Assembly: GCF_000422265.1 (NCBI RefSeq) | Contig: NZ_KE383812.1 | Coordinates: forward strand, 324,091 to 388,090 | Direction: 5' to 3' | Length of the DNA: 64,000 nucleotides | Source of the DNA: Kaistella palustris DSM 21579 | GTDB taxonomy: Bacteria; Bacteroidota; Bacteroidia; Flavobacteriales; Weeksellaceae | Part shown: positions 1 to 64,000 of the stretch, one piece after another | How positions within the stretch are numbered: position 1 is the stretch's first letter | How the letters are laid out: each line of letters begins with the position of its first letter | The notes under the pieces: generated by a model | What the model was told of the DNA's origin: nothing | What the model saw: the letters and a program-made list of their open reading frames with translations, nothing else | The model's database searches: none | Translations under genes and position numbers: made by a program

Positions 1-11
1 TTGCCATTGTT

Positions 12-1064
12 ATGAGCGACTCAATAATTTTAGGTATAGAATCATCCTGCGACGACACCTCGGCAGCTGTAATACGGGGAAATAAAATCCTTTCCAACAT
101 TGCAGCCAATCAGGAGATCCACAATGAATATGGCGGTGTAGTTCCCGAACTCGCTTCCCGTGCGCATCAGCAAAACATCATTCCCGTGGTCCAGAAGTCT
201 GTGAGGAAAGCAAATATACAACAAAAAGATATTTGTGCTGTCGGTTTTACGCGTGGTCCGGGACTTTTGGGTTCGCTCCTTGTCGGCACTTCATTTGCAA
301 AATCTCTGGCAATGAGTTTACAGGTTCCCTTAATTGAGGTTAACCACCTGCAAGCCCATATTTTAGCCCATTTCATCGACGATGCAAATTTAATGCCTCC
401 CAAATTCCCTTTCCTGTGTCTCACAGTTTCCGGCGGACATACCATGATCGTACTCGTGAGAGATTATTTTGACATGGAGATCATCGGAAAAACCATCGAC
501 GATGCAGCCGGTGAAGCATTCGACAAAATCGGGAAGATCTTCGATCTTGATTATCCCGCCGGACCTATTGTCGACCGTTTGGCCAAAGAAGGAAACAGCA
601 GTGCTTTTCAGTTCAGCAAACCCCGTATCGACAACTATAATTATTCGTTCAGCGGTGTAAAGACTTCCGTTTTATATTTTATTCAGAAAGAAATTCATAA
701 GAATCCGGATTTTATTAAAGAAAACCTGAGAGACCTCTGTGCCTCGGTGCAGAAAACAATCGTAGAAATTCTAATGCATAAACTAGAAAAAGCGGCAAAC
801 GATCTTCAGGTCAATGAAATCGCAATCGCAGGCGGCGTGTCGGCAAATTCAGGACTGCGGCAAGCCATGAAAGACAGGGCAGAAAAACTCGGCTGGAACA
901 TTTACATCCCAAAATTCGAATACACGACTGATAATGCTGCAATGATTGCAATGGTGGCAAAACTGAAGTTTGACCGCGGTGAATTCGCAGACCTTTCGGT
1001 ATCGGCCACAGCGCGGTATGATATCGAGGAAAGCTTTAAAAAGAACAGTCAAATCCTGGATTAA
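12..1064 (+). CDS. tsaD: tRNA N6-adenosine threonylcarbamoyltransferase TsaD
   Basis: Cytoplasmic ASKHA-fold enzyme that, with TsaB/TsaE partners, moves threonylcarbamoyl from TC-AMP to A37 of ANN-decoding tRNAs. The 350-residue length is normal. The start shows the family signature GIESSCDDTSAAV (residues 8-20); the metal-binding histidines sit in HLQAH (112-116); SGGHT is at 140-144 and the C-terminal DNAAMIA motif is present. ATG at 12 is the only sensible start, so the gene is complete although it begins almost at the window edge. An unknown gene follows after 18 nt on the same strand, then rsmE, so the three may be co-transcribed as an RNA-modification group. Confidence 0.97.
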   Translation: MSDSIILGIESSCDDTSAAVIRGNKILSNIAANQEIHNEYGGVVPELASRAHQQNIIPVVQKSVRKANIQQKDICAVGFTRGPGLLGSLLVGTSFAKSLAMSLQVPLIEVNHLQAHILAHFIDDANLMPPKFPFLCLTVSGGHTMIVLVRDYFDMEIIGKTIDDAAGEAFDKIGKIFDLDYPAGPIVDRLAKEGNSSAFQFSKPRIDNYNYSFSGVKTSVLYFIQKEIHKNPDFIKENLRDLCASVQKTIVEILMHKLEKAANDLQVNEIAIAGGVSANSGLRQAMKDRAEKLGWNIYIPKFEYTTDNAAMIAMVAKLKFDRGEFADLSVSATARYDIEESFKKNSQILD

Positions 1065-1082
1065 TCAACTGAAAACATCCTG

Positions 1083-1481
1083 ATGAAAATTTTACTGGAA
1101 GAAAAAATTCTCGGCACACACTCCAAAAAAAGTTCGCGCTATTACTGGATACTGGAAACGGTGACCGCAAAACGACCTCCTTCTGACCGGGGAAATGACT
1201 TTGAGGCGACCAGTTCTGAAAAAGGATACATTCAGGATATAAAAGCGGAAATCATCGAAAAGATGAATTCCGAAAATGTTTTCAGCTTCCCCTATACACC
1301 AAAAGAAGGCGACTATCTGGCCATCAAAAACAATTTGCGGAAATTTGAATATCTGAATCTGATTTTTATCAACGACAAATGGATTGAAGAAATATTTCCG
1401 TGCAGCTACCGGGAATGCGATACCGACATGTACAGCACACTGAAAACCGGTGTGGCCTTTTTCAGCGACAGTGTGGCATAA
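1083..1481 (+). CDS. hypothetical protein, 132 aa
   Basis: I do not recognise this family. The protein is soluble-looking, with no signal peptide or membrane segment, rich in Lys/Glu and aromatic residues, and contains two cysteines (CSYREC, near residue 110-115). It starts 18 nt after tsaD and ends 47 nt before the ATG chosen for rsmE, so it is probably read in one transcript with these RNA-modification genes; codon use looks like that of the neighbours. No function is proposed. The open frame and tight spacing are the evidence for it being real. Confidence 0.75.
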   Translation: MKILLEEKILGTHSKKSSRYYWILETVTAKRPPSDRGNDFEATSSEKGYIQDIKAEIIEKMNSENVFSFPYTPKEGDYLAIKNNLRKFEYLNLIFINDKWIEEIFPCSYRECDTDMYSTLKTGVAFFSDSVA

Positions 1482-1528
1482 AAGCGCACTATGCCGAACA
1501 TCTTTTATTAATAAAATCCGAAGTTCAG

Positions 1529-2239
1529 ATGAAATTATTTTACGGAGAAATCTCAGATAACCAAGTATTTATTGACGCTGAAGAGCAAACACACATTGTG
1601 AAAGTCTTGCGCATGCGCGACGGAGAAGATATTTTTGTAACAGACGGAAAAGGTAAACTCGCAAAAGGAAATCTAAAGCTAGAAGGTAAAAAAGTCCTGC
1701 TGGAAACAAAAGAAATAAACAGCAATCTGCCGAACTTCTCGCCCCAACTTCATATTGCGATAGCGCCGACTAAAAATATAGACCGTATTGAATTTTTTCT
1801 GGAGAAAGCCACCGAAATGGGAATCTGTGAAGTTACCTTTCTACAAACCGAGCAGACCGAACGCAAAAATATCAACATCGACAAACTGCGGAAACAAAGC
1901 ATTGCCGCCTCCAAGCAAAGTCTGAGATTTCACTTTCCGAAAGTTAACGGTTTGCTGAAATTTTCTGATTTTATTAAAAACGTTGATCCGGCAAATACCT
2001 TTGTGGCCCATTGTAATGAAAATCTTATAAGATTTGATCTGAAAGAACTCCAGCACAATCAAAACATGAGACAGCAGAAAATCACTTTTCTCATTGGTCC
2101 TGAAGGTGATTTTTCTGAGAAGGAAATTCAGCTGCTCGCAGAAAAAGGAGTTAAAGCCGTGTCACTCGGCAAGCAGCGCCTGCGTACCGAAACCGCGGGT
2201 ATATTTGTAGCGGCCTGGAATTATGGACTGATGGACTGA
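1529..2239 (+). CDS. rsmE: 16S rRNA (uracil1498-N3)-methyltransferase RsmE
   Basis: SPOUT-class enzyme that methylates N3 of U1498 in 16S rRNA using S-adenosylmethionine. I use the ATG at 1529 (MKLFYGE...), giving 236 residues, the usual family size; the open frame extends back to 1400 but that part overlaps the upstream gene and matches nothing. Visible signatures: HIVKVLRMRDGE (22-33, N-terminal PUA-like part), EKATEMGI (92-99), the SAM-binding GPEGDF (190-195) and the knot motif LGKQRLRTETA (213-223). The gene converges on trmH with an inverted repeat between the two stops. Confidence 0.95.
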   Translation: MKLFYGEISDNQVFIDAEEQTHIVKVLRMRDGEDIFVTDGKGKLAKGNLKLEGKKVLLETKEINSNLPNFSPQLHIAIAPTKNIDRIEFFLEKATEMGICEVTFLQTEQTERKNINIDKLRKQSIAASKQSLRFHFPKVNGLLKFSDFIKNVDPANTFVAHCNENLIRFDLKELQHNQNMRQQKITFLIGPEGDFSEKEIQLLAEKGVKAVSLGKQRLRTETAGIFVAAWNYGLMD

Positions 2240-2246
2240 GCGCATG

Positions 2247-2273
2247 ATAAAACTTTTCATAACAAAGTTTTAT
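2247..2273. terminator. bidirectional terminator-like hairpin between rsmE and trmH
   Basis: Perfect 10-bp inverted repeat ATAAAACTTT / AAAGTTTTAT with a 7-nt loop lies between the convergent genes and overlaps the trmH stop codon. AT-rich stem, so termination strength is uncertain, but its position fits a shared terminator. Confidence 0.55.
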
Positions 2274-2925
2274 GTTCACCAAGAAATTTCGCCAGGATCT
2301 GTTTTCCACTTTTGATGGAGTTTACGGCCCAGCGCACCTTCATTTCCCAAAGCTTTTCTTCCGTAAGCTTATAATTGATACCTGAAGCGATCAGTTTCTG
2401 CTTCATGGCGTACACGCAAATCGCCGCGGCGACAGATACATTGAAACTCTGTGTAAAACCGTACATCGGAATAGCCAAAGTTTCATCGGCGAAATTTAAA
2501 ATCTCATCTGTTACACCTTCGGCTTCTGTACCGAATACGAGCGCCACGGGATCTGTAAGCTGAAAATCCGGTAAAAGCGTGGCATTTTTTTCGGGTGATA
2601 CCGCCACAATCCTGTACCCGCGGTTTTTTATTTCCTTTAATGATTCCAGCGTGTGTGGCAGACGCTCCACTTCCACCCAGGTTTCCGCTCCTTTGGTCAC
2701 GCGGAGATTGGGATTAAATTCGTGCTCACTTTCCATAGCCACGATTTTATGAAAGCCACAGGCTTCGACCGAGCGCACAATCGCCGCGGCATTACGGAAC
2801 TGAAAAACATCTTCGATTACCGGCAACACGAAACCGGAACTTTCGGGCGCAATACGGTTAATCTTTTGGAGTCTTTCGTCGGTAAGGAACTGCTGAAGAT
2901 AATGGAAGATTTCGCGGTTTTTCAT
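2257..2925 (-). CDS. trmH: TrmH/SpoU family RNA 2'-O-methyltransferase
   Basis: SAM-dependent SPOUT methyltransferase, most likely tRNA (Gm18) 2'-O-methyltransferase. Of 222 residues, motif 1 is FRNAAAIVRS (43-52, with the catalytic-type Arg preceding Asn), motif 2 is VFGTEAEGVTDEIL (130-143) and motif 3 IPMYGFTQSFNVSVAAA (152-168). Length agrees with TrmH rather than the longer RlmB with its N-terminal substrate-binding domain, hence the symbol; the exact tRNA/rRNA target cannot be read from sequence. Upstream of its start lies the 84-bp tandem repeat array, so its promoter, if local, must sit in or beyond repeat DNA. Confidence 0.88.
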   Translation of the reverse strand: MKNREIFHYLQQFLTDERLQKINRIAPESSGFVLPVIEDVFQFRNAAAIVRSVEACGFHKIVAMESEHEFNPNLRVTKGAETWVEVERLPHTLESLKEIKNRGYRIVAVSPEKNATLLPDFQLTDPVALVFGTEAEGVTDEILNFADETLAIPMYGFTQSFNVSVAAAICVYAMKQKLIASGINYKLTEEKLWEMKVRWAVNSIKSGKQILAKFLGEHKTLL

Positions 2926-2964
2926 GAGGGTAAAATTAGGGATTTATTTGGAAAGCGGGTTGGG

Positions 2965-3325
2965 GCGCGAGCGAAGCGAGCGCCGAAAAGTATAGCTGGA
3001 AAAAAGTGTAATTAAATAATTCTGAGAAGACTTTAAACTTGGAAGTTGTCGCGAGCGAAGCGAGCGCCGAAAAGTATAGCTGGAACAAAGTGTAATTAAA
3101 TAATTCTGGGAAGACTTTAAATTTGGAAGTTGGCGCGAGCGAAGCGAGCGCCGAAAAGTATAGCTGGAACAAAGTGTAATTAAATAATTCTGGGAAGACT
3201 TTAAATTTGGAAGTTGGCGCGAGCGAAGCGAGCGCCGAAAAGTATAGCTGGAACAAAGTGTAATTAAATCATTCTGGGAAGACTTTAAACTTGGAAGTTG
3301 GCGCGAGCGAAGCGAGCGCCGAAAA
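2965..3325. repeat. 84-bp tandem repeat, four full copies plus a partial fifth
   Basis: The landmark GCGAGCGAAGCGAGCGCC recurs at 2967, 3051, 3135, 3219 and 3303, i.e. at exactly 84-nt spacing. Copies at 3051 and 3135 are identical over their full length; the first and fourth differ at a few positions; the fifth stops after the GC-rich landmark. The unit has a GC-rich head with a GGCGC/GCGCC stem and an AT-rich body. Because 84 is a multiple of three, the minus strand shows an open frame with a 28-residue repeat, which I regard as an artefact. It lies between divergent trmH and ansA. Confidence 0.95.
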
Positions 3326-3435
3326 GAGTGGCAACCTAAACGCGAAGTAAGATTCTGTAAAGCTTAGAGTAACGGCCGCTGTTTAATCACAAATTCAGGA
3401 CCTGTGCGCGGAGCTTTTATTTGAGGTAATTGTTC
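3326..3435. other. intergenic, nothing recognised
   Basis: Between the tandem repeats and the first inverted repeat. No open frame, RNA or promoter element could be supported here. Confidence 0.6.
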
Positions 3436-3468
3436 AGCGCTGTTAGAGCTTCGAGCTCTAACAGCGCT
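3436..3468. repeat. perfect 15-bp inverted repeat
   Basis: AGCGCTGTTAGAGCT, a TCG spacer, then its exact complement AGCTCTAACAGCGCT. It would form a very stable hairpin in DNA or RNA. There is no T-run on either side, so it is not a textbook terminator. It sits in the repeat-rich gap upstream of ansA. Confidence 0.85.
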
Positions 3469-3469
3469 C

Positions 3470-3600
3470 TATATGCGCTTCATTTTCGCGGGAGGGATCG
3501 CAGCGGAAATCCCGGACCCGCCCGCGGGGAGGAATTGCAGCGTAGAGCCCGGTTTTTTAGATTCTGCCGCGGCTGCCGCCGCGGCAAAATCTAAAAAACT
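3470..3600. repeat. GC-rich interspersed-repeat-like element with a 22-bp inverted repeat
   Basis: A GC-rich block (runs such as GACCCGCCCGCGGGG) ends in an inverted repeat: arm 3552-3573 (GTTTTTTAGATTCTGCCGCG...) pairs with arm 3578-3599 at 21 of 22 positions around a 4-nt loop TGCC. Such GC-rich palindromic intergenic modules are typical of dispersed repeats in Chryseobacterium-type genomes; that it is dispersed is inferred, as only one copy is in view. The T6/A6 ends could also serve as a bidirectional terminator. Confidence 0.7.
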
Positions 3601-3638
3601 CGCCCTAATACTACACGCCATTATTCTGCAAAATACAC

Positions 3639-3646
3639 TATTTTTG
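3639..3646 (+). promoter_or_regulatory. -7 promoter element of ansA (TATTTTTG)
   Basis: Matches the Bacteroidota -7 consensus TAnnTTTG. It ends only 5 nt before the ansA ATG, so transcription would begin at or next to the start codon (leaderless mRNA). No clear -33 TTG is seen. Confidence 0.6.
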
Positions 3647-3651
3647 AGCCC

Positions 3652-4689
3652 ATGAAAAGAAAAGTACTTCTGATTTATACCGGCGGCACGATCGGCATGG
3701 AGAAGGATTATGAAACCGGCAGTCTTCAGGCTTTTGATTTTGGAAATATTTTTAAAAAAATACCCGAAATGAAACTGCTCGAATGTGAGGTTTCCGTGCA
3801 CCCTTTTAAAAAACCGCTTGACTCCTCGGATATGGGTCCCGAAGAATGGAAAATTATTGCCAATTACATAGGTAAAAATTATCATAATTTTGATGGTTTC
3901 CTGATTCTGCACGGCACCGATACGATGTCTTATACCGCCTCTGCGCTGAGTTTCATGCTGAAAAATTTGGGGAAACCTGTAATACTGACCGGTTCTCAAC
4001 TGCCGATCGGTGATCTGCGCACCGATGCAAAGGAAAATCTGCTCACCAGCTTGAATTACGCCAGTCTCTACGAAAACGGAAACGCTGTCATTCAGGAAGT
4101 GGCCGTCTATTTTGAATATAAACTCCTGCGCGGAAACCGTACGCTCAAATATTCAGCGGAATATTTTGACGCGTATCAGACGCCAAACTATCCGGTTTTG
4201 GGCCAATCAGGCGTGCATTTGAATATACAGAAAGATTTTTTGTGGCGAAACACGACATCTGAACCTTTCCACGTTGACAACCACATCTCCCAGGAGGTAT
4301 TCTTCTGGCGCATTTTTCCCGGTATGCATTTGAATCATTTTTCAGAAATGCCAAAAGTGAAGGTACTCATCCTGCAAGTCTTTGGCTCCGGGACGATTTT
4401 CAATACGCAGAAAACGCAAACTATGCTTCAGAATCTGCGAAAACAGGGAACTGAAATCGTAGTGATCTCGCAGTGCGTTTCAGGCGGCATAACTTTTGGG
4501 AAATATTCGAATTCCAATATTTTCACAAAAATAGGTGCGATAAGCGGTCGCGACATCACGGCCGAAAGTGCACTCACCAAAGCGATGCATCTGCTTGACA
4601 ATCCTAAATATGAAGGAACTTTCGCCGAAAACTTTGCCAAGAATCTCTGTGGTGAAGTATCAGTTGAAACACATGCTGAACACTATTGA
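3652..4689 (+). CDS. ansA: type I (cytoplasmic) L-asparaginase
   Basis: Hydrolyses L-asparagine to aspartate and ammonia. The 345-residue protein has no signal peptide, as expected of the cytoplasmic type I form. Catalytic motifs are plain: YTGGTIG (9-15; nucleophilic Thr13) and HGTDTM (87-92; Thr89-Asp90), the same spacing as in characterised asparaginases. GGNRTLKY-type loop and the C-terminal QCVSGG segment are also present. It is a single gene, with a promoter element 5 nt upstream and tRNA-Ser downstream. The start is fixed by the conserved N-terminal strand MKRKVLLIYTGG. Confidence 0.95.
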   Translation: MKRKVLLIYTGGTIGMEKDYETGSLQAFDFGNIFKKIPEMKLLECEVSVHPFKKPLDSSDMGPEEWKIIANYIGKNYHNFDGFLILHGTDTMSYTASALSFMLKNLGKPVILTGSQLPIGDLRTDAKENLLTSLNYASLYENGNAVIQEVAVYFEYKLLRGNRTLKYSAEYFDAYQTPNYPVLGQSGVHLNIQKDFLWRNTTSEPFHVDNHISQEVFFWRIFPGMHLNHFSEMPKVKVLILQVFGSGTIFNTQKTQTMLQNLRKQGTEIVVISQCVSGGITFGKYSNSNIFTKIGAISGRDITAESALTKAMHLLDNPKYEGTFAENFAKNLCGEVSVETHAEHY

Positions 4690-4742
4690 AATAACTTTTT
4701 CAAAAAATCAAGATTCTGTTTTTAGAAGTCAATAAATTACGC

Positions 4743-4750
4743 TATTTTTG
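4743..4750 (+). promoter_or_regulatory. -7 promoter element of tRNA-Ser (TATTTTTG)
   Basis: TAnnTTTG element 12 nt before the first base of the tRNA, correctly placed for transcription start just ahead of the mature 5' end. Confidence 0.6.
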
Positions 4751-4762
4751 CAGTCTTCAATT

Positions 4763-4849
4763 AGAGAGGTGTCCGAGTGGTTGAAGGAGCTACCCTGGAA
4801 AGGTAGTATACGGGTAACTGTATCGTGGGTTCGAATCCCATCCTCTCTG
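4763..4849 (+). tRNA. tRNA-Ser(GGA)
   Basis: Cloverleaf of 87 nt with a long variable arm, as in class II tRNAs. Acceptor AGAGAGG (4763-4769) pairs with CCTCTCT (4842-4848), discriminator G. Anticodon stem CTACC/GGTAG encloses loop CTGGAAA, anticodon GGA. T-arm GGGTTCGAATCCC. The usual first base of bacterial tRNA-Ser is G; here it is A paired with T. CCA is not fully encoded. Confidence 0.95.
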
Positions 4850-4859
4850 CAATATTTTC

Positions 4860-4893
4860 AATAACCTGCTGTTTTCAGTGGGTTATTTTTTTT
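4860..4893 (+). terminator. rho-independent terminator after tRNA-Ser
   Basis: Stem AATAACC-GCTG / CAGT-GGTTATT with a TTTT loop followed by a run of eight T. Confidence 0.8.
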
Positions 4894-4999
4894 AGCTTTA
4901 CTTAAAGTTTTCACTGATTGTCGTGGTCGTGAATCTATCATATACCGCCCCTGAATAGATGAAATAAAAATAAAATCTTTGATGATTTAAAAAAGCCCA

Positions 5000-6031
5000 T
5001 TATTTGCGAAAGCGCGTTACATCTACTTCCGGCATTAAATCTTTCCCAAATTCGATATGTTCGAAAAGTTCACGTGCGAAATAACAGCCGTTTAAAATTC
5101 CGCGCGCACCCAGACCATTATAGACGAAATAATTGAGGTGTTCCGGATGATGACCTAAAATGGGCCGCCGGTCTTTTACAGTAGGGCGAAAACCGTAATT
5201 CACTTCCACGGTCTTAAAATCATGGAGATAAAAAGCTACCAGGCTTTCTTTCAGTTCCACTTCTTTAAAATCATCAATTTCATTTTCCCTTTCGTTCGGA
5301 TCATAAGTACCACCGTAATAGTGAAAGTCATCATTTAACGGAAAAAGAAAATGCTTCTTTTTGATCGTGTATCTATTGGTTGGTTTTTGCTCAAGCTGAA
5401 CTTTCAAGTGATGACCTTTATTAGGAATCACAGGTATGTCGCAGAAAAAAGGATTATCCCTGACTCCCATTCCTTCGCAAAAAACTATATTTTTAAATTT
5501 AACATCCTTATATTGATCTCCGGAAATCGATTCGTGATAAAAGCGCTCATTAATCAGAATGTACTTTTCTGAAAGATATTTCAGAAAATCAGTAAAAAAA
5601 TCATCTACATTTACTCGTGCAGATTTCTGTACAGCCCCTGTTCCAAATGGATTTTCTACGACATCCAGCTGCTCGAAACATGGATCAAGAAAAGGCCGCA
5701 GTTCCTCGGTTTGTGACTTTTTCAGCCAGAGCTCTTTTTCGCTCTCATCGTGAAAAATCCGATGAATCCGCTCGTTGACAAGATAGTTTTTACCGGTATA
5801 TATTGCAATTTCGGCCATAGTTTGGCTGAGAAAGTCTATCTGTTCTTCAGCGAGCCAAAACGTGGTAAATTTCTTCAGCACAACCGGATTTACAATACCT
5901 GCAGAAATATGGGAAGCACTTTTCAAACCTTCAGAATACATTATGAAAGACTTGCCATGCTGCAGCAGCTGATGCGCAAAAAAAACGCCCGCATAACCCC
6001 CGCCAACAATTATATAATCAACATTTTTCAT
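5000..6031 (-). CDS. FAD-dependent oxidoreductase, DAO superfamily
   Basis: The N-terminal DYIIVGGGYAGVFFAHQLL is a Rossmann dinucleotide-binding motif (GxGxxG form GGGYAG), and the C-terminal NYGFRPTVKDRRPILGHHPE-type segment followed by GLGARGILN matches the FAD-binding end of D-amino-acid/glycine-oxidase-like flavoproteins, including the oxidase half of MnmC. Substrate unknown. I choose ATG at 6031 (MKNVDYI...), 343 residues; an ATG two codons earlier (6037) is equally possible, but the frame to 6070 would run through a terminator hairpin. No partner gene; gldN lies upstream on the same strand behind that terminator. Confidence 0.8.
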   Translation of the reverse strand: MKNVDYIIVGGGYAGVFFAHQLLQHGKSFIMYSEGLKSASHISAGIVNPVVLKKFTTFWLAEEQIDFLSQTMAEIAIYTGKNYLVNERIHRIFHDESEKELWLKKSQTEELRPFLDPCFEQLDVVENPFGTGAVQKSARVNVDDFFTDFLKYLSEKYILINERFYHESISGDQYKDVKFKNIVFCEGMGVRDNPFFCDIPVIPNKGHHLKVQLEQKPTNRYTIKKKHFLFPLNDDFHYYGGTYDPNERENEIDDFKEVELKESLVAFYLHDFKTVEVNYGFRPTVKDRRPILGHHPEHLNYFVYNGLGARGILNGCYFARELFEHIEFGKDLMPEVDVTRFRK

Positions 6032-6053
6032 TTTCATTTTACAAAAGTTTTCA

Positions 6054-6087
6054 GAAAAAAACCTGAGCAAAAATACTCAGGTTTTTA
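6054..6087. terminator. bidirectional terminator after gldN, with a promoter-like loop
   Basis: AAAAACCTGAG and CTCAGGTTTTT form an 11-bp stem around an 8-nt loop; A and T runs flank both sides. It ends the gldK-N operon on the minus strand. The loop on the minus strand reads TATTTTTG (6068-6075), a -7 consensus 37 nt before the downstream oxidoreductase start, so the same DNA may end one unit and start the next. Confidence 0.8.
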
Positions 6088-6106
6088 TTGTTCTTGACAG
6101 GAACTC

Positions 6107-7180
6107 TTAGTAATTCCACATGTCATTCTCCATCTGAAGGATTTGCGCTTTGATGGCTTCACTTTCTTCAAGCTGTGCATCGGCATCGCGCGGAATGTAA
6201 TCCTTGATCACGCCGTTGCCTAAACCGTTATCCGATTTATATATCACCGTTGAAAACCGGCGCGCATTGAGCAAATCATCAAAAGTAATATCGGAAGAGA
6301 GATTTTTATTATTGAAAACTACAGAATTTGCAAGAACTTCCCGCGCATCCGGATAATATACCCAGAAGAGGTCGATCAGTTCATCTTTTGAGGCTAACGG
6401 CTGACCGTCGGGTCCATACTGTCCCATTGTGGCAGGATCCTGACCCATAGCCGCAATCCCAAGAAGGCGGTATTTCATCTGGCTGTCGCGACGATCGATG
6501 TACCACATTCCCTTGATTTTCAGAACTTTTACATTTTCAGTCTTGGTTTCGTATACATTAGTATATTCCTTCTTTTCCTCTTCCGTTAATGTGCCGGTTT
6601 CGTTAAGTCTGTCAATACCGGCATCGCTCATCACCGCGTTTTTAATTCTTGCCTGGATGGCTTCGGGATCGAGACGGACAGTGAACAGTTCATCATCATA
6701 AACTTCTTTAATCCGCCCATCGTTAATGGCATCGAAAAGAATTTGATAAAGTGATTTGTTCTGAGAAACCAAACCGTCTTCATTATGGTAAAACGGCTGA
6801 TTCAACTTGTCATTCATGTCGATGATCTCCCAAACGACCATACTTTTCAGAATGTCTTTGTCTTCGATGAAACCATATTTTAAAGGAGTTACCTTGGTTG
6901 AAACCATAGAGTCTCCCTGCTTGATCATACCAAGTTCGCGGTATTTTCTAAAGGATTCCGGAGATTTTGCATTCAGGATCGACATTGAGTTGATCGGAGT
7001 ATCATCGACCTCACCACCTGCTGCGGGAAGTTCCTCTGCAGGAATCTCTACAACCGGAGCTTCCATTTCCGCTTTTGGAGCAGGAGCGGTAGTTTTGGCT
7101 TTCTTTCTGGGTTTTTTCTTGGTCTGTGCGCCAGCAACGCTGAAACTTAAAGCAAGAACTATTAATAAGACCTTTTTCAT
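6107..7180 (-). CDS. gldN: gliding motility / T9SS protein GldN
   Basis: Periplasmic component of the type IX secretion/gliding machinery that forms a ring with GldK at the outer membrane. 357 residues: signal peptide MKKVLLIVLALSFSVAGAQ, then a Lys/Pro/Ala-rich linker (about 20-55), then the conserved GldN/PorN domain with SILNAKSPESFRKYRELG and VWEIIDMNDKLNQPFYHNEDG. Last gene of gldK-gldL-gldM-gldN, 52 nt after gldM, and closed by a strong hairpin. Assignment rests both on the protein and on the gene order, which is diagnostic. Confidence 0.96.
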   Translation of the reverse strand: MKKVLLIVLALSFSVAGAQTKKKPRKKAKTTAPAPKAEMEAPVVEIPAEELPAAGGEVDDTPINSMSILNAKSPESFRKYRELGMIKQGDSMVSTKVTPLKYGFIEDKDILKSMVVWEIIDMNDKLNQPFYHNEDGLVSQNKSLYQILFDAINDGRIKEVYDDELFTVRLDPEAIQARIKNAVMSDAGIDRLNETGTLTEEEKKEYTNVYETKTENVKVLKIKGMWYIDRRDSQMKYRLLGIAAMGQDPATMGQYGPDGQPLASKDELIDLFWVYYPDAREVLANSVVFNNKNLSSDITFDDLLNARRFSTVIYKSDNGLGNGVIKDYIPRDADAQLEESEAIKAQILQMENDMWNY

Positions 7181-7232
7181 TCTGAATATTTTAAAAACTA
7201 TAGAAGAGTTCTTCTATCGATTACCAACGTAT

Positions 7233-8792
7233 TTATTGTACGTTTATTATCACGTTTCCGATGTTTTTTAATTGTTGGTTACCAAGCCCCGATGCGGTTG
7301 CCTGAATGTTGAACACGTATGCAATATCACCTGCGCGCAAACCTTTGGTCAGGTTTGAAACGGCACCCAAGGAATTTCCGTTTACAAGCATCGCTGCTTT
7401 GCCCGGCACTTTAAACATAAAGCTGTTCACCGTAAAACTAACCGGGAAATCAAAGTCCGGCATATCTGCTGTTACATGCTGGTTCGGAATTGAACTTGCC
7501 GGCATGGAAACCACATTTTTACCCTGAATCTCACCGATTGGCGGCGGCACGTTTTTAATTCTGAAAGGGAATGCCTGCGAAATCAGACCGCCTTTTGGAT
7601 CACGTCCGGAAATGGTAAGTGTAACTGTATTACCTCCACCAGGAGTTACCGTCCATTTTCCGCCACCACCACTCACAGAAGCTCCTGCAGCAGATAAGGA
7701 TATTCCCGACATGTCTGCACCTAAGATGGAACCTGAAATAGGATTCGGTAAACCACGGTACAACACATTCATTTTATCAGCGGTTAAGATTGCGCCTTTC
7801 TGAGCTTTCAGTTCCTGAGCTCCGGCGATTACTTTATAGGTATGATCGTAGGTCAAAGGTATTTCTTTTCCGTTTACATCTTTAAATGAAATTGTTCCGC
7901 GGAAACTGTGGTCACCCAGAGTTCCTGTATTTAAAGTCGTGGTTCCCTGACCATTCACTACAGTTAAGCCCGGCATCGAAAGTCCCGGAACATTGCTTGA
8001 ATAATTTCCAATGGATACTTTGGCAGGTGCGCTCTCACCCTGAATTACAGTTGTAGGAGCAGAAACTATTGCCTGGTATGCGTCAAACTTGATATCCGCA
8101 TCTACTTTTTCCTGAAGCATTACAGAAAGTGCATCGCCCTGAATACCTCTGGCAGACGACTGAATCACTTCCAAATTAGAAAGTGCAGCGATCAAAGGCT
8201 GGTTATAAAACTTATACTGCACCCAGTTCTTACCGTTTTTCTTTTGAGGAAATTCGGAAACCATCTGCTGGTTCGTACGTTTGATCAGTTCGTTCATTAA
8301 TTTATTTCCCGCAAAAGTCTGAGTAATATAACTTTTGAAAGCGTCGATCTTTGCTTTCAGATCCTGCGCTTTTTTAGAGGGAATATTTTCATCGCCACCA
8401 TTAAAGAAAAGATTTGTAGAGGGTTCTGTATTGTTCAGCGCGGCGAAACTTTCCTGGATTTCCTCTTTCTGATCGTATTCTGCCTCCTTACTTAATTCGA
8501 TCTTTAAGCCTTCGATATAAGTTACAAGGTCATTAGCTTTAGCTTCAAGGCCGCGATAATTGTTCAGCGGTGTTTCAAAAGTTTCCGGTGTATTTTTAGC
8601 CTTTGCTTCTAAAGTCTGCTTGAAGATGGAGTTGTTATTTTCTGTCAGTGTTCTGGTATCTTCCAAAGATCCCGTGGTATCTTTGTAAGAGCGAATGATC
8701 TCCTGATCGATCTGCATTGCAAGCATTGCAATGAAAACCAGATACATCAAGTTGATCATCTTCTGACGAGGCGTCTGTTTTCCCTGTGCCAT
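7233..8792 (-). CDS. gldM: gliding motility / T9SS protein GldM
   Basis: Inner-membrane-anchored periplasmic shaft of the T9SS rotary motor; its single N-terminal helix pairs with GldL. 519 residues with a cytosolic start MAQGKQTPRQKMI, one membrane helix INLMYLVFIAMLAMQID (about 13-29), a helical region, then Gly/Ser-rich beta-domains (D2-D4) in the second half. Size and topology match PorM/GldM. Fifty-three nucleotides separate its start from the gldL stop; the four gld genes are in the order found across gliding Bacteroidota. Confidence 0.97.
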   Translation of the reverse strand: MAQGKQTPRQKMINLMYLVFIAMLAMQIDQEIIRSYKDTTGSLEDTRTLTENNNSIFKQTLEAKAKNTPETFETPLNNYRGLEAKANDLVTYIEGLKIELSKEAEYDQKEEIQESFAALNNTEPSTNLFFNGGDENIPSKKAQDLKAKIDAFKSYITQTFAGNKLMNELIKRTNQQMVSEFPQKKNGKNWVQYKFYNQPLIAALSNLEVIQSSARGIQGDALSVMLQEKVDADIKFDAYQAIVSAPTTVIQGESAPAKVSIGNYSSNVPGLSMPGLTVVNGQGTTTLNTGTLGDHSFRGTISFKDVNGKEIPLTYDHTYKVIAGAQELKAQKGAILTADKMNVLYRGLPNPISGSILGADMSGISLSAAGASVSGGGGKWTVTPGGGNTVTLTISGRDPKGGLISQAFPFRIKNVPPPIGEIQGKNVVSMPASSIPNQHVTADMPDFDFPVSFTVNSFMFKVPGKAAMLVNGNSLGAVSNLTKGLRAGDIAYVFNIQATASGLGNQQLKNIGNVIINVQ

Positions 8793-8845
8793 TTTTTAGT
8801 AAATTTTGTTAATAGTTTAAATTTTTAAATCTAAATGGTAAGGAA

Positions 8846-9532
8846 TTAAGATTTCATCGCGCTGAGCATACCGCCGTAAACTCTGTTAAGACTGTTAAGG
8901 TTTGAAGTTAATCCGGATAATTCTTCGTTGAATTTCGCAGAGTGTGCAGCAGATTTCTGCATGTCTTCTACGTATTTTTTGCTGTATTCTGTCTGGGATT
9001 TACCGTGCTCCAACTGCAGTGCGTAGAGCGCATTCATGCTTTCGAGATGACTTGATGCCAATAAAAGCTGGTCATTGTATTTTTGGGTAGATCCTGTAAC
9101 ATCTACAGTTTGGTTGATCTGATCTACAGAATTGGAAAATTTGTCGATTCCTGTTCGCAGTCTTTCGAATAAGCTCACGTCGAGTTTCGCATCCTGCAAC
9201 ATTTTGTCTAATCTGTCTGAAAGTGAAGTTTCCAGTTCCTTAACTTCTGCAGACTGTAGTGTCATAGAAGAATGCTTTGGATTTGGATTTGCCTCCTTGT
9301 CGAGTAACTCGGGATATACATTTTCCCAGGCGTACATTTCCTCTGATTTGGGAACATCGAATGCAAAAATGGTAAAGATGATCGCTTCAGTTATTAGACC
9401 TGCGGCAAGCATCACGTTTCCGGAAAGTGGACCTATGCTCCAGTGCGTCATCTTAAAAAGAGCACCTATAATCACGATCGCAGCACCAATTGAGTAGATG
9501 AAGTTGTATGTGGCTTCTTTAGTTTTAAACAT
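8846..9532 (-). CDS. gldL: gliding motility / T9SS motor protein GldL
   Basis: Proton-motive-force-driven motor stator of the type IX secretion system, assembled with GldM. 228 residues: two membrane helices near the N-terminus (YNFIYSIGAAIVIIGALFKM, and a second around residues 37-55 with LSGNVMLAAGLITEAIIFTIFAF) followed by a long cytoplasmic helical tail. Helix 2 contains the membrane-embedded acidic residue expected of this family (TEAIIF). Sits between gldK and gldM in the operon. Confidence 0.96.
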   Translation of the reverse strand: MFKTKEATYNFIYSIGAAIVIIGALFKMTHWSIGPLSGNVMLAAGLITEAIIFTIFAFDVPKSEEMYAWENVYPELLDKEANPNPKHSSMTLQSAEVKELETSLSDRLDKMLQDAKLDVSLFERLRTGIDKFSNSVDQINQTVDVTGSTQKYNDQLLLASSHLESMNALYALQLEHGKSQTEYSKKYVEDMQKSAAHSAKFNEELSGLTSNLNSLNRVYGGMLSAMKS

Positions 9533-9583
9533 GTGTTGAAATTTGTTTGTTGGAAATTATTGTTATTTGGTTTTTTTCTGAAT

Positions 9584-11008
9584 TTAATTCGTTCTTTTCT
9601 TGAACTTGGCGGTTCCTTCCGGAATATCCTGCACAGTACGGAAGCCAATATAACTTCGGGCAGAATCTTTTCTTTCCCAGTCACGCGAACCGTTCATCAA
9701 CAGATAACCTACATCTTTCCAAGAACCTCCTCTTACAGATTTTTTTACCTCACGGTAAGCCTGGTTAGACAGATATGGATTTAAAGTAGAAGCGAACTGA
9801 TAAGTGGAGTTGTTATAAGGTGACTCAGTCCATTCGGCAACATTTCCGGCCATATCATAAAGTCCAAAACCGTTTTTACCAAACTGTTTTACCGGTGCTG
9901 TATATGTATAAGTTCCTTTCTTTTCGTCTTCAATATAATTACCGCGCTTTGGTTTAAAGTTGGCAAGGTAACAGCCGCGGTCATCCTGCAGATACGGTCC
10001 GCCCCACGGATAAGTCGCATTTTCTTTTCCACCTCTGGCCGCATATTCCCATTCCGCCTCAGTTGGAAGCCTGAATGCCATTGGTTTTTGTTTTTTCTTC
10101 TTTAATGACTCGTTGTAGTCTGATTTCAGTTTGGATTTGAAATTACAGTAAGCTCTTGCCTGATCCCAAGTCACACCTACAACCGGATAATTTTTGTACG
10201 CAGTATGCCAGAAATATCCATCATATAAAGGTTCGTTATACGCATAGTTGAAATCCTTGATCCAAACTGTGGTATCCGGGTAAACAGCGATACTTTCTTT
10301 TTTCAGATATTTTTCGCCTCGGGATTTATCTTTAACTGCAGACTCAATATCTTCCCAATTATAGGCATACTTCAGTTTGCGCGTATCGATTATTCTTTCG
10401 TTATTAATTCTTTCTGCAGGTGGAATATAAACAGATTCCAGAACTTCGGCATATTGAGCGTCCGGATATTCTGAAGTTTTCCAACGGATCGGAACACTCC
10501 AGTCAAGTTTCTTGGATTCATCATAGCCGTCTCTTCCGCCCTGCGACTCCAAAAATTCCTGATAAGCAGTTTTGTCTTCACCCGCTTTTTTAGCCAGGTA
10601 GGCAAAATCTCCAATTGAACCGCCATCTCCTGTTGAACCGCCGTCTCCTGCTGCTTCGGCTAAAAGTGTACGAACGACTGAATCCCGAACATAATTTATA
10701 AATACACGGTATTCTGCATTGGTGATCTCAGTTTCATCCATAAAAAATGATGAAACAGTAACTGTTTTTAGGTTCGCTTTTTCCGGAGTGTTTGTGAAAT
10801 CCTGGTCGGCAAGTCCCATTACATAGGAACCTGCAGGTATGGCAACCATGCCGTAAGGTCTAAGTGAAACGAAGGATTTGGATTTTCCTTTAGGAACGAG
10901 TTCACCTTTTATTCCGGGTTTCCCGGCTGATGAACCTCCCCTCTTGGAACAGGAAATAATAAGGGTGGCAGACATTAATACAAGAAATATTCTTTTCATG
11001 CTATTCAT
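9584..11008 (-). CDS. gldK: gliding motility lipoprotein GldK
   Basis: Outer-membrane lipoprotein that forms the periplasmic ring with GldN. N-terminus MNSMKRIFLVLMSATLIISCSKRGG has a lipobox ending at Cys (LIISC). The body is a formylglycine-generating-enzyme/sulfatase-modifying (SUMF1-like) fold: FRLPTEAEWEYAARGG, GNVAEWTES, SVRGGSWKD and IGFRTV are all visible. 474 residues. Residues around 115-130 hold a short tandem GDGGS repeat (AGDGGSTGDGGSIGDF), likely a replication-slippage insert. First gene of the gldKLMN operon; either of two in-frame ATGs (codon 1 or 4) may start it. Confidence 0.95.
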   Translation of the reverse strand: MNSMKRIFLVLMSATLIISCSKRGGSSAGKPGIKGELVPKGKSKSFVSLRPYGMVAIPAGSYVMGLADQDFTNTPEKANLKTVTVSSFFMDETEITNAEYRVFINYVRDSVVRTLLAEAAGDGGSTGDGGSIGDFAYLAKKAGEDKTAYQEFLESQGGRDGYDESKKLDWSVPIRWKTSEYPDAQYAEVLESVYIPPAERINNERIIDTRKLKYAYNWEDIESAVKDKSRGEKYLKKESIAVYPDTTVWIKDFNYAYNEPLYDGYFWHTAYKNYPVVGVTWDQARAYCNFKSKLKSDYNESLKKKKQKPMAFRLPTEAEWEYAARGGKENATYPWGGPYLQDDRGCYLANFKPKRGNYIEDEKKGTYTYTAPVKQFGKNGFGLYDMAGNVAEWTESPYNNSTYQFASTLNPYLSNQAYREVKKSVRGGSWKDVGYLLMNGSRDWERKDSARSYIGFRTVQDIPEGTAKFKKRTN

Positions 11009-11112
11009 TGGAAATTAAGCGGTAAATATATAATTTTTTTTAAAAAACAATTATGTTTTTTTTTGCAAAACGGAAAAACGATTGGATTATTTTATCGAAT
11101 TTAACATTTATT

Positions 11113-12966
11113 TTATTCTACAGTTACCGATTTCGCTAAGTTTCGCGGCTGATCCACATTGGCACCGCGGTAAACTGCAATGTAGTAAGCCAATAGCTGC
11201 AAAGGAACAGATGCAATAATTGGCGAGAAACATTCTGAAGTTTCCGGAATTTCAATCACGTAATCTGAAACTGAAGAAACCTGCGTATCTCCTTTATATA
11301 CAACCGCAATTACTTTACCTTTTCTTGCTTTAATTTCCTGCACGTTGCTTACGATCTTATCGTAATGCCCGATTTTTGGCGCGATGATCACAATCGGCAT
11401 ATTCTCATCAATCAGTGCGATGGGGCCGTGTTTCATTTCCGCCGCAGGATAACCTTCAGCATGTATATAAGATATTTCTTTCAGTTTCAGGGCACCTTCC
11501 AACGCTGACGGGAAGTTATACCCTCTTCCCAAATAAAGGAAGTGCTGCGCATCGACGAAATGTTTTGCTATTTCTTTGGTGATCTCATGAGTGCTTTCCA
11601 AAACTTCCTCAACTTTTTTCGGTAAAGTATCCAATTCTGTAATTAACCTCATGAATTCCTGATTGCTCAGATTACCATTGTGTTTCCCCAATTTCAACGC
11701 GATGAGCGAAAGTACGGTAAGCTGCGAGGTAAATGCTTTTGTAGAAGCAACGCCGATCTCGGGACCAGCATGGGTATATGAACCTGCATCTGTAACTCTG
11801 GAGATCGATGAATCGACCACATTACAGATTCCGTACACAAACGCACCTTTCTCTTTTGCCATTTTAATCGCGGCCATGGTGTCGGCAGTTTCACCGGACT
11901 GGGAAATTGCAATGACCACATCTTTTTCGGTAATGATCGGATTCCGGTACCTGAATTCAGAAGCGTATTCGACCTCTACCGGAATTCGCGCGTATTCTTC
12001 AATCAGATATTCGCCGATAAGTCCAGCGTGCCACGATGTACCACAGGCAATAATTGTAATTTTCTGCGCCTGGTTCAAACGTTCCAGGTGATCCCAGATT
12101 CCCGCCATTTTTATAATTCCTTCTTCAACAAGTAAGCGTCCGCGTAAAGTATCGTGGATAGATTTTGGCTGTTCGAAGATTTCCTTCAACATGAAATGTT
12201 CGTAACCTCCTTTTTCGATCTGCTCCAAACTCAGCTTTAATTCCTGAACCTGCGGCGCAATCTTTTCATTATCCTTGATATTTCTGATGTCAACACCTTT
12301 ATCCAAAGAAATGGTAGCCATATGGCCTTCTTCAAGATATACTGCTTCTTTAGTAAATTCAACAAAAGGTGATGCATCCGAAGCTATAAAATACTCGCCG
12401 TTGCCCAACCCTATTGCCAGAGGCGAACCCAGCCGCGCTACGACCAGCAGTCCCGGGAAATCTGCATGCATTACTGTAATTGCATAAGCTCCGTAAACTT
12501 CATTTAAAGCATATCGAACCGCAGTTGGAAAATCAATATCGATATTGATATCCATAAAATACTGAATAAGGTTGACCAAAATTTCGGTATCGGTTTCCGA
12601 CTGAAATGTAAATCCTTTTTCAGTAAGCATTATTTTTATAGTATCATAATTTTCTATAATACCGTTGTGAACCAAAGCGATCTTACCGTTATTTGAAAGG
12701 TGCGGATGCGAGTTTCTGTCGCTGGGAACACCATGTGTCGCCCATCTGGTATGGCCCATACCGACTTGAGCTTTCCCGCGCAAATTTTCGGAAATAGCCA
12801 CAAGATCATCGACCTTACCTTTGGTCTTAGCAACTTCGAACCGGCGATCCTCTCCCTCTAATACGATTCCTGCACTGTCATAACCACGATATTCCAACCT
12901 GCGAAGGCCATTGATTACAACTTCATAAGCATCCTGAAATCCCGTATATCCGACTATACCACACAT
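11113..12966 (-). CDS. glmS: glutamine--fructose-6-phosphate aminotransferase (isomerizing)
   Basis: Makes glucosamine-6-phosphate from fructose-6-phosphate and glutamine, the first step of UDP-GlcNAc, peptidoglycan and LPS precursors. 617 residues, normal for the family. N-terminal class II glutaminase with catalytic Cys2 (MCGIVGYTG), GHTRWATHG and HNGIIEN; two SIS domains follow (AISQSGETADT; the C-terminal domain with PLQLLAYYIAVYRG) ending in NLAKSVTVE. It lies directly after the DUF4270 lipoprotein gene on the same strand (21-nt gap), suggesting co-transcription. Confidence 0.98.
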   Translation of the reverse strand: MCGIVGYTGFQDAYEVVINGLRRLEYRGYDSAGIVLEGEDRRFEVAKTKGKVDDLVAISENLRGKAQVGMGHTRWATHGVPSDRNSHPHLSNNGKIALVHNGIIENYDTIKIMLTEKGFTFQSETDTEILVNLIQYFMDINIDIDFPTAVRYALNEVYGAYAITVMHADFPGLLVVARLGSPLAIGLGNGEYFIASDASPFVEFTKEAVYLEEGHMATISLDKGVDIRNIKDNEKIAPQVQELKLSLEQIEKGGYEHFMLKEIFEQPKSIHDTLRGRLLVEEGIIKMAGIWDHLERLNQAQKITIIACGTSWHAGLIGEYLIEEYARIPVEVEYASEFRYRNPIITEKDVVIAISQSGETADTMAAIKMAKEKGAFVYGICNVVDSSISRVTDAGSYTHAGPEIGVASTKAFTSQLTVLSLIALKLGKHNGNLSNQEFMRLITELDTLPKKVEEVLESTHEITKEIAKHFVDAQHFLYLGRGYNFPSALEGALKLKEISYIHAEGYPAAEMKHGPIALIDENMPIVIIAPKIGHYDKIVSNVQEIKARKGKVIAVVYKGDTQVSSVSDYVIEIPETSECFSPIIASVPLQLLAYYIAVYRGANVDQPRNLAKSVTVE

Positions 12967-12987
12967 ATTTTAACTCTTTTTATATTA

Positions 12988-14532
12988 TTATTTTTTTCCG
13001 TAAGTCAGAATAAGCTTTGCGCTTTTCTCGTTACCAGGTTCTGTTCCCACAAATACAACTCTGTATGGTGTATAAGTTCGGGTATTGAAATTTTGCGATC
13101 CAAGTGAAGGATAGGACGCTCCCAATAAATTTCCGTCCACATCAGTAGTGTACTGTCCTACATTAGCAATAAAATGCCCGGTTTGCGGATTTTGTAATTC
13201 TATGATGTTCTTGAAGGTCTGCGTAATGCCGATATCATAATATGCAGGATTTGCATTAAGGTCGTGACCTTTTACAAGGTTATAGACGCCGGTATAAGCA
13301 AGTGTACGCATATCATCAAGGAAAGTGTCCAGACCTTTTTGTTTCACTACGAAATAGTCTGGTTTTTTGTATGCATTGTTCCATGTGGCAACATCGGTAT
13401 AGATCCGCAGTTTTGCCGAAATGATCCCGATTTTTTGAGTGTCGTACAAATCCCGCACTGCTGCAATGGTTTCACCCGGGATCCGCAGACCAATACCGGG
13501 ACCGCCCATTCCCTGCATATAGAGTTTTGGCGCACCATTGATGGTATCCTGTACAAGATTTGCAGATGGCGTACCTGCTCTGTCGAAAGTAATCTGGTTG
13601 AAATGCGTATTAGAAGAACCCAAGTCAAGTATAAAATTACCTGCTTCACGGGTAGTTGTACTTCCATCAACCTTGTCTTTTTTGTAATACAGGTTAATGA
13701 CTACGCTATTGGGATCAAAGCTGAAAATATAACCGTCGTTCTCGTTAACCGATAATTTAATTCCGCGGAAATAACGGATAAATGAGGCTGCATCCGTCAG
13801 GTCAGGTGAAGAACCTTTCTTAATGATCTTATTCTGAAAAAATGTAGAATCCAACGGGATCCTGATCGATGGTTCACGCTTATAAAGTTCGGTATTGTCG
13901 GCATCTTTTGTAATGACCACAGCACTGATGTCCCCTTTAAAAACCGTGGAACCGATTAAACTGCCGGTCGTTACGGATCTGTTGGATCTGATTTGGTCGG
14001 TATTTGCACCAAGAAAATCCGTTACCTCATTCACTTTTATATTGAAGACCGTTTTGGAATTAAGCTTCGTTTTACCATATTTAGTTACAGGATAAGTGCT
14101 TACTACCTTTTTCGCAGGCACTGCACCATCCGGGTATACATAATCATCAACAGTAGTGGTAGTAACAGAATCTGCCGGGTAAGTTGGCTTTAATACCAAA
14201 ACAGCAGAATCCAAAACAGGGTTAGTTCCAAAATCCGGGGCGTAAGAAGACAGCCGAACCTGCGACACATACGCAGATTTCTGCAGCCCAAACTGAGGCT
14301 CATCAAAAGCACCTAAGGTCGCACTCTGCAGGCGCGCCGCATCTGTACGTATAGAATCACCATTATCTACATTATAGGCAATAACAGGATATGAACTTTC
14401 GGTACCCACAGCACCATTCTGAAAAAACTGGGATCCGAGCTGATCCGCATCCGGCTCACAACTCCACAGGATTACACTCCCAATTACCAATGCTGCGGTA
14501 ATTTTGAATAATTTTTCTATCTTATTTATCAT
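12988..14532 (-). CDS. DUF4270 family lipoprotein
   Basis: Secreted outer-membrane lipoprotein of unknown role, restricted to Bacteroidota. 514 residues: signal peptide with lipobox LWSC near residue 25, immediately followed by the typical EPDADQLGSQF start of mature DUF4270 proteins. The remainder is beta-rich with many Ser/Thr/Asn and short conserved stretches (PTYPADS, DLYDTQKIGIISAKLRIYTD). The gene starts 6 nt after the stop of the GT5-like gene, and glmS follows, a neighbourhood hinting at envelope or polysaccharide biology, but no reaction can be assigned. Confidence 0.85.
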   Translation of the reverse strand: MINKIEKLFKITAALVIGSVILWSCEPDADQLGSQFFQNGAVGTESSYPVIAYNVDNGDSIRTDAARLQSATLGAFDEPQFGLQKSAYVSQVRLSSYAPDFGTNPVLDSAVLVLKPTYPADSVTTTTVDDYVYPDGAVPAKKVVSTYPVTKYGKTKLNSKTVFNIKVNEVTDFLGANTDQIRSNRSVTTGSLIGSTVFKGDISAVVITKDADNTELYKREPSIRIPLDSTFFQNKIIKKGSSPDLTDAASFIRYFRGIKLSVNENDGYIFSFDPNSVVINLYYKKDKVDGSTTTREAGNFILDLGSSNTHFNQITFDRAGTPSANLVQDTINGAPKLYMQGMGGPGIGLRIPGETIAAVRDLYDTQKIGIISAKLRIYTDVATWNNAYKKPDYFVVKQKGLDTFLDDMRTLAYTGVYNLVKGHDLNANPAYYDIGITQTFKNIIELQNPQTGHFIANVGQYTTDVDGNLLGASYPSLGSQNFNTRTYTPYRVVFVGTEPGNEKSAKLILTYGKK

Positions 14533-14538
14533 TAAAAA

Positions 14539-15318
14539 TTAAATTGATTTGTATAATTTATCGAAAGATTCGCTATCCAGATATTCGGATTTGGCGGTTT
14601 TTGTATTGGCGAAAGCCTGGTCGAGATTATCCTGAAGGAACTCATCACCTTTATGTACCACGTCGACCAGATCCATACTTTCGATAACGAACTGCTGAAA
14701 ACTTGGCTTTTTAAACGCAGCAAGACCGGTAATATTGTCGAACTTCAGTTTTTCTTCAATAGAATCCGAAAGTGGCTGATCCTCTTCATTATAAACGGAA
14801 AGTACGAGTTTGGAATCGTTGAAGTAAGAATCGTTTTTGTAGAAGGTCTTGAGGTAAATCGGGATGAAAGAAGCCATCCAGCCGTTTAAATGAATCACAT
14901 CGGGCACCCAGTTCAGCTTTTTGATTGTTTCTATCACACCTCTGGCAAAGAAAATGGCGCGCTCATCATTATCTGTGAACGTTTCTCCATCGTCTTCGTT
15001 ATAAAACTCTTTTCTTTTGAAATACTCTTCATTATCAATGAAATACACCTGCAGACGCTCGCCGGGAAGCGAAGCTACTTTGATGATTAACGGCTGATCA
15101 AGATCATTAATAATAATATTCATCCCCGAGAGGCGAATAACTTCGTGAAGCTGAAATTTACGTTCACTGATCTGTCCAAATTTGGGCATGAAAACCCTCA
15201 CGTCATTACCGTCCTGATGCATCTTTAATGCCATTTTGTTTACCATGGCTCCGATGTTGCTTTCTTCCTGATACGGGAACATCTGGGTCGTGACATATAA
15301 AATCTTTTGATTCGGCAT
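14539..15318 (-). CDS. short glycogen/starch-synthase-like protein (GT5 N-terminal domain only)
   Basis: 259 residues that align with the N-terminal half of glycogen synthase: ILYVTTQMFPYQEE..., VRVFMPKFGQI, the VYFIDNEEYFKRKEFYNEDD segment and WVPDVIHLNGWMASFIPIYLK (like the PDVVHAHDW region). The usual ADP-glucose-binding KxGGL near the start is replaced by EESNIGAMV, and the whole C-terminal Rossmann domain is missing (family members are about 470 residues). It is therefore unlikely to be an ordinary glycogen synthase. No frameshifted continuation is seen downstream, where the DUF4270 gene starts 6 nt later. Divergent from panC. Confidence 0.75.
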   Translation of the reverse strand: MPNQKILYVTTQMFPYQEESNIGAMVNKMALKMHQDGNDVRVFMPKFGQISERKFQLHEVIRLSGMNIIINDLDQPLIIKVASLPGERLQVYFIDNEEYFKRKEFYNEDDGETFTDNDERAIFFARGVIETIKKLNWVPDVIHLNGWMASFIPIYLKTFYKNDSYFNDSKLVLSVYNEEDQPLSDSIEEKLKFDNITGLAAFKKPSFQQFVIESMDLVDVVHKGDEFLQDNLDQAFANTKTAKSEYLDSESFDKLYKSI

Positions 15319-15510
15319 AAATTCTTTCGTTGTTCGTGTACTTGCAGAAAATTCTACAGCGCAAAATTACGAAATTTTAATGTAATATTTTTTAATTAAC
15401 ATTAATTAAGAATTATAAACGTATCACGCAAGTTGCGGGTGAAAAATATTTTTTTTCAAGCATTCTTTTTTTCCCGGAAAAACTTACTTTTACCCTGCTA
15501 ATAATAAACT

Positions 15511-16359
15511 ATGGAAATTTTCAGAAACAAAGAGCCGCTCCGTGCGTATGTGGAACGGCAGAAGGAAATGGGAAAAAAGATCGGGTTTGCACCCACCATG
15601 GGCGCTCTCCACAGAGGCCACATTTCCCTGTATGAAGTGGCGCGCAAGGAGAATGACCTGGTCATCTCATCTATATTTGTAAATCCCACACAGTTTAACA
15701 ATGCCACAGATCTGGAAAAATATCCGCGCGATATCGAAAGAGATTTGAAAATATTAAAAGCAAGCGGTTTTGTAGATGCAGTTTACGTGCCGCAGACCAC
15801 AGATTTATATCCCGATAAAGTGGAAAGCAAATCCTATGATTTCGAAGGACTGGAAACCGAGATGGAGGGCAAATCCCGCCCCGGGCATTTTGATGGCGTG
15901 GGAACTGTGGTAGAAGAACTTTTCCGGCAGGTGAGGCCAGACAATGCTTACTTTGGCGAAAAGGATTTTCAGCAGCTTGCGATCATCAAAAAGCTTGTTG
16001 CGATTTTAAAACTTCCGGTGAAGATCCATGGCGTATCCATTTACCGTGAAGAAAATGGTCTTGCGATGAGTTCCCGCAACCAAAGGTTAAGCAAACCACA
16101 GAAAGAAGCCGCCAAGGTGCTTCACCAGACGCTCCTGAAAGTGAATGACTGGTTTCGGATCATCACTGTTCCCGAAATTTATGACAGAGTTAAAGATATA
16201 TTTGATGATCAGGCAGGAATGGCCTTGGAATATTTTGAGATTGCGGACGAGGACACCCTAAAGGAGACCGATTTTTTCTACAAAGGGCACAATTACCGCG
16301 CTTTCATCGTGGTGAACGTGGGAGATGTGCGGCTTATCGATAACCTGCATCTGGACTGA
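15511..16359 (+). CDS. panC: pantothenate synthetase (pantoate--beta-alanine ligase)
   Basis: Joins pantoate and beta-alanine with ATP to give pantothenate for CoA synthesis. 282 residues, standard length. PTMGALHRGH (28-37) carries the HxGH nucleotide-binding signature; IFVNPTQFNNATDLEKYPR, FGEKDFQQL and MSSRNQRLS (KMSKS-like) are all conserved. Stand-alone gene followed by a clear terminator; panD/panB are not in this window. Confidence 0.97.
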   Translation: MEIFRNKEPLRAYVERQKEMGKKIGFAPTMGALHRGHISLYEVARKENDLVISSIFVNPTQFNNATDLEKYPRDIERDLKILKASGFVDAVYVPQTTDLYPDKVESKSYDFEGLETEMEGKSRPGHFDGVGTVVEELFRQVRPDNAYFGEKDFQQLAIIKKLVAILKLPVKIHGVSIYREENGLAMSSRNQRLSKPQKEAAKVLHQTLLKVNDWFRIITVPEIYDRVKDIFDDQAGMALEYFEIADEDTLKETDFFYKGHNYRAFIVVNVGDVRLIDNLHLD

Positions 16360-16426
16360 TGCCGGATTGGACCTCCGTTTTTGAAACATACATTCGTTCT
16401 TTCAAAAATAGAATTTTAGAAAAAAT

Positions 16427-16457
16427 TAAAAGTCTTCCGTTGCGGGAAGACTTTTAA
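16427..16457 (+). terminator. terminator after panC
   Basis: TAAAAGTCTTCC / GGAAGACTTTTA stem around a short GTTGCG-type loop; strong symmetric hairpin between panC and the oppositely oriented tRNA genes, able to act in both directions. Confidence 0.75.
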
Positions 16458-16516
16458 ACACCAAATCACAAAAATATTAATATGAAAAAAAAATTACTTC
16501 TTGCAAAGTAATTTTG

Positions 16517-16589
16517 TGACCCGGCTGGGATTCGAACCCAGGACCCATACATTAAAAGTGTATTGCTCTACCAGCTGAGCTACCGAGTC
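16517..16589 (-). tRNA. tRNA-Lys(TTT), copy 1
   Basis: 73-nt cloverleaf read on the minus strand: acceptor GACTCGG/CCGGGTC, D-arm AGCTCAGCTGGTAGAGC, anticodon loop CTTTTAA (anticodon TTT), T-arm CTGGGTTCGAATCCCAG, discriminator A. CCA not encoded. Identical in sequence to the second tRNA-Lys in this cluster. Confidence 0.97.
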
Positions 16590-16692
16590 AAATGAAAATT
16601 TCAGATTTTAAATTATAATTTAAGTATGCAAAACAAAACTTAAAATATACCCAATCATTTAAAATTTAAAATTCAACATTTAAAATTTTTGG

Positions 16693-16775
16693 TGCCTGCG
16701 ACTGGACTCGAACCAGCACATCCATAGGAAACCACCCCCTCAAGATGGCGTGTCTACCAATTTCACCACGCAGGC
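16693..16775 (-). tRNA. tRNA-Leu(GAG)
   Basis: Class II cloverleaf of 83 nt on the minus strand with a long variable arm. Acceptor GCCTGCG/CGCAGGC, D-arm with GAAATTGGTAGACACG as in leucine tRNAs, anticodon loop containing TTGAGGG (anticodon GAG), T-arm CTGGTTCGAGTCCAG, discriminator A. The next three bases (16690-16692) encode CCA, unlike the neighbouring lysine tRNAs. Confidence 0.95.
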
Positions 16776-16776
16776 A

Positions 16777-16808
16777 AAAAAAAACCGTCACGTCGTTAAA
16801 AAACGAGA
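16777..16808 (-). terminator. hairpin with T-run between tRNA-Lys copy 2 and tRNA-Leu
   Basis: On the minus strand CCGTC...GACGG brackets an inner CGTT/AACG stem and is followed by eight T. It would end at least part of the transcription from tRNA-Lys copy 2 before tRNA-Leu. Confidence 0.5.
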
Positions 16809-16825
16809 CGGAGTTATTTTGCTTG

Positions 16826-16898
16826 TGACCCGGCTGGGATTCGAACCCAGGACCCATACATTAAAAGTGTATTGCTCTACCAGCTGAGCTACCGAGTC
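16826..16898 (-). tRNA. tRNA-Lys(TTT), copy 2
   Basis: Same 73-nt sequence as copy 1, anticodon TTT, minus strand. First gene of the Lys-Leu-Lys cluster, 65 nt downstream of a good promoter. Confidence 0.97.
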
Positions 16899-16963
16899 GG
16901 CCACATTTATAAAACAAATAATCCGGAGGTTGAACCTGCTTACTTTCTGTTTTTAAAGTGGTG

Positions 16964-16992
16964 CAAAGATAAGGATATTTTTAAATTTTCAA
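16964..16992 (-). promoter_or_regulatory. promoter of the tRNA-Lys-Leu-Lys cluster
   Basis: Minus strand: TTG (16990-16992), 18-nt spacer, TATCTTTG (16964-16971), matching the Bacteroidota -33/-7 consensus TTG-N17..19-TAnnTTTG. It overlaps the gap shared with divergent aroK. Confidence 0.65.
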
Positions 16993-17024
16993 AATATTTT
17001 TAGTAATTTGTAGAAAAGTTTAAC

Positions 17025-17534
17025 ATGAAAATTTCTCTAATTGGATACATGGGCAGCGGTAAATCACACGTTGCCAAAATATTGAGCCGGGAAATGCAGA
17101 TAAAATTAATTGATCTCGACAGGCAAATTTCTTCGAAAAATAATCTCACAATCCCCGAAATCTTCGAAAAGAGAGGCGAAATATACTTTAGAAAAGAGGA
17201 AAGGGAAACCCTGGAAGAAGTTTTGGCCGATCCCGAAGATCTTATTTTAAGTCCGGGCGGTGGTACACCTGCATACTTCAACAATATGGAACTGCTCAAC
17301 CGGCACACCGAAAGTATTTTTCTGCGCACCTCGGTGATGACGCTTACCGAACGGCTGCTGCGAAATAAAGACCGGCGCCCGCTCATCGCTAAAATTCCGC
17401 CGGAAGGTCTTCCGGAATTTATTGCCAAACATTTATTCGAAAGAAATGCATTTTACGCACAGGCAAAATTTACAGTGGATACAGACCGCAAGACCATCGA
17501 TCAGATTGTAGCGGAGATCAAAAAACTGTTTTAA
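17025..17534 (+). CDS. aroK: shikimate kinase
   Basis: Phosphorylates shikimate at O3 in chorismate/aromatic amino-acid synthesis. 169 residues. Walker A GYMGSGKS (7-14), substrate-binding DLDRQI (30-35), FEKRGEIYFRKEE and LSPGGGTP are intact. The stop overlaps the stop of the convergent S4-domain gene by 4 nt. Its promoter region is shared with the tRNA cluster that points the other way. Confidence 0.96.
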   Translation: MKISLIGYMGSGKSHVAKILSREMQIKLIDLDRQISSKNNLTIPEIFEKRGEIYFRKEERETLEEVLADPEDLILSPGGGTPAYFNNMELLNRHTESIFLRTSVMTLTERLLRNKDRRPLIAKIPPEGLPEFIAKHLFERNAFYAQAKFTVDTDRKTIDQIVAEIKKLF

Positions 17535-17956
17535 TCCTCAACTTCGCGGAAAAACAAATCCCAGTCACCGCTGTCGTCGGCCTCCGTTGGTTCACCTTCA
17601 ATATAATCATCCATTGCTCTGCGGTCTTTCTTGGTAGGCCGGCCTTCACCTTTGATGCGGTAGTAATCCTGAGTCAGTTTACGCTGCTGCAGAATTTCGT
17701 ACTGTTCTTTATCCGTTTTATCTTCTATAAACAGCGGTACGAGTTTTGGCCCTACTCTGCTCTTGGGAATATCTAAGATTTTTATCTGATAGTCGATCTG
17801 GTTTTTGCGCACCTTTACAACATCACCTGGATGTACCTCGCGCGATGATTTTACAACCTGTGTTCCTACTGAAACCCTGTTTTTCTTAATCTCATCAGCG
17901 GCAATACTGCGGGTTTTATAAAATCGGACACACCATAAAAATTTATCGATTCTCAT
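17531..17956 (-). CDS. RNA-binding S4 domain protein (HslR/Hsp15-like)
   Basis: 141 residues. The first 60 hold an S4 RNA-binding fold (MRIDKFLWCVRFYKTRSIAADEI...NRVSVGTQVVKSSREVHPGD). The C-terminal third is charged (RIKGEGRPTKKDRRAMDDYIEG), as in Hsp15, a heat-shock protein that rescues 50S subunits carrying stalled nascent chains. I infer a ribosome-associated role from family resemblance. Convergent with aroK. Confidence 0.87.
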   Translation of the reverse strand: MRIDKFLWCVRFYKTRSIAADEIKKNRVSVGTQVVKSSREVHPGDVVKVRKNQIDYQIKILDIPKSRVGPKLVPLFIEDKTDKEQYEILQQRKLTQDYYRIKGEGRPTKKDRRAMDDYIEGEPTEADDSGDWDLFFREVED

Positions 17957-18015
17957 ATTTTATTTATACTTTTGCTGCATTAAAAATTTTAAGCAATTTA
18001 ATGATAAAATTCAAA

Positions 18016-18741
18016 ATGAAAAAGACATTCCTGTATCTTGCTTTGGCATCACTCACCATCGTGTCCTGCCGAAAGGATGTTGAAGAAATAATTCCCGAAG
18101 TAAGTATAGAAACCCAGAACACATATGATGATCAGGCCGCACAGGCTTTTTTACAAAATCATTACCTCGACGAAAAAGGAAACCTGCAGGATCTGGTTGC
18201 TACAGATACAGTGCATGTAAAGCTGGCTGATATGATTCCAGCGCCGGTAACTTTGCCTTCAGGTGTAATTTACCTCGTTCGCGCAGGTGCGCAACCCGAT
18301 CCCGGCACGCCGGTCGGCACGTACGATGAACTTCATTTAATGAGTGCCTCTTATTCTTACTTAGCCGAGGAGTTCGAGGGGAAAGCACGCTTTGGTCCGC
18401 CATCCCTTTTCAGAAATACCATTTCCGGTACCGGCATCCCGGAGACTGATCCTTCGTATTACTATGTAAAGAAAAGCGTTTTGGAAAAGGCAACATACGC
18501 TCCTGCAAAAGAGCGTAAATATTACGAGATCGAAGGATTTCAGGAAGGTTTAAAGCATTTCGCCGCGTTTAACTTGCCTGATGAGAGTAACTATAACCTT
18601 CAGGGTGTGATCATTGTACCGTCCAGAGCTGCGTTTGCACGGGACGAACATTATAACTACACCGGAATCAGTTACCGAAACCGCAGTTTTGTTTTTAATT
18701 TCCAGATTTACAAAAGTATTTTTTCAGCAGAGCCGCGATAA
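18016..18741 (+). CDS. FKBP-like lipoprotein, probable peptidyl-prolyl isomerase fold
   Basis: A lipoprotein of about 241 residues when started at the ATG at 18016 (MKKTFLYLALASLTIVSCRKD; lipobox IVSC); an ATG at 18001 adds five residues. The C-terminal segment (about 185-240) has the pattern GVIIVPSRAAFARDEHYNYTGISYRNRSFVFNFQI, which resembles the end of FKBP domains (VFVPSRLAYG...I..N..LVFDIEL). The first half of the domain is divergent. By analogy with GldI and other Bacteroidota FKBP lipoproteins it may help fold outer-membrane or secreted proteins; this is inference. A gap of only 3 nt separates it from the acyltransferase gene. Confidence 0.65.
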   Translation: MKKTFLYLALASLTIVSCRKDVEEIIPEVSIETQNTYDDQAAQAFLQNHYLDEKGNLQDLVATDTVHVKLADMIPAPVTLPSGVIYLVRAGAQPDPGTPVGTYDELHLMSASYSYLAEEFEGKARFGPPSLFRNTISGTGIPETDPSYYYVKKSVLEKATYAPAKERKYYEIEGFQEGLKHFAAFNLPDESNYNLQGVIIVPSRAAFARDEHYNYTGISYRNRSFVFNFQIYKSIFSAEPR

Positions 18742-18744
18742 ACT

Positions 18745-19758
18745 ATGAAACACCACAATAACTTCGATTTTCTGCGGTTTTTATTCGCGTTTTTAGTTGT
18801 TATTGGTCACACGATCATTTTAAGTGGCCGGCCGGAATTTCAAAACGATTTTTTTGCCGCTATGCCGAATTACAGTGTTTTCTGCTTTTTTATCATCAGC
18901 GGTTTTCTGATTTATTCGAGTTTCGATAAATTTAAAGATATTAGAAAATATACCATCAACAGAGCGAGAAGGATACTTCCCGCTTATTTTTTTGTGGTCA
19001 TATTCTTTTCCTTCTTTCTGTATTTTTTTTCGGATCTTACTGTGAAGCAGTATTTCTCAGCTGAATGGATAAAATATCTGGCGGCGAATCTGGCTTTCAT
19101 GAACTTCTTTAAACCGTGTTTAAATGATGTTTTTAATGGAAATCTCACATGCGCCGTCAATGGTTCACTTTGGACGATCAAGGTTGAACTCATGTTTTAT
19201 ATTTTTATACCTTTTTTGTTTTTGCTGTTACAAACAAAAAAACGGTACTCAAAAAATATAATACTTATTTCGATCTATGCACTTTCAATCACCTACTCCG
19301 CAATACTGCTGCACAACGGGAAACATGAGCTCGCCAGGCAGTTACCGGGAGTATTAAGTTATTTCTGCACCGGGATCCTGCTGTATGTGAATGCGGATTT
19401 TTTTAAAAGAAAAATTAATGTGCTGCTGCCTTTTGCAGTGCTGGCAGTTATTTTGGAAAAAGGTGTTTTCTCACAGAATTTATTCACTCCGTTTGCTTTA
19501 GGTATCTGTATATTCTGGTTCGCGTACCTGAATGTTCCGCTAAAAAAGTTCGCGAAGTATGGTGACTTTTCTTACGGCGTATATTTGGTTCACTTTCCAA
19601 TTGTTCAGATCTTTGTACAGGAGAGGTTATTCGAAAAATATTCTTTCGCAGCGTTTTTTGCCTGCTTATTTCTGGTGGTGCTCTCCTCAGTTTTTATATG
19701 GAACGTTATAGAAAAACCGATGCTGAAGAGGAAGTTTAATCATAAATCTGTTGTATAA
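18745..19758 (+). CDS. acyltransferase family 3 (OafA/YrhL type) membrane protein
   Basis: 337 residues, about ten predicted membrane helices spread over the whole length. It starts with the family hallmark NFDFLRFLFAFLVVIGH (His22-type catalytic histidine) followed by the FFIISGFLIYSSF segment and NRARRILPAYFF (Arg-rich motif 2). Such enzymes O-acylate surface sugars such as LPS O-antigen or peptidoglycan; the acceptor is unknown. It overlaps the convergent recO by 23 nt, an unusual tail-to-tail overlap of two real genes. Confidence 0.9.
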   Translation: MKHHNNFDFLRFLFAFLVVIGHTIILSGRPEFQNDFFAAMPNYSVFCFFIISGFLIYSSFDKFKDIRKYTINRARRILPAYFFVVIFFSFFLYFFSDLTVKQYFSAEWIKYLAANLAFMNFFKPCLNDVFNGNLTCAVNGSLWTIKVELMFYIFIPFLFLLLQTKKRYSKNIILISIYALSITYSAILLHNGKHELARQLPGVLSYFCTGILLYVNADFFKRKINVLLPFAVLAVILEKGVFSQNLFTPFALGICIFWFAYLNVPLKKFAKYGDFSYGVYLVHFPIVQIFVQERLFEKYSFAAFFACLFLVVLSSVFIWNVIEKPMLKRKFNHKSVV

Positions 19759-20425
19759 CCGCTAATGAAACAGGTTCCCGAAAGCCCTCGTAATGAAGCT
19801 GGTAGTACTGCATCAGCGAATCTATCATTTTTTTTCTGATGTTTCTGGAGAGTTTTATTTGATAGATGTTTTCCTCAGCAATATAGTTTTTCCAGACACC
19901 GGAAAGTTCTTCATCAAATAACTGTGCACTCTGCACCGAGCCAAAATTTCCCTCTTCAGGATTTAAAAAAGGTAAATCAGAATGCAGCGGAGAAATGCCC
20001 TGCTTTTGCAGGATTTTGAAAACCAATCCGATATGCGCATCCAAATTTTTCCGGTAAAGCTGGCCAAGAAAGTTTGATATTTCCGTGTAAATTGCCGCAT
20101 GATTCTGTTCTTCCCTCAAAACCTGGTGTAGAAAATCTGCGGCAAAAAAAAGTATGGAATTTATATTTATGTCACTGTATTCGTAGGTACTGTTTACAGT
20201 TTCTATTTTGGAAATGGTTTGCAGCGAATTTCTACTTCGCGCGGAATTGAGCGTGATCTGCATTTCGCGGAGCGGAAATAAAAAGGATTTTTTTTTATTT
20301 CGCGGCGCATAGATTTTAGAGATAAAAAAACTTTGGTAGCCATGCTTTTCTGAAAAACAGTTCACAACTGCTCCATCATCGCCATATCTTACATGCGAAA
20401 GTAAATAACAAATGAGGGTGGTCAT
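19736..20425 (-). CDS. recO: DNA repair protein RecO
   Basis: Loads RecA on SSB-coated gaps together with RecF/RecR. 229 residues: N-terminal OB-fold part (LLSHVRYGDDGAVVNCFSEKHGYQSFFI...), helical C-terminal part. No Zn-binding cysteine cluster is visible, as is usual for the Bacteroidota form. Its ATG overlaps the porZ stop by one base (TAATG), so the two are translationally coupled; recO-porZ adjacency is common in this phylum. Confidence 0.92.
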   Translation of the reverse strand: MTTLICYLLSHVRYGDDGAVVNCFSEKHGYQSFFISKIYAPRNKKKSFLFPLREMQITLNSARSRNSLQTISKIETVNSTYEYSDININSILFFAADFLHQVLREEQNHAAIYTEISNFLGQLYRKNLDAHIGLVFKILQKQGISPLHSDLPFLNPEEGNFGSVQSAQLFDEELSGVWKNYIAEENIYQIKLSRNIRKKMIDSLMQYYQLHYEGFREPVSLAVIQQIYD

Positions 20426-22662
20426 TAATTTACGACTGCGATTTTAGCAGTGGCTGTATCGGTACCGTCTGCATTGGTCATTAAAAGGAAATAAATGCCT
20501 GAAGCTACCCGAACGCCACGGTGGTTGTTAAGATCCCACTCATAATAGCCCCCGCGCGAAACTGCCTGATGAACCAAATTACCCGCGGCATCAGTAATGC
20601 GGATATTTGTTTTCTGAGCCAGACCTCTTATGCTGACATTCCCTTTAAAGTTGGAGTACACAACGGGATTCGGATAGACCAGTACATCTCCGAAATTTTC
20701 CGTAACCTGCAGTACGTCCCCCTGGTACACCATCACACCATCCAGGGTAACAAAGTACACTTTTCCGGTTTTATTATCCACTTTAATATCTGTGACACTG
20801 TTACTTGGCAGCGGTGAATTTTCTTTGGTAAAATGCCTGATCGTCTGCTCCCCCGTGGAACTTAGATAAAACACACCGCCATCATCAATAGAAACCCATT
20901 TCTGGTTTCCGGCATCTACTTCTATCTGAAGTACATTACTGTCGCGGAAAAGTTCCTCGCCCACTCCGTTTTCCTCAATGATGATCGGCTCGGCCTGCGG
21001 ATTGTCGTCACTTAGGATTGCCGATGGATTACCGATTATTCTTACGCCCACACGCGTACCGATCCAGATATTGTCATTTTTATCAATTGTTGCAGCGACT
21101 ACCCCATCCGCAGGAAGATTGTTGGATTTGCGCAGAATCTTAAAACGGTCATCATTAAGTGAAGACGGCGTATTGTTATAATCATATATGATTAAACCGC
21201 CGCCAGTGAAAACGGGATCCGGAATGTATAAAATACCATTTTTTGTAAAGGGTTTTTGTGCGCGGCCTGCCGTTACAACATTTACCAAAGAAAAACTGTC
21301 TGTTGCAGCATTATAAAGATAAAAGCCTGTCTTGTTATCGTTAAGGGCTTCGGAAACAAACAGCTGATTGTTCTCATCAAAAGTTAACCCTATTGATAGG
21401 TTTAAAAATCCACCTGTACTCGCATAAATTTTAGCCAGCTGGCCATTATCCATTTTATAGATTCCTTTTGTACCGTCAAAAGAAGTATAATTTACAAAAA
21501 AAACTTCGTTGGGCTTGGCTGGATTTATAACCGCATCAAGGACATTATAATTAACGTTTGTGTTTTTAAAAAGGTCGGGGTAATTCCATTTAAGTCCATC
21601 AAAATAATAATAACCTAAATTCCGGTATACCGGCACGTTAAATGCATCTCGGCCACCCGTAGAAACCGCAAGCTTATCGCCCTGTATATCGATTTTGTAA
21701 GAGATATTACTGTATGGCCCGTCCGGTTTGATCGATTCACCATTTTCATTTTTAATGCCGGATACTTTTGTTCCTGCATAGATTTTACCGGTCGTATAAA
21801 ATCCCGTGTTCACCACCTCATCGGCGCTGTATGATTTTATAAAATTTCCCGAAAGATCGAAAATGTAGACAATGCCGGAATCAGCAACAATCAGGTTTTG
21901 AAGTGTAACCACTACATCCTGCACATTTGAAAATGATTGCGGCAAAGCTGAAAATGATGCACCATCACCATATTTCACAGTATTGGCATTTGCATACGCA
22001 AGAACGGAGCCGCCGGCGATTTGGGTAAAACTCCCTGCTTCTACGGTTTTCCAGCCAATCTCAGGATTTGAATATATGGGGAAATTAATATCCATCACGT
22101 GAGATTTTAATCCTGTGGGTGTCACTACGTACACCGTGTCGCCCGTGATGGTGGCCTCGAGTGCTTTTTCGAAACCGCTGCTGACGGTAAAGAACGCAGA
22201 ATCACCAAACTCCTTCCTGTCCAGATTGTATATTGAGACTCCATAGTCAACGGATATTACCGCCTTGTTTCCCGTAATTGAAATATGGTTGATCACTTTA
22301 CTGCCGTTATAACCCGAAGCCAGCGGAATATCAACTACATACGTGATACCTTCCGGCGTAATTACGTCCATTGAACCATTTTGGTATCCCACGAGACCTG
22401 TTTTTGTCTCAGGATTATAATCGTACGCGGTAATCTTTACATCATGAAGACCGTTTGCTTTGGAAAGTTTTGTGAGCTCACCTGTAGCAGGTGTATAGAA
22501 AAATATTCCGCTGTCTGTTGCTGCAATAAGTTTCCCGTTATCTTCGCGGATCGCCAGAACATTGTTATAGGAGAACAGATCCGTCCATTTGCTCGATGAA
22601 ATAATCTGCGCAGGAAGACTCAGCGTGAACAGCAGGAAAAGGAACGGTAATATTTTTTTCAT
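20425..22662 (-). CDS. porZ: PorZ-like T9SS surface protein with type A sorting domain
   Basis: 745 residues. Signal peptide MKKILPFLFLLFTLSLPAQ, then WTDLFSYNNVLAIREDNGKLIAATDSGIF, the characteristic start of the PorZ beta-propeller, then repeated blades of the two-component-regulator propeller type (NNIWIGTRVGVRII). The end carries a T9SS type A sorting domain (VLVYPNPV ... GVRVASGIYFLLM). PorZ belongs to the PorU-PorV-PorQ-PorZ attachment complex that cleaves sorting signals and links cargo to A-LPS. Coupled to recO downstream. Confidence 0.9.
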   Translation of the reverse strand: MKKILPFLFLLFTLSLPAQIISSSKWTDLFSYNNVLAIREDNGKLIAATDSGIFFYTPATGELTKLSKANGLHDVKITAYDYNPETKTGLVGYQNGSMDVITPEGITYVVDIPLASGYNGSKVINHISITGNKAVISVDYGVSIYNLDRKEFGDSAFFTVSSGFEKALEATITGDTVYVVTPTGLKSHVMDINFPIYSNPEIGWKTVEAGSFTQIAGGSVLAYANANTVKYGDGASFSALPQSFSNVQDVVVTLQNLIVADSGIVYIFDLSGNFIKSYSADEVVNTGFYTTGKIYAGTKVSGIKNENGESIKPDGPYSNISYKIDIQGDKLAVSTGGRDAFNVPVYRNLGYYYFDGLKWNYPDLFKNTNVNYNVLDAVINPAKPNEVFFVNYTSFDGTKGIYKMDNGQLAKIYASTGGFLNLSIGLTFDENNQLFVSEALNDNKTGFYLYNAATDSFSLVNVVTAGRAQKPFTKNGILYIPDPVFTGGGLIIYDYNNTPSSLNDDRFKILRKSNNLPADGVVAATIDKNDNIWIGTRVGVRIIGNPSAILSDDNPQAEPIIIEENGVGEELFRDSNVLQIEVDAGNQKWVSIDDGGVFYLSSTGEQTIRHFTKENSPLPSNSVTDIKVDNKTGKVYFVTLDGVMVYQGDVLQVTENFGDVLVYPNPVVYSNFKGNVSIRGLAQKTNIRITDAAGNLVHQAVSRGGYYEWDLNNHRGVRVASGIYFLLMTNADGTDTATAKIAVVN

Positions 22663-22667
22663 CTTTA

Positions 22668-23618
22668 TTAAACTATAATAGTATCATCTATAACTTGATT
22701 ATGCCATGAAATATTTTTCACAGATTTATTGCGGTCAAAATAAAAATCGAGTTTCCCCAATAACAGACCTGCCCAGCCGACCTGATTTACAAGTACATTT
22801 TTACCTTTACGGTTGAGGAATGTTTGAGGTTCCGGCAGAAAAGTATGCGTGTGACCACCCAGAATCAGATCAATACCATCGGTTTTTGCGGCAAGGATCT
22901 TATCGCTGACTTTATTGGGAGCATCTTTATAATCATATCCAATATGCGAAAGGCAAATAACCAGATCGCATTTCTGTTCATTTCTTAAGAAATCTGCGTA
23001 ATGCTGCGCTGTTTCGATGGGGTCGTGATAAACTGTTTCGCCATAATCTTTTTTGCCCACAAGCCCAGCCAACTCGATTCCGACACCAAAAATTCCGACT
23101 TTAATTCCGTTTTTATTAAAAACTTTATAAGGGATCGTGTGCCCGTCGAGTATGGTATTTTTAAAATCGTAGTTTGAGCAGATAAAAGGAAATTTTGCAT
23201 TGGGCTGCACTTTTTTAAAACCTTCCAGACCATTGTCGAAATCGTGATTTCCCATTGTAGAGGCATCATAACCCATCATCGACATAAGTTTTAATTCCAG
23301 TTCACCACCAAAAAAATTAAAATACGGCGTTCCCTGAAATGTATCGCCGGAATCCAACAGAAGCACGTTGCTTTCTTCAGTTCTTATTTTCTGAATTAGC
23401 GCAGCGCGGCGTGCAAATCCACCCTGATTCGGGTTTCGGGTATAACTTTCATCAAACGGTTCAATTCGGCTGTGCTGGTCGTTGGTATGTAGAATGGTGA
23501 GTTTGCGTTCCGTGGGTGCATTTATCTGCGCAAGATTTTCGGCGGACAATAAACCGGGCGCCAAACTAAACGCCAGAGTGCCACCGCCAAGAGTTTTCAG
23601 AAACTGTTGTCTGTTCAT
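22668..23618 (-). CDS. metallophosphatase half of a two-gene 5'-nucleotidase
   Basis: 316 residues from the ATG at 23618 (MNRQQFLKTLGGG...). A signal-like N-terminus with RQQFLKT resembles a Tat motif but has RQ instead of RR. The calcineurin-like dinuclear metal site is complete: TILHTNDQHSRIEP, LLLDSGDTFQGTP, GNHDFDNG, CLSHIGYD and LGGHTHTFLPEP. This is the N-terminal domain of UshA/YfkN-type 5'-nucleotidases; the C-terminal nucleotide-binding domain is encoded by the gene just upstream (4-nt gap). The two probably act as one periplasmic enzyme. Confidence 0.9.
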   Translation of the reverse strand: MNRQQFLKTLGGGTLAFSLAPGLLSAENLAQINAPTERKLTILHTNDQHSRIEPFDESYTRNPNQGGFARRAALIQKIRTEESNVLLLDSGDTFQGTPYFNFFGGELELKLMSMMGYDASTMGNHDFDNGLEGFKKVQPNAKFPFICSNYDFKNTILDGHTIPYKVFNKNGIKVGIFGVGIELAGLVGKKDYGETVYHDPIETAQHYADFLRNEQKCDLVICLSHIGYDYKDAPNKVSDKILAAKTDGIDLILGGHTHTFLPEPQTFLNRKGKNVLVNQVGWAGLLLGKLDFYFDRNKSVKNISWHNQVIDDTIIV

Positions 23619-23622
23619 CGCT

Positions 23623-24381
23623 TTACTGTTTTTTGTTTTTAAAGTTGATGCGCACATCTGTAGGAGCAATAATTTCCGGTGTTGCCTTAAATTTCTCCAG
23701 GAAGAGATCGCGCAGTTTAATACCGGTGGGAATCATTTCACCTTTCCCAAAGAAAGTCATATTATCACCGCCCAAAGCCAGATAATCCGACGTCGCGATG
23801 TAGTAAGCTTTCAAGGGATCAACTTCTTTCCCGTTGATGAGTTCCTTTACGGTCATGCCGTTTTCAGTTTCAATATATAAATGGGAAATTGGGTTATTCT
23901 TCTGCGTTTTCAGGTAATAATCGAAAAGTCCTTTCAGGTCAGCACCTTTCATCTTCACAATGATCACTTCATTTTCGAAAGGCATTACTTCATAAATACT
24001 TTTGGTTAGGATATCGCCCGCACCAATCGTAGAGCGGATGCCCCCAATATTTATAACCGCCGCATCCACACCGTTCGGAAGTCCGTTTGATTTCGCCCAC
24101 TCATCGGCACCTTCAAAAGTATAATCTGCCAACAGATTGCCCAGATTACTGTTATCGCCGTTTTTATTTAAATCTACTGAAGTATAGGAAATCTTTTTAT
24201 TCATTTTTCCTTCCAGTTCTTCTTTGTAGGGTTTTACCACTGCGGTTATATCAGAATCTTCCGGTAAAGCCGGCGCTATAGAAATATTCTTTTCGGTCTG
24301 TATATTGGCAATGTTCAGAGGAACTTTGCAAGCTGTGAGGGACAGCGCTGCCAGACCGATTAAAAGAATTTTGTTTTTCAT
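23623..24381 (-). CDS. 5'-nucleotidase C-terminal-domain lipoprotein
   Basis: 252 residues. Lipoprotein signal ending LSLTACK. The rest is the UshA C-terminal (5_nucleotid_C) domain: NLLADYTFEGADEWAK, AAVINIGGIRSTIGAGDILTKSIYEVMPFENEVIIVKMKG and ATSDYLALGGDNMTFF. This domain binds and positions the nucleotide in two-domain enzymes. Here it stands alone, followed at 4 nt by the metallophosphatase domain gene. A TATATTTG element (24403-24410) lies 21 nt upstream. Confidence 0.92.
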   Translation of the reverse strand: MKNKILLIGLAALSLTACKVPLNIANIQTEKNISIAPALPEDSDITAVVKPYKEELEGKMNKKISYTSVDLNKNGDNSNLGNLLADYTFEGADEWAKSNGLPNGVDAAVINIGGIRSTIGAGDILTKSIYEVMPFENEVIIVKMKGADLKGLFDYYLKTQKNNPISHLYIETENGMTVKELINGKEVDPLKAYYIATSDYLALGGDNMTFFGKGEMIPTGIKLRDLFLEKFKATPEIIAPTDVRINFKNKKQ

Positions 24382-24402
24382 AAAAGTAATAATCTAGTGT
24401 TG

Positions 24403-24410
24403 CAAATATA
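24403..24410 (-). promoter_or_regulatory. -7 element upstream of the 5'-nucleotidase operon (TATATTTG)
   Basis: TAnnTTTG on the minus strand, 21 nt before the start at 24381. No clear -33 box. Confidence 0.5.
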
Positions 24411-24465
24411 GAGATATGAATATAAAGTTCGGATTTTTTTTAATAATTTCTCGCATTAAATTTCG

Positions 24466-24473
24466 TATTTTTG
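24466..24473 (+). promoter_or_regulatory. -7 element of dapA (TATTTTTG)
   Basis: TAnnTTTG on the plus strand, 19 nt before the dapA ATG. Confidence 0.55.
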
Positions 24474-24492
24474 AAACATTAATTTTATAAGA

Positions 24493-25365
24493 ATGAGCAA
24501 TTTAAAAGGAGTTGGCGTAGCGCTTGTAACGCCGTTTAATGAAGATTTATCTGTTGATTTTGATTCGCTGAAAAAATTGGTGGATTACAACATAGAAAAC
24601 GGCACGGACTATCTTGTGGTCCTCGGAACTACTGCCGAAGCAGCTACCCTTTCGACTGAAGAAAAAGAGCAGGTGATTGCACATATCATTAAATATAACA
24701 ATAAACGTGTGCCATTGGTCTTAGGAATTGGCGGTAATAATACCATGGAAGTAAAAAAGCAGATTGAAACCACTGATCTTTCTGATTTTGAAGCAGTACT
24801 TTCCGTTTCCCCTTATTATAACAGACCAAATCAGGAAGGGCTTTACCAACACTACAAAGTTCTGGCGGAAACCGGCAAAAAGATCATCATCTACAACGTT
24901 CCCTCGCGCACCGGACAAAACATTGAGGCAGCAACTACTTTGAGACTGGCAAAGGAATTCCCGAATCTGATCATGATCAAAGAAGCAGCACCAAATATTT
25001 TGCAGTATTTTGATATTTTACGTCAAAAACCAGAGAATTTCAATTTGGTTTCCGGTGATGATGAATATACGCTTCCCGTAACACTGGCGGGTGGAAACGG
25101 CGTAATTTCTGTAATTGGACAGGCTTACCCGAAAGATTTTTCAACAATGGTTCAGCTCGCTTTCGAAGGGAAAGTGAAAGAAGCGTACGAAATCCATAAT
25201 AAACTGGTCGAGATTACAAGACTGATTTTTGCCGAAGGAAACCCCGCAGGAATAAAAACAGTTTTGGCGCAGAAAGGCATTGTAAAGAATTACTTGCGAC
25301 TTCCCTTAGTCGTTGCCAGCGACGGTTTACAGCAAAAAATAAAATCAGAAATGGCAAATATATAA
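24493..25365 (+). CDS. dapA: 4-hydroxy-tetrahydrodipicolinate synthase
   Basis: Condenses pyruvate with aspartate semialdehyde, first step toward diaminopimelate and lysine. 290-residue TIM barrel. Schiff-base Lys163 (LIMIKEAAP), Tyr134 in IIYNVPSRTG (132-141), the Thr pair in GTTAEAATLS (45-54) and YYNRPNQEG (108-116) are all in their family positions. Single gene with its own promoter element and a terminator shared with the convergent neighbour. Confidence 0.97.
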   Translation: MSNLKGVGVALVTPFNEDLSVDFDSLKKLVDYNIENGTDYLVVLGTTAEAATLSTEEKEQVIAHIIKYNNKRVPLVLGIGGNNTMEVKKQIETTDLSDFEAVLSVSPYYNRPNQEGLYQHYKVLAETGKKIIIYNVPSRTGQNIEAATTLRLAKEFPNLIMIKEAAPNILQYFDILRQKPENFNLVSGDDEYTLPVTLAGGNGVISVIGQAYPKDFSTMVQLAFEGKVKEAYEIHNKLVEITRLIFAEGNPAGIKTVLAQKGIVKNYLRLPLVVASDGLQQKIKSEMANI

Positions 25366-25386
25366 GTTGATCGCCACCAGCTAAAT

Positions 25387-25417
25387 TAAAGGTCTTTGCA
25401 AAAAGATCTTTTTTTTA
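25387..25417 (+). terminator. terminator after dapA
   Basis: AAAGGTCTTT / AAAGATCTTT stem with a short A-rich loop followed by T8. It overlaps the stop codon of the convergent gene. Confidence 0.7.
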
Positions 25418-26143
25418 TTCAATGTCTTCAGATATTAGCGCTTTAAAGTAAGCCGAACATTTGGCTAAGTGCGTGCCGTACCACGAAAACGCTTCACCAT
25501 CAACAGGAATAATTTTTGCAGTCGGCAGCACATCCTGCAGCTCGCCGGCGTGCTTTTCATTAAACGGAAAAGGTTCCGAAGAAAGAAAAATGTAATCTGC
25601 ACCGCTCATTTCCCCCACCGAAATTTCGGGATAACGCGTTCTGCATCCAAACATATTTTCGAAGCCAAGTTTTTCTATAATGTCGTGAATGAAAGTATCC
25701 GAACCCACGGTCATATAAGGATTTTTCCAGATGAGATAGGCTACTTTTTTAGGTTGATCAACATTAAAACCGGAAAAAACCCCGTCAATTTTTCTGTTGT
25801 AGTTTTCAGCCGTTTCCCGCTTGTTCATGAGTTTTCCTAAATGGGTAAGGAAACTCCTGTTGTCTTCCAAAGTTGCAATATCGGTTACCCAAACTTTGAA
25901 ATCTCTCATAAGTTCTTCAACCTGAAACTGATCATTCTCCTCCTTACTGGCGAGAATCAGATCTGGATTCAAAGCCTTAATTTTTTCCAGATGAAGGTTT
26001 TTGGTTCCGCCAATGACCTGTACATTTTTCACCTCCTGCGCCGGATGAATACAGAATTTCGTTCTGCCCACTACATCTTCGGAAGTGAGTCCAAAATCGA
26101 AAAGTGCTTCCGTGAGACTGGGAACAAGAGAAACTATCTTCAT
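25415..26143 (-). CDS. helical-backbone metal/cobalamin-binding protein (BtuF-like), cytosolic form
   Basis: 242 residues beginning directly with the ligand-binding fold MKIVSLVPSLTEALFDFGL...VVGRTKFCIHP and IKALNPDLILASKEEN, the pattern of periplasmic binding proteins for cobalamin or iron-siderophore uptake. No signal peptide or lipobox is present and no permease or ATPase gene is adjacent, so a normal import role is not supported by context. It could be a moonlighting or cytosolic cobamide-binding relative. Located between dapA (convergent) and mgtE. Confidence 0.8.
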   Translation of the reverse strand: MKIVSLVPSLTEALFDFGLTSEDVVGRTKFCIHPAQEVKNVQVIGGTKNLHLEKIKALNPDLILASKEENDQFQVEELMRDFKVWVTDIATLEDNRSFLTHLGKLMNKRETAENYNRKIDGVFSGFNVDQPKKVAYLIWKNPYMTVGSDTFIHDIIEKLGFENMFGCRTRYPEISVGEMSGADYIFLSSEPFPFNEKHAGELQDVLPTAKIIPVDGEAFSWYGTHLAKCSAYFKALISEDIE

Positions 26144-26172
26144 ATCAGGAATTTAGAACAGAAAAAACAAAA

Positions 26173-27492
26173 TCAAAGCATTTTACCCGAAAGAAGTAAA
26201 CCGGCAATGGTAAAATAAATGATCAATCCGGTCACATCCACCAGAGTTGCCACAAACGGCGCGGAAGAAGTTGCAGGATCCAGCTTCAGGCGTTTCAGTA
26301 CAAAAGGGATCATGGAGCCCGAGAGTGTTCCCCACAAAACGATCAGCACCAAAGAAAATGAAATACTTAAGGCCACAAAAACCCAGTGTTCACCGTAATC
26401 GAAAAGCCCCGATTCCTGCCAGACCGCGATCCTTATAAACCCAATTATTCCCAGAATTCCGCCGAGGCAAAGACCGGAAACGATTTCCTTGCGCATCACA
26501 TACCACCAGTCTTTCAGCGTGATTTCCTGCAGAGCCATAGCGCGGATGATTAATGTTGCGGCCTGTGAACCCGAATTTCCACCACTCGAAATAATAAGGG
26601 GTACAAAAAGTGCCAAAACCACGGCTTTCTCAATTTCTTTTTCGTAGAAACCCATCGCCGACGCCGTAAGCATTTCAGAGAAAAAAAGAATCACAAGCCA
26701 GGTAGCTCTTTTCTTGATCATTTCCGTCCATGAAGTTTGAATGTATGGCAGATCCAACGCTTCCAAACCCCCGAATTTCTGAATATCCTCGGTATTCTGT
26801 GATTCGATCTGATCCAGAATGTCATCGATCGTTACAATTCCAACGAGTACACCGGCTTCGGTAACGATGGGCAGTGCAGTGCGGTCATATTTTTCGAAGT
26901 ACTGCACGGCATCTTCCTTTGATGTTTTTGTAGAAATGGCCACGAAATGATTATCCGTGATATCGGAAATCGGCGTATCTTCTTCTGCCAGCAGTAAAGC
27001 GCCAATTGCGATATCATCAATCAACTTGTTGCGCTCATCAACTACATAAAGGTGGTTCATTGTTTCCATCTTTTTCCCCACTTTTTTTATCTGCTCCAGG
27101 CACCTCTTCACCGTCCATTCCTTACGGATCTGGATGTAATAGGGCGTCATAAGACGGGCAATGGAATCGGAATCGTAACCCAAAAGCTTCAGCGCGATAC
27201 GCCGTTCCTGCGGATTAAGATGATTAATGGAGTATTTGATAAGCTCGTCGGGAAAATCTTCAAACAAGGCAGTCCTGTCATCCGGAGTCATGGCGTTCAG
27301 GATCTCAGAGACCTCATCACTGCCAATGCTGCGAATGGTTTCCTCCTGAAAATCCGGATCCAGGTGCGAGAAAACATCGGCTTTATATTGCTTGGGAACC
27401 TTCAGAAACGCAAGCAGCCGCTGATCGGCGTGTAGACCGCTGAGCGTTTCGGCAATATCCGCAGGGTTGAAGATGAGTTCCTTATTTTGCAA
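26173..27492 (-). CDS. mgtE: magnesium transporter MgtE
   Basis: Mg2+-gated channel for Mg2+ uptake. 439 residues: N-terminal helical N-domain ([18 protein letters not shown]), tandem CBS domains ([46 protein letters not shown]), plug helix, and five C-terminal membrane helices with [23 protein letters not shown], the pore signature. Ends with [22 protein letters not shown] element is found at 27512-27519, about 20 nt ahead of the start. Confidence 0.95.
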
Positions 27493-27562
27493 GCCTTATT
27501 TTTTAGTACTGCAAAATTAACTCAAAAAGTGAAGATTAACGAATAATCCCCGAAAAATTAAA

Positions 27563-28150
27563 TCAAAACAGGTTTGCATCTGCCGTGGGAGCACCGGTCT
27601 TGGTTCTGGTTCGGGCGAGATATTTAGTCATATTTTGTATGGCGCCGGCTGTTCCTATTTTAATGGAATTTTCGGCTGAACCTAAAAGTCGCGCATTCTT
27701 TTTATAGGTATCGTAACTGGTTTCGGTCAGTAAATTTCCAGAGGCATCATAAAGCTTCATGCTGATGATCACCTGATTTGAAAAAATATATTTACCGAAA
27801 CCTACTTTAAAATATTTGACCTTGGGAACTACGGCAAGCTCCGCATTATTGTTTATGCAAAACTCTTTGATTACAGAAGCCTGCACAGAATCGAATGGCA
27901 TCGGCGAATCTACACGAAGCATTTTGAGGTTTCGGATGTGATTTTCTTTTTCGGAAACAGCTGCGTAAAAGGCTGTGTAGGTCGGTTCGCGAATTTCGAG
28001 GATATCGGGAAAGATTTCGGGATTAAAGTACAGAATGTTCTGGATCTTCGCATTTTTTGCTGAAGCAAAGGTCGGTATAACGGCTGAGCGGCAACCTGTC
28101 AGCGAAATTATCATTAAAGAAAAAAATGATAAAAAGTAGAAATTTTTCAT
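27563..28150 (-). CDS. hypothetical lipoprotein, 195 aa
   Basis: Lipoprotein signal peptide ending ISLTGC (Cys20). The mature part is mixed alpha/beta with EFCINNNAELAVVPKVKYFKVGFGKYIFSNQVIISMKLYDASGNLLTE, reminiscent of small outer-membrane lipoproteins that carry a CsgG-like or TolB-like ABC fold, but I cannot assign a family. Single gene, own promoter, upstream of mgtE on the same strand (70-nt gap to the mgtE start). Confidence 0.75.
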   Translation of the reverse strand: MKNFYFLSFFSLMIISLTGCRSAVIPTFASAKNAKIQNILYFNPEIFPDILEIREPTYTAFYAAVSEKENHIRNLKMLRVDSPMPFDSVQASVIKEFCINNNAELAVVPKVKYFKVGFGKYIFSNQVIISMKLYDASGNLLTETSYDTYKKNARLLGSAENSIKIGTAGAIQNMTKYLARTRTKTGAPTADANLF

Positions 28151-28166
28151 TATCGTGTGTGGTTAC

Positions 28167-28196
28167 AAAAATACTGCCATTCGACGGAATATCAAT
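28167..28196 (-). promoter_or_regulatory. promoter of the lipoprotein gene ending at 27563
   Basis: Minus strand TTG (28194-28196), 19-nt spacer, TATTTTTG (28167-28174), 16 nt before the start codon. Confidence 0.6.
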
Positions 28197-28284
28197 AAAA
28201 ATTTTAAGAAATCTTTAACATTTATAAATCATTTATTTTGAGCTGAAAATCAGGAATTTATTTTTCGCGTTAAGAAATTAGTTG

Positions 28285-28292
28285 TACTTTTG
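28285..28292 (+). promoter_or_regulatory. -7 element of rpsO (TACTTTTG)
   Basis: TAnnTTTG, 36 nt upstream of the rpsO ATG; a leader of about 30 nt would result. Confidence 0.55.
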
Positions 28293-28328
28293 CAGCCGTT
28301 ACATAATAATCATTAAAATAATATTGGA

Positions 28329-28598
28329 ATGTACTTAACAACTGACAAGAAGAAAGAAATCTTCGGAAAACATGGAAAGTCTGATACAGACACCGGAAGC
28401 GCAGAGGGACAGATTGCCCTTTTTACCTTCAGAATCAACCACCTTTCAGGTCACCTGAAAAAAAACCACAAAGATTATGCGACTGAGCGTTCTTTGGTAC
28501 TTTTGGTAGGTAAAAGAAAAGCACTTTTAGATTATCTTAAGAAAAAAGATATTACTCGATACAGAGCTATTATTGCAGAACTTGGTTTGAGAAAATAA
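28329..28598 (+). CDS. rpsO: 30S ribosomal protein S15
   Basis: Primary 16S rRNA-binding protein of the small subunit platform. 89 residues, exact family length, with TGSAEGQIALFTFRINHLSGHLKKNHKDYATERSLVLLVGKRKALLDYL. The HL(S/T)xHLKxHxKD core that binds the three-way junction is intact. Followed at once by a strong terminator; pnp, often next to rpsO in other bacteria, lies 650 nt further on in the same direction. Confidence 0.98.
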   Translation: MYLTTDKKKEIFGKHGKSDTDTGSAEGQIALFTFRINHLSGHLKKNHKDYATERSLVLLVGKRKALLDYLKKKDITRYRAIIAELGLRK

Positions 28599-28613
28599 TC
28601 TCATTTCACCACA

Positions 28614-28648
28614 CAAAAAAAGCAGTCCATAACGGATTGCTTTTTTTT
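28614..28648. terminator. bidirectional terminator between rpsO and the GlsB/YeaQ gene
   Basis: A7 GCAGTCC - ataac - GGATTGC T8 stem-loop; flanking A and T runs allow use in both directions. Confidence 0.85.
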
Positions 28649-28669
28649 ATTCAGTTAAACGAGGTTCTT

Positions 28670-28912
28670 CTAAACCCTGCCCCGTGTAAAAAGATTCACA
28701 ACCGCGAGCAAAACAATAGCACCGATCGTACCTGTAAGGATTTCGCCTACAACGCCGTCGCCAAGTCTGCCGCCCAGCAGCCAGTATCCGATAAAACCAC
28801 CGACGATACCAACTACGATATTACCGATGAGGCCAAGACTTCCGCCTTTAAAGATTTGCGAACCCAGCCAACCTGCGATTGCTCCAATAATGAGTGTCCA
28901 TAAAATTCCCAT
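28670..28912 (-). CDS. GlsB/YeaQ/YmgE family membrane protein
   Basis: 80 residues, three hydrophobic Gly-rich helices (IIGAIAGWLGSQIFKGG, IGNIVVGIVGGFIGYWLLGG, VGEILTGTIGAIVLLAVVNLF). The Gly-rich pattern and length fit the transglycosylase-associated/stress-response inner-membrane family. Precise role unknown; family members are often induced by envelope or general stress. Single gene that converges on rpsO. Confidence 0.9.
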   Translation of the reverse strand: MGILWTLIIGAIAGWLGSQIFKGGSLGLIGNIVVGIVGGFIGYWLLGGRLGDGVVGEILTGTIGAIVLLAVVNLFTRGRV

Positions 28913-29243
28913 AATTTTAAATTTTTAAATGTTAATTATTTGTTGTCTGGTAACATTCCAATTTTGTGCCGAAAATTTTTCCGATTGCCCTGCGTCGCGC
29001 CTTTGCAAAGTTTATGGACATATTTTTTATTCAGAGTTTACCTTTACACTTTATAAAGACTTATTCTACTTCCGGCTGAAAACTCATTTTACAGTTAATG
29101 AATTCCGGGAAAATTAAATTGCAATACCCTATTATGCAACTTCCCGATGCACTCGCGAAAATTCCGTACATTTGCCCACGAAAATTTAAATAGATTAAAT
29201 ACTAACTGCACTCAATACGGAGTGCCAAAGACGAACAAATTTT
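28913..29243. other. intergenic region between glsB-type gene and pnp
   Basis: 331 nt between divergent genes. The only supported element is the -7 box at 29167. A 62-codon plus-strand frame from 28929 looks non-coding (Cys/Phe-rich, no recognisable start context). Confidence 0.6.
29167..29174 (+). promoter_or_regulatory. -7 element of pnp (TACATTTG)
   Basis: TAnnTTTG, 69 nt upstream of the pnp ATG, leaving a leader of about 60 nt that could carry autoregulation as is usual for pnp; no structure was identified. Confidence 0.5.
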
Positions 29244-31613
29244 ATGAATGCTCCACAAGCAATTATTGAAAAAATTCAATTAAGCGATGGCAGAGAAATC
29301 ACCATCGAAACGGGAAAACTGGCCAAGCAGGCCAACGGATCCGTTGTAGTAAAAATGGGTGGCACCATGCTCCTGGCCACAGTTGTAGCCAGCAAAGAGG
29401 CAAAGGAAGGTGTAGACTTTCTGCCACTGACAGTAGATTACAGAGAGAAATTTTACTCCGCAGGTAAAATTCCCGGAAATTTTTTCAGGAGAGAAGCAAG
29501 ACCATCTGATGAAGAAATTTTAACAATGAGATTAGTCGACCGTGTTTTACGTCCGCTTTTCCCATCAGATTTTCATGCAGAAGTTCAGGTGATGATCTCC
29601 CTGATTTCTTATGATAAGGAATGTATGCCGGAATCTTTGGCCGGACTGGCAGCATCTGCAGCGATCGCACTCACTGATATTCCTTTCAACGGACCAATGT
29701 CTGAAGTAACTGTTGCCAGAATCGACGGAAATCTTGTTGTAAACCCAAGTATGGAAAATTTAGCGAAAGCAGATTTAAATATTATGGTTGGTGCAACAAA
29801 AGATTCTATCGTAATGGTAGAAGGTGAAATGGAAGAAATTTCTGAACAGGAAATGATCGAAGCGATTAAATTTGCACACGAAGAAATTAAAGTTCAGGTT
29901 GCCGCACAGGAAAGATTAGCCGAGAAAGTTGGCAAATCACTACCAAAAAGAGAATACAGCCACGAGAACCACAACGAAGAAATTCGTGAGAAAGTTTGGG
30001 CTCAGACTTATGATAAAGTTTATGAGGTTGCAAAATCTCCTTCAGCAAAAGAAGAAAGACATGAAAACTTCCAGGCAGTTCTGGAAGAATTCCTGGCACA
30101 ATATTCCGAAGAGGAATTAGAGGAAGTGAAGCCATTCGCAAAAATCTATTTCCACGACGTGGAAAAAGAAGCGATGCGCCAAATGATCCTTAACGACAAG
30201 ATCCGTCTGGACGGCAGAACACCGGAAACCATTCGCCCGATCTGGTCAGAAGTTGATTATTTACCGGGAGCACACGGTTCTGCGATCTTTACAAGAGGAG
30301 AAACTCAGTCATTGACTGCAGTAACTTTAGGTTCTGTAAAAGACGCCAACATGGTGGACACGGTTGCCATTAATTATGATCAAAAATTCTTCCTACACTA
30401 TAACTTCCCACCATTCTCAACCGGTGAAGCAAGACCTTTAAGAGGAACTTCAAGAAGAGAAGTAGGTCACGGAAACTTAGCTCAAAGAGCTTTAGCGAAA
30501 ATGATCCCTACAGAAAATCCTTACACCATCCGTATCGTTTCTGATATTTTAGAATCAAACGGTTCGTCTTCAATGGCGACGGTTTGTGCCGGAACTTTAG
30601 CTTTAATGGATGCCGGTGTTCAGATTTCAAAACCGGTTTCGGGAATTGCGATGGGCTTGGTAACCGATCCAAAATCCGGTAAATTCACCGTACTTTCTGA
30701 TATATTAGGTGATGAAGATCACTTAGGTGATATGGACTTTAAAGTAACAGGAACTGCAGACGGAATTACGGCTTGCCAGATGGACATCAAAGTAGAAGGT
30801 CTGACCATGGACATCATGGAAAAAGCGCTACTTCAGGCGAAAGACGGAAGACTGCACATCCTTAACGAATTACTGAAAACACTTGACGCACCAAGACCGG
30901 ACGTGAAACCGCACGCACCGAAAATGGAAGTTCTGGAAGTTCCAAAAGACTTCATCGGCGCCATCATCGGACCTGGAGGAAAGATCATTCAGCAGATGCA
31001 GAAAGATTTCGAAACCGTTATCGCGATTGAAGAAATCGGTGAAATCGGCAGAATCGAGATTTCAGGTGTGAACAGAGAGAACATCAACGCAACCATTGCA
31101 GCGATCAACGAGATCTGTTTCGTTCCTGTAATCGGAAGCGTGTACAACGGTAAAGTTGTGAAAGTAATGGATTTCGGTGCATTCGTAGCGATTGCGAAAG
31201 GTACCGAAGGTTTACTGCACATCTCCGAGATCGAATGGAGACGCCTCGACAATGTTCCATACAATGAAGGCGACATGGTAGAAGTAAAATTCATGGGTTA
31301 CGATGACCGTAAGAAAATGAAACTTTCACGCAAGGTTTTATTGGAAAGACCTCCAAGAGAAGAACGTCCGCAAGGTGACAGACCTCAAAACAATGACCGG
31401 CCAAGACGCGATAACAGTCGTGACAACCGTGACAACCGCGGTAACCGCGACAACAACGGTCCAAGAGGCGACAAACGTGAAGGAAACCAAAATGGCGGAA
31501 ATAACAGACCTCAGCAAGACTCGCAATCCAGCGAGCGTTCGGCCGGCGAAGATAATTTCAAGCCTTTAAACGAAGGTGAGAATCCAGGTAACGAGAAGCC
31601 GGAAGGTTTCTAA
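29244..31613 (+). CDS. pnp: polyribonucleotide nucleotidyltransferase (PNPase)
   Basis: Phosphorolytic 3'-to-5' exoribonuclease of the RNA degradosome. Two RNase PH domains (about 1-330 and 330-560) with [21 protein letters not shown] and [25 protein letters not shown] domain with [18 protein letters not shown]1 domain with [26 protein letters not shown]. At 789 residues it is some 80 longer than usual: after the S1 domain comes a disordered tail made almost only of R, N, D, G, Q, E and P, with repeats of the [11 protein letters not shown] kind. Such a tail probably adds RNA or partner binding. Single gene with strong terminator. Confidence 0.98.
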
Positions 31614-31634
31614 CAAACAGAAATATAATTAGTG

Positions 31635-31665
31635 ATCCGCTGAATTTTTTCAGCGGATTTTTTTT
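31635..31665 (+). terminator. terminator after pnp
   Basis: ATCCGCTGAA / TTCAGCGGAT perfect 10-bp stem around a short T loop, followed by T8. Confidence 0.88.
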
Positions 31666-31713
31666 ATGGTTTAAGCTTCCCGCGCTCGCGAAGTGCTGGC
31701 TAGAAACGGTATT

Positions 31714-31830
31714 TTATGATAATACAAATTTGCCCAATTCGTCATCGATGCTTAAGCCATCTATTCCTATGAAGGCACAAAGAGATTAATTCGCTGATTG
31801 TCGGCAGAAGTATTACTGGGTTTAGCGCGT
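31714..31830 (-). pseudogene. possible remnant of a 3' coding end
   Basis: Minus strand shows two short protein-like stretches in different frames, NPVILLPTISELISLC then FIGIDGLSIDDELGKFVLS followed by a stop; joining them needs a one-base frameshift. It looks like a decayed gene end at the border of the AT-rich island. I cannot name the parent gene, and chance is possible. Confidence 0.25.
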
Positions 31831-31875
31831 TTGTTTAAAATTAATAACCTGAAAACAAGTTGTTTTTTCTAAAAA

Positions 31876-34800
31876 TCAATTGTTCTTTTTCTTGTAGAGA
31901 ATAAGATTTTCCCTAATGTAATATGCCTTTGAAGAGCCGAGATTAATCATCAAATTTAAAAACCATAAGAATTCATCCAATAATGAGTCATCTTCTTTGA
32001 TGGTTTTAAACTTGTTTTTAAAACTACTCATTACTAATTTTTCTCCATAATAATAATTTATTTCAACCATCTTATTAATATCAGATTTTAAATGCTTAGT
32101 TAAAATTTTAATCCCATAAGGCATTAAACTTTGAAAACCAATACCAGATAAAAGTTGCATTAAAGAACTTATATTAACATAATTAAGTTTCTCTATTTTT
32201 TTTAAATAAATATTTGATCTTGTTTCGTCCTGTAATATTATCCAATTATCTGCGTCAGACTTCCAATTGCCATAAAATAGAAATTCTTGATTGAATAATT
32301 TTGTTTCATATTTAACTTTTGAATAAAGTATTTCCCAATAGACCCATAAATTATCTAACATTTTTTCAGAGTCGCTATTGCTATCAACTTTGTAATAGAA
32401 CCATTGTATTATTTCTTTGATAAATTTTATAACATCATATTGTTCACGGTTTTCAGGTTTAAAATTAATCCCTTTATCTATTATAAACTCAACAAATAGT
32501 TTTGCATTTTCATTTGAAGGAATTTCAAAAAGAAAATCAACAATAATTCCTTTGATAGAAGATCCTATTTTATGATAAATATATCTTTCTTTTCCAAATA
32601 AATAAGATTCGATTTGGGCACTAAATACTTTCTCAAGAAAGTTGTACGAAAAATTATATTCTTTATAAATCGGGAAAATATGTAATGCTTTATCTAAATC
32701 CCAGTGAGAATATTTGAGGTAAGTTAGATCTGTAAACTCATAATCTTTATCATTCTGCTGAATAAAATCTAAAATTTCTCTTTCTTCATTTTGATTTTTT
32801 TTTATTTCTTTTTCTGAATATTGAACGTGTTTTTTATATTTTTTGTTAAATTCAGAATATAAAATTAATCCTATGAAACAATTATAAGCAAATTGGTAAT
32901 CTATGTCCCAAACAACTTTATTAAATGATTTATGAAGATTTTTTAAATGATGGTCTTTTTCAGGATGAATATCTCTGAGAAACAAAAAAATAAGATTTCT
33001 AATTTCATCAATTCTTATGTCATTAAATTTATTTTTAAATAAGAGTAAATTAGGTAGTGAATGATATATCGAGTCGTTATCATAGATACTTACTTTAGAA
33101 TAAAGATTTTCATAATCGCGCTCATTTGTTTTCCTTTCATATAGTTCTTTAGCAATTTTTAAAATCGTATCAATACAAAATTCAAATTCATCATCGTTTA
33201 TTTTACTGCTAAACAAATCCAATCCTAATGTTGCCAAAGTACCTACTGGAAATACATTAAAAAAGTCTAATTTGGATTTGTCATAATTTTGGTAATATTT
33301 AAAACTTTCTTTCCAATATTCATAAGAAACATTTTCTTCTGACTTCTTTTGAAATGTTTGTGCAATCCATAATGTATATTTTGAATATTCATTCTGAAAA
33401 TCACTTTGTATTTCATTACGCTGCATTTCCTTTTCTAAAGAAGCATCGACTGAATAATTAGGAGATATTTGTATAACTTTTTTACCTTCATGTTCAACTT
33501 CTTCTATTTTTTGTTTTCTACGATCGATTTCGGATAATAATTTTAAAAAGTAAACATCTTGTTTGTCATGTTTATATTCTAAAGTATCAATCATTTCAAA
33601 AATTCTTCCATCTAAATTTCCATAGAATAACTGATATTGAATTAAGAAGCCTGTTAAACCCTTATGATATTTTTGTCTATGCTCCCATTTCAATGCTTCT
33701 TTTCTTTCATTATCACATAAATCTGCTTCCCAAGAATAATTCGGCAATCCGAGTAATGATCCTGCCATAAATTCATTCGACCATCTATTTCTATCCCAAT
33801 CGAAAATATGCTTGTCAGACAAAAGGGGTAAAAATTTATCTCCTACTTTTGTAGGATAAGCCATAGTTATACTTGAAAGAACAGAAACAAGAATTACAGA
33901 GTTAGATTTTGTGTATATATCATCAAAAAATGTCTGAATTAATTCATTAGCTTTCTCTGATTCGATCTCCCCTATTTCATGTAAATATCTTTCCAAAGCA
34001 ACAACTATTGATTGCAATAAATATGGAACAGTGGTATTTCCGCCTCGATTTACAGACCACAAATAAGTAGATCCATAAATTGAATAACTTTTGTTGTTAT
34101 ATAAAATTTCAATTGTTTTTATATCATCTGCAGTCCTTGCAAAACCATCATCTTTTAAAAAATCTGATTTAACATAATATTCAACACAGTAATTTGTAAA
34201 TTCTATAATAAAATCTAATGCTTTCCAAGGATTAGTTTTGAGAAGTTTAAAAACGAATGTTTGATAAGCGCTTTGGGGAAAATAACTAAAATCATGTCTA
34301 GTAGTTAAACCGAAATGTTGTTCTATCCCGGAATCATGATGTTCAAAGCCAAACCGACTTCTAGATTTAACTTTTATATATTTCCATTTAAAATTGGCAA
34401 GTTTTATAAGTTCATCGGGAAATAATTCTGGTAATGTACCTGAATGGAAATGAGATAAAGCATATTGCGCCTGTTTTCTCTTTCTATCTTTTATTTTGTA
34501 ATTTTCTTCTGCATCTTTAATAAATAAATTATCAAGTAATACTTTTATTTCCACAGGAATGTATTTTGTCAATTTATACAGTAATTTTATTCCTTTTTCT
34601 GTTAAAGAACTGCTTTCACCTGCATTCATCCAATCTGCCCCTTCCTCAAAATTATTTAGAATCGTGTCAACAATTTTACCTACATACTTTGGTGTATCTA
34701 AATGGGTAATTGTTCCAAAATATAAAATGTTTTCCCAGTCATATAAAAATCTTAATATTTGAACGTCTATTCCTGAAATCTCGTCAATATTTTCAAACAA

Positions 34801-36222
34801 AAATTTTATGACAACGTCCCACCCCTTATTATTGGGACATTGATTAAAATCTTTCCCACTAATTTTAAGTAAGTGGATTACTTTTTTAAGTAGATTTAAA
34901 TCATCTTCTAGAAGTTCATCTTTATTCTCAATAAAAAATTTATTACATAAGTCAGACTTAATTATTGCGATTAAAATCTCATCTTTCCAATGGTTTTCAA
35001 TTGATGCATTGTTAATTGTTTCAATCACAAAGTTATAAATCCAATTTTCAGATTCTTCTACTTTAGATTCAATCCATAATCTATATCCTCTTCTGATAGC
35101 AGGTTCATTAGACAGTAAATCATAAAAAATATTAATTTTAGGATTGTTAACTTTTAAATTATTTATATACTTAATCAATCCCCAATCCTCAAATATATCG
35201 TGTGATGGAGCATATAATTCGTTTTCCTCAAACAAAATTCCATCGGATTTCAATCTATGTATAATATCTGAATCAAATTCTTTTACAGTTGTTAGTAGGG
35301 TAAGATTTTTTGCCCTCTTCACAACAACATCAATAAATGTGTTTTGTCTATTTTGTTCAAAAAGTATATTACTTCCACCAACCACATTATTCCAAAGCTG
35401 CTTTTTAAACTCGGTAATATTAATGACAGATAAATCTTCATCTGTCACTGAAATTAGTTTTTCAGCTAAGGAAAGATATTTCGGAATTCTAACAATTTCG
35501 GAAAGATGTTCATTTTTTACAATGGAATCTAGTGCAGGTATATATTTAACAAAGTGTTCCAATTCTTCGATAGTAAGTGGCGGGACTTTTATTATTGTTG
35601 AATTATTCTGTAATAATTTTTTGTCGACATAATTAAATAGTAATTTATCTAAAGCATAACTCCTACAAGAAGTAATCAATTTTACAGTCTTATTTTCTGC
35701 TAAAATTGTCATTAATTCTTTAAATGCTTCCGCATCTCCTTCCAACAATTTCTCAAAACTGTCTATATAAATTAACTTATTAGGAAACTCTTTAAACTCA
35801 TTAAATATTTCTGTAATACTTATAGAAACACTTATTTCGTGCAACGTGTTTAAAAGAGAACTTCTTAAGAATTGATCTGCTGCGAAAGATATTATACAAG
35901 TGTTTTCAAGTGATTCCAGAATTTGTTTCGCATATGCAGATTTACCTGAGCCTGCTTCTCCGTCGATGAATATAAATTGGTTTTTATTCAACAACTCTGC
36001 AATAGATAACTGAGTAAGATTTCGTCCTATTTGCACGCCCGATATATCTGATTGAATTTTATTTATAACATTTTTGGTTTGTTCAATTATGCTTTTTAAT
36101 TTTTCTTCCTTATTTTCAAGATTTATAATAATTTTCTGAATAAAATTATTGTCGCCATTTACAAAATCTCCACCTTCAGTTTTAATTATAGAACTATCAA
36201 TTTTATTTTTGTCAACTTGCAC
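31876..36222 (-). CDS. giant STAND-type P-loop NTPase with N-terminal Gly/Asn motif (candidate immune receptor)
   Basis: 1448 residues, GTG start at 36222, only 2 nt after the stop of the small upstream gene, hence translationally coupled. N-terminal motif KTEGGDFVNGDNNFIQ (14-29) repeats the C-terminus of that small protein. Then a coiled-coil-like stretch (34-62) and an NTPase core: Walker A GEAGSGKS (88-95), Walker B LIYIDSFEKL (150-159; Asp154, without the usual second acidic residue directly after), sensor LITSCRS (182-188), VPPLTIEELEHFV and a winged-helix-like ending APSHDIFEDWG. This order fits NACHT/STAND ATPases. The next thousand residues are helical-looking, rich in Lys, Asn, Tyr and Phe, and match nothing I know; by analogy they would be the ligand-sensing part. 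AT content is far above the flanks. Cytosolic; no membrane segments. Function as an anti-phage receptor is inference. Confidence 0.8.
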   Translation of the reverse strand: MQVDKNKIDSSIIKTEGGDFVNGDNNFIQKIIINLENKEEKLKSIIEQTKNVINKIQSDISGVQIGRNLTQLSIAELLNKNQFIFIDGEAGSGKSAYAKQILESLENTCIISFAADQFLRSSLLNTLHEISVSISITEIFNEFKEFPNKLIYIDSFEKLLEGDAEAFKELMTILAENKTVKLITSCRSYALDKLLFNYVDKKLLQNNSTIIKVPPLTIEELEHFVKYIPALDSIVKNEHLSEIVRIPKYLSLAEKLISVTDEDLSVINITEFKKQLWNNVVGGSNILFEQNRQNTFIDVVVKRAKNLTLLTTVKEFDSDIIHRLKSDGILFEENELYAPSHDIFEDWGLIKYINNLKVNNPKINIFYDLLSNEPAIRRGYRLWIESKVEESENWIYNFVIETINNASIENHWKDEILIAIIKSDLCNKFFIENKDELLEDDLNLLKKVIHLLKISGKDFNQCPNNKGWDVVIKFLFENIDEISGIDVQILRFLYDWENILYFGTITHLDTPKYVGKIVDTILNNFEEGADWMNAGESSSLTEKGIKLLYKLTKYIPVEIKVLLDNLFIKDAEENYKIKDRKRKQAQYALSHFHSGTLPELFPDELIKLANFKWKYIKVKSRSRFGFEHHDSGIEQHFGLTTRHDFSYFPQSAYQTFVFKLLKTNPWKALDFIIEFTNYCVEYYVKSDFLKDDGFARTADDIKTIEILYNNKSYSIYGSTYLWSVNRGGNTTVPYLLQSIVVALERYLHEIGEIESEKANELIQTFFDDIYTKSNSVILVSVLSSITMAYPTKVGDKFLPLLSDKHIFDWDRNRWSNEFMAGSLLGLPNYSWEADLCDNERKEALKWEHRQKYHKGLTGFLIQYQLFYGNLDGRIFEMIDTLEYKHDKQDVYFLKLLSEIDRRKQKIEEVEHEGKKVIQISPNYSVDASLEKEMQRNEIQSDFQNEYSKYTLWIAQTFQKKSEENVSYEYWKESFKYYQNYDKSKLDFFNVFPVGTLATLGLDLFSSKINDDEFEFCIDTILKIAKELYERKTNERDYENLYSKVSIYDNDSIYHSLPNLLLFKNKFNDIRIDEIRNLIFLFLRDIHPEKDHHLKNLHKSFNKVVWDIDYQFAYNCFIGLILYSEFNKKYKKHVQYSEKEIKKNQNEEREILDFIQQNDKDYEFTDLTYLKYSHWDLDKALHIFPIYKEYNFSYNFLEKVFSAQIESYLFGKERYIYHKIGSSIKGIIVDFLFEIPSNENAKLFVEFIIDKGINFKPENREQYDVIKFIKEIIQWFYYKVDSNSDSEKMLDNLWVYWEILYSKVKYETKLFNQEFLFYGNWKSDADNWIILQDETRSNIYLKKIEKLNYVNISSLMQLLSGIGFQSLMPYGIKILTKHLKSDINKMVEINYYYGEKLVMSSFKNKFKTIKEDDSLLDEFLWFLNLMINLGSSKAYYIRENLILYKKKNN

Positions 36223-36224
36223 TT

Positions 36225-36623
36225 TTATGATATTTGGTTATTGTCCCCAGTTATAAAATTCCCACCTCCTGTATTCACATTGCCCGTAACTACATTTTTA
36301 CTATTTGCTATAACATTGCTGATTTTCGGCAAATTTTGTAAAATATCTTTTAAAAATTTTTCATTTTCCGGATTATCTTCTATCGAGTTCTCTACAATTG
36401 TTTTGACAGCATTTTGATGATCGACACTTTCAGGTTTATCTACTAAATTTTTTAAAGCATTTTTTGGTTCGCCATATTTAAAGAATAAAGATTTTAGCCA
36501 ACTAATACTTCCATTTGTTAAACTTTCACTACTCGTTTCGACGATTTTCTCTGCACCTTTTTTGGCCATTTCTATTAAGAAAGGGTATAATACTGCTAAT
36601 GATGAAATTGTTATTGGGTCCAT
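36225..36623 (-). CDS. small putative effector with C-terminal Gly/Asn (amyloid-like) motif
   Basis: 132 residues from ATG 36623 (MDPITISSLAVLYPFLIEMAKKG...); the frame is open to 36668 but those residues look untranslated. First 30 residues: an amphipathic/hydrophobic helix followed by further helices to about residue 105 (SISWLKSLFFKYG; EKFLKDILQNL). The last 16 residues, NTGGGNFITGDNNQIS (117-132), end the protein exactly and match residues 14-29 of the downstream NTPase at 9 of 16 positions. N-terminal helical domain starting MDP plus C-terminal amyloid-type motif next to an NLR-like gene is the layout of Bell/HeLo-like membrane-killing effectors. No family was confirmed; the effector role is inferred. 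Confidence 0.75.
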   Translation of the reverse strand: MDPITISSLAVLYPFLIEMAKKGAEKIVETSSESLTNGSISWLKSLFFKYGEPKNALKNLVDKPESVDHQNAVKTIVENSIEDNPENEKFLKDILQNLPKISNVIANSKNVVTGNVNTGGGNFITGDNNQIS

Positions 36624-36680
36624 AAACTTATTTTTAATTAGTTTTCTAAAATTAATAATAAAAATCAAAGTACTACCAAT

Positions 36681-36712
36681 AAAACCAAAAAACCACCTCT
36701 CTCAAGGTGGTT
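36681..36712 (-). terminator. terminator after the tyrosine phenol-lyase gene
   Basis: Minus strand AACCACC / GGTGGTT stem with loop TTGAGAGA followed by TTTTGGTTTT. It separates the AT-rich island from its upstream neighbour. Confidence 0.75.
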
Positions 36713-36721
36713 TCCATTATT

Positions 36722-38449
<1,728 letters not shown>

Positions 38450-39637
38450 TTAAATAAAATCATAAAGCCCATTTTTCCAGCCGAGAATCTTAGAAGAATC
38501 GGCGCCCAGCCAGCTTTTCAAGACGGTCGCATATACTTTCCGGAAATCTTCAGTATAGATCAGGTCACCATCATTCAGTTTCTGAAGGTCCGGCAATGCA
38601 TTAAGCAATCCTTTCTTTTTTAAACCGCCGGAAGCGAAAAACATCTGATTCGCAGTACCGTGATCCGTTCCTTTGCTCGCATTTTGGGAAACCCTTCGGC
38701 CAAATTCCGAAAAAGTCATTAATAATACATCTTCAAACCTTCCATTGGATTTCAGGTCCTGAACAAACGCTTTCACGGCCTCATTGATCTGCGTAAAAAG
38801 CTGTGTCTGTCTTTGGTTTTGATTCACATGCGTATCGAAACTCCCAATAGACAGATAGTACACTTTGGTGTTGATATCTGAATTAATAAGTGAGGAAACA
38901 GTGCGGAAATCTTTTGCCAAAGCGGAATCCGGATAAGTCGCGCTGCTGGCCTTTGCCTTGCTCTTCGCGAAAATATATCCGGCATTATCAATGGTGGAAC
39001 CCATGGTCTGGTAGAGATATTCTACCGTTTCGTCGGCGTGGTTGTGGGAGTCGTAAAGTGATTTAAAATACTTTTCCTGAGAGGTTTCGTAAAGTCTTTT
39101 CGGTTCTTTGAAGGCGAAAGCTTTTTTATTTTTTCCCTTTAAGGTCAAACTCAACATGTCGTCGATTTCCAGTGCCTGCGTGGGATGTGCGCAGTCGTAG
39201 CAAGCTTCATCCAGATAGCGCCCGACCCAGCCGGTTTCCAGAAACTCATCGCTTCTGCTCGCAGACTGCCAGATATCCATACTTCGGAAATGCGATTTGT
39301 CCGGATTTGGGTAACCGACATTATTCAAAACGGCCAGTTCACCGTTATCAAAAAGCTCTTTAAAATAACTCAGCGAGGGATTAATGCCGGCTTCCTCCGT
39401 TAAAGACAGTGAATCAGTGATCGCGATTGCAGATCTTTCCCTAAAGTAAATATCATTTCGCGCCGGAATGACTGTATTCAAACCATCGTTTCCACCCGTC
39501 AATTGAAGGATAACGAGAATACGTTTTTCACGATCAACTGCCTCAGGCAGAGCCATTGCTTTTAAAAAATTCGGCATCATGAGCGAAGCTGTTGCCAACG
39601 AGGATATTTTGAGGAAGTCGCGTCTTTTAAGTAACAT
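38450..39637 (-). CDS. DUF1501 family protein with Tat signal
   Basis: 395 residues, sulfatase/alkaline-phosphatase-like superfamily. The N-terminus KRRDFLKISSLATASLMMPNFLKA is a twin-arginine export signal (RRDFLK). Conserved stretches: LVILQLTGGNDGLNTVIP, YPNPDKSHFRSMDIWQSA, GWVGRYLD, IGSFDTHVNQNQRQTQLFTQI, TFSEFGRRVSQNASKGTDHGTANQMF. Always found next to a DUF1800 gene in Bacteroidota and Planctomycetes, as here; the pair is secreted and its substrate is unknown. A pyrimidine-rich repeat lies immediately before its ATG. Confidence 0.88.
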   Translation of the reverse strand: MLLKRRDFLKISSLATASLMMPNFLKAMALPEAVDREKRILVILQLTGGNDGLNTVIPARNDIYFRERSAIAITDSLSLTEEAGINPSLSYFKELFDNGELAVLNNVGYPNPDKSHFRSMDIWQSASRSDEFLETGWVGRYLDEACYDCAHPTQALEIDDMLSLTLKGKNKKAFAFKEPKRLYETSQEKYFKSLYDSHNHADETVEYLYQTMGSTIDNAGYIFAKSKAKASSATYPDSALAKDFRTVSSLINSDINTKVYYLSIGSFDTHVNQNQRQTQLFTQINEAVKAFVQDLKSNGRFEDVLLMTFSEFGRRVSQNASKGTDHGTANQMFFASGGLKKKGLLNALPDLQKLNDGDLIYTEDFRKVYATVLKSWLGADSSKILGWKNGLYDFI

Positions 39638-39641
39638 AACT

Positions 39642-39712
39642 GGAGATTTGAGATGGGAGATGTGAGATGTGAGATGGTGAGAAGTGAGATATGAGATATG
39701 AGATATGAGAAA
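39642..39712. repeat. low-complexity GAGATrTGA tandem repeat
   Basis: About eight imperfect 7-10-nt units of the GAGATATGA/GAGATGTGA kind between the DUF1800 and DUF1501 genes. On the coding (minus) strand this is a TCTCATA-type pyrimidine-rich tract directly in front of the DUF1501 start. Confidence 0.9.
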
Positions 39713-39742
39713 AGTAAATTTTAAACTTGGATTTCCTTCCGT

Positions 39743-41119
39743 TTAACAAAGCTGATATTCCGGCGTCGACATTACGTTGATGATTTCCTGTTTCACAGAA
39801 CTGTCCGAAAATTTCTGAACCGTATCCTTTGAAAGTGAGGCACTTTTCTGCAGGAGCAATTCCTCGATATTTCTGTTTTTAAAAACAGACTCAACCAAAT
39901 TCCAGTCGATGGTGATATTTGGGTTCTTAAAATTTTTCGCGGAATTAATTGCGGTTTTCATGCCCATTTCTATATCGTCGTCACTTTTTGGTTCCAGTTC
40001 CAAAGGCCGCAGCCCCGACCAGATCTGCGGCATCTGAAGCCGCACCATCAATGTAGAACTGTCGATCCAGGATTTCCCCGAAGGCCAGCCCGCTACATTC
40101 GGCGGATACAGCAGCATTTGCCCCAAAAGTTTCTGGTAGACAATTAAATTTTCGGGTTTCCCAATCTTCATCGGCAGGATCCGCAGCATACCGACCATCA
40201 GTTCAACCGGCGATTTAATTTTTGCACCGATATTATCTTCTGCGTAGAACCATTTGGCCGTAAATATTTCCGAGAGCAACTTTTTAATATCGTAATTCGA
40301 GGCGTAAAATTTTTCACTCAAATCATTTATAATGGATGTGTTCAATTTTTCATTAACAAAAAATCTGTAAATTTTGGAAACGATGAACCGCGAAGTTGCT
40401 TTTTGTTCCAGGATTATTCTCAGAATATCACTGCCATCGAAATTTCCGGTTTTGCCGAGAAAGGTTTTTGGTCCGAAATCGTGCGTTTTGGGGCGCTCGA
40501 AAAAAGTTCCTTCAGGTCCGAAACTCCAGCCTGTAAAAGCTCTCGCACCTTCCTGAACATCTTTTTCTGAATAATTCCCGCGTCCCATAGTGAAAAGCTC
40601 CATGACCTCGCGCGCAAAATTTTCATTGGGATGGTCCTTTTTGTTTTGCTGATTATTCAGGAACTGAAGCATTGCCGGACTTTGCGAAACCGCCTTCAAA
40701 AGCTCACCGAAATTACCGAGCGCATTTTCGCGGATGGTATTCAGCAACTGTAAATTAAAGAGGGAATTGTTGGTGCGGCAGGCAAAATGGCCGTGCCAGA
40801 AAAAAGCCATCTTTTCGCGGAGCTGATCTTCGGACTGAACCATTTGATTGAGGAACTTCAAATTGAGTTCTATATTGCTGCGGCGGTTTTTCCTGGCGGC
40901 TTCTTTTTTCGAGGCGGCATCCAGATTACCGAACTTTTTATAATCAAGATTTTCAGTGGGTTCGCTGAGCTGCAGAGGCTGAAAAGGATAAGTTGAAGAT
41001 AAACTTTTCCCGATTTCCTGCAGCGAAAGTTGCTTTGAATTTTCTATCTGCGAAAGACGCGGTCCAAAACCCGCCCGCCAAAGTAAGTGATTATTTTTCT
41101 GGAGCGCTGAAACAGTCAT
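39743..41119 (-). CDS. DUF1800 family protein
   Basis: 458 residues. Typical segments HLLWRAGFGPRLSQIE at the start, MAFFWHGHFACRTNN, DHPNENFAREVMELFTMGRGNYSEKDVQEGARAFTGWSF, and the FLGKTGNFDGSDIL stretch. No clear signal peptide, so export may depend on its Tat-bearing DUF1501 partner downstream (105-nt gap holding the repeat). Biochemical role unknown. The frame begins with ATG at 41119; nothing better lies upstream. Confidence 0.88.
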   Translation of the reverse strand: MTVSALQKNNHLLWRAGFGPRLSQIENSKQLSLQEIGKSLSSTYPFQPLQLSEPTENLDYKKFGNLDAASKKEAARKNRRSNIELNLKFLNQMVQSEDQLREKMAFFWHGHFACRTNNSLFNLQLLNTIRENALGNFGELLKAVSQSPAMLQFLNNQQNKKDHPNENFAREVMELFTMGRGNYSEKDVQEGARAFTGWSFGPEGTFFERPKTHDFGPKTFLGKTGNFDGSDILRIILEQKATSRFIVSKIYRFFVNEKLNTSIINDLSEKFYASNYDIKKLLSEIFTAKWFYAEDNIGAKIKSPVELMVGMLRILPMKIGKPENLIVYQKLLGQMLLYPPNVAGWPSGKSWIDSSTLMVRLQMPQIWSGLRPLELEPKSDDDIEMGMKTAINSAKNFKNPNITIDWNLVESVFKNRNIEELLLQKSASLSKDTVQKFSDSSVKQEIINVMSTPEYQLC

Positions 41120-41187
41120 CGGATTATTTCAACCTTTGATGACAGGAATAAAACAAGGTTAAAGCAAAATCTCCGGATTTTAAAAAC

Positions 41188-42132
41188 TTAAAAATCGCTT
41201 ACGGAGGCGCCGTAGTATTCCTTTAAGATATTTTCGAAAACCTTTTCTACCGGAAGAATTTCCTCAATTAAAGCGGAAACCTGTCCGATCTCAAGTTCGC
41301 CTTCCTCCAGGTCGCCTTCGAACATGCCGCGTTTGGACCGCGCTCTGCCAAGTGTTTCTTTTAAGGCATCGACATTGCGACCGGTCTCATACAGTTTTTC
41401 GAGATCGTGGTAGAATTTATTTTTGACCATTCTTACGGGCGCAAGTTCCTTTAAGGTTAAATGAGTATCGCCTTCATTCAGCGAAATGATCTTATTTTTC
41501 CAGTCATGGTGTGAACTTGCTTCCTGCGTGGCAGCGAAGCGCGAACCGATCTGCACACCATCTGCGCCCAAGATCATCGCTGCTTTCATTTGCGAGCCTA
41601 AGGCAATGCCACCCGCTGCAATCAGCGGTGTTGAAATATGTTTCCGGACGTTTGGGATAAGACAAAAAGTTGTAGTCTCATCGCGCCCGTTATGGCCGCC
41701 GGCTTCAAATCCTTCCGCAACAACCGCATCTACACCTGCCTGCTCACATTTAAGGGCGAACTTTGTGGAGGAAACGACGTGAGCCACTTTCAAACCTTCT
41801 TTCTGAAGGGTTTCAGTATAGGTTTTGGGATTTCCGGCTGAAGTGAAAACGACCTTTACTTTTTCTTCAAGGATTATGTTAATGACTTCATCAAGGTTTG
41901 GGTAAAGCATAGGCACATTTACACCGAAAGGTTTATCTGTCGCGGCTTTGCATTTCTGTATATTTTCGCGTAGAGTATCGGGATACATACTTCCGGCTCC
42001 AATAAGACCTAAACCGCCGTTATTCGATACCGCTGAAGCCAGACGCCAACCGGAATGCCAGATCATGCCACCCTGAATAATTGGATATTTGATCTGAAAT
42101 AAACCGGTAATCCGGTTTTGATTTTGCGACAT
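41188..42132 (-). CDS. nitronate monooxygenase / FabK-like FMN oxidoreductase
   Basis: TIM-barrel flavoprotein, about 314 residues from ATG 42132 (MSQNQNRITGLFQIKYPIIQGGM); an ATG at 42177 adds 15 residues of unclear value. KYPIIQGGMIWHSGWRLASAVSNNGGLGLIGAGSM is the FMN-binding start of the 2-nitropropane dioxygenase family; GFEAGGHNGRDETTTFCLIP and PLIAAGGIALGSQMKAAMILGADGVQIGSRF follow. The HNG-type loop carries the catalytic-histidine region. It could oxidise nitronates or reduce enoyl-ACP; neighbours do not help decide. Confidence 0.87.
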   Translation of the reverse strand: MSQNQNRITGLFQIKYPIIQGGMIWHSGWRLASAVSNNGGLGLIGAGSMYPDTLRENIQKCKAATDKPFGVNVPMLYPNLDEVINIILEEKVKVVFTSAGNPKTYTETLQKEGLKVAHVVSSTKFALKCEQAGVDAVVAEGFEAGGHNGRDETTTFCLIPNVRKHISTPLIAAGGIALGSQMKAAMILGADGVQIGSRFAATQEASSHHDWKNKIISLNEGDTHLTLKELAPVRMVKNKFYHDLEKLYETGRNVDALKETLGRARSKRGMFEGDLEEGELEIGQVSALIEEILPVEKVFENILKEYYGASVSDF

Positions 42133-42291
42133 GTCCTTCAGCTTTTTTGCAGCTCCGAAATCTATAAAACTACTCATTGGGTAAATTTAGAGAATAAATG
42201 AGAAAAAGAAAAGTGGAAGCCAAAAATTTCCCGTGCGAATACGACCTTGAATACTGGCATTTGCATTCCCGGCGAACGCCATTAAGAAAGA

Positions 42292-42324
42292 CAAAAAAAA
42301 ATCTCCGTCAAAAAAAACGGAGAT
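42292..42324 (-). terminator. terminator after the SurA-like operon
   Basis: ATCTCCGT / ACGGAGAT stem with a T-rich loop and T9 tail on the minus strand. Confidence 0.8.
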
Positions 42325-42332
42325 CTTATATT

Positions 42333-43706
42333 TTAGTTTGAGGCTGATACTTTTCGCCAGTCTGTTTTAAAAGTACAGTTCTTATAACGGTCATTAATGG
42401 AGATAAAAACATTTGGCAGTTTTTCTTTCACCCATTTCTCTACCATTTCATTTTTCTTTTTATTTAAAGCCATCTGCTTGATCCTGTCATAATCGGTCGC
42501 GATATCCAGCTGGTGCGCAGCGATCACGTCATCGATCTTTACAATTGAAACTGCTTTTCTGTCCTGCGGCACGGTTTCTTCGAAAACTTCGGTGATATCA
42601 CCTTTATTTAAACCTGCAATCTGATAGGCGATCGTAGGCGGAAGATTCAGTTTTTCAAGCTTATCGGAACCGTCTTCTGCGGTCAGAACGCCGGCGTTGA
42701 ATTTCGTGTGTTTATCATCGGAAAAGCGGAAAGCTGCATCTTTAAAAGTCATTTTCCCTTCTGTGATCAAAGTTCGGATGCTGTCGAGTTCTTTCTTAGC
42801 CGAGGCGATCTCTTCTGCGTTGGGTTCGGCTTTTAGTAAAATATGTCGCGCATCGTACTGCTTTCCGCTTTTTTTCACGAGTTGTATAAGGTGATAGCCA
42901 AAATCGGATTCTACGGGATCAGAAATTTCACCTTCCTGCAGATTTAGGGCGGCAGCTTCGAATGGTTTTACCATTTTCCCTTTGGAAATATTGGTGTACA
43001 ATCCACCTTTCGCGGCAGAACCGGGATCTTCGGAATAAATCCTTGCCTGACTTTCAAAGGATTCGCCTGCCAAGATATCGGCCTTTATTTTGTTGAGGCG
43101 TGCAATGATCTCATCTTTATGCGCATCAGTAAGTTTGGGATACATCATAATTTGCGAGAGACTCACTTCATCTTTAACTTCGGGGAGCTGTGATTTATAG
43201 GTGGTAAAGAAATCGGTTACCTCGTTTGGCGTTACGTCGGCTTTATCGGTGATACGGCCGTATTTCATCTGTCCGTAATAATTATCGGCATCAATTTTCT
43301 CGATGGCGTTTTTCATTTCAAAAGAAGTCCGGAATTTGTACGTAGCGAGCATTGTTTTCTCATCGGGGAACTGCCCCAGGATCTGATTGTACTTTAATCC
43401 TGCCTGCTCTTTGATGGCAGCCGACCGGTTTTCGATGAGGGTATCGCGCTTAGCTTCGTAGATCAACAGCTTATTGCTCACAATACTTTCTATGAATTCA
43501 CATTTATCAGAAACATCTGCGCCCTGCTGCTTCGCATAATTGGCCTGGTCCTCGATATCGGATTCCAAAATAATTTCGTCGCCTACGACCACGGCAATAC
43601 CGTCGACCAGATCCCCGGTTTTTAACTGGGCGTTCATCTTTACGCCAAAAAATCCAAGTATAAAAGTAAGTAGTAAAGCGAATTTTATGTTTCTGTTCAT
43701 GTTCAA
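42333..43706 (-). CDS. SurA-like periplasmic peptidyl-prolyl isomerase
   Basis: 457 residues: signal peptide (MNMNRNIKFALLLTFILGFFGVKMNAQ), SurA N-terminal domain (VDGIAVVVGDEIILESDIEDQ), then two PpiC/parvulin domains (SLSQIMMYPKL...AGESFESQARIYSEDPGSAAKGG; DARHILLKAEPN...DAAFRFSDDKHTKFNAG). Outer-membrane protein chaperone by homology. Downstream partner of the second isomerase gene (60-nt gap). A TAATTTTG element lies at 43721-43728, so it may also have its own promoter. Confidence 0.92.
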   Translation of the reverse strand: MNMNRNIKFALLLTFILGFFGVKMNAQLKTGDLVDGIAVVVGDEIILESDIEDQANYAKQQGADVSDKCEFIESIVSNKLLIYEAKRDTLIENRSAAIKEQAGLKYNQILGQFPDEKTMLATYKFRTSFEMKNAIEKIDADNYYGQMKYGRITDKADVTPNEVTDFFTTYKSQLPEVKDEVSLSQIMMYPKLTDAHKDEIIARLNKIKADILAGESFESQARIYSEDPGSAAKGGLYTNISKGKMVKPFEAAALNLQEGEISDPVESDFGYHLIQLVKKSGKQYDARHILLKAEPNAEEIASAKKELDSIRTLITEGKMTFKDAAFRFSDDKHTKFNAGVLTAEDGSDKLEKLNLPPTIAYQIAGLNKGDITEVFEETVPQDRKAVSIVKIDDVIAAHQLDIATDYDRIKQMALNKKKNEMVEKWVKEKLPNVFISINDRYKNCTFKTDWRKVSASN

Positions 43707-43765
43707 TTTTTATCGATTTGCAAAATTATCATTCTTAGGGAGATAAGCTGCATGTTTTATTATAA

Positions 43766-45595
43766 TTATTTCTTAAAATTAGCCTCCAGATCGCTTATAA
43801 ATTCAGGCTGCACCACGATATTGGTTTTTGCCCGCTGCTGCGCGATGAGCTCCTGCAGTTTCTGTTCAGTTACCGCATCTTTCAGCATCTCGGCAGAATC
43901 ACTCTCCGACATTTGTGAAGGCGTAAGAATCTTATCAATGGCGATCACAAGAGAGCGGGCTTCCATTTTGGTTTGGTGAACTCCGGTTTTAAACGGCACT
44001 TTGTATTTTGTAAATACATCGGCGTTTTCTGACATTTCACCTTTTTCAAAATGAACCAGGATCTGTTTTTTATCGTTGAGCTTACCGTAATATTTCGCAT
44101 TCAGCGCGTCCCATTTCTTTGGATCTTTAATGCTTTTGGTGATTTCCGGGATCAGGCTGTCATCGGCAATTATGGCCACGCGGCCTTCTGCCCTGTTCCC
44201 CCACATAAAGTCACCTTTGTTTTTATTGTAATACGCCGTAAGCCACTCTGGATGTTTTGCAATTTCATCATTCAGATAGTTCGAGAAAACGTAGCCTGAA
44301 TACAGTTCTTTTTTATATTTATTCAGTTCTGTTTTGATGGCTTTCTGATTGGTAAAATCCAAACTGTAGAAACGCATCAGATCCTGCGACTGCAAACCCG
44401 AAAGTGCATCGCTCCAGAAAGCCGGTGTCATTTTTTTGGCCTCAGCCTTTTTGTCACCGATCAGTTTTTTCACGTCGGCAATGGTGGTCTTATAATTTTT
44501 GTACTGGTAAAGAACAGCCGCATCTTTGGCCGCACTGAAAGCCTGATAAGATTTCTTGACCTGGGCAAATTCCGGAAACTCCTTATAGCTCTGGTCTTTC
44601 TTAATGTAGGCCAGCATTTTATCCTGAAGGATCTCAGCGTATAAAGAAGCGTTCAGATCGCGCAGAAAGAAATCGCGGTTTTTCTCCGTCAACACATAAG
44701 GTTCTACATTATAGATGGTGAAAATAAAGTAATTATCACCATAAAGTATGGGCTCGGGTGTATAAAATCCGCCTTTTTTACCTTTCAGCATTTCATAGAC
44801 ATCCTTCGGAAGTGTGGGCGAACCCATAATCATACCGCCATTTTCCTTTTCCTGCTCGTTGGCGCCATACATCTTTGCGACCTCCTGAAAGCTTTTTCCG
44901 GTTTTTAACTCGGCGTAGATTTTGTTTCTCATCTCTTCGGATTTCTCATTTTTAGGATAAGAAATTGTTCCGAAGATCATATAGCCCAAACTTGGGCGTG
45001 AATCTAAAACTTTCGCAAAGGTTGCATAAGTAGTGGCATCGGTAAGTTTAGTGAATGTATTGTTCGGCAGCGATTTCAACTCTTCGTACAGTTTACTGTC
45101 CACGCTTCCCGGTTTTATGAAAATTGGTGCAGGATCGGTTTTCGCGTACCTGGTGATCGCCTCTTCCATCGTCATTTTTCCCGATTTCACATCATTGTAG
45201 ACCTGTGTGTAGTTTGTGGTGTCGCCGGCTTCCTTCCGAACCAGAAAGATCTGAACCTCCCTTTCGGTCTGGTTATCTTTCATATAGGAATTCAGAACAG
45301 GATCGATAATTTCTTTTGGAAAAAAGAATTGTTTGCGCAATTCCCTCTCCTTATCACCCATTTTTTCACGGAAAGCAGCAGTGGTATCCACTTTTTTCTC
45401 GGCAGCAAACTGCTGTAGCAGCAAAAAATCCTGCGTGGAACCGATCGTTTTTTCAATACCGTTATGATCTAATCCGTATTTATACTCTTTTTTGAAATCA
45501 GCCAGTGAAATGCTGTCTTTCCCAATGATCATATATTGTGCAGACAAAACATTGGCAACAAAAACCACCATGGCAGTGGCAAATAATCTTTTCAT
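43766..45595 (-). CDS. large PpiC-type periplasmic foldase
   Basis: 609 residues with signal peptide MKRLFATAMVVFVANVLSA. The body looks like a SurA/PpiD-type protein: a central parvulin domain (SLGYMIFGTISYPKN...KTGKSFQEVAKMYGANEQEKENGGMIMG) in long helical arms. Only one clear isomerase domain is seen. It sits immediately upstream of the second SurA-like gene, so the two probably work together on outer-membrane or T9SS cargo folding. Confidence 0.87.
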   Translation of the reverse strand: MKRLFATAMVVFVANVLSAQYMIIGKDSISLADFKKEYKYGLDHNGIEKTIGSTQDFLLLQQFAAEKKVDTTAAFREKMGDKERELRKQFFFPKEIIDPVLNSYMKDNQTEREVQIFLVRKEAGDTTNYTQVYNDVKSGKMTMEEAITRYAKTDPAPIFIKPGSVDSKLYEELKSLPNNTFTKLTDATTYATFAKVLDSRPSLGYMIFGTISYPKNEKSEEMRNKIYAELKTGKSFQEVAKMYGANEQEKENGGMIMGSPTLPKDVYEMLKGKKGGFYTPEPILYGDNYFIFTIYNVEPYVLTEKNRDFFLRDLNASLYAEILQDKMLAYIKKDQSYKEFPEFAQVKKSYQAFSAAKDAAVLYQYKNYKTTIADVKKLIGDKKAEAKKMTPAFWSDALSGLQSQDLMRFYSLDFTNQKAIKTELNKYKKELYSGYVFSNYLNDEIAKHPEWLTAYYNKNKGDFMWGNRAEGRVAIIADDSLIPEITKSIKDPKKWDALNAKYYGKLNDKKQILVHFEKGEMSENADVFTKYKVPFKTGVHQTKMEARSLVIAIDKILTPSQMSESDSAEMLKDAVTEQKLQELIAQQRAKTNIVVQPEFISDLEANFKK

Positions 45596-45668
45596 AAATA
45601 TGTCAGGTTAGGAGTTTGAAGAGAAGTTTTCAGTTTTTGGATATTTGAGCGCAACCGGAACAGCACGG

Positions 45669-46589
45669 TTAAACGTTTACCTCAAACGTGGTAAGGTCCT
45701 TAAAATTATTAATCCGCGCAACTATTTCACTTTCGGTAATTTCCTGCAGCCTTTCGGTACCGAATTTTTCAACGGTGAATGAAGCCATGGCAGAACCAAC
45801 GCTTAACGCAGATTTCATGGTTTCGAAACTGAAATCCTCCTTTTTAGCAAGATAAGAGGCAAAACCACCCGCAAAAGTATCGCCCGCACCGGTCGGATCA
45901 AAAACCTCTTCAAGTGGCAAAGCCGGTATTGCGAAAATTTTTCCGTCATGGAAAAGTAATGCGCCGTGCTCACCTTTTTTAATGATTACAAAATCAGGAC
46001 CCATTTCGTGGATTTTTTTAGCAGCTTTTACCAAGGAATATTCACCGGAAAGCTGTCGAGCCTCTTCATCATTAATGGTGATCACATCTGTTTTTGCAAT
46101 TACACGCATTAGATCATCCCATGCAGAATCCATCCAGAAATTCATGGTATCCAGGATTACGACCTGCGGGCGGTTGGTCATTCGCTCCAACACAGTCATT
46201 TGAACAGCGGGATGAAGGTTGCCCAACAACAGAATTTCCGCGTCCTGCATGGAAGCCGGAATTTTAGGATCGAAATGTTCCAGCACATTCACTTCTGTAA
46301 CCAGCGTATCGCGCGAGTTGAGGTCGTTGTGATATTTACCGCTCCAGAAAAAAGTTTTTCCATCTTTCACGATTTCAATACCTTCAATATTTACCCCTCT
46401 GCGGGAAAGCATATCCAGATCAGATTGTGGAAAATCGCCACCCACAATTGAAACAATACCGGAATCTACACCCAATACGGAAGACGCCAGCGTAATATAG
46501 GTGGCGGCACCGCCAAGGATTTTATCTGTTTTTCCGAAAGGCGTTTCAATGGCATCAAAAGCGACTGAACCTACAACTAATAATTTCAT
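45669..46589 (-). CDS. PfkB family sugar/nucleoside kinase
   Basis: 306 residues, ribokinase fold. N-terminal LLVVGSVAFDAIETPFGK and GGAATYITLASSVLG, C-terminal DPTGAGDTFAGGFASYLAK with the catalytic Asp of GAGDTF. Substrate not readable from sequence; family members act on ribose, fructose, adenosine or inosine-like substrates. Same strand as, but 73 nt downstream of nothing related: gldD precedes it, foldases follow. Confidence 0.9.
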   Translation of the reverse strand: MKLLVVGSVAFDAIETPFGKTDKILGGAATYITLASSVLGVDSGIVSIVGGDFPQSDLDMLSRRGVNIEGIEIVKDGKTFFWSGKYHNDLNSRDTLVTEVNVLEHFDPKIPASMQDAEILLLGNLHPAVQMTVLERMTNRPQVVILDTMNFWMDSAWDDLMRVIAKTDVITINDEEARQLSGEYSLVKAAKKIHEMGPDFVIIKKGEHGALLFHDGKIFAIPALPLEEVFDPTGAGDTFAGGFASYLAKKEDFSFETMKSALSVGSAMASFTVEKFGTERLQEITESEIVARINNFKDLTTFEVNV

Positions 46590-46631
46590 TAATGATTTAA
46601 TTTAAATTTAAAATTTCTAAATTCTCCGGTT

Positions 46632-47186
46632 TCATTTCCACTCGAATGTATCGATGAGGTGAAGGAGATCTTTTTTGATATAATCAACGGCCGGCGCCAA
46701 AGAATCAGGTTTCGGCCGTGAGTTAAAATAGAGGTTTGCGGTGACGTAATGCTTCGTGGAATCTGTCACAAAAAACTGCAGATTCGAGGCTGAGGGACCT
46801 TTCAGTTCATAGAAATTTCCGAACACTTTCCGTTCCGGATAACTGAAGGTCTTAGTATCGATCGAGCTGGCTTTTATGGTATGTTCGTACACCATTTTCT
46901 CAGATTCCTTCACATGCAGATCCAGGTCGTTATTCACGGGGAAGTAAGTGATAAATACTTTCGCCTTCATTTTCGGATAGTCAATATAATACCAGCAGGG
47001 ATTTTTTGCATCTTCAATCTTTGCAAAAGTGGAATATTCAAACCCGAAATTACAGGGCGATGAAAATTTGGAATAAGTTGGTGCAGGATATTCTAACCGG
47101 AGTTCACCTGAAGGTTTCGGCTGCGTTTCCTTCGCACAGGAAAGTACAGCGAGCCCTAAAAAAGTGAAAGCGAGTTTTTTAAACAT
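46632..47186 (-). CDS. gldD: gliding motility lipoprotein GldD
   Basis: 184-residue outer-membrane lipoprotein required for gliding/T9SS function in Flavobacterium. Lipobox AVLSC near residue 17, then RLEYPAPTYSKFSSPCNFGFEYSTFAKI, PCWYYIDYPKMKAKVFITYFPV and ELKGPSASNLQFFVTDSTKHYVTANLYF, which are hallmark GldD stretches. It follows mutY on the same strand; in many Flavobacteriia mutY, ssb, gldE and gldD form a row, but ssb and gldE are absent here. Confidence 0.92.
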   Translation of the reverse strand: MFKKLAFTFLGLAVLSCAKETQPKPSGELRLEYPAPTYSKFSSPCNFGFEYSTFAKIEDAKNPCWYYIDYPKMKAKVFITYFPVNNDLDLHVKESEKMVYEHTIKASSIDTKTFSYPERKVFGNFYELKGPSASNLQFFVTDSTKHYVTANLYFNSRPKPDSLAPAVDYIKKDLLHLIDTFEWK

Positions 47187-47190
47187 TTTG

Positions 47191-47198
47191 CAAAAATA
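47191..47198 (-). promoter_or_regulatory. -7 element of gldD (TATTTTTG)
   Basis: TAnnTTTG on the minus strand ending 4 nt before the gldD ATG; would yield a leaderless or nearly leaderless transcript, the same geometry as at ansA. Confidence 0.55.
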
Positions 47199-47260
47199 CG
47201 AATTAGTTTTAATTTTTAACCGACGCTTCGGGTGTGCGCGGGATATTTGTTTTAATGATT

Positions 47261-48301
47261 TTAATCCTGTCGGAAATGTAACGCAAGATAATCCTGAAGA
47301 GGTTTCGGGAAAGATTTACCCTGCGACTCGGAAAAACTTACTGTTTGAAAACCGTTTACTCTTTCGAAATCCTGAAACAGCGTCGCACTGGGTACACTTA
47401 CGCCGGTCAGATGAATTGTAAGGTTTTTGTGCGTGAGCTTGTGGAAGATGGTTTTTCCGGTTGTGCAGAAACTTTCGAAGTCATTGGGAATCTGAGTGGG
47501 GAATTCATAGAGTTTCTTCCAGATAAAGTCTTCGCCGCGTTGCCGTATCAGGAATTTATCTTTAAAGTGAACGAAATAGTAAAACAGTTCCAGATCGCTG
47601 ACTTTGGTTTTTTTTGTTTTTACAGGGAACAGCGGGATTTTCCCGAGTTGAAATGCTGCGCAGTCGTTATTTAAAGGACACTCACCACACAGTGGATTTC
47701 GCGGTTTACAGATTCCGGAGCCGAGATCCATCATGGCTTCATTAAAATGTCCGGCTTCTTCATCGGGCATCATTCGCACAGCCAGGTCCGAAAAATAATC
47801 AAATGCTTTGGAAGCTGATATATCAAAATCATCGGCAAAGACACGCGATAAAACTCTGTAGAAATTCCCGTCGACCGCTGCGATCTTCTTTCCGAAACAG
47901 ATGCTTGATATTGCTGCAGCGGTATACTTGCCTACGCCTTTTAAACTTAGAATATCGTTGTAATCGGTCGGAAATTCGCCATTGAACTCATCCCTGATCT
48001 GTTGCGCTGCTTTATGCAGATTCAAAGCGCGGGAATAGTAGCCGAGACCTTTCCAATACAGTAAAACCTCATCGGTTTCAGCTTCGGCCAGGGAGCGGAC
48101 TTCGGGGAAGCGCGCAATAAAATTCTGATAATGGACTAAACCCTGCTCAATGCGGGTTTGCTGAAAGATGATTTCGCAGATCCAGATATGGTAGGGATCA
48201 CTGGTTTTCCGAAAGGGTAAATCGCGGCCATGGATCCGATACCAATCCAGCAGTTTCTTACCAACATAAAGAAAATCAGCATTTTGATTTTTTGTTTTCA
48301 A
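47261..48301 (-). CDS. mutY: A/G-specific adenine glycosylase
   Basis: Removes adenine mispaired with 8-oxoguanine. 346 residues: HhH core with EIIFQQTRIEQGLVHYQNFIARFPEV and LKGVGKYTAAAISSICFGKKIAAVDGN (catalytic Asp in VDGN region), [4Fe-4S] loop CKPRNPLCGECPLNNDC (C-x6-C-x2-C-x5-C), then the NUDIX-like C-terminal domain that reads 8-oxoG. The start codon is TTG at 48301; no in-frame ATG exists near the N-terminus. The HU promoter's -33 box lies inside its first codons, on the opposite strand. Confidence 0.95.
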   Translation of the reverse strand: MKTKNQNADFLYVGKKLLDWYRIHGRDLPFRKTSDPYHIWICEIIFQQTRIEQGLVHYQNFIARFPEVRSLAEAETDEVLLYWKGLGYYSRALNLHKAAQQIRDEFNGEFPTDYNDILSLKGVGKYTAAAISSICFGKKIAAVDGNFYRVLSRVFADDFDISASKAFDYFSDLAVRMMPDEEAGHFNEAMMDLGSGICKPRNPLCGECPLNNDCAAFQLGKIPLFPVKTKKTKVSDLELFYYFVHFKDKFLIRQRGEDFIWKKLYEFPTQIPNDFESFCTTGKTIFHKLTHKNLTIHLTGVSVPSATLFQDFERVNGFQTVSFSESQGKSFPKPLQDYLALHFRQD

Positions 48302-48319
48302 AAATAGTTATTATATTTG
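48291..48319 (+). promoter_or_regulatory. promoter of the HU gene
   Basis: TTTG (48291-48294), 17-nt spacer, TATATTTG (48312-48319): the best match to the Bacteroidota -33/-7 consensus in the window, 29 nt ahead of the ATG. Confidence 0.8.
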
Positions 48320-48348
48320 CACACCAAAAATATAAATAAAAAAAGGAA

Positions 48349-48639
48349 ATGACAAAGGCAGAATTGGTTAACACCATCTCAAATAAATTGGGAACTGAAA
48401 AGAATGAAACTCAGAAAGTTGTAGAAGCATTCATGCAGGAAATTAGAACTGCAATGTATGGTGGGGAAAATGTTTATTTAAGAGGTTTCGGTTCGTTCGT
48501 CATCAAAACCAGAGCTGCAAAAACGGGAAGAAACATCAGCAAAAACACTGCAATCGAAATTCCTGCACACAATATTCCGGCTTTTAAACCTTCCAAGACT
48601 TTTGTGGAAAAAGTAAAAACCAAAGTAGCAGTTAAATAA
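48349..48639 (+). CDS. HU family DNA-binding protein
   Basis: 96-residue histone-like protein. MTKAELVNTISNKLGTEKNETQKVVEAFM dimerisation helices, VYLRGFGSFVIKTRAAKTGRNISKNTAIEIPAHNIPAFKPSKTFVEKV DNA-binding arm with the conserved RxGRNP-like turn (here TGRNISKNTAIEIPA). Bends and compacts DNA. Strong promoter upstream; the tiny basic gene follows 41 nt later and is probably co-transcribed. Confidence 0.96.
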   Translation: MTKAELVNTISNKLGTEKNETQKVVEAFMQEIRTAMYGGENVYLRGFGSFVIKTRAAKTGRNISKNTAIEIPAHNIPAFKPSKTFVEKVKTKVAVK

Positions 48640-48680
48640 CAAACAACGAATATATAAGTTTACACATTAAAAATTAAATT

Positions 48681-48770
48681 ATGCCAAGCGGAAAGAAAAG
48701 AAAGAGACACAAGGTTGCCACTCACAAAAGAAAGAAAAGAAGAAGAGCGAACAGACACAAGAAAAAATAA
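48681..48770 (+). CDS. 29-aa highly basic protein, probable small ribosomal protein
   Basis: ATG CCA AGC GGA ... TAA encodes 29 residues, of which 17 are Lys or Arg and four His: MPSGKKRKRHKVATHKRKKR and then RRANRHKKK. It resembles the AURKAIP1/COX24-type (bS22-like) mini ribosomal proteins of other bacteria, with the KKRKRHK...HKRKKRRR pattern, but not THX. Placed between HU and RNase G, a spot I believe is conserved in Flavobacteriia. A hairpin follows. Function as a ribosomal subunit component is inference. Confidence 0.75.
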   Translation: MPSGKKRKRHKVATHKRKKRRRANRHKKK

Positions 48771-48795
48771 TCTCTTCGCGATTTACAATATAACG

Positions 48796-48850
48796 ATATA
48801 GTTGGTGTTTTTATATGTTTAAAAATTTCACCGACTATATTTTTGTTTTT
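48796..48850 (+). terminator. terminator after HU and the 29-aa gene
   Basis: ATATAGTTGGTG / CACCGACTATAT 12-bp stem (one G-T wobble) with a 21-nt loop, followed by a T-rich TTTTTGTTTTT tail. Confidence 0.65.
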
Positions 48851-49023
48851 AAGTAAGATGGTGTTTACCCAAATTCCTTGCCCTCCTGAGCAAACCGAAG
48901 CGGCTTACATATAATTTATAACAGCCGGAAAACTGGTCCAGAACCGCAACGCATAAAATGTATTTTATGTTTGGGAATTACTGAATCTCCGGGTTTCTAC
49001 ATCTTTAATTCCTTAGTAATACA

Positions 49024-50586
49024 ATGAAGAAAGAACTGATAATTTCACATGAAGATGCAAAATCAAAAATAGCCCTTCTGGAAGACGGGCGCCTTTTCGA
49101 GCTCCATGAACAGGAGGACAAAAGCGATTTCGTAGTAGGTGATTTATTTATCGGTAAGGTAAAAAAGCTTGCACCCAACCTAAACGCTGCTTTTGTTAGC
49201 ATTGGTTATGAGAAAGATGCCTTCCTGCATTACCAGGATCTTGGGCCGCAATTTCTCACTTATAAAAAGTTTCTGAAGGATACTGTTTCCAAGAAACAGC
49301 ACACCTCGTCGCTGAAAAACTTCGAGATTCAACCCGAAATTCACAAAAACGGCCTCATCGATAAAGTTCTGGCGAAAGACGACAGCGTAATTCTGCAGAT
49401 TACCAAAGAGCCGATTTCAACGAAAGGTCCGCGCATCTCTACACAGATCTCACTCACAGGGCGTTTCCTGGTCTTGATCCCTTTTGACAAAAGCGTTTCC
49501 ATTTCCAAAAAGATCGCCAGCGCTGAAGAAAGAGAACGCCTCCGCACACTCATCGAAAGCATTAAGCCCGAAGGTTTTGGCGTGATCATACGCACGGTTG
49601 CCGAAGGAAAAAAAGTCGCCGAACTGCATAACGACATGAATCAGCTCATCCAGAAATGGGAGACTACCTTCAAGAATCTGCAGAAAAGCAAGGTCCCGAG
49701 CAAAATCCTCAGCGAGCAGGATAAAGCCTCGTCGATCCTGCGCGATAATTTTAATTCAGATTTCGTTTCAATAATTTGTGATGATGAGCAGATGGTTGAT
49801 GATATGCGGAATTACCTGGAAGTAATTGCTCCTGAAAGAAAAAACATCGTTCAGTTTTACGACAAACCTATTCCGCTGATGGAATATTACAATGTCGAAA
49901 AACAGCTGAAACAAAGTTTCGGGAAACACGTAAACATCCCCAGTTCCAAAGGCGCTTACCTCGTCATCGAGCATACCGAAGCCCTACATGTGGTTGATGT
50001 AAATTCCGGTAATAATATTTCATCCGCCGGCAACAATTCCAACAAAGAACATGCGCTGCATGTGAACAAAATGGCGGCAACGGAAATTGCACGTCAGCTG
50101 CGGCTCCGCGACATGGGTGGCATCATCGTCGTGGATTTTATCGATATGTCGAATCCCGACCACCGCCGCGACCTTTATGAGCATTTAAAAGCCGAAATGG
50201 CGCGTGACAAAGCCCGCCACAAAATTTTGCCGCCAAGCAAATTTGGTCTTATACAGCTGACCAGACAAAGAACCCGGCCGGAAAACCAAATCGAAACAAA
50301 AGAAGAGAATCCGAATATCGACGGTGAAATCCTGGCGCCAATCGTAGTGGTGGAGCGTATGGAAGAAGTCATCCGCAACATCATTCAATCCGAAAAGGGA
50401 AAAATATTTCTTCACGCCCACCCTTTCGTAGAAGCGTATCTTACCAAAGGTCTTGTGAGCATTCAGACAAAATGGTATTTGAAATACAAAAAATGGGTCA
50501 CCATTATCCCGCGGGATTCCTTCAAGTACCTGGAATACAAAGTGCTGAATTCCAAAAAAGAAGAATTAATGAGCTATTCCAATTAA
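49024..50586 (+). CDS. rng: ribonuclease G/E family endoribonuclease
   Basis: 520 residues, RNase G length (no long degradosome scaffold tail). S1-like domain at the start (GDLFIGKVKKLAPNLNAAFVSIGYEKDAFLHYQDLG), catalytic DNase-I-like core with VDVNSGNN (Asp) and GGIIVVDFIDMSNPDHRRDLYEHLK (Asp), then GLIQLTRQRTRPE. Processes 5' end of 16S rRNA and degrades mRNA. Together with pnp elsewhere in the window it covers major RNA turnover. Confidence 0.95.
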   Translation: MKKELIISHEDAKSKIALLEDGRLFELHEQEDKSDFVVGDLFIGKVKKLAPNLNAAFVSIGYEKDAFLHYQDLGPQFLTYKKFLKDTVSKKQHTSSLKNFEIQPEIHKNGLIDKVLAKDDSVILQITKEPISTKGPRISTQISLTGRFLVLIPFDKSVSISKKIASAEERERLRTLIESIKPEGFGVIIRTVAEGKKVAELHNDMNQLIQKWETTFKNLQKSKVPSKILSEQDKASSILRDNFNSDFVSIICDDEQMVDDMRNYLEVIAPERKNIVQFYDKPIPLMEYYNVEKQLKQSFGKHVNIPSSKGAYLVIEHTEALHVVDVNSGNNISSAGNNSNKEHALHVNKMAATEIARQLRLRDMGGIIVVDFIDMSNPDHRRDLYEHLKAEMARDKARHKILPPSKFGLIQLTRQRTRPENQIETKEENPNIDGEILAPIVVVERMEEVIRNIIQSEKGKIFLHAHPFVEAYLTKGLVSIQTKWYLKYKKWVTIIPRDSFKYLEYKVLNSKKEELMSYSN

Positions 50587-50615
50587 CCGGACAGCCACAT
50601 TACACCAAACATCAA

Positions 50616-50645
50616 CTCCTGAATTCTCGGGAGGTTTTTTTTTAA
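50616..50645 (+). terminator. terminator after rng
   Basis: CTCCTGA-ATTC-TCGGGAG imperfect stem followed by T9. Confidence 0.7.
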
Positions 50646-50735
50646 AGGTTTCGGGATTTATGTGGAGAATAGTTTTGGTAAATAAATTAACCTTTCTTTA
50701 AAACAGAATAAATATTCTATTTTGTAAATTTGAAA

Positions 50736-51365
50736 ATGGAGATTTTCGGAAGAGATTTATTAAAAAAGATACAGAACGCGGAACTGCTGGGCGAAAATGC
50801 GCACTGCATATATTCGCCGCCTTACCGCCCTATTTTTTCCTATGACGAGATCCTGACACGCAACCCAAAATTTGCAGCCGTAAATATTCTGCTGTATTTA
50901 AAGGATAATGAATGGTATTTCCCCCTGATGGTAAGAAGTACGAACGAGCGCGACCGACACAGTGGACAGATCTCGCTTCCCGGTGGCAAAAAAGAGGAGT
51001 TTGATGAGAATTTTGAACAGACTGCAAAACGCGAAACTGCTGAGGAAATGGGCATCGAAGAATATTATAACAGGATCATCCGCGAGATGTCGCCCATTTA
51101 TATTCCGCCAAGTAATTTCTACGTACGGACTTTTGTGTCTTACACGCGAAAAAATCCGGTTTTCACCCTGCAGAAAACCGAGGCGGTGGAACTCATAGAA
51201 TTTCCTGTCACCACTTTACTCAGTCTTTCAGAAACACCGGAAATGATGGTTTTGCCGAGTTCCCGCGGTGTGGAAGTTCCGGTGATAAATTTTAACGGGT
51301 ATATTATCTGGGGCGCAACTTCAATGATACTGAGTGAATTCAGTTACTTGCTGAAAAATTTGTAA
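50736..51365 (+). CDS. NUDIX hydrolase, CoA pyrophosphatase type
   Basis: 209 residues from ATG 50736 (a TTG two codons earlier is less likely). Complete NUDIX box GGKKEEFDENFEQTAKRETAEEMGI preceded by RHSGQISLPGGK, the extended SGQ(I/V)xFPGG motif of the YeaB/NudL CoA pyrophosphatase group. Would cleave CoA or oxidised CoA to phosphopantetheine and 3',5'-ADP. Followed 11 nt later by the PlsC-like acyltransferase, so the two are likely one operon linked by acyl-CoA/ACP metabolism. Confidence 0.9.
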   Translation: MEIFGRDLLKKIQNAELLGENAHCIYSPPYRPIFSYDEILTRNPKFAAVNILLYLKDNEWYFPLMVRSTNERDRHSGQISLPGGKKEEFDENFEQTAKRETAEEMGIEEYYNRIIREMSPIYIPPSNFYVRTFVSYTRKNPVFTLQKTEAVELIEFPVTTLLSLSETPEMMVLPSSRGVEVPVINFNGYIIWGATSMILSEFSYLLKNL

Positions 51366-51376
51366 ATTCGCGGCTT

Positions 51377-52174
51377 ATGGCGAAGAAAAACATTTTTACC
51401 GATGCATTCGGTAATATTTATTTCCTGAAAAGACTGATCATTTTCGTTTTGGGAATGATTTCTTACAGAAGGTTCAACGGTTTTAACAAACTTAAGATCA
51501 GCGGAACCGAAAATCTGGTAGACCTGCCGGATTCCAACGTACTCTTTGTCTCCAATCACCAAACATACTTTGCGGATGTTGCGGCCATGTACCACGCTTT
51601 CTGCGCGGTAAACAACGGTTACCTCAACACCATCAAGAATCCGATTTATCTGCTGAATCCCAAAGTGGATTTCTATTATGTTGCTGCGGAAGAAACCATG
51701 AATAAAGGGCTGATGACCAAGATATTTAAACTTGCCGGCGCAGTGACCGTAAAAAGAACATGGCGCGCTGAAGGTCACGATGTGAACAGAATGGTCGACC
51801 TGACGGAAGTAGAAAATATAATGAAAGCGCTGGATAATGGTTGGGTGATCACCTTCCCGCAGGGAACAACTTCCGCTTACGCACAAGGCCGAAAAGGAAC
51901 AGCGAAACTTGTAAAAAACCAGAGACCATTAGTAATACCCATAAAGATCGACGGTTTTCGCCGTGCTTTTGATAAGAAAGGTTTGCGCGTAAAAGTGACC
52001 GGCGTAAAACCTACCATGGAGTTTAAAAAACCGCTCGACATTGATTATGACAAAGATGATGCACACAGCATCATGAAAAAAATCATGGTCGCTATAGAAC
52101 AAACCGAGGAATTTAACGTTTTACATGATTACGATCTGGAGCTTAAAGCCCAGAAACAGGAGACTGAACAATAA
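51377..52174 (+). CDS. PlsC-like 1-acylglycerol-3-phosphate/lysophospholipid acyltransferase
   Basis: 265 residues. Block I is VSNHQTYFADVAAM, with His and Asp five residues apart instead of the canonical four (HX5D); block II GAVTVKRTWRAEG; block III ITFPQGTTSAYAQGRKG, where the usual FPEGTRS has Gln and Thr. One N-terminal hydrophobic stretch (RLIIFVLGMISYRRF) would hold it on the inner membrane. Likely makes phospholipid or an unusual Bacteroidota lipid; exact acceptor unknown. Follows the NUDIX gene by 11 nt; a lipoprotein gene follows 10 nt later. Confidence 0.85.
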   Translation: MAKKNIFTDAFGNIYFLKRLIIFVLGMISYRRFNGFNKLKISGTENLVDLPDSNVLFVSNHQTYFADVAAMYHAFCAVNNGYLNTIKNPIYLLNPKVDFYYVAAEETMNKGLMTKIFKLAGAVTVKRTWRAEGHDVNRMVDLTEVENIMKALDNGWVITFPQGTTSAYAQGRKGTAKLVKNQRPLVIPIKIDGFRRAFDKKGLRVKVTGVKPTMEFKKPLDIDYDKDDAHSIMKKIMVAIEQTEEFNVLHDYDLELKAQKQETEQ

Positions 52175-52184
52175 ACAACAGCAA

Positions 52185-52631
52185 ATGAAGAACCTAATTT
52201 TTGTTTTTTTAACCTTATTATTGGCAGGTTGTACAAGTCAGAAGAAGTATTCGGATTTCGATTACAGTTATGCAAGAAGCGGCGGTATTGCACCGATCTA
52301 CGAAAACCTTTACATCAAGGGAAATTCAGCGCATTATATGTTTGAAGGTCAGGGAAAGAAATACAAAAAAGATTTTAAGGTCACCGCGCAGGAACTGTCG
52401 GATATTCAGACTGCGATCAGCGCGAATAAATTCCGCAGCATTCAGGAAGATTATAAAAAGGTTTACGACAATATCTCGACGATAATTAAGGTAAAACACG
52501 GCGATAACTCTTCAGTAAAAAGCGATGCTTCATTTATCATGGAAAAGGATAAACCGCGCTGGGAAAATGTAGTTGCAGTATTCCGCCAGGTTATCGAAGC
52601 CCACGTTCCCGCTTCTGCCCAAAATAAATAA
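52185..52631 (+). CDS. hypothetical lipoprotein, 148 aa
   Basis: ATG 52185 gives MKNLIFVFLTLLLAGCTSQ, a clean lipoprotein signal with lipobox LAGC; the longer frame from 52125 overlaps the acyltransferase. Mature part contains YARSGGIAPIYENLYIKGNSAHYMFEGQGKK followed by a helical segment and a strand-turn-strand, resembling DUF6438-type small proteins, though I cannot be sure. Member of the NUDIX-PlsC-lipoprotein row with 10-nt and 7-nt gaps on either side. Confidence 0.78.
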   Translation: MKNLIFVFLTLLLAGCTSQKKYSDFDYSYARSGGIAPIYENLYIKGNSAHYMFEGQGKKYKKDFKVTAQELSDIQTAISANKFRSIQEDYKKVYDNISTIIKVKHGDNSSVKSDASFIMEKDKPRWENVVAVFRQVIEAHVPASAQNK

Positions 52632-52638
52632 CAGATTT

Positions 52639-53184
52639 ATGGCGACGCTCTCGAACATCCTCGATTATTCTTCCGGTAAAACGCGCGTATTGATTTACAG
52701 TACGCATTCTTCCATCTCAAAGCTCGTACTTCAAACTTTAGCAGACGCCGGCCGGAACGTTGATTTTTTTTTAGCTGATGGAACTTTTAAAAAAGAGGAA
52801 AACGATTTTGTAATCCTGGAAACAGCAGATGTATATAAAGCCGCACAGTTTGAGCCCACAATTATGTTTGCGTCGAATGAAATGTCTGTTGAGGATATAC
52901 TTTCGGTTTCCAGAAACATTACACCTGGTGGCGCACTTATTTTTCCACTTACGATGGAAAATGATCTGGATGATTCAGCGAATTTCTTCCGGAAACTCCC
53001 TTTTTCTGCGGCAACAGTTGAAAATAAAAACGGCCGGTTTTTTCTCAGTACCGAAATGGGTCCCGTTCCACTTGCCACAAAAGAGGAAATCCTTTTTCAA
53101 AATTTCGACGGCATACAGATATTACTCCAGCAATTTGGAGTTTTGGCCGGCGATTTTTTCGAGGTTCTGCTGACTTTCGAGTAA
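52639..53184 (+). CDS. hypothetical protein with Rossmann-like fold, 181 aa
   Basis: ATG 52639 (MATLSNILDYSSGKTRVLIYSTHSS...). Alternating hydrophobic strands and helices (RVLIYSTHSSISKLVLQTLADAGRNVDFFLADG, FVILETADVYKAAQFEPTIMFAS, ITPGGALIFPL) suggest a nucleotide-binding-like fold; the pattern TH-S at the phosphate-loop position is not a Walker A. The order vaguely recalls Mur-ligase or NAD-binding fragments but no signature is complete. Last gene of the row beginning with the NUDIX hydrolase. Confidence 0.75.
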   Translation: MATLSNILDYSSGKTRVLIYSTHSSISKLVLQTLADAGRNVDFFLADGTFKKEENDFVILETADVYKAAQFEPTIMFASNEMSVEDILSVSRNITPGGALIFPLTMENDLDDSANFFRKLPFSAATVENKNGRFFLSTEMGPVPLATKEEILFQNFDGIQILLQQFGVLAGDFFEVLLTFE

Positions 53185-53262
53185 GACTTTAAAGCTCTTT
53201 GTAATTGTCTTATTGAAGTTTGAAATTTTCAGTAAATTTACCTTACCTCAAAATCAAACAAA

Positions 53263-54450
53263 ATGAGATATCACCATTCCGGGAAATTTCCCCAGAAAAG
53301 ACATACCATATTTAAATCCGACGACGATAAATTCTACTACGAACAGCTTTTCGGTACCGAAGGTTTCCATGGTATTTCGTCTCTGCTTTACCATATTCAC
53401 AGACCTACGCAAATCAGGTCGATCAGCGAACCAAAGGATGTAACGCCCAAAATTGCAGTTGCAAAAAATGTGACGCCCCGCATGTTCAAAGGTATGAATG
53501 TGACGGCTGAAGACGATTTTCTGGAAAGCCGCAAAGTGATGATGCTGAACAGTGACCTGAAAATGGGTTTGGCAAAACCGAGAAAATCCCCTGATTACTT
53601 TTATAAAAATGCCGAGTGCGATGAGCTCTTTTTCGTGCACGAGGGAAGCGGCACCTTAAAAACTTTTGTGGGAAATCTCGAGTTTTCGGTGGGCGATTAT
53701 CTGATTATTCCGCGGGGAACCATTTACCAGATGGATTTTCATACCGAGAAAAATGTATTTCTCTTTATTGAAAGTCATTCGCCGATATATACGCCAAAAC
53801 GCTACAGAAATGAGTTTGGTCAGCTGCTGGAACATTCGCCCTTCTGCGAGCGGGATATTGTGCCGCCGACTTTTGTGGAACCCATCGATGAAAAAGGAAA
53901 TTTCCTCATTAAAGTAAAAAAAGAAAACCAGGTCTGGGATTTTATTTATGCCACACATCCTTTTGATGTTGTCGGCTGGGACGGATATTTTTACCCGTTT
54001 AAATTCAATATCAAAAACTTCGAGCCGATCACCGGTCGCGTTCACTTACCGCCGCCGATCCACCAGACTTTTGAAGCGCACAATTTTGTGGTGTGCTCCT
54101 TCTGTGCAAGAATGTATGACTACCATCCGCAGGCAATTCCGGCGCCTTACAACCACTCCAACATCGATTCCGACGAAGTTCTCTTTTATACAGAAGGTGA
54201 TTTTATGAGCCGCAATCATATTGATCTGATGGATTTTACGCTGCACCCGGGCGGTATTGTTCACGGTCCTCACCCCGGCGCTATGGAAAGAAGCATCGGC
54301 AAGAAATCCACTGAGGAATATGCGGTGATGGTCGATCCTTTCAGACCTTTTCAGTTGACGGAAGAAGCGATAAAAGTTGAAGATCCCACGTACAAGACTT
54401 CGTGGCTGGATAAGGAGGAAAATCAGCTGGAAGACCGCTCACAGGAATAA
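53263..54450 (+). CDS. hmgA: homogentisate 1,2-dioxygenase
   Basis: Opens the ring of homogentisate to maleylacetoacetate in tyrosine catabolism. 395 residues, cupin fold of the shorter bacterial type. Iron-binding and catalytic region near the C-terminal half: GRVHLPPPIHQTFEAHNFVVCSFCARMYDYHPQAIPAPYNHSNIDSDEVLFYTEGDF and FTLHPGGIVHGPHPGAMERS, containing the expected His and Glu ligands. First gene of the tyrosine degradation stretch; followed by a terminator. Confidence 0.94.
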   Translation: MRYHHSGKFPQKRHTIFKSDDDKFYYEQLFGTEGFHGISSLLYHIHRPTQIRSISEPKDVTPKIAVAKNVTPRMFKGMNVTAEDDFLESRKVMMLNSDLKMGLAKPRKSPDYFYKNAECDELFFVHEGSGTLKTFVGNLEFSVGDYLIIPRGTIYQMDFHTEKNVFLFIESHSPIYTPKRYRNEFGQLLEHSPFCERDIVPPTFVEPIDEKGNFLIKVKKENQVWDFIYATHPFDVVGWDGYFYPFKFNIKNFEPITGRVHLPPPIHQTFEAHNFVVCSFCARMYDYHPQAIPAPYNHSNIDSDEVLFYTEGDFMSRNHIDLMDFTLHPGGIVHGPHPGAMERSIGKKSTEEYAVMVDPFRPFQLTEEAIKVEDPTYKTSWLDKEENQLEDRSQE

Positions 54451-54461
54451 GAAAACCGAAA

Positions 54462-54492
54462 AACCAAAGCCGACATCTGCTGTTGGCTTTTT
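54462..54492 (+). terminator. terminator after hmgA
   Basis: AAAGCCGACA / TGTTGGCTTT stem (one G-T) around TCTGC, followed by T7. Confidence 0.75.
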
Positions 54493-54579
54493 TTATTTTT
54501 AAAAATTTCAGGCTGAAAAATAAAGCTGAAAAGTTCGGGAAAACTGATTTTCCTCATTTCGGCTTGCGGCAATTATAAG

Positions 54580-54587
54580 TAAATTTG
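54580..54587 (+). promoter_or_regulatory. -7 element of the CoA-transferase gene (TAAATTTG)
   Basis: TAnnTTTG 37 nt before the ATG at 54625; a TTG at 54564 is too close (13 nt) for a standard -33 box. Confidence 0.45.
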
Positions 54588-54624
54588 AAACTAATTAGTA
54601 AATCATTAACCTTAAAATATTACA

Positions 54625-55899
54625 ATGAGTCAATACGTCAGTGCCGAGGAAGCTGTTTCACTTATACAAACTGGCAACCGTCTTTTTTCTCATGGCAGTG
54701 CCTGCACCCCGAATCTTTTTATAGATGAACTTGCCCGCCAGGCACCGCGCCTGCGGGACGTGGAGTTCGTTTCCATCACGCAGCAGGGAAATGTGGAGAT
54801 CACAAAACCGCAGTATAAAGACAGTTTTTATATCAATTCACTTTTTGTGTCCACGCCAGTACGCGAGGCTGTAAACTCCGAACGCGGCGATTTTGTTCCG
54901 GTTTTTTTAAGTGAGATCCCTACACTTTTTAAAAAAGACATTCTTCCCTTAGACGTGGCAATGGTTACGGTTTCGCCACCAGACCAGCATGGTTACTGCA
55001 CGCTCGGCACGTCCGTGGATGTAGCCCGAAGCGCTGTAGACACGGCAAAGACTGTCATTGCTCAGGTAAATCCACGCATGCCTAGGACTCATGGCGACGG
55101 TATGATTCACATTTCTAAAATTGATAAACTGGTTTGGCACGAAGAAGAACTCCTGACTGTAGACTATGGCGCAAAAGTAGGCGAAGAAGAACTGCAGATC
55201 GGCAGAAATGTAGCGGAACTCATCGACGACCGCTCAACGCTGCAAATGGGGATCGGCACTATTCCGGATGCGGTTTTGAAATGCCTGCACAATCACAAAG
55301 ATCTCGGCATTCATACCGAAATGATCAGCGACGGAATTGTAGATCTTGTGGCAAAAGATATTGTAAACAATAAGTACAAGGGCACCCACAGTAACAGAAC
55401 GATTACGAGTTTTGCTTTTGGCACCCGGAAATTATACGATTATATTAATGACAATCCTGCCTTTTCTTTTATGGATGTGGAGCACGTGAATTATCCCATC
55501 AACATTATGAAAAATAAAAAAATGGTGGCGATCAACTCTGCAATAGAGATCGATCTGACAGGTCAGGTTTGCGCAGATTCCATAGGAACCTTTCAGTTCA
55601 GCGGAATTGGCGGGCAAATGGATTTTATGCGTGGTGCTGCGCTTTCAGAAGGTGGAAAACCCATTATTGCGATTTCCTCCAGAACAAAAAAAGGTGTGCC
55701 GCGGATCGTACCGTTTTTAAAACCCGGCGCCGGCGTTGTAACCACAAGAGGTCATATCCACTGGGTTGTTACCGAATTTGGTGCGGTAAATCTCTACGGC
55801 AAAAGTTTAAAACAAAGAGCGAAAGCACTTATCAGCATTTCCCACCCCGATGACCGTGAAATGCTGGAGAAGGCGACTTGCGAAAGATTCAAATGCTGA
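54625..55899 (+). CDS. acetyl-CoA hydrolase/acetate (4-hydroxybutyrate) CoA-transferase family
   Basis: 424 residues of the class I CoA-transferase Cat1/AbfT family. Two repeated alpha/beta halves: VSPPDQHGYCTLGTSVDVARSAVDTAK in the first, QMGIGTIPDAVLKCLHNHKDLGIHTEM in the second with the catalytic Glu232; GIGGQMDFMRGAALSEGGKPIIAISS closes the CoA-binding loop. Exchanges CoA between acetyl-CoA and short acids such as acetate, butyrate or 4-hydroxybutyrate. In a tyrosine catabolism setting it could activate or release acetate/acetoacetate-derived products, though acetoacetate CoA-transferases are usually a different family. Confidence 0.88.
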   Translation: MSQYVSAEEAVSLIQTGNRLFSHGSACTPNLFIDELARQAPRLRDVEFVSITQQGNVEITKPQYKDSFYINSLFVSTPVREAVNSERGDFVPVFLSEIPTLFKKDILPLDVAMVTVSPPDQHGYCTLGTSVDVARSAVDTAKTVIAQVNPRMPRTHGDGMIHISKIDKLVWHEEELLTVDYGAKVGEEELQIGRNVAELIDDRSTLQMGIGTIPDAVLKCLHNHKDLGIHTEMISDGIVDLVAKDIVNNKYKGTHSNRTITSFAFGTRKLYDYINDNPAFSFMDVEHVNYPINIMKNKKMVAINSAIEIDLTGQVCADSIGTFQFSGIGGQMDFMRGAALSEGGKPIIAISSRTKKGVPRIVPFLKPGAGVVTTRGHIHWVVTEFGAVNLYGKSLKQRAKALISISHPDDREMLEKATCERFKC

Positions 55900-55907
55900 C
55901 CGACCAA

Positions 55908-55936
55908 ATCCTGAACTGTTTTCAGGATTTTTTGTT
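55908..55936 (+). terminator. terminator after the CoA-transferase gene
   Basis: AAATCCTGAA / TTTCAGGATTT stem with loop CTGT and T6. Confidence 0.7.
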
Positions 55937-56140
55937 TATAAAACTCAATACATTAGGTGGCACCACCTATTATTGCTGCAATCCTTTAAAGAAAAGATAA
56001 CGCAAATATTTTCCCGAAGCGCGCATTTCACGGTCATCGCAAGGATGTATTTTTGGATGTACACAGTACCTTTTTCCGTGGGCGAATAGGATGTGTTTTT
56101 ATAAAACCCAAAATTTTTGTACTTTGGCATATCTAAAAAT

Positions 56141-57277
56141 ATGAAAATGTCAACACTTACTTTCGCCGAAAAAATAGCACAGGCAGAGAATTTCCTTCCG
56201 ATCAACGGAACAGATTATATTGAATTTTATGTAGGAAACGCCAAGCAGGCGGCTCACTTTTACAAAACCGCTTTCGGCTTTCAGTCGGTCGCTTATGCAG
56301 GTCCTGAAACGGGTGTTCGCGACAGGGCTTCCTATGTGGTACAGCAGGGCAAGATTCGGCTTGTACTCACTTCCGGTTTAAATTCTGACTCCCCGATCTG
56401 CGAACATCAGAAAAAACATGGCGATGGTGTGAAAGTTCTGGCACTTTGGGTTGATGACGCTTACTCCGCTTTTGAAGAAACCACCAGGCGCGGTGCAAAA
56501 CCTTACCTTGAACCTAAAACTATTACCGACGAACACGGTGAAGTCCGTATGTCGGGGATCTATACTTACGGTGAAACCGTGCACATGTTTATCGAAAGGA
56601 AAAACTATAACGGCGAATTTATGCCGGGTTTCAGAAAGTGGGAAAGCGCATATAACCCAACCGAGGTAGGACTGCTCTACGTGGATCACTGCGTGGGAAA
56701 TGTAGATTGGAACCGCATGATTCCCGTGGTGAAATGGTATGAAGACGTGATGGGATTTGTAAATATTTTAAGTTTTGATGACAAACAGATCAACACCGAA
56801 TATTCTGCCCTCATGTCAAAAGTCATGAGCAACGGTAATGGTTTTGCAAAGTTCCCGATAAATGAGCCCGCGGAAGGAAAAAGAAAATCTCAGGTAGAGG
56901 AATATCTGGATTTTTACGAAGGTGAAGGCGTGCAGCACATTGCGGTAGCTACGAAAGATATCGTAAAAACCGTGACCGAACTCAAAGCCCGCGGCATAGA
57001 ATTTTTACCTGCGCCGCCGGATGCATACTACGACATGGTTCCCGAGCGTGTGGGCACGATCGATGAAGATATTAAAACACTTTCCGACCTGGGAATCCTG
57101 ATCGACTGTGACGAAGAAGGTTATCTGCTTCAGATCTTTACAAAACCTGTGGAGGACCGCCCCACACTTTTCTATGAGATCATCGAGCGGCATGGTGCGC
57201 AGAGTTTTGGCGCGGGAAATTTCAAGGCCTTGTTCGAAGCTTTGGAAAAAGAACAGGAACGCAGAGGGAATCTTTAA
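56141..57277 (+). CDS. hppD: 4-hydroxyphenylpyruvate dioxygenase
   Basis: Non-haem iron enzyme turning 4-hydroxyphenylpyruvate to homogentisate. Start taken at ATG 56141 (MKMSTLTFAEKI), 378 residues; the open frame begins earlier only through a TTG. Two VOC domains. Metal ligands: His in LLYVDHCVGNVDWNRM, His in GEGVQHIAVATKD, Glu in LFYEIIERHGAQSFGAGNFKALFEALE, the end of which is the family signature. Product feeds the adjacent hmgA. Part of hmgA-CoA-transferase-hppD-unknown-fahA. Confidence 0.96.
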   Translation: MKMSTLTFAEKIAQAENFLPINGTDYIEFYVGNAKQAAHFYKTAFGFQSVAYAGPETGVRDRASYVVQQGKIRLVLTSGLNSDSPICEHQKKHGDGVKVLALWVDDAYSAFEETTRRGAKPYLEPKTITDEHGEVRMSGIYTYGETVHMFIERKNYNGEFMPGFRKWESAYNPTEVGLLYVDHCVGNVDWNRMIPVVKWYEDVMGFVNILSFDDKQINTEYSALMSKVMSNGNGFAKFPINEPAEGKRKSQVEEYLDFYEGEGVQHIAVATKDIVKTVTELKARGIEFLPAPPDAYYDMVPERVGTIDEDIKTLSDLGILIDCDEEGYLLQIFTKPVEDRPTLFYEIIERHGAQSFGAGNFKALFEALEKEQERRGNL

Positions 57278-57334
57278 TAAAAACTAACCCGCAGGTTTCG
57301 GTATCACACGACTTTCAGCTCAAATACAATTATT

Positions 57335-57796
57335 ATGAAAAAAATACTTTCGCTAACTATATTCTGCATTTGTGCAGGAATGGCAAGTGCGCAATATGGT
57401 ACCGTAAATGCGATACTGGACCGTCTGGAGGCGCGCAGAGGTATTAATCAAGATCTGAAAGATGTAAATATCGACGATGCGAAATTTGTTTTGATTAAGG
57501 ATTTCGATGACCATACAGAACGGAGTTTCATCATCATCAAAGGTAATTTGGCGACGTATGTCGAAATGTTTGATGATAAGAAAACCGGTGAGAGTTCGTC
57601 GAACGTATTTTCCGGTGACGTGGTGCGCACGGAACACAATCTCATTTCACTGCGTGCAGATAAACTGGAAGGTGAGAAAATTGCGCTTCCGGTGACCAAA
57701 ACGCTGCTGATGACTAAGCAGAAGAAAATCCTTTATTTAGTAGATGTTAATACAAAGGATCGCTGGGTTGAAGAAAGCGCCCTCACTAAAAAATAA
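57335..57796 (+). CDS. hypothetical secreted protein, 153 aa
   Basis: Signal peptide MKKILSLTIFCICAGMASAQ then a soluble beta-rich domain (YGTVNAILDRLEARRGINQDLKDVNIDDAKFVLIKDFDDHTERSFIIIKG... RWVEESALTKK). No family recognised. It sits between hppD and fahA, both tyrosine catabolic, with gaps of 57 and 79 nt, so it is likely co-transcribed; a role in the pathway is not implied by sequence. Periplasmic. Confidence 0.8.
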   Translation: MKKILSLTIFCICAGMASAQYGTVNAILDRLEARRGINQDLKDVNIDDAKFVLIKDFDDHTERSFIIIKGNLATYVEMFDDKKTGESSSNVFSGDVVRTEHNLISLRADKLEGEKIALPVTKTLLMTKQKKILYLVDVNTKDRWVEESALTKK

Positions 57797-57875
57797 AACT
57801 CTTCAATAACTAAAAAGGTTTAGATTACAATTGCATCTGTACTCTGAACCTTTACTTTTAAAAATAAAAATATCA

Positions 57876-59123
57876 ATGAGATCATTTATAAACTACAGTT
57901 CAGACTCAGACTTTTCAATTCACAATATCCCTTTTGGCGTTGCGGTTTTCGAAAATGAATATATTGCTTGCTGTACAAGGATCGGCGATATGGTGATCGA
58001 TCTGGCCACGCTTTATGATTATGGCTTTTTCGATGATATTGCAGGTTTTGATGAAAATGTTTTCGAATCATACACGCTGAATGAGTTTATAGAACTCGGA
58101 AAACCGGTGACAAACGCAGTGCGCCTTAAAATTCAGGAAATTCTGGGCGAAGACTCGAAACTCGCTTCGGATGAAAAAACCATCGCAGAATGCTTTTACA
58201 ATATAAGCCAGGTAAAAATGATGATGCCGGTGCACGTACCGAATTACACCGATTTCTACAGCAGTATAGAACATGCCACCAACGTCGGTAAAATGTTTCG
58301 CGGCGAAGACAATGCGTTGCTGCCGAACTGGAAACATCTGCCGGTCGGTTATCATGGCCGTGCTTCCTCTATCGTCATTTCCGGCACGGATATCATTCGC
58401 CCAAAAGGGCAGATGAAACCACCGGAAGCCGACACGCCGGTATTTGGCGCATGCAGGCAATTGGATTTTGAACTGGAAATGGCTTTTATTGTCAACACCA
58501 ATACAGAGATGGGCGACAGTATTTCGGTTGCAGACGCTGAAGATGCAATTTTCGGCATGGTTTTATTTAATGACTGGTCGGCACGCGATATCCAAAGTTG
58601 GGAATACGTTCCTTTAGGTCCGTTTCTCGGGAAAAACTTTGGCAGTTCCGTATCGCCCTGGGTAGTGACGCTGGAAGCGCTTGACCCTTTCCGCACCACA
58701 TCTCCGGTTCAAAACCCCGAAGTACTGGATTACCTGAAATTTGAAGGTGACAAAAACTTCGACATCAACCTGCAGGTTTATTTACAGCCAGAAAATGGTG
58801 CAGAAACCTTGATCAGCAGCAGCAACTATAAATTTATGTACTGGAATATGGCGCAGCAACTCGCCCACCACACCGTAAATGGCTGTAATGTGGAAGTCGG
58901 TGATATGTACGCGTCGGGCACAATTTCCGGCGAAAATCCAGATTCATTTGGCTCCATGCTCGAATTAACCTGGCGCGGCACAAAACCATTGTACCTGGAA
59001 GACGGCCAGGAACGGAAATTTATCAATGACAATGATACGGTAATCATGCGCGGTTATGGAGAGAAGGAAGGCGTAAGAGTTGGTTTTGGCGAGGTTTCCG
59101 GAAAAATATTGCCGGCAAATTAA
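57876..59123 (+). CDS. fahA: fumarylacetoacetase
   Basis: Hydrolyses fumarylacetoacetate to fumarate and acetoacetate, final step of homogentisate degradation. Start at ATG 57876 (MRSFINYSSDSDFSIHNIPFGVAVF), 415 residues, the family length; the longer frame from 57831 uses a TTG. Active-site segments FYSSIEHATNVGKMFRG, LLPNWKHLPVGYHGRASSIVISGTDI, LDFELEMAFIV, FNDWSARDIQSWEYVPLGPFLGKNF. The preceding step enzyme, maleylacetoacetate isomerase, is not in the window. Confidence 0.96.
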   Translation: MRSFINYSSDSDFSIHNIPFGVAVFENEYIACCTRIGDMVIDLATLYDYGFFDDIAGFDENVFESYTLNEFIELGKPVTNAVRLKIQEILGEDSKLASDEKTIAECFYNISQVKMMMPVHVPNYTDFYSSIEHATNVGKMFRGEDNALLPNWKHLPVGYHGRASSIVISGTDIIRPKGQMKPPEADTPVFGACRQLDFELEMAFIVNTNTEMGDSISVADAEDAIFGMVLFNDWSARDIQSWEYVPLGPFLGKNFGSSVSPWVVTLEALDPFRTTSPVQNPEVLDYLKFEGDKNFDINLQVYLQPENGAETLISSSNYKFMYWNMAQQLAHHTVNGCNVEVGDMYASGTISGENPDSFGSMLELTWRGTKPLYLEDGQERKFINDNDTVIMRGYGEKEGVRVGFGEVSGKILPAN

Positions 59124-59199
59124 GGAAACCACAAAGGTTTTGCTTTACACATAAGTTTTTTCTAAGTTTCTATTACAGCAAACATCAGCACACATTACA

Positions 59200-59610
59200 A
59201 TGGAGATAACTCAGAAATATATCAATGAATTAACATACAAAATCACAGGTGCCTGTATTGAAGTTCATAAAATTTTGGGTCCCGGGCTTTTCGAAAATGT
59301 ATATCACGAGTGTTTAGAAAAAGAATTTGAATTACTTGGATTGGCATTTCAATCTGAACTTCAGATTCCATTAAATTATAAAGGAAAAATAATCAAATGT
59401 TTCGTAAAATGTGATTTTTTAATAGAAGGTCAAATTGTGTTAGAGATAAAATCCATTTCAGATTTAAATAATGTTCATCGTGCTCAAACAATAAATTATA
59501 TGAATTTATTAAAAGTTCCCAAGTCGATCTTAGTTAATTTCAATGTTAATAATTTATATTACGAAGGTCATGAAACTTTCGTTAGTAGCTATTTCGCAAA
59601 TCTAAAATGA
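59200..59610 (+). CDS. GxxExxY family protein
   Basis: 136 residues; motif GPGLFENVYHECLEKEFELLGL (GxxExxY) and VLEIKSISDLNNVHRAQTINYMNLL, a PD-(D/E)xK-like core found in small proteins that spread widely in Bacteroidota and Planctomycetes, often in mobile or defence contexts. Base composition is visibly AT-rich (one 60-nt line at 59341 has 15 G/C, against roughly 30 in the fahA coding lines), indicating recent transfer into the tyrosine catabolic stretch. Whether it cuts nucleic acid is unknown. Confidence 0.88.
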   Translation: MEITQKYINELTYKITGACIEVHKILGPGLFENVYHECLEKEFELLGLAFQSELQIPLNYKGKIIKCFVKCDFLIEGQIVLEIKSISDLNNVHRAQTINYMNLLKVPKSILVNFNVNNLYYEGHETFVSSYFANLK

Positions 59611-59708
59611 GACTATTTTCAGTAATGTGAACTACAATATTTTCAAAGCATAAAACTAAAAGCCCTGATGTGACTCATGTGTTAAAAACAACACAATCCG
59701 TACATAAT

Positions 59709-60533
59709 ATGAAAACACTCGCTCCTGAAGATTTAAATAACTTCGACCTTCAGACTCTGCTTCAGACCGCAATTGCACCGCGCCCGATCGCGCTGGCTTC
59801 AACGGTTGGGAAAGATGGCCACATCAACCTGAGTCCGTTCAGCTTTTTCAATATGTTCAGCTCAAATCCGCCGGTAGTTATTTTTTCGCCGGCGCGCAGA
59901 GTGCGCGATAATACCACCAAACACACGCTGGAAAACGTGCTGGAGGTACCGGAAGCCGTTATAGGAATTGTAAATTACAGCATCGTACAGCAAATTTCAC
60001 TGGCTTCCACCGAATATGCAAAAGAACAGAATGAATTTGTGAAAGCCGGACTTACCATGAAAGATGCGGAACTTGTAGCACCAAAGCTCATCGAAGAATG
60101 CCCTGTAAATCTGGAATGTAAGGTACTGGAAGTTAAACATCTGGGTAAAAAAGGCGGCGCAGGCAATCTGATCATCTGCGAAGTTGTGAAAATTCACGTT
60201 CGCGAAGAATACTTAGATGAAAACGGAAAACTTGACCAGATCAAACTCGATCTTGTGGCGCGCCTGGGCAGCAACTGGTACGCCCGGAATAATGAAAACA
60301 ACCTGTTTGAAGTTCCAAAACCATTAATAACGAAAGGCATAGGCTTCGACAGATTGCCGCAGGAAATCAGGTTCAGTACTATTTTCACCGGAAATGACCT
60401 CGGCATGCTCGCGAATACCGAAAATCTGCCCGACGGGAAATATTCTTCGGATGAAGAAATTCACCGGGAGGCTCAAAAACTTTTGGCTGACCATAAAATC
60501 AATGAAGCCTGGCAGGCCTTAAAGCAGCAATAA
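59709..60533 (+). CDS. flavin reductase family protein
   Basis: 274 residues from ATG 59709. FMN-binding split barrel: APRPIALASTVGKDGHINLSPFSFFNMFSSNPPVVIFSPA near the start, then YSIVQQISLASTEYAKEQNEFVKAGLTMKDAELVAPKLIEECPVNLECKV. Family members deliver reduced flavin or act on aromatic-derived substrates. This type is frequently found beside homogentisate pathway genes in Flavobacteriia, matching the surroundings; exact role unknown. Confidence 0.88.
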   Translation: MKTLAPEDLNNFDLQTLLQTAIAPRPIALASTVGKDGHINLSPFSFFNMFSSNPPVVIFSPARRVRDNTTKHTLENVLEVPEAVIGIVNYSIVQQISLASTEYAKEQNEFVKAGLTMKDAELVAPKLIEECPVNLECKVLEVKHLGKKGGAGNLIICEVVKIHVREEYLDENGKLDQIKLDLVARLGSNWYARNNENNLFEVPKPLITKGIGFDRLPQEIRFSTIFTGNDLGMLANTENLPDGKYSSDEEIHREAQKLLADHKINEAWQALKQQ

Positions 60534-60579
60534 CAGCCAGAAGGACGGCAAATCCATTATTTAAATTAAGCAATCACGT

Positions 60580-61260
60580 ATGAAAGACCGTCCACACCAA
60601 GCAGCGAAACACGACTTTCAGGTCGAAAGACTCATATTTTTCAGTGATGCCGTTTTTGCCATTGCGATCACATTACTGGTCATCGATCTAAAAGTCCCAA
60701 AAATCGAAGGAGCCATTTCAGACCAAAATTTCATGATTGCCTTAGCACATGAACTGCCCCAACTCAGCGGCTTTATTCTGAGTTTTTTCATCATCGGATT
60801 ATATTGGACCGTGCATCACAATATTTTCGGATATGTAATTCGAAATTCTACCAAACTGGTTTGGATCAATCTGGTTTTTCTGTTTACAATAGCTTTAATG
60901 CCTTTTTCAACGGCTGTTTACAGTGAATATTCCTTTTCCGGGAAATACAATAACTTACTTGCGCCATTCGGTGTATACGTCATCAATATCGGCTTGATCG
61001 GACTGATGAATTATATTTTGAACCGCTACATTTTCGATCCAAAAAATAAAGCCGCCGAAGGATTTTCGTCCAACTATGTAAAATTCGGGAAACTGCGCGC
61101 CATCGCAATACCGGCCGTTTTTGCCTTTGCCCTGCTGGTCGGTTTCTTTGATGTAAATATAGGCCGTATGATGCTGTTTCTCATTCCTGTAGTAATGGTT
61201 ATCCTGCACAGAAAGCAGAAGAAAGAGGAACAGAAGCACATCCACGGCTTTCAAAAATGA
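60580..61260 (+). CDS. TMEM175 family (DUF1211) cation channel
   Basis: 226 residues, six helices. Helix 1 carries the channel signature RLIFFSDAVFAIAITLLVIDLKVP (FSD motif) of the TMEM175 potassium-selective family. Bacterial members have six membrane helices and form tetramers; this protein contains a single such unit. No regulatory domain. Follows the flavin reductase after 46 nt. Confidence 0.9.
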   Translation: MKDRPHQAAKHDFQVERLIFFSDAVFAIAITLLVIDLKVPKIEGAISDQNFMIALAHELPQLSGFILSFFIIGLYWTVHHNIFGYVIRNSTKLVWINLVFLFTIALMPFSTAVYSEYSFSGKYNNLLAPFGVYVINIGLIGLMNYILNRYIFDPKNKAAEGFSSNYVKFGKLRAIAIPAVFAFALLVGFFDVNIGRMMLFLIPVVMVILHRKQKKEEQKHIHGFQK

Positions 61261-61443
61261 CCAGCCGGATATGATTTTCGTATTCCATTTTTTCCGTGAT
61301 ACAATTGTAACAAACTGAATTTCAAACGGATTTGGAAATATCATAAAAATTTCGTATATTAAAAATATTACCGAAGGCGCCCGGCCAGCGGTTGAATTAA
61401 GTGAGAGACACTTGGTTCTGAATCATTTTTAAAAATTTACCGT

Positions 61444-62523
61444 ATGAATACAAAATTTAATGAACTGCAAAATGCGAAAGCTAAAAACTGTGTCACCATA
61501 ATTTTAAACACGCACCGTACTTTGCCGGACAATGAGAAAGATCCACTATTGCTTAAGAATTTACTGAAAGATGCAGAAGAGCAGCTGCTGAATTCTTTGC
61601 CTAAAAAAGACGCTGATTCAATCCTCGATAAACTCACAGATCTTGAAGCGGCGATCGATCACCGGCACAACCTGGAAAGCCTGTTGCTGTTCGTAAATGC
61701 AGAACTCGGAATTTCGGAATACGTTCGCCTGCCGTTTGGTGTAACCAACCGTGTTGTTATCGGTGACCGATTTGCAACCCGCGACCTGCTGCGTGCCCGG
61801 AATAAAACAACCGGCTACTACGTTTTGGTCTTAAGCCAGCAGAAAATACGCTTTATGGAAGCTGAGAACAGCCGGCTTGTAAAGGAGTTTACTGAACCCT
61901 TCCCTGTCATCAATACAGACTTCCAACCGGAAGTTGGGGTTGAAGGTTCAAATGCGAACCGACAGACCAATCTAATCGCAGAGTTCTTCAACCGGACAGA
62001 TAAAGAAGTGAATAAGATCCGTGCAACGAAAAAGCTTCCCGTTCTTATTTGCAGCGAAGAAGAAAATTATTACGAATATTTAAAAATTGCTGATGAAAAA
62101 GACAGTATTTATCAGACTTTTGTAAAAGGTAACCGCCTTGACGAAAAAGCCGAATCACTCGTAGAAAATGCCTGGCCACTTGTAAAGGAACATATTAAGG
62201 ATGCTAATCTGAAAAAGTTGCAAAATGTTAAAGATGATCCCATAGCGCACAACCTGATCACCGACATCACCGAGATTTACCGCGCCGTGCAGGAAGGCCG
62301 CGTGCAGACATTATTCGTAGAGGCGGAAAACACGCAACCCGCAAAAGTCGAAAACAGTGCTGTAACCCTGCTCAATTCAAATGACAAGCTCTCTGGCGCC
62401 ACAACTGCAGATATCTACGATGATCTTCTTCAGATGAATACCGAAAAAGGTGGAGACGCAGTCTTTTTACCAGCCGGTTCCTTAAAAGACTGGAACGGTT
62501 TGGGAGCGCTCCTGAGATATTAA
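61444..62523 (+). CDS. baeRF-type protein (bacterial archaeo-eukaryotic release factor family)
   Basis: 359 residues. KNCVTIILNTHRTLPDNEKDPLLLKNLLKDAEEQLL and the YYVLVLSQQKIRFMEAENSRLVKEF stretch followed by AEFFNRTDKEVNKI fit the baeRF3-like group, distant relatives of eRF1/Pelota domains. These are thought to act on stalled ribosomes, but no experiment is known to me for this branch. The C-terminal segment LQEGRVQTLFVEAE and LNSNDKLSGATTADIYDDLLQMNTEKGG also recalls the family. Single gene. Confidence 0.7.
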   Translation: MNTKFNELQNAKAKNCVTIILNTHRTLPDNEKDPLLLKNLLKDAEEQLLNSLPKKDADSILDKLTDLEAAIDHRHNLESLLLFVNAELGISEYVRLPFGVTNRVVIGDRFATRDLLRARNKTTGYYVLVLSQQKIRFMEAENSRLVKEFTEPFPVINTDFQPEVGVEGSNANRQTNLIAEFFNRTDKEVNKIRATKKLPVLICSEEENYYEYLKIADEKDSIYQTFVKGNRLDEKAESLVENAWPLVKEHIKDANLKKLQNVKDDPIAHNLITDITEIYRAVQEGRVQTLFVEAENTQPAKVENSAVTLLNSNDKLSGATTADIYDDLLQMNTEKGGDAVFLPAGSLKDWNGLGALLRY

Positions 62524-62554
62524 TAAAATCCTCAACCGGTTTCCCCGCACCTGT

Positions 62555-63400
62555 TTAAAGATGCTTCCTCAGGAAATCTATTGAAAGCTCAGTCGCTGTC
62601 TGCAGATCTGCAGGCAGCGATTTTTCTGTCCATGGTTCCGAAGCGCCAAATGTGTGATTCGCACCTTCAATCAGTTTAAGTTCCGATGTTTTGCACCATT
62701 CGTTGAGCAGTAAAGCTTCCTTATCTTTTACAGCATCATCTTCCGTTCCCTGGATTATTAAAAAAGGTTTTTCCAGATGTTGCGCTGCGTACTGAACATC
62801 GAAACGGGTTTCATTTTGCTCAAAATCTTCAAAAAACTGAAAATAATGCGGCATCTGCTGGTGTGTTCTTTTATTTTCAGAATACATTACGCCGGAGGTT
62901 TTCCAGTCGTCAAACCGCTGCTGCGAGGGGAAACGGTAACGGAAATTACTTACGCCGGCCAGCGTTACAAGTGCTTTTACACGCTCGTCTTCAAAAGCTT
63001 TTATCACCGTTATGCCGCCGCCACGGCTGTGACCGATCACCGCGACCTTATTCCCGTCAACATTTTCTTCCTTTAAAAAGTGGTTTAGAACTGTGTCGTA
63101 ATCGGACATTTCCTTACTGAAGTTATTATTTCCAAAAGCTTCAAGATCTGCAAATTCTTGGGGTTTGTCGGGCGTGGTTCCGTTGTGCGAAAAATTAAAT
63201 TTCACAAAAAAGAAGCCGGCTTCCGCAAATTTTTCCGCCATCAGCTCCCAGGCTCCCCAATCTTTATATCCTTTGTAACCGTGTGCAAAAATTACGAGCG
63301 GCAGCTTTTGCTCGTTTATAGGGTAAAAAGCATCAGCCAGAAAATCGCGTGTTGCACTGTTATTGAGTTTTATATTTTTCTCCGATTTAATGTTTTCCAT
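62555..63400 (-). CDS. alpha/beta hydrolase (dienelactone-hydrolase-like)
   Basis: 281 residues, cytosolic. Nucleophile elbow GHSRGGG (Ser at about 123), oxyanion segment FAHGYKGYKDWGAWELMAEKFAEAGFFFVKFNFSHNG, and a late EGANHTFG with the catalytic His. Substrate unknown; could be esterase or peptidase-like. Convergent with the baeRF-type gene. Confidence 0.87.
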   Translation of the reverse strand: MENIKSEKNIKLNNSATRDFLADAFYPINEQKLPLVIFAHGYKGYKDWGAWELMAEKFAEAGFFFVKFNFSHNGTTPDKPQEFADLEAFGNNNFSKEMSDYDTVLNHFLKEENVDGNKVAVIGHSRGGGITVIKAFEDERVKALVTLAGVSNFRYRFPSQQRFDDWKTSGVMYSENKRTHQQMPHYFQFFEDFEQNETRFDVQYAAQHLEKPFLIIQGTEDDAVKDKEALLLNEWCKTSELKLIEGANHTFGASEPWTEKSLPADLQTATELSIDFLRKHL

Positions 63401-63614
63401 TTTTTAATGATTTTCAGGATTATTGGCGCCAACCAAAATTACTCAATTTATGGGCGCACAACCGCTACATATTTGTAACTTTCAATAAAGTTTGCATTTT
63501 TAAAGTTTAGTTTCTCTCAAAAACAATTTCATCAAACGCAAATACTATTACGTATTAGGTGTTGTCGTAAAAATCACATCTAATCAGCGGCAGCTTCATT
63601 TTCGAAAGCAACCA

Positions 63615-63648
63615 AATAAAAAAACGCCTGAAAAAAATTCAGACGTTT
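63615..63648 (-). terminator. terminator after the M13 peptidase gene
   Basis: On the minus strand AACGTCTGAA / TTCAGGCGTT stem with T-loop followed by T7. Confidence 0.8.
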
Positions 63649-63654
63649 CAAATT

Positions 63655-64000
63655 TTACCAGATCTTAATTCTTTGTTCCGGTGCTTTGTAAAGCGCATCA
63701 CCCGGTTTAATGTCGAAGGCGGTATAAAACGCATCCTGATTTACCAACGGTGCAAAAGCCCGGAAATATCCCGGCGAGTGTGGATCGGTTTTCACCTGGT
63801 TTACCATATATTTTTCCGTAGATTTTGTTCTCCAGACTGTGGCCCAACTCATAAAGAAGCGCTGATCCTGCGTAAATCCGCTGATCTTCCCGGGATTGCC
63901 ATGATCTTTCAGGTACATCTGCAGTGCAGTATAAGCCACTGCTACACCACCAAGGTCGCCAATGTTTTCACCGCTCGTAAATTTCCCATTAATGAAACTG
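63655..64000 (-). CDS. M13 family metallopeptidase, C-terminal part (runs off window)
   Basis: Frame is open from the window end to 63655, 114 residues of the 3' end. SFINGKFTSGENIGDLGGVAVAYTALQMYL contains the neprilysin GENIxDxGG motif holding the third zinc ligand (Glu), and DQRFFMSWATVWRTK, HSPGYFRAFAPLVNQDAFYTAFDIKPGDALYKAPEQRIKIW is the classical C-terminus ending in W. The HExxH part lies upstream, outside the window. Normal members are secreted, about 680 residues. Confidence 0.93.
   Translation of the reverse strand, partial: SFINGKFTSGENIGDLGGVAVAYTALQMYLKDHGNPGKISGFTQDQRFFMSWATVWRTKSTEKYMVNQVKTDPHSPGYFRAFAPLVNQDAFYTAFDIKPGDALYKAPEQRIKIW

Follow-up and report, generated by a model that had tools for sequence, protein, structure and literature searches.

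An Avs4-like STAND receptor lacking a fused effector shares a terminal Gly/Asn motif with its small neighbouring protein in Kaistella palustris

The 1448-aa protein encoded in the analysed window (the whole 64,000-nucleotide stretch of Kaistella palustris DSM 21579 DNA) is an Avs4-like (AVAST type 4) STAND receptor without the N-terminal nuclease, and its N-terminus carries the same short Gly/Asn motif as the C-terminus of a 132-aa protein encoded next door. The receptor family itself is already known; what seems new is a putative split-off effector linked by a motif to an Avs4-like receptor. On balance, the pair is probably a split Avs4, whose oligomer would recruit a Bell-like killer through the motif. 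The unit and its borders are as follows:

31876..36222, minus strand: receptor gene, 1448 aa from GTG; Avs4-like STAND receptor without fused effector domain
36225..36623, minus strand: small-protein gene, 132 aa from ATG; putative trans-effector with a helical core (residues 1 to about 100) and an unstructured motif tail
29244..31613, plus strand: housekeeping gene, which we take to be pnp from its sequence; island border flanking the AT-rich unit
36722..38101, minus strand: gene that we presume to be tryptophanase-like; island border on the opposite flank of the unit

Both ORFs predicted earlier are present as described, i.e., in tandem on the minus strand with a 2-nt gap, and the AT-richness pointed out in the earlier note is confirmed by GC content in 2-kb windows, 26–31% within the unit vs roughly 39–45% around it. 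An alternative, longer TTG start of the 132-aa gene is found at 36668; most homologues begin with the same Met as the protein considered here. The two-gene unit is a patchy insertion at a variable pnp–tryptophanase spot. Among the 35 other genomes of the genus searched, 7 have an orthologue of the tryptophanase-like gene (88–90% identical): it directly adjoins pnp, with no insert, in G257, G279, and G262, other ORFs separate the two genes in G267, G275, and G286, and in G283 pnp lies outside the stretch read around the tryptophanase-like gene. As a side observation, the spot (31614–36721 in the window; L103, L104, and L106) holds differing ORFs in relatives, including a 1332-aa ORF in G275, and a small ORF located there looks alike in G275 and G267.

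The large protein is assigned to Avs4 by profile, PDB sequence, and fold match. The PADLOC Avs4 profile (PDLC02169) aligns its positions 143–1570 of 1570 with receptor residues 20–1441 (E 7.5e-129), and the NCBIfam Avs4 model (NF041815) covers a near-identical range with 482 bits, which is below its equivalog cut-off of 1500, so the ligand of this receptor may differ from that of Avs4. The sole match at E ≤ 1 in a sequence search of the PDB was Avs4 itself (8dgf, E 1.4e-52), and a profile of 33 receptor relatives, some of which have the nuclease, spans 8dgf residues 2–1587. The AlphaFold2 model, covering residues 1–1150 (mean pLDDT 83.4; residues 1–38 under 50), had its best fold match in 8dgf, i.e., Avs4 bound to the portal of phage PhiV-1 (E 2.6e-36), the next protein being bovine NLRP9 (E 2.2e-7). 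The STAND NTPase recognised in the earlier note is upheld by the Avs4 profile and 8dgf matches, and the C-terminal sensor, which had seemed unlike anything nameable, turns out to be Avs4-like; both the NTPase and the Avs4 sensor are present over the full length of the receptor. Purely by analogy with the Avs4 family, sensing of a phage portal can be suggested for it. The HMM and structure searches proposed earlier for both proteins led to Avs4 for the receptor and left the small protein without a confident fold or family match. The features within the two genes are as follows:

35563..36000, minus strand: STAND NTPase core (nSTAND3-like, residues 75–220; Pfam PF20720)
35938-35961, minus strand: Walker A GEAGSGKS, within the NTPase core
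31876..35145, minus strand: C-terminal sensor half, from about residue 360 (approximate boundary), homologous to the Avs4 sensor
36139..36210, minus strand: receptor N-terminal motif KNKIDSSIIKTEGGDFVNGDNNFI, residues 5–28, in the low-confidence stretch of the model
36228..36302, minus strand: effector C-terminal motif SKNVVTGNVNTGGGNFITGDNNQIS, aligned with the receptor N-terminus

The match of PF20720 to the NTPase core (E 1.3e-5, 25.4 bits) is under its cut-off of 27.2; the Walker A residues G88, G91, G93, and K94 are invariant in A4. A fused N-terminal nuclease is absent from the receptor, since the Avs4 profile matches begin only at profile positions 139–143, and no known effector domain was recognised on it with the Pfam, PADLOC, and NCBIfam profiles. 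In a canonical relative of the same family, L041, the N-terminus matches 8dgf residues 5–184; the window receptor has no such region and starts with the Gly/Asn motif where L041 has the effector domain.

The tail of the small protein and the receptor N-terminus align with a BLOSUM62 local score of 57; when the receptor N-terminus was shuffled 20,000 times, the score never exceeded 48. The common motif claimed earlier is thereby corroborated, with its place in the receptor shifted from residues 14–29 to residues 5–28. When 345 ORF N-termini from the collected loci were ranked against the tail, every one of the top 20 came from a receptor of such a pair, though with the other motif subtype some receptors scored against the window tail no better than background. 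The motif is Gly/Asn-rich and near-constant in length, its typical form being K-N-x-x-x-G-x-x-x-T-x-G-G-x-x-x-x-G-D. The C-terminus of the putative effector and the N-terminus of the adjacent receptor share a motif, as in Bell/BASS. A motif profile, built partly from pairs of the family and then run on 316 genomes, gave 17 matches at E ≤ 1e-3, including 16 in 8 adjacent pairs; the remaining match is in G012, where the motif of the receptor has diverged and falls below the profile threshold. The profile did not list the IVGDGN-subtype loci G062, G064, and G255 (missed or not drawn). Another 21 weak partial matches (E 0.001–0.01) within ORFs of ~1060–1144 aa were taken as noise.

The small protein has 38 homologues besides itself. 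Its AlphaFold2 model (mean pLDDT 72.4) contains helices within residues 6–97, and the tail (residues 101–132) has pLDDT < 50. No confident PDB or viral fold match, a HeLo/MLKL-like four-helix bundle included, was obtained for the model with Foldseek, VIA-align, and BFVD; the Pfam, PADLOC, and NCBIfam profiles recognised no domain in the window protein, and a scan of viral contigs gave no relative by that route. HetE-N (PF20701) scored 12.2 bits in the window protein, below the Pfam cut-off of 25 bits; in relatives, it was matched in 1 of 41 at E ≤ 0.01 (best E 1.3e-4) and in 2 of 36 at E ≤ 0.1, and precomputed PF20701 annotation is attached to 4 of 39 proteins. A HetE-N scan of 296 genomes of the order gave no match, the positive controls being likewise undetected. 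No EAD domain was recognised in the window pair or among 41 small proteins.

A relative of the core emerged from a tblastn search of plasmids with the small protein, where the single weak match was in Arthrobacter (27%, E 0.1). The core aligns with the Arthrobacter protein over nearly its full length (BLASTP E 2e-9 for the pair), and hhalign gave a probability of 93.9 (P 1.5e-7) against the Arthrobacter family, compared with 0.5 for the reversed control and ≤4.7 for 60 column shuffles, in keeping with the helical, Bell-like core proposed earlier. The Arthrobacter gene lies directly upstream of a gene read by Pfam as WD40 (E 3.9e-14), whose product also has a NACHT-like NTPase (E 1.4e-5, just under the cut-off), and this pair has a motif of its own common to both ends (score 40, equalled by 23 of 20,000 shuffles). 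According to the available part of a review (PMC7889193), an adjacent effector and receptor with a shared end motif represent the Bell/BASS layout. By these comparisons, the small-protein core is related to an Arthrobacter protein of Bell/BASS-type gene layout; it is called “Bell-like” because the link to Bell consists of gene layout and one actinobacterial family.

The coupling of the two genes recurs in other genomes. The genome-contig scan yielded 20 loci, with the small protein in 18 of them and the motif tail alone in L019 and L020. The pairs were arranged in 24 rows (36 matches including re-fetched copies; L003 and L018 share ends), where the next gene starts at −47 to +6 nt and the motif is seen by eye on both sides; a further small-protein match, L033, is cut by the contig end and stands outside these rows. 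The receptor is Avs4-like in 10 rows and belongs to another class (~1130 aa where complete) in 14, the latter being assigned to one class by N-terminal similarity. Loss of the motif with adjacency kept had been named earlier as evidence against a linked pair: the motif is there on both sides in 24/24 rows, and it is degenerate in the receptors of L006, L013, L016, and L026, all of the second class. L003 and L018, which come from a Chitinophagales MAG and from a genome of Kaistella, have identical tails and receptor N-termini, suggesting a recent transfer or a mis-binned contig.

The survey of 320 genomes of the family revealed a clear small-protein match (E ≤ 1e-24) in 12, and a motif-bearing receptor adjoins it in all 12 (5 Avs4-like and 7 of the second, PIN class by N-terminus; in G281 two contigs each hold a part of the small gene). 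Six weak matches (E 3.6e-4 to 9.7e-4), located within long ORFs, were discarded as unrelated. The same genomes harbor 23 Avs4-like loci, 5 motif-only and 18 with a fused N-terminus; this total derives from 26 places, with L063 (G277, profile 1–233 only) removed and the loci of G260 and G227, both in two pieces, taken as one each. The small partner stands beside 5/5 motif-only loci vs 0/18 fused loci, for which about 0.7–1.5 kb upstream was read (for many, only about 0.7 kb). Hand arithmetic puts such a clean split at one in 33,649, a figure that is not a true probability because several fused loci are near copies. Among the 17 genomes with fused loci, 15 are without any small-protein match, and in the other two, G059 and G064, the match adjoins a PIN-class receptor. 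In a sample of 395 genomes of the phylum, two more genomes showed Avs4-like matches (G499 and G578), and no motif-only locus was seen in either. The receptor/partner unit proposed in the earlier note is consistent with these counts, and receptor homologues without a partner, named there as a possible refutation, did not occur among the five motif-only loci.

These counts also bear on the view that the small protein regulates, inhibits, or stabilises the receptor (antitoxin-like), with the killing done by something else. Small size, tight 2-nt coupling, and the lack of a recognised domain would suit such a role, which we nevertheless consider highly unlikely: no known effector domain could be discerned in the receptor, and the partner is missing from the relatives with a fused N-terminus, as expected if the small protein replaces the effector.

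Replacement of a cis effector is also suggested by the receptor tree, an unrooted one built by a quick method, with some long branches, from the region from just before Walker A onward in 57 chosen rows (47 of the 117 receptor homologues, 9 loci, and the window). Here, the 20 short receptors (17 with the motif and 3 with another N-terminus) form one group with 100% SH-aLRT, nested beside forms with a fused GGGG-FE domain (P0083 and P0084, then P0086), which argues for the replacement. The motif is found in 38 of the 41 short receptors with a complete N-terminus among the 117 homologues; the other three (P0057, P0060, and P0063) have a second, different N-terminus and occupy three separate places on the tree. 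Hence, the keeping of the motif expected of homologues stands with the caveats of these three receptors and of G012, where the receptor motif is below threshold. The second N-terminus is of the DI.NSS..VDIV type instead of the Gly/Asn motif. Other Avs4-like relatives presumably carry Mrr-like or protease-like N-termini; the GGGG-FE and protease-like ones are named by their look, as we take it, and gave no PDB sequence match, and no Pfam domain was found in the N-termini of P0083, P0087, and P0113. A trypsin-like N-terminus (TAKH/TARH pattern, by eye) was noticed in P0113–P0119, L050, L055–L061, L065, and L067, and this form predominates among the fused loci of the family survey (12/18).

The small protein also pairs with an unrelated receptor class, TPR-GreAB-C-PIN. 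All nine tested receptors from the 14 non-Avs4 rows have a match (E ≤ 0.01) to PF20698, which represents the PIN domain of that system, above the cut-off in L008, L010, L013, and L015 and below it in L006, L011, L012, L014, and L017. Service to two unrelated receptor classes is a further point against a regulator, and so is the effector fused to TPR-GreAB-C-PIN that, in the accessible portion of Kaur et al. 2021 (PMC8195603), is listed as a domain also occurring in fungal HetE; this is presumably Pfam HetE-N, which some relatives of the small protein match.

The two sides of the motif vary together in the PIN class, where real partners scored 64.4 vs 50.7 for permuted ones in 14 pairs (p = 5e-5, the lowest value that 20,000 permutations allow). 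Only 4 of the 14 tails score best with their true receptor; hence, the pairing goes by subtype and is not one-to-one. In the 10 Avs4-class pairs, the same test was blank (p = 0.79), being uninformative because the motifs are too uniform there. Natural swaps are more telling. The cores of L006/L026 lie inside the Avs4-type clade (98/97), but these proteins have GDDY-type tails and a PIN-class receptor; the core of L009 is nearest to the PIN class (63% to L010), but its tail is FINGDGN and its receptor Avs4-like; L010, whose receptor is of the PIN class and whose core shares 75% identity with that of L013, has both motifs of the NGDNN/NGNNN kind. In these swaps, the tail tracks the partner, not the core. 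The small-core tree, from which L018 was left out as a fragment, requires the partner class to have changed 3 times, or at least twice going by the starred branches.

One might argue that the motif is a mere oligomerisation or solubility tail with no role in recognition, kept by duplication of the gene pair. Its low-complexity look, the uniform motifs leaving no co-variation in the Avs4 class, and the low number of first-ranked partners in the PIN class fit this reading. It is, however, barely credible in view of the concordant switches of the motif in both partners at L010 and L011/L012, the tails tracking the partner class at L006/L026 and L009, and the 16/17 motif matches lying in adjacent pairs.

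The motif was also met on other proteins. In L019 (3853-6210), it ends a weakly DUF4062/TIR-like protein (below Pfam cut-offs), and in L020 (3010-4869), it is the tail of an EAD11 protein (E 6.5e-20). In both loci, a TPR protein comes next, its N-terminus bearing a matching motif, which suggests other effectors on the same motif plug. In L032 (1501-3379), both motifs seem ~2 residues longer before GD, as if co-changed (by eye). A broader reading, somewhat less likely than not, is that Bacteroidota own a portable, coded adaptor motif plugging interchangeable killers (Bell-like, weakly DUF4062/TIR-like, EAD11) into interchangeable sensors (Avs4-like, TPR-GreAB-C-PIN, TPR proteins), with at least three subtypes, FINGDNN, GDxY, and IVGDGN among them, keeping the pairs apart; Avs immunity would here operate as amyloid-type signalling, as in fungal HET-S.

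Under the favoured reading of a split Avs4, a phage protein (the portal being the likeliest one, given the family) would bind the C-terminal half of the receptor, which would then oligomerise through its STAND NTPase. The oligomer would cluster the short N-terminal Gly/Asn motifs, and these could serve as nuclei for the matching small-protein tails, or capture them, in an amyloid-like, templated recruitment. The small proteins gathered in this way would act as effectors via the Bell-like helical domain, with the membrane as the likeliest target, and the infected cell would be killed or arrested. Alternatively, the motifs of the same split pair might dock on the receptor oligomer in a defined beta assembly, small and with a fixed stoichiometry, e.g., stacked beta-arches or a beta-solenoid cap, without self-propagating amyloid templating. 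This course of events seems rather unlikely to us, albeit worth serious attention: a Gly/Asn-rich motif of near-constant length, of low confidence when alone in both models, is compatible with it, the pairing evidence fits it equally well, and Avs4 in 8dgf (the oligomeric state of which we presume) is a defined assembly with the portal. At the same time, the layout equals that of BASS/HET-S, where fibrils, foci, or prion behaviour were reported for some motifs, as far as the available parts of PMC7889193, PMC9815663, and PMC7885112 go.

A split Avs4 signalling through a motif would join two lines of work that appear separate in the excerpts at hand, on Avs receptors and on Bell/BASS motif pairs; for the latter, the portions of the literature covered name no trigger. 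If the Avs4 portal trigger holds, the pair would offer motif signalling with a defined, expressible ligand, so that templating by bacterial NLRs would become directly testable, and the natural swaps would serve as ready-made specificity controls.

Compared with known systems, the pair resembles Avs4 (8dgf) in the STAND NTPase, the sensor homology beyond the effector, and the best fold match, and differs in that the fused N-terminal nuclease has given way to a ~24-aa motif plus a small protein encoded separately. Avs receptors are described with a fused N-terminal effector in the available text of PMC12931631, and none of the open-literature papers covered (PMC12881547 among them, Gao et al. 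2022 and Dyrka et al. 2020 not) deals with an Avs whose separate effector is linked by a motif. The likeness to Bell/BASS consists in the C-terminal motif of a small helical protein matching the N-terminus of an adjacent STAND receptor. BASS, known here from citing papers, is reported in the accessible part of PMC9815663 to be widespread in Actinomycetes, Cyanobacteria, and Archaea, whereas here the receptor is Avs4-like or TPR-GreAB-C-PIN and the host belongs to Bacteroidota. With fungal HET-S/NWD2, the pair has in common the gene layout and the presumed logic. The published TPR-GreAB-C-PIN genes are, by the available portion of PMC8195603, mostly standalone and equipped with fused effectors; here, the small protein has a gene of its own next door, and the motif provides the link. 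Finally, EADs, presented in the same portion as alpha-helical adaptor domains, are likewise homotypic modules joining the effector and receptor of adjacent genes, and in the pair considered here their place is taken by a Gly/Asn motif of ~25 aa.
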